Source of the DNA: a bacterium
GTDB taxonomy: Bacteria > ARS69
Assembly (NCBI GenBank): GCA_025774865.1
Contig: JALGZO010000602.1
Location: forward strand, 1-5,657
DNA length: 5,657 bases
Reading direction: 5' to 3'
Positions 1 through 5,657 of the stretch are shown here, one piece after another (the first letter of the stretch is position 1; each line of letters opens with the position of its first letter). Below the pieces are notes generated by a model that made no database searches, had not been told where the DNA came from, and was given only the letters and a program-made list of their open reading frames with translations. The position numbers and the translations under genes are program-made.

Positions 1-2
1 CA

Positions 3-170
3 GGGTGGGTGCACGACAATTTGGGAGACGTCACGGACTACACCCTGGGAGTCGGACTGGGGTACCGGGGAATCCAGGTAGACTATGCCAGCTATCCTCA
101 ATCGACTGACTTGGCCCGCGTGCACCGATTCTCTCTCTCAGCCGGCTGGCGCTTTGGCGGGGCGCTCTGA
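3..170 (+). CDS. C-terminal end of an outer-membrane beta-barrel protein, probably PorV/PorQ-like (5' end outside window)
   Basis: This is the last 55 codons of a gene that enters from the left edge, read in the frame starting at base 3 and ending at TGA 168-170. The translation alternates polar and hydrophobic/aromatic residues as in transmembrane beta-strands: TDYTLGVGLGYRGIQVDYA, a short loop (SYPQSTDLARV), then a last strand HRFSLSAGWRF followed by only GGAL. A final strand ending in Phe is the usual outer-membrane barrel assembly signal. The wording 'GLGYRGxxVDYAxxP...LxxxHRFSLxxxxRF' is what I know from the C-terminus of PorV/PorQ-family barrels, which in type IX secretion shuttle cargo from the SprA translocon to the attachment complex. 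That role is inferred. The fragment could also belong to another barrel family of similar size. The SprA-like genes and sorting-domain protein downstream favour the type IX reading. The barrel identity is fairly safe; the family name is moderate. Confidence 0.62.
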   Translation, partial: GWVHDNLGDVTDYTLGVGLGYRGIQVDYASYPQSTDLARVHRFSLSAGWRFGGAL

Positions 171-460
171 TGTGTGCGCCGTCCGGCTCCCCGCCGCCTC
201 CCTCGCCGCCGGGCGGAGCTGCGTGTGCCGCTGGGTGATGGGCAGATCCGCGCGCCGCATCCCACGCGAGTTCCTGAAGTTGGTGTCCCGCTAATACCGG
301 GCCGTAAGTCTTTGGCTTGCGGGCCTTTGTGCGGGTGCACAGATTCGTCGAAAAGCCGTCTCCGCAATATCTCCAGTGGTTTGCGCGGGCGGGGCGTGAA
401 GTCTCAGTTGGGGTGCCCGCTCCGCTCGGTCCGCGCTGCCCGGCGATCAGTAGTTTCCGG

Positions 461-718
461 TCAAGCAGAGGTCGCGATCAGCGCTGACGGCACCGGCTCG
501 TCACTGATCCTAATCGGCCCGCTCCGCTGCACATCCTCTTCTCCGATCGCGTCGAGCCGCTTGTTCCCGAGGGCGGGGAGGATCCACGTCTTGAGCGCGG
601 ACTCCTTCCGCCGGATTCCCGACTCTCTCTGCCCGTTCGCCCGGCAGTAGTTCTCGAGAAACCTCCTGCTCACCCAAGGCGTGATCGTCCCCTCGTTACA
701 CCAGCGGCGTCGCTGCCG
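461..718 (-). pseudogene. Remnant of a tyrosine recombinase (phage-type integrase), N-terminal core-binding segment only
   Basis: The minus frame is open from just after a stop at 719-721 down to a TGA at 461-463. Its middle (about 524-691) reads TITPWVSRRFLENYCRANGQ, then RESGIRRKESALKTWILPAL, then GNKRLDAIGEEDVQR. This matches the SAM-like core-binding domain of tyrosine recombinases, where 'FLENY...SGIRxKESxLxxxLxPxLGxxRLDxIxxEDVQRLK' is characteristic. Homology stops after EDVQR and the frame continues with unrelated residues for 21 codons. The catalytic domain (Arg...His-x-x-Arg...Tyr) is not found in any minus frame between 171 and 460. The part N-terminal to TITPW is also lost. A GTG at 671-673 could start a 70-residue peptide, but a functional recombinase is not possible. 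It is best read as the scar of an integrated element that was later deleted. Family identity is fairly sure; the history is inference. Confidence 0.66.
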
Positions 719-895
719 TCACCCGAAGTTGACGCACGCCCGGCCTCGGACGTAAGCCGGCCACGCCGGGGGGGCGAAAGACGTCCGGTCACACAGCGTC
801 GGCCAGCGGCGCCCGTGCCGCCCAGGGTCCGCTTCGGGATGAACTCCCGAGAGAATGGCCGCCATGGCTTCATGAGACGAAGGTCCTGTTTCGCC

Positions 896-905
896 CATGA
901 TCATG
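896..905. promoter_or_regulatory. Perfect 10-base palindrome CATGATCATG next to the -10 box, possible operator
   Basis: CATGATCATG is a perfect inverted repeat ending 4 bases before the TATAAT box, in what would be the spacer between -35 and -10. Such a position would suit a dimeric repressor, but it is short and no second copy was noticed, so function is speculative. Confidence 0.2.
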
Positions 906-909
906 AGAA

Positions 910-915
910 TATAAT
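910..915 (+). promoter_or_regulatory. Candidate sigma-70-type -10 box (TATAAT) for the beta-propeller protein gene
   Basis: A perfect TATAAT sits in the AT-richest patch of an otherwise GC-rich non-coding region, 105 bases upstream of the ATG at 1021. It would give a start site near 922 and a leader of about 100 bases. No good TTGACA-like -35 is found at 16-18 bases upstream (887-892 is TGTTTC), and there is no TG extension. The call therefore rests on the -10 match and its position. A transcript starting here would exclude the barrel gene further left. Confidence 0.4.
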
Positions 916-1005
916 CAGGTTCGGCCGAGCGGCGCCCGCCCGGTGATCACCCGCCAGAGTCGAATGGGTCCAGCGGACTCACGACGCCCCGCGCCTTCCG
1001 TCAAC

Positions 1006-1011
1006 GAGGAG
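1006..1011 (+). promoter_or_regulatory. Ribosome-binding site GAGGAG that fixes the start at 1021
   Basis: GAGGAG lies 9 bases upstream of the ATG at 1021. A GTG at 943 in the same frame would add 26 charged residues ahead of the signal peptide and has no comparable purine stretch before it. The 1021 start is therefore preferred. Confidence 0.75.
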
Positions 1012-1020
1012 CCCTTCACC

Positions 1021-3654
1021 ATGACCGCACCATCACTCGCCCGACTGGGGATTGTCGGAGCGCTCGCTCTGATCCTCGGCCAGCCTTCGAGCGCCGTAGG
1101 CCAGGATGCGTCAGCCGATCCCGTCTTTCCCGACTCGTTCGTTGACTCCCGAGGGCGCCTCGATCTCGATGCCCTCCTGGCCACCGGCTACGAGGGCCCC
1201 GTCGATCTCGACAGACTCCAGGTCAGCGGATCGACTCCCGTGACCCGTGAGCGGTTCGAGACCATCGAGGCGTTGGGCCGTTCCCCCGAGAGCGACCTCG
1301 ATCCACGCCATCACCGGTTCGCGAGCCCGCGTGGGGACCCCGCCTGTTGGGACGACCAGTTCCCGGCCCCCGGAATCTACGGCTGGGTCAACGCTGCCGT
1401 CGTCTATCAGGACGAACTGTACGTCGCCGGTTCGTTCTACGCCGCCGGGTTCCGCGCGGACAACGTAGCGGTCTGGGACGGTTCGTCCTGGAGCCCCGTG
1501 GGTACCGGAGTCAATGGCGAAGTGCATGCTCTCCTCGTCTGGGACGACAAACTGGTGGCCGGCGGCGAGTTCACGATCGCCGGCGGGGTCGCGGCGAACC
1601 GGGTGGCCGCCTGGAACGGTATCTCGTGGTCCGCGCTGGGCGCGGGAACCAGCGGGCCGGTGAGGGCGCTCGCCACTTGGCAGACCGATGATCTGTTCGT
1701 GACCGGAGACTTCATCGTGGCCGGCACGATCTACGCGAATCGGATCGCCCGCTGGGACCGGACGCAATGGACCGCCCTCGGTGACGGCCTCAACGCAGCG
1801 GGAAAGGCGCTCGTCGTACATGAGGACGAGGTCGTGGTGGCCGGGGAATTCACGGCAGCCGGAACGACAATCTCGAACGGCATCGCTTCTTGGGATGGCG
1901 CGAACTGGACGACGTTTGGCCCCGGGACCCCTGATGGCGGGATCCTCTCGCTCGTCGTTCATGGCGGTCAGTTGATCGCCGGCGGTCGGTTCGAGGAAAT
2001 CGGCCTCGCACAGGTCCCGTATCTCGCCGCCTGGGACGGCGCCGCGTGGGGCCCTCTCGGCGCCCCGCAGACCGGCGCGGTCGAGGAGATGATCACCATC
2101 GACGACAGTCTCTTCGTCTACGTGGGCCGACCCGCCGAACCGGGCGGCCTCTACGACGAGGTGGAAGTCCGCCGGTGGGACGGCGTCTCCTGGGCGAATC
2201 TCCTGAGCGAGAGCGACCTGGGGACGGCGGCGTTCACGATCTGGCAGGGCGACTTGACGATGTTCGTCGCAGTGGACCACGGGTTCGCGCTCGGCGCTCG
2301 CTGGACGGGACTCGACTGGGACTTGATCCGCGGACCGGGCATCGACGACGACGTCCGGGCCATGGCCGTCTACCAGGGGGATCTGATCGTCGCGGGGAGT
2401 TTCGACCAGGTGGGTTCGATCGGAGCCGCCGCGATCGCGCGTTGGAACGGCACCACCTGGTCGCCGCTGGGCGCGGGGATCGATGGCGAGGTGTTCGCTC
2501 TCTACGCCGATGGGACCGATCTCTACGTGGGTGGCTCCTTCACTCAAGCGGGCGGCGTTTCCGCCTCTGCCGCCGCCCGATGGGACGGCGCGAACTGGCA
2601 TGCACTCGGTTCGGGCCTCGCTGGGGACTCTCCGAGGGTGAACGCGATCGAGAAGCACGAGGGCCAGATGATCTTCGGCGGGTTGTTCGAGGCCGCTGGA
2701 GGGGTGGCGGCTCACGACATCGCGAAGTGGAACGGGGCGACCTGGGACAGCGTGGGATCCGTCGCCGAATTCTACGGCGTTTTCTCCCTGCTCTCGACGC
2801 CCGGTGGCCTGGTCGCCGGAACGGCTCACTACGACTCTCCGGTCTTTCTCTGGGACGGTGGCTCCTGGCTGGACCTCGGGTTCTATACGGCGGACTTCTC
2901 GCAGTCGGCCGTCGTCCACGCCCTCACCGTGTTCGAAGACGATCTCGTGATCGGCGGCTTCTTCGACGGCGAGAGCTACAACAACGGATACCACGGAATC
3001 GCCCGGTGGGACGGATTCGGCTGGGTGAATCTCGGCGTGTCTTTCGACGGGGGCAGTTGTGATTCCGATACCCCGGTCGTGAACGCACTGGTGGTTCACG
3101 ATGGCCAACTCGTCGCCGGGGGAGGCTTCGGCCTGGACGGAGTCTCCGGAGAAGTGAACATCGCCTCCTGGAACGGCATGAGCTGGTCCCCGATCGGCGG
3201 TGGGGTTTCCGAGAGCGAGACCTGCGGATCCGACGGAGGAATCCACTGCCTGGCCGGCTGGGGATCCCGTCTCGCGGTGGGGGGTGACTTCGGCCTAGCC
3301 GGAGAGACCGTCTCACACCACCTCGCCGTCTGGGATTGTTCGCCTCTCACCGGGATCGGCGGGACCGGCTTCGCGGTCAGCGGACTTCTCCCCGGGATCC
3401 CGAATCCGTTCGTCGACGCAACCTCGATCCGCTTCCGGCTGACCGAAACGGCGCAGGTCGATCTGGTCGTCTACGATGTCCAGGGGCGCCGGGTTCGCGC
3501 CCTGCGGTCGAAGGAGAGGCACACGGCCGGCCTCCACGTCGTTTCCTGGCACGGTCGGGACGACTCCGGACGGATCGTCTCCCCGGGCGTCTACTTCGTC
3601 CGGCTTCGTGCCGGCGAGACTACGGAGACCCGCAAGGTGACGCGGCTCCGCTGA
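1021..3654 (+). CDS. Secreted 14-repeat beta-propeller protein with C-terminal FlgD-Ig/type IX-like sorting domain
   Basis: An 877-residue exported protein. Residues 1-27 form a signal peptide: short n-region with Arg8, hydrophobic LGIVGALALILG, likely cleavage after Ala25-Val-Gly27. Residues of about 28-108 are a linker without recognised domain. From about 123 to 773 there are 14 copies of a repeat, 'V.AL.V....L.VGG.F..AGG.....IA.W[DN]G..W..LG.G', marked by Trp at 152, 198, 245, 291, 338, 386, 428, 475, 521, 570, 611, 663, 717 and 771. This spacing and strand pattern predict four-stranded propeller blades, loosely like kelch or Rax2-type repeats. Residues of about 784-877 form an Ig-like sorting domain of the FlgD type: PNPF at 794-797, then VYDVQGRRVRAL, then GVYFVRLRAG, ending RKVTRLR. 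In FCB bacteria such ends direct proteins through type IX secretion and are usually removed or anchored at the surface. No catalytic motif is seen; ligand and function are unknown. It appears to be transcribed alone, with its own leader and ribosome-binding site. Confidence 0.9.
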   Translation: MTAPSLARLGIVGALALILGQPSSAVGQDASADPVFPDSFVDSRGRLDLDALLATGYEGPVDLDRLQVSGSTPVTRERFETIEALGRSPESDLDPRHHRFASPRGDPACWDDQFPAPGIYGWVNAAVVYQDELYVAGSFYAAGFRADNVAVWDGSSWSPVGTGVNGEVHALLVWDDKLVAGGEFTIAGGVAANRVAAWNGISWSALGAGTSGPVRALATWQTDDLFVTGDFIVAGTIYANRIARWDRTQWTALGDGLNAAGKALVVHEDEVVVAGEFTAAGTTISNGIASWDGANWTTFGPGTPDGGILSLVVHGGQLIAGGRFEEIGLAQVPYLAAWDGAAWGPLGAPQTGAVEEMITIDDSLFVYVGRPAEPGGLYDEVEVRRWDGVSWANLLSESDLGTAAFTIWQGDLTMFVAVDHGFALGARWTGLDWDLIRGPGIDDDVRAMAVYQGDLIVAGSFDQVGSIGAAAIARWNGTTWSPLGAGIDGEVFALYADGTDLYVGGSFTQAGGVSASAAARWDGANWHALGSGLAGDSPRVNAIEKHEGQMIFGGLFEAAGGVAAHDIAKWNGATWDSVGSVAEFYGVFSLLSTPGGLVAGTAHYDSPVFLWDGGSWLDLGFYTADFSQSAVVHALTVFEDDLVIGGFFDGESYNNGYHGIARWDGFGWVNLGVSFDGGSCDSDTPVVNALVVHDGQLVAGGGFGLDGVSGEVNIASWNGMSWSPIGGGVSESETCGSDGGIHCLAGWGSRLAVGGDFGLAGETVSHHLAVWDCSPLTGIGGTGFAVSGLLPGIPNPFVDATSIRFRLTETAQVDLVVYDVQGRRVRALRSKERHTAGLHVVSWHGRDDSGRIVSPGVYFVRLRAGETTETRKVTRLR
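1387..3339 (+). repeat. Fourteen tandem protein repeats (propeller blades) of about 46 residues
   Basis: The Trp of each WDG/WNG motif is spaced 46, 47, 46, 47, 48, 42, 47, 46, 49, 41, 52, 54 and 54 residues from the next. Each unit has an 'L-x-V-x-G-G-x-F'-like strand, an 'A-x-W-D-G-x-x-W-x-x-L-G' strand pair and a glycine turn. Units 6, 7 and 11 have lost the GGxF part (VYVGRP, FVAVDHG and VAGTAHY in its place). Units 12-14 are longer because of insertions that carry Cys680, Cys735 and Cys743. The repeats are visible at protein level and only partly at DNA level: bases 1891-1908 and 2581-2598 are nearly identical. Confidence 0.88.
3372..3651 (+). other. C-terminal sorting/anchoring domain of the secreted protein (FlgD-Ig type)
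   Basis: This covers residues of about 785-877. Visible landmarks are GIPNPF, an IRFRL strand, VDLVVYDVQGRRVRAL, TAGLHVVSWHGRDDSG, GVYFVRLRAG and a basic end RKVTRLR. The order matches the Ig-like fold of FlgD C-terminal domains, which many non-Bacteroidota FCB bacteria place at the end of exported proteins as the counterpart of the type IX 'type A' sorting domain. It contains no cysteine and no membrane helix, so a Gram-positive or autotransporter style anchor is unlikely. Confidence 0.8.
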
Positions 3655-3762
3655 TCTCGAGGTGGTCACGATGACGGCCCGGTCGCATCGCTAAGCACTT
3701 CGCGAGCGTCTCCGCGGGTTTGCATGCCGGGAGCCGGGGTGACGGGGATTGGGTCCTACTCG

Positions 3763-3771
3763 TGCTAGGCT
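3763..3771 (+). promoter_or_regulatory. Weak candidate extended -10 (TGCTAGGCT) upstream of the SprA-like lipoprotein gene
   Basis: TG-C-TAGGCT lies 63 bases before the ATG at 3835, within the 180-base spacer that has no other recognisable signal. A TTGGGT at 3749-3754 is too close (11 bases) to act as its -35. The call is weak and rests on the extended -10 pattern and position only. Confidence 0.22.
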
Positions 3772-3822
3772 CAAGCTCAGCCACGCGAGACGGGGCTGCA
3801 CTCCGGTTGGGGGCCCCGGATT

Positions 3823-3828
3823 AGGAGG
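3823..3828 (+). promoter_or_regulatory. Consensus ribosome-binding site AGGAGG for the lipoprotein gene
   Basis: A full AGGAGG with a 6-base spacer precedes ATG 3835. It decides the start and puts the lipoprotein signal peptide at the very N-terminus, as expected. Confidence 0.8.
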
Positions 3829-3834
3829 CCCGCA

Positions 3835-4896
3835 ATGAGACAGGTTGGTCGTACTGGCCTCGCCTTCCAGGCCGGCGGTATCGCGCTCATCGCGGCGGGG
3901 CTGATCGGGTGTGACGAGGGAGGGGCAGATCCAGAGCCGGAACTGCCCGCGTTCCCGACGTTTTGGCAAAGCTGGTCACCAGCGTCTGAGCCAGCAGGGC
4001 CGGCGGCACTTGGCCTGGATCGCGAGTATCAGAGGCCGCTGCCTTACAATTGGTACAACCCGGAGCGTGTGGTCCGTCGTCGGGACGTGTTCCTCGAAAC
4101 ACGAGATCAATCTGAGGGCGAGGAGTTCCTTCGAGTCCTCGAGTTCGCAATCGCGACCGAGCGATCAGGCGACTGGGCGAGCCCAGACTCCTCGGGTTGG
4201 TTTGGCGTCATGCGGCAGCTTCCACCCGACTTGCAAGACCTCAGGGAAGCAACGTCGGTAGCGATTTGGGTCGACGACTTTGGGGCGTCTCGTGGTCGGA
4301 TGATTCTCGACCTCGGTGAGATCAGCGAGGATTTCTATGTCGAGACGACGAATCCTCAGAAAGGACGCGGGTGGCTCGACACCGAGGACATCGATCCGGA
4401 GGATGGCGAACTCACGGCGAGCCGGGAGGACTTCGGACTCGACAACATCCAGGCCGCCGATTCGGATCCACCGGCTCCGGGCGACGACGGCAACGACGAC
4501 TTCGTGCTCCCGGGTCAGGAGCCGCTCGATTACTCGCGAATCAACGGAACTGAGGGCAATGGACTGCTCGATACCGAGGATCTCGACGGCAACGACTTTC
4601 TCGATCAGGACAACATCTACGGAAGCTACGTGATTTCGCTGGGTGAGGATCCGGTCTCCCCCTATCTGGTGAAGGACAATGGCAACACGCCCGGCGGATC
4701 CCCGGGCAACACCTGGCGCTTGTTTCGGGTACCGCTCGATGAAGGTGTCCCGGTCGGCGGGACACCCCGTCTGGTTGGAGCCTACGTTCGCCTCTGGTTC
4801 GACGACTTGACGCCCGGCCCGGGCAAGAAGGTCCGAATAGCGGACATCGCCTTTGCCTGGGGGCAGGGGCGGGACTTCATGCTGCTGGGCCCGTGA
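3835..4896 (+). CDS. Stand-alone lipoprotein carrying a SprA/Sov-like segment
   Basis: A 353-residue predicted lipoprotein. Residues 1-26 form a type II signal peptide with Arg2/Arg6, hydrophobic IALIAAG and lipobox LIGC, so Cys26 would be lipidated. An acidic/Pro linker follows (about 27-60). From about 62 the sequence follows a segment of SprA, the large type IX secretion translocon barrel: WYNPERVVRRRDVF, LRVLEF, GWFGVMRQLP (W122-P131), a strand with VAIWVDDF, LDLGEISED (158-166), LDTEDID (181-187), EDFGLDN, LDTEDLDGNDFLDQDN (245-260), then WRLFRVPL, VGAYVRLWFDD and VRIADIAFAW (333-342). SprA has the same order: YNPxERG...LNPxxxWGGxMR...FWLxDP...LYFxLGxISED...DVEDxNxDNxxN...WYxFRIPI...RFxRMxLxGF. 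SprA is usually over 2000 residues, so this is one module made alone. Role is unknown; it may be an accessory periplasmic or surface partner of a SprA-type channel. The family call is from memory of motifs, not a search. Confidence 0.78.
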   Translation: MRQVGRTGLAFQAGGIALIAAGLIGCDEGGADPEPELPAFPTFWQSWSPASEPAGPAALGLDREYQRPLPYNWYNPERVVRRRDVFLETRDQSEGEEFLRVLEFAIATERSGDWASPDSSGWFGVMRQLPPDLQDLREATSVAIWVDDFGASRGRMILDLGEISEDFYVETTNPQKGRGWLDTEDIDPEDGELTASREDFGLDNIQAADSDPPAPGDDGNDDFVLPGQEPLDYSRINGTEGNGLLDTEDLDGNDFLDQDNIYGSYVISLGEDPVSPYLVKDNGNTPGGSPGNTWRLFRVPLDEGVPVGGTPRLVGAYVRLWFDDLTPGPGKKVRIADIAFAWGQGRDFMLLGP

Positions 4897-4904
4897 TGCC
4901 GGCG

Positions 4905-5657
4905 TCAGCGGAGAGAGGGGGCCGTGAGCCCTCCAGGAACCGGTCGAGACGACGGTGTCGTGTACCTGACCTCGATCTTGTACCTGCGGTCGCGGATCGC
5001 GAGCGCCGGCCACTTGAAGTAGATCCCAGGGTTGTGCTCGAGGAGCGGGGGCCCGCCCTTCTCGCCGGGGATAGCCATCAATGTCGAATCCCTGCCCGTG
5101 GCCACGGACTCCGGGCTCGCGATCACGTTGACACGCGACGAGTCGGGCGAGAACGGTGTGATGTTCGGAAAGGTGATCGTGCCTTCCTCGTAGTCGATGA
5201 ACTCGGGTTCGACAAAGTGATCCGGGTCCGGACCTGCCCGGCCGCGATGATCAAGGGCCATGATCTGCACGAAGGGGATCAGCTTACCTTCCTTGTCAAG
5301 CTGGTTCTCCTCTTCCTCCCCAGAGGCCGATGACGCCAGCCGCCAAATCACCAGTTCGAACGTGTCGGGCTCGATGTTGCGTGCGCCGAGAGAGTAGATA
5401 TTCTTCTGTTCGAGGTCGCGAGCCGGAGCGAACCCCCTGGCGTCTTCGTAAAGGTCCCGCTCCGGGGGAGCGAGGATCTGGAGACGCAGCGTGTCCATGT
5501 TTGCGCCGGCGCTCCCCAGGGAATCCCCGGTGATTCGCACCGCTGTCAGGGCTAGGATCTGGTTCGTCGGCAGGATCCGCTCGAGCGTGAGCGCCCCCGT
5601 CCGAGAATCGAAACTGTAGTCCTCGTTGATTCGCAGCCGATGGAACCTGCCGGGGAG
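4905..5657 (-). CDS. 3' part of a SprA/Sov-like gene (5' end outside window)
   Basis: The frame is open from the right edge (base 5657) to TGA at 4905-4907, giving the last 250 residues. The ATG at 5538-5540 is internal: 39 further codons upstream stay open and fit the family (RLRINEDYSFDSRTGALTL, then ILPTNQILALTAVRITGD). Landmarks match SprA in order: 'RRLxxGxDYxxxxxxGxIxL', '..DEVLAVAYxY', KNIYSLGARNIEPDTFELVI (the KNIYSLG of SprA's 'MMKNIYSLGA' is at 5385-5405), FVQIMALDHRG, then PDHFVEPEFIDYEEGTITFP (SprA 'PDGxFDFIxxxTIxxxxGxIxFP'), then RRYKIEVRYTT (SprA 'KNKFxIxGRYKS'). The product stops 16 residues later, where full SprA would continue with many more barrel and plug modules. It may therefore be a short paralogue, one part of a split SprA, or a truncated gene. 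SprA forms the outer-membrane channel for type IX cargo. A Glu/Asp-rich loop (SGEEEENQLDKEG) is an insertion-like feature. Promoter and start are not in view. Confidence 0.75.
   Translation of the reverse strand, partial: LPGRFHRLRINEDYSFDSRTGALTLERILPTNQILALTAVRITGDSLGSAGANMDTLRLQILAPPERDLYEDARGFAPARDLEQKNIYSLGARNIEPDTFELVIWRLASSASGEEEENQLDKEGKLIPFVQIMALDHRGRAGPDPDHFVEPEFIDYEEGTITFPNITPFSPDSSRVNVIASPESVATGRDSTLMAIPGEKGGPPLLEHNPGIYFKWPALAIRDRRYKIEVRYTTPSSRPVPGGLTAPSLR

Follow-up and report, generated by a model that had tools for sequence, protein, structure and literature searches.

Two convergent genes derived from SprA

The window analysed here is the entire contig C606 (5657 bp) of an assembly of 785 contigs that is 93% complete and 8.3% contaminated, and its phylum is sampled by five genomes from one family. 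At one end, a plus-strand frame (3–170) weakly matches the C-terminus of PorV/PorQ-family outer-membrane proteins (NF033709, 6.4e-4). A remnant of a phage-type integrase N-terminal SAM-like domain lies at 464–673 (−; PF14659, 6.8e-7), and no complete integrase was found on the contig. A Rax2-like beta-propeller cargo of the type IX secretion system (T9SS), with a type-A C-terminal sorting domain (CTD), is encoded at 943–3654 (+; Rax2 1.8e-19, TIGR04183 8.3e-10), directly upstream of the first of two genes related to the translocon protein SprA/Sov.

That gene (3835–4896, +) encodes 353 aa and is preceded by an AGGAGG ribosome-binding site at 3823–3828 (+), 6 nt before the ATG. The protein begins MRQVGRTGLAFQAGGIALIAAGLIGC and has the N-terminal signal and lipobox Cys of a bacterial lipoprotein: a signal peptide is predicted at 3835–3912 (+) by pattern match, ending in the strict lipobox LIGC at residue 26, the Cys predicted to be lipidated (codon 3910–3912). 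After a linker of 17 residues comes a complete module B (3961–4860, +), a CBM-like beta-sandwich equivalent to F. johnsoniae SprA 875–1260, and only 11 residues lie beyond the module. Our custom module-B profile matched it over positions 3–301 of 302 (i-E 4e-80), NCBIfam TIGR04189 (SprA/Sov) matched at E 1.6e-9 (35.5 bits, model 890–950 plus 1084–1158), and residues 46–338 align to the genome's own SprA 822–1117 with 60% identity.

The second gene (4905–5657, −) converges on the first, with a gap of 8 nt between the stops (4897–4904). Its 5′ end is cut by the contig end and 250 aa are visible, matching TIGR04189 at E 6.5e-13 (46.8 bits, model 372–544). It aligns to SprA 404–639 of the same genome with 77% identity, which is the visible portion of module A (SprA ~343–639; window 4950–5654, −; custom module-A profile, i-E 4e-52). 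The module ends at the boundary common to stand-alone (solo) module-A lipoproteins of another phylum. The gene probably also encodes a lipoprotein, its start lying beyond the contig end at 5657.

A preliminary description of this DNA had recognised two SprA pieces on opposite strands as separate genes, with stops 8 bases apart and with an AGGAGG and lipobox belonging to the plus-strand gene, and all of this is borne out. It had called the pieces consecutive in SprA, which is not strictly so, since 182 SprA residues lie between them. Nor does PF14349 (SprA_N), the Pfam family it named, match either protein; no Pfam family does, while the genome's full SprA has PF14349. Both TIGR04189 scores fall far under the curated whole-protein cut-off of 200 bits because the proteins are fragments. 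Modules A and B are homologous to SprA, and the large transmembrane beta-barrel of SprA/Sov is absent from the window genes as far as they are visible, the 5′ part of the minus-strand gene being off the contig.

An intact SprA in the same genome

The preliminary description had left it to be seen whether the genome also holds a full-length sprA, and it does. A TIGR04189 search of the genome found frames on C42 and C514 that together give a SprA of 2081 aa with every SprA segment; the C42 frame runs off its contig, and the 37 residues at its end are repeated exactly at the start of the C514 frame. The 182-residue stretch between the two pieces and the whole later barrel are missing from the window, where no match to the 'mid', module-C or barrel profiles was found and neither visible piece holds barrel sequence. 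Given this intact SprA, the earlier proposal of a split type IX translocon is not supported; nor is the idea that a lipoprotein supplies a module to a shorter barrel, since the visible minus-strand gene is module A only and ends before any barrel segment.

No second SprA-type barrel was found in the genome, in which, besides the one SprA and the window pieces, TIGR04189 gave only a weak match on C508. We rejected the C508 ORF (1101 aa) as a second SprA, as it is a separate conserved protein with 'mid'-type repeats. This protein (L027:565–3870, −) twice weakly matches the part of SprA that separates modules A and B, and similar frames also occur in G001, G002 and G003, making it a conserved SprA-related repeat protein. 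The three family relatives G002–G004 each have one SprA and no extra copies of SprA modules.

Solo modules recur in other phyla

We searched genomes of other phyla with the two module profiles. Full-length SprA occurs once per genome as a rule, with a second, short gene matching the module-B profile in a few. In the best-sampled phylum, that of G029 (69 genomes of at least 80% completeness), solo B genes were found in G113, G117, G119 and G122. The phylum of G049 contributed one in G187 and a degenerate copy in G192, and there were none in 17 genomes from the phylum of G007. Within the phylum of G029, the module-A profile found solo A genes in G106, G115, G117, G122, G129, G130 and G139, and one fused to B in G119. 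In two other phyla, then, five genomes have a solo B and eight a solo A; for the phylum of G029 alone, a solo A or B is present in 9 of the 69 genomes. TIGR04189 matched all five solo proteins tested, including those of G117 (7.8e-23), G119 (1.5e-20), G187 (1.7e-12) and G122 (2.6e-6). This recurrence of solo lipoproteins with matching boundaries supports the suggestion, made at the outset, of a modular SprA-like system with a lipoprotein module. Short frames in G124, G180 and G118 were rejected as solos, being ordinary SprA genes that are frameshifted or at contig edges. The broken solo B of G192 (L087:7464–8206, +) is interrupted by stops, which suggests turnover of such genes.

Modules A and B co-occur in the window, G122, G119 and G117. 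They are neighbours overlapping by 8 nt in G122, and in G119 a single lipoprotein-type frame consists of a signal, A and B. Such pairing is what would be expected if the solos assembled with another barrel into a second SprA-like channel. However, most genomes with a solo gene have just one of the two modules, and the TIGR04189 search described above revealed no second barrel in the window's genome, so that we regard a truly split translocon as very improbable.

The same survey bears on the possibility of an assembly chimera, in which the minus-strand fragment would be the normal sprA of a close relative misjoined to the lipoprotein gene. The bin's contamination (8.3%) and its 785 contigs, the position of the minus-strand ORF at a contig edge, and its 79% DNA identity to sprA, as expected for another species of the genus, are all compatible with such an event. 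Against it, no sequence of 16 or more bases is shared with sprA at the junction, the minus-strand gene and the solo A genes alike terminate where module A ends, and adjoining A and B genes also occur in G122. We therefore think a chimera quite unlikely, and the lipoprotein gene itself would be unaffected by one. Nor is the solo set as a whole explained by assembly error, because the G113, G129 and G106 cases sit on contigs of 211, 115 and 75 kb and G139 is a single-contig genome. There is no need to invoke an ancestral sprA that was inverted, or joined in assembly, as the preliminary description had also considered, given that the genes end at natural module boundaries and that the contigs bearing solos range from 75 kb to 4.3 Mb.

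Solo proteins share a common anatomy

A hydrophobic stretch followed by a Cys at residues 21–46 was present at all 13 N-termini examined; five have a strict lipobox and the others are near misses. Each of the six B copies spans the complete module. In the five that are unfused, it begins 17–22 residues past the Cys and is followed by 0–11 residues. The unfused A copies, among them the one in the window, all end 0–14 residues beyond the same part of SprA. The proteins are ~330–380 aa long (661–683 aa if fused), have no barrel segment and are encoded in addition to a full-length SprA. Between 25 and 27 of 28 SprA-conserved residues are kept in the solo Bs. The only residue lost from all six is the last glycine, at which SprA exits to its next segment. 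Extra copies of SprA modules exist alongside an intact sprA, and the same modules recur in other phyla separately, paired and fused, with convergent boundaries.

Purifying selection and repeated origins

The coding sequences of the solo genes are under purifying selection. Neither window gene has an internal stop, and dN/dS between solo copies and their own genome's SprA was 0.22 (window A), 0.25 (window B), 0.15, 0.10, 0.15 and 0.32 (four other pairs) and ~0.55 in two further pairs, an overall pairwise range of 0.10–0.55 that also reflects SprA's own constraint. Arithmetic from the distances, taking G002 as the outgroup, indicates that the window's module A has changed in protein sequence ~3 times faster in dN than SprA, well below neutrality. 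Synonymous divergence from SprA is 0.65 for the window's A copy and 1.30 for its B copy, and because these values differ, the two may have had separate origins in time.

In phylogenetic trees, the window genes fall beside their own genome's SprA (support 97/93 for B and 97/100 to 99/100 for A), as do the solos of G117, G113 and G139. AU tests rejected one common origin for the solos, and with it a single solo clade (P = 0.0002 for B and 1e-6 for A), and the starred branches of the trees force at least five label changes for B and at least four for A. Some of these apparently separate origins could instead reflect gene conversion with the resident SprA. Solo A genes of four genomes form a clade (97/97), which shows that the solo gene has been inherited independently of sprA.

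These data weigh on a further explanation, that the window genes are fragments of a second sprA copy, partially duplicated, rearranged, without function and heading to loss. Both pieces are lineage-specific, none having been found in G002–G004, the minus-strand copy has evolved faster than SprA since the split, an integrase remnant lies on the same contig, and a degenerate solo copy is known in G192. Yet both genes lack internal stops and have low dN/dS, the plus-strand gene has its own ribosome-binding site, signal peptide and linker, the module boundaries agree with those of the separate solo genes found in other phyla, and the solo-A clade covers four genomes. Decay thus appears unlikely.

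Structural comparison and known systems

Structure prediction of the plus-strand protein alone, proposed as a check in the preliminary description, pointed to SprA: the model, though of low confidence (pLDDT 45), had four SprA entries as its four best PDB matches, with a VIA-align Z of 11.1 to 8gl6 chain A residues 875–1260. CBM28, CBM11, CBM27 and CBM30 sandwiches came next at Z 6–8, within the range given by unrelated models. The equally poor module-A model (pLDDT 46) had no usable structural match. Profiles searched against PDB sequences hit SprA only (module B, E 3.8e-33 at 875–1260; module A, 2.7e-18 at 433–628); they were required, as phmmer with the single window proteins gave only chance matches to the PDB.

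The resemblance to CBMs raises the question of recruitment to a task outside the T9SS, for instance the binding of surface glycans. Module B shares their beta-sandwich, and the solo Cys is followed by acidic residues reminiscent of the signal that exports Bacteroidota lipoproteins to the surface (PMC5080379); if it works in these phyla, such a signal would place the modules outside the cell. In contrast to a CBM, however, module B has no Pfam sequence match, and SprA fits it better (Z 11 against Z 6–8, values that unrelated models also give). Moreover, the residues kept are the SprA-conserved ones, and an export signal characterised in Bacteroidota may not hold here. We consider such recruitment improbable.

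Among known T9SS components, SprE/PorW, PorK/GldK and PorE are outer-membrane lipoproteins, as the solos are predicted to be, and have an established tie to the T9SS (PMC10994853, PMC7463736); unlike them, the solos have no TPR or other domain of those families and derive from the translocon. SprA/Sov itself (TIGR04189; PDB 6h3i, 8gl6, 8gl8) is the homologue of both modules, at F. johnsoniae SprA 433–628 for A and 875–1260 for B. The solos fall within the SprA clades of their own lineages, but differ from SprA in being short, lipoprotein-type and barrel-less.

A possible class of accessory secretion proteins

The T9SS is a major secretion system that has been little studied in these phyla. Little is known of what SprA's soluble modules do, and the protein's large size makes it hard to dissect. 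The window genes are very probably barrel-less, stand-alone copies of the soluble modules A and B of the genome's own SprA. How they act is more tentative. The solos would leave the cytoplasm through Sec, receive a lipid anchor and be kept at the outer membrane by the short linker, where the tethered modules may engage the partners used within SprA, namely the carrier, the cargo CTD, the plug or SprA itself. That they touch the same partners is the simplest inference because SprA-conserved residues are kept, and engagement of those partners at the outer membrane is our proposed mode of action, though we hold it with less than even confidence. The identity of the genes and this mode of action, taken together as one statement, we judge about evenly balanced. 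In F. johnsoniae, cargo is bound inside SprA via PorV extracellular loops and contacts the SprA cap (PMC10994853).

A solo protein might serve as an accessory receptor, an assembly aid or a competitor. The copies are dispensable, as all but 9 of the 69 genomes in the best-sampled phylum do without one. Their repeated appearance in at least three phyla nevertheless suggests an unrecognised class of accessory secretion proteins, and we found no published description of stand-alone SprA modules in the open-access literature. It is conceivable, if somewhat short of an even chance, that SprA-module lipoproteins form a new, repeatedly evolved class of T9SS accessories that tune the docking or leaving of particular carrier–cargo complexes, or act as decoys shielding the real translocon. 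By excising the same two modules on several occasions, evolution has provided exact boundaries and natural soluble constructs. If the solos do act on the T9SS, they would add a regulatory layer to this secretion system.

Genes neighbouring the solo loci

No consistent neighbour hinting at a role was found across the solo loci. The cargo gene next to the window's lipoprotein gene is tempting in this respect, but T9SS cargo genes adjoin 4–5 of 11 solo loci against 22% expected per locus (P = 0.07–0.2), which is not above chance because cargo genes are so numerous: 150 were scored in the window's genome and ~90–150 in each of the solo-carrying genomes examined. At individual loci, two further arrangements were seen. 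In G187, a gene that joins a PorV-family N-terminus to a long TPR array (L086:6963–9242, +) is convergent with the solo module-B gene, and in G117, a PAP2-family membrane protein gene (L098:1587–2420, +) overlaps the end of the solo module-A gene.
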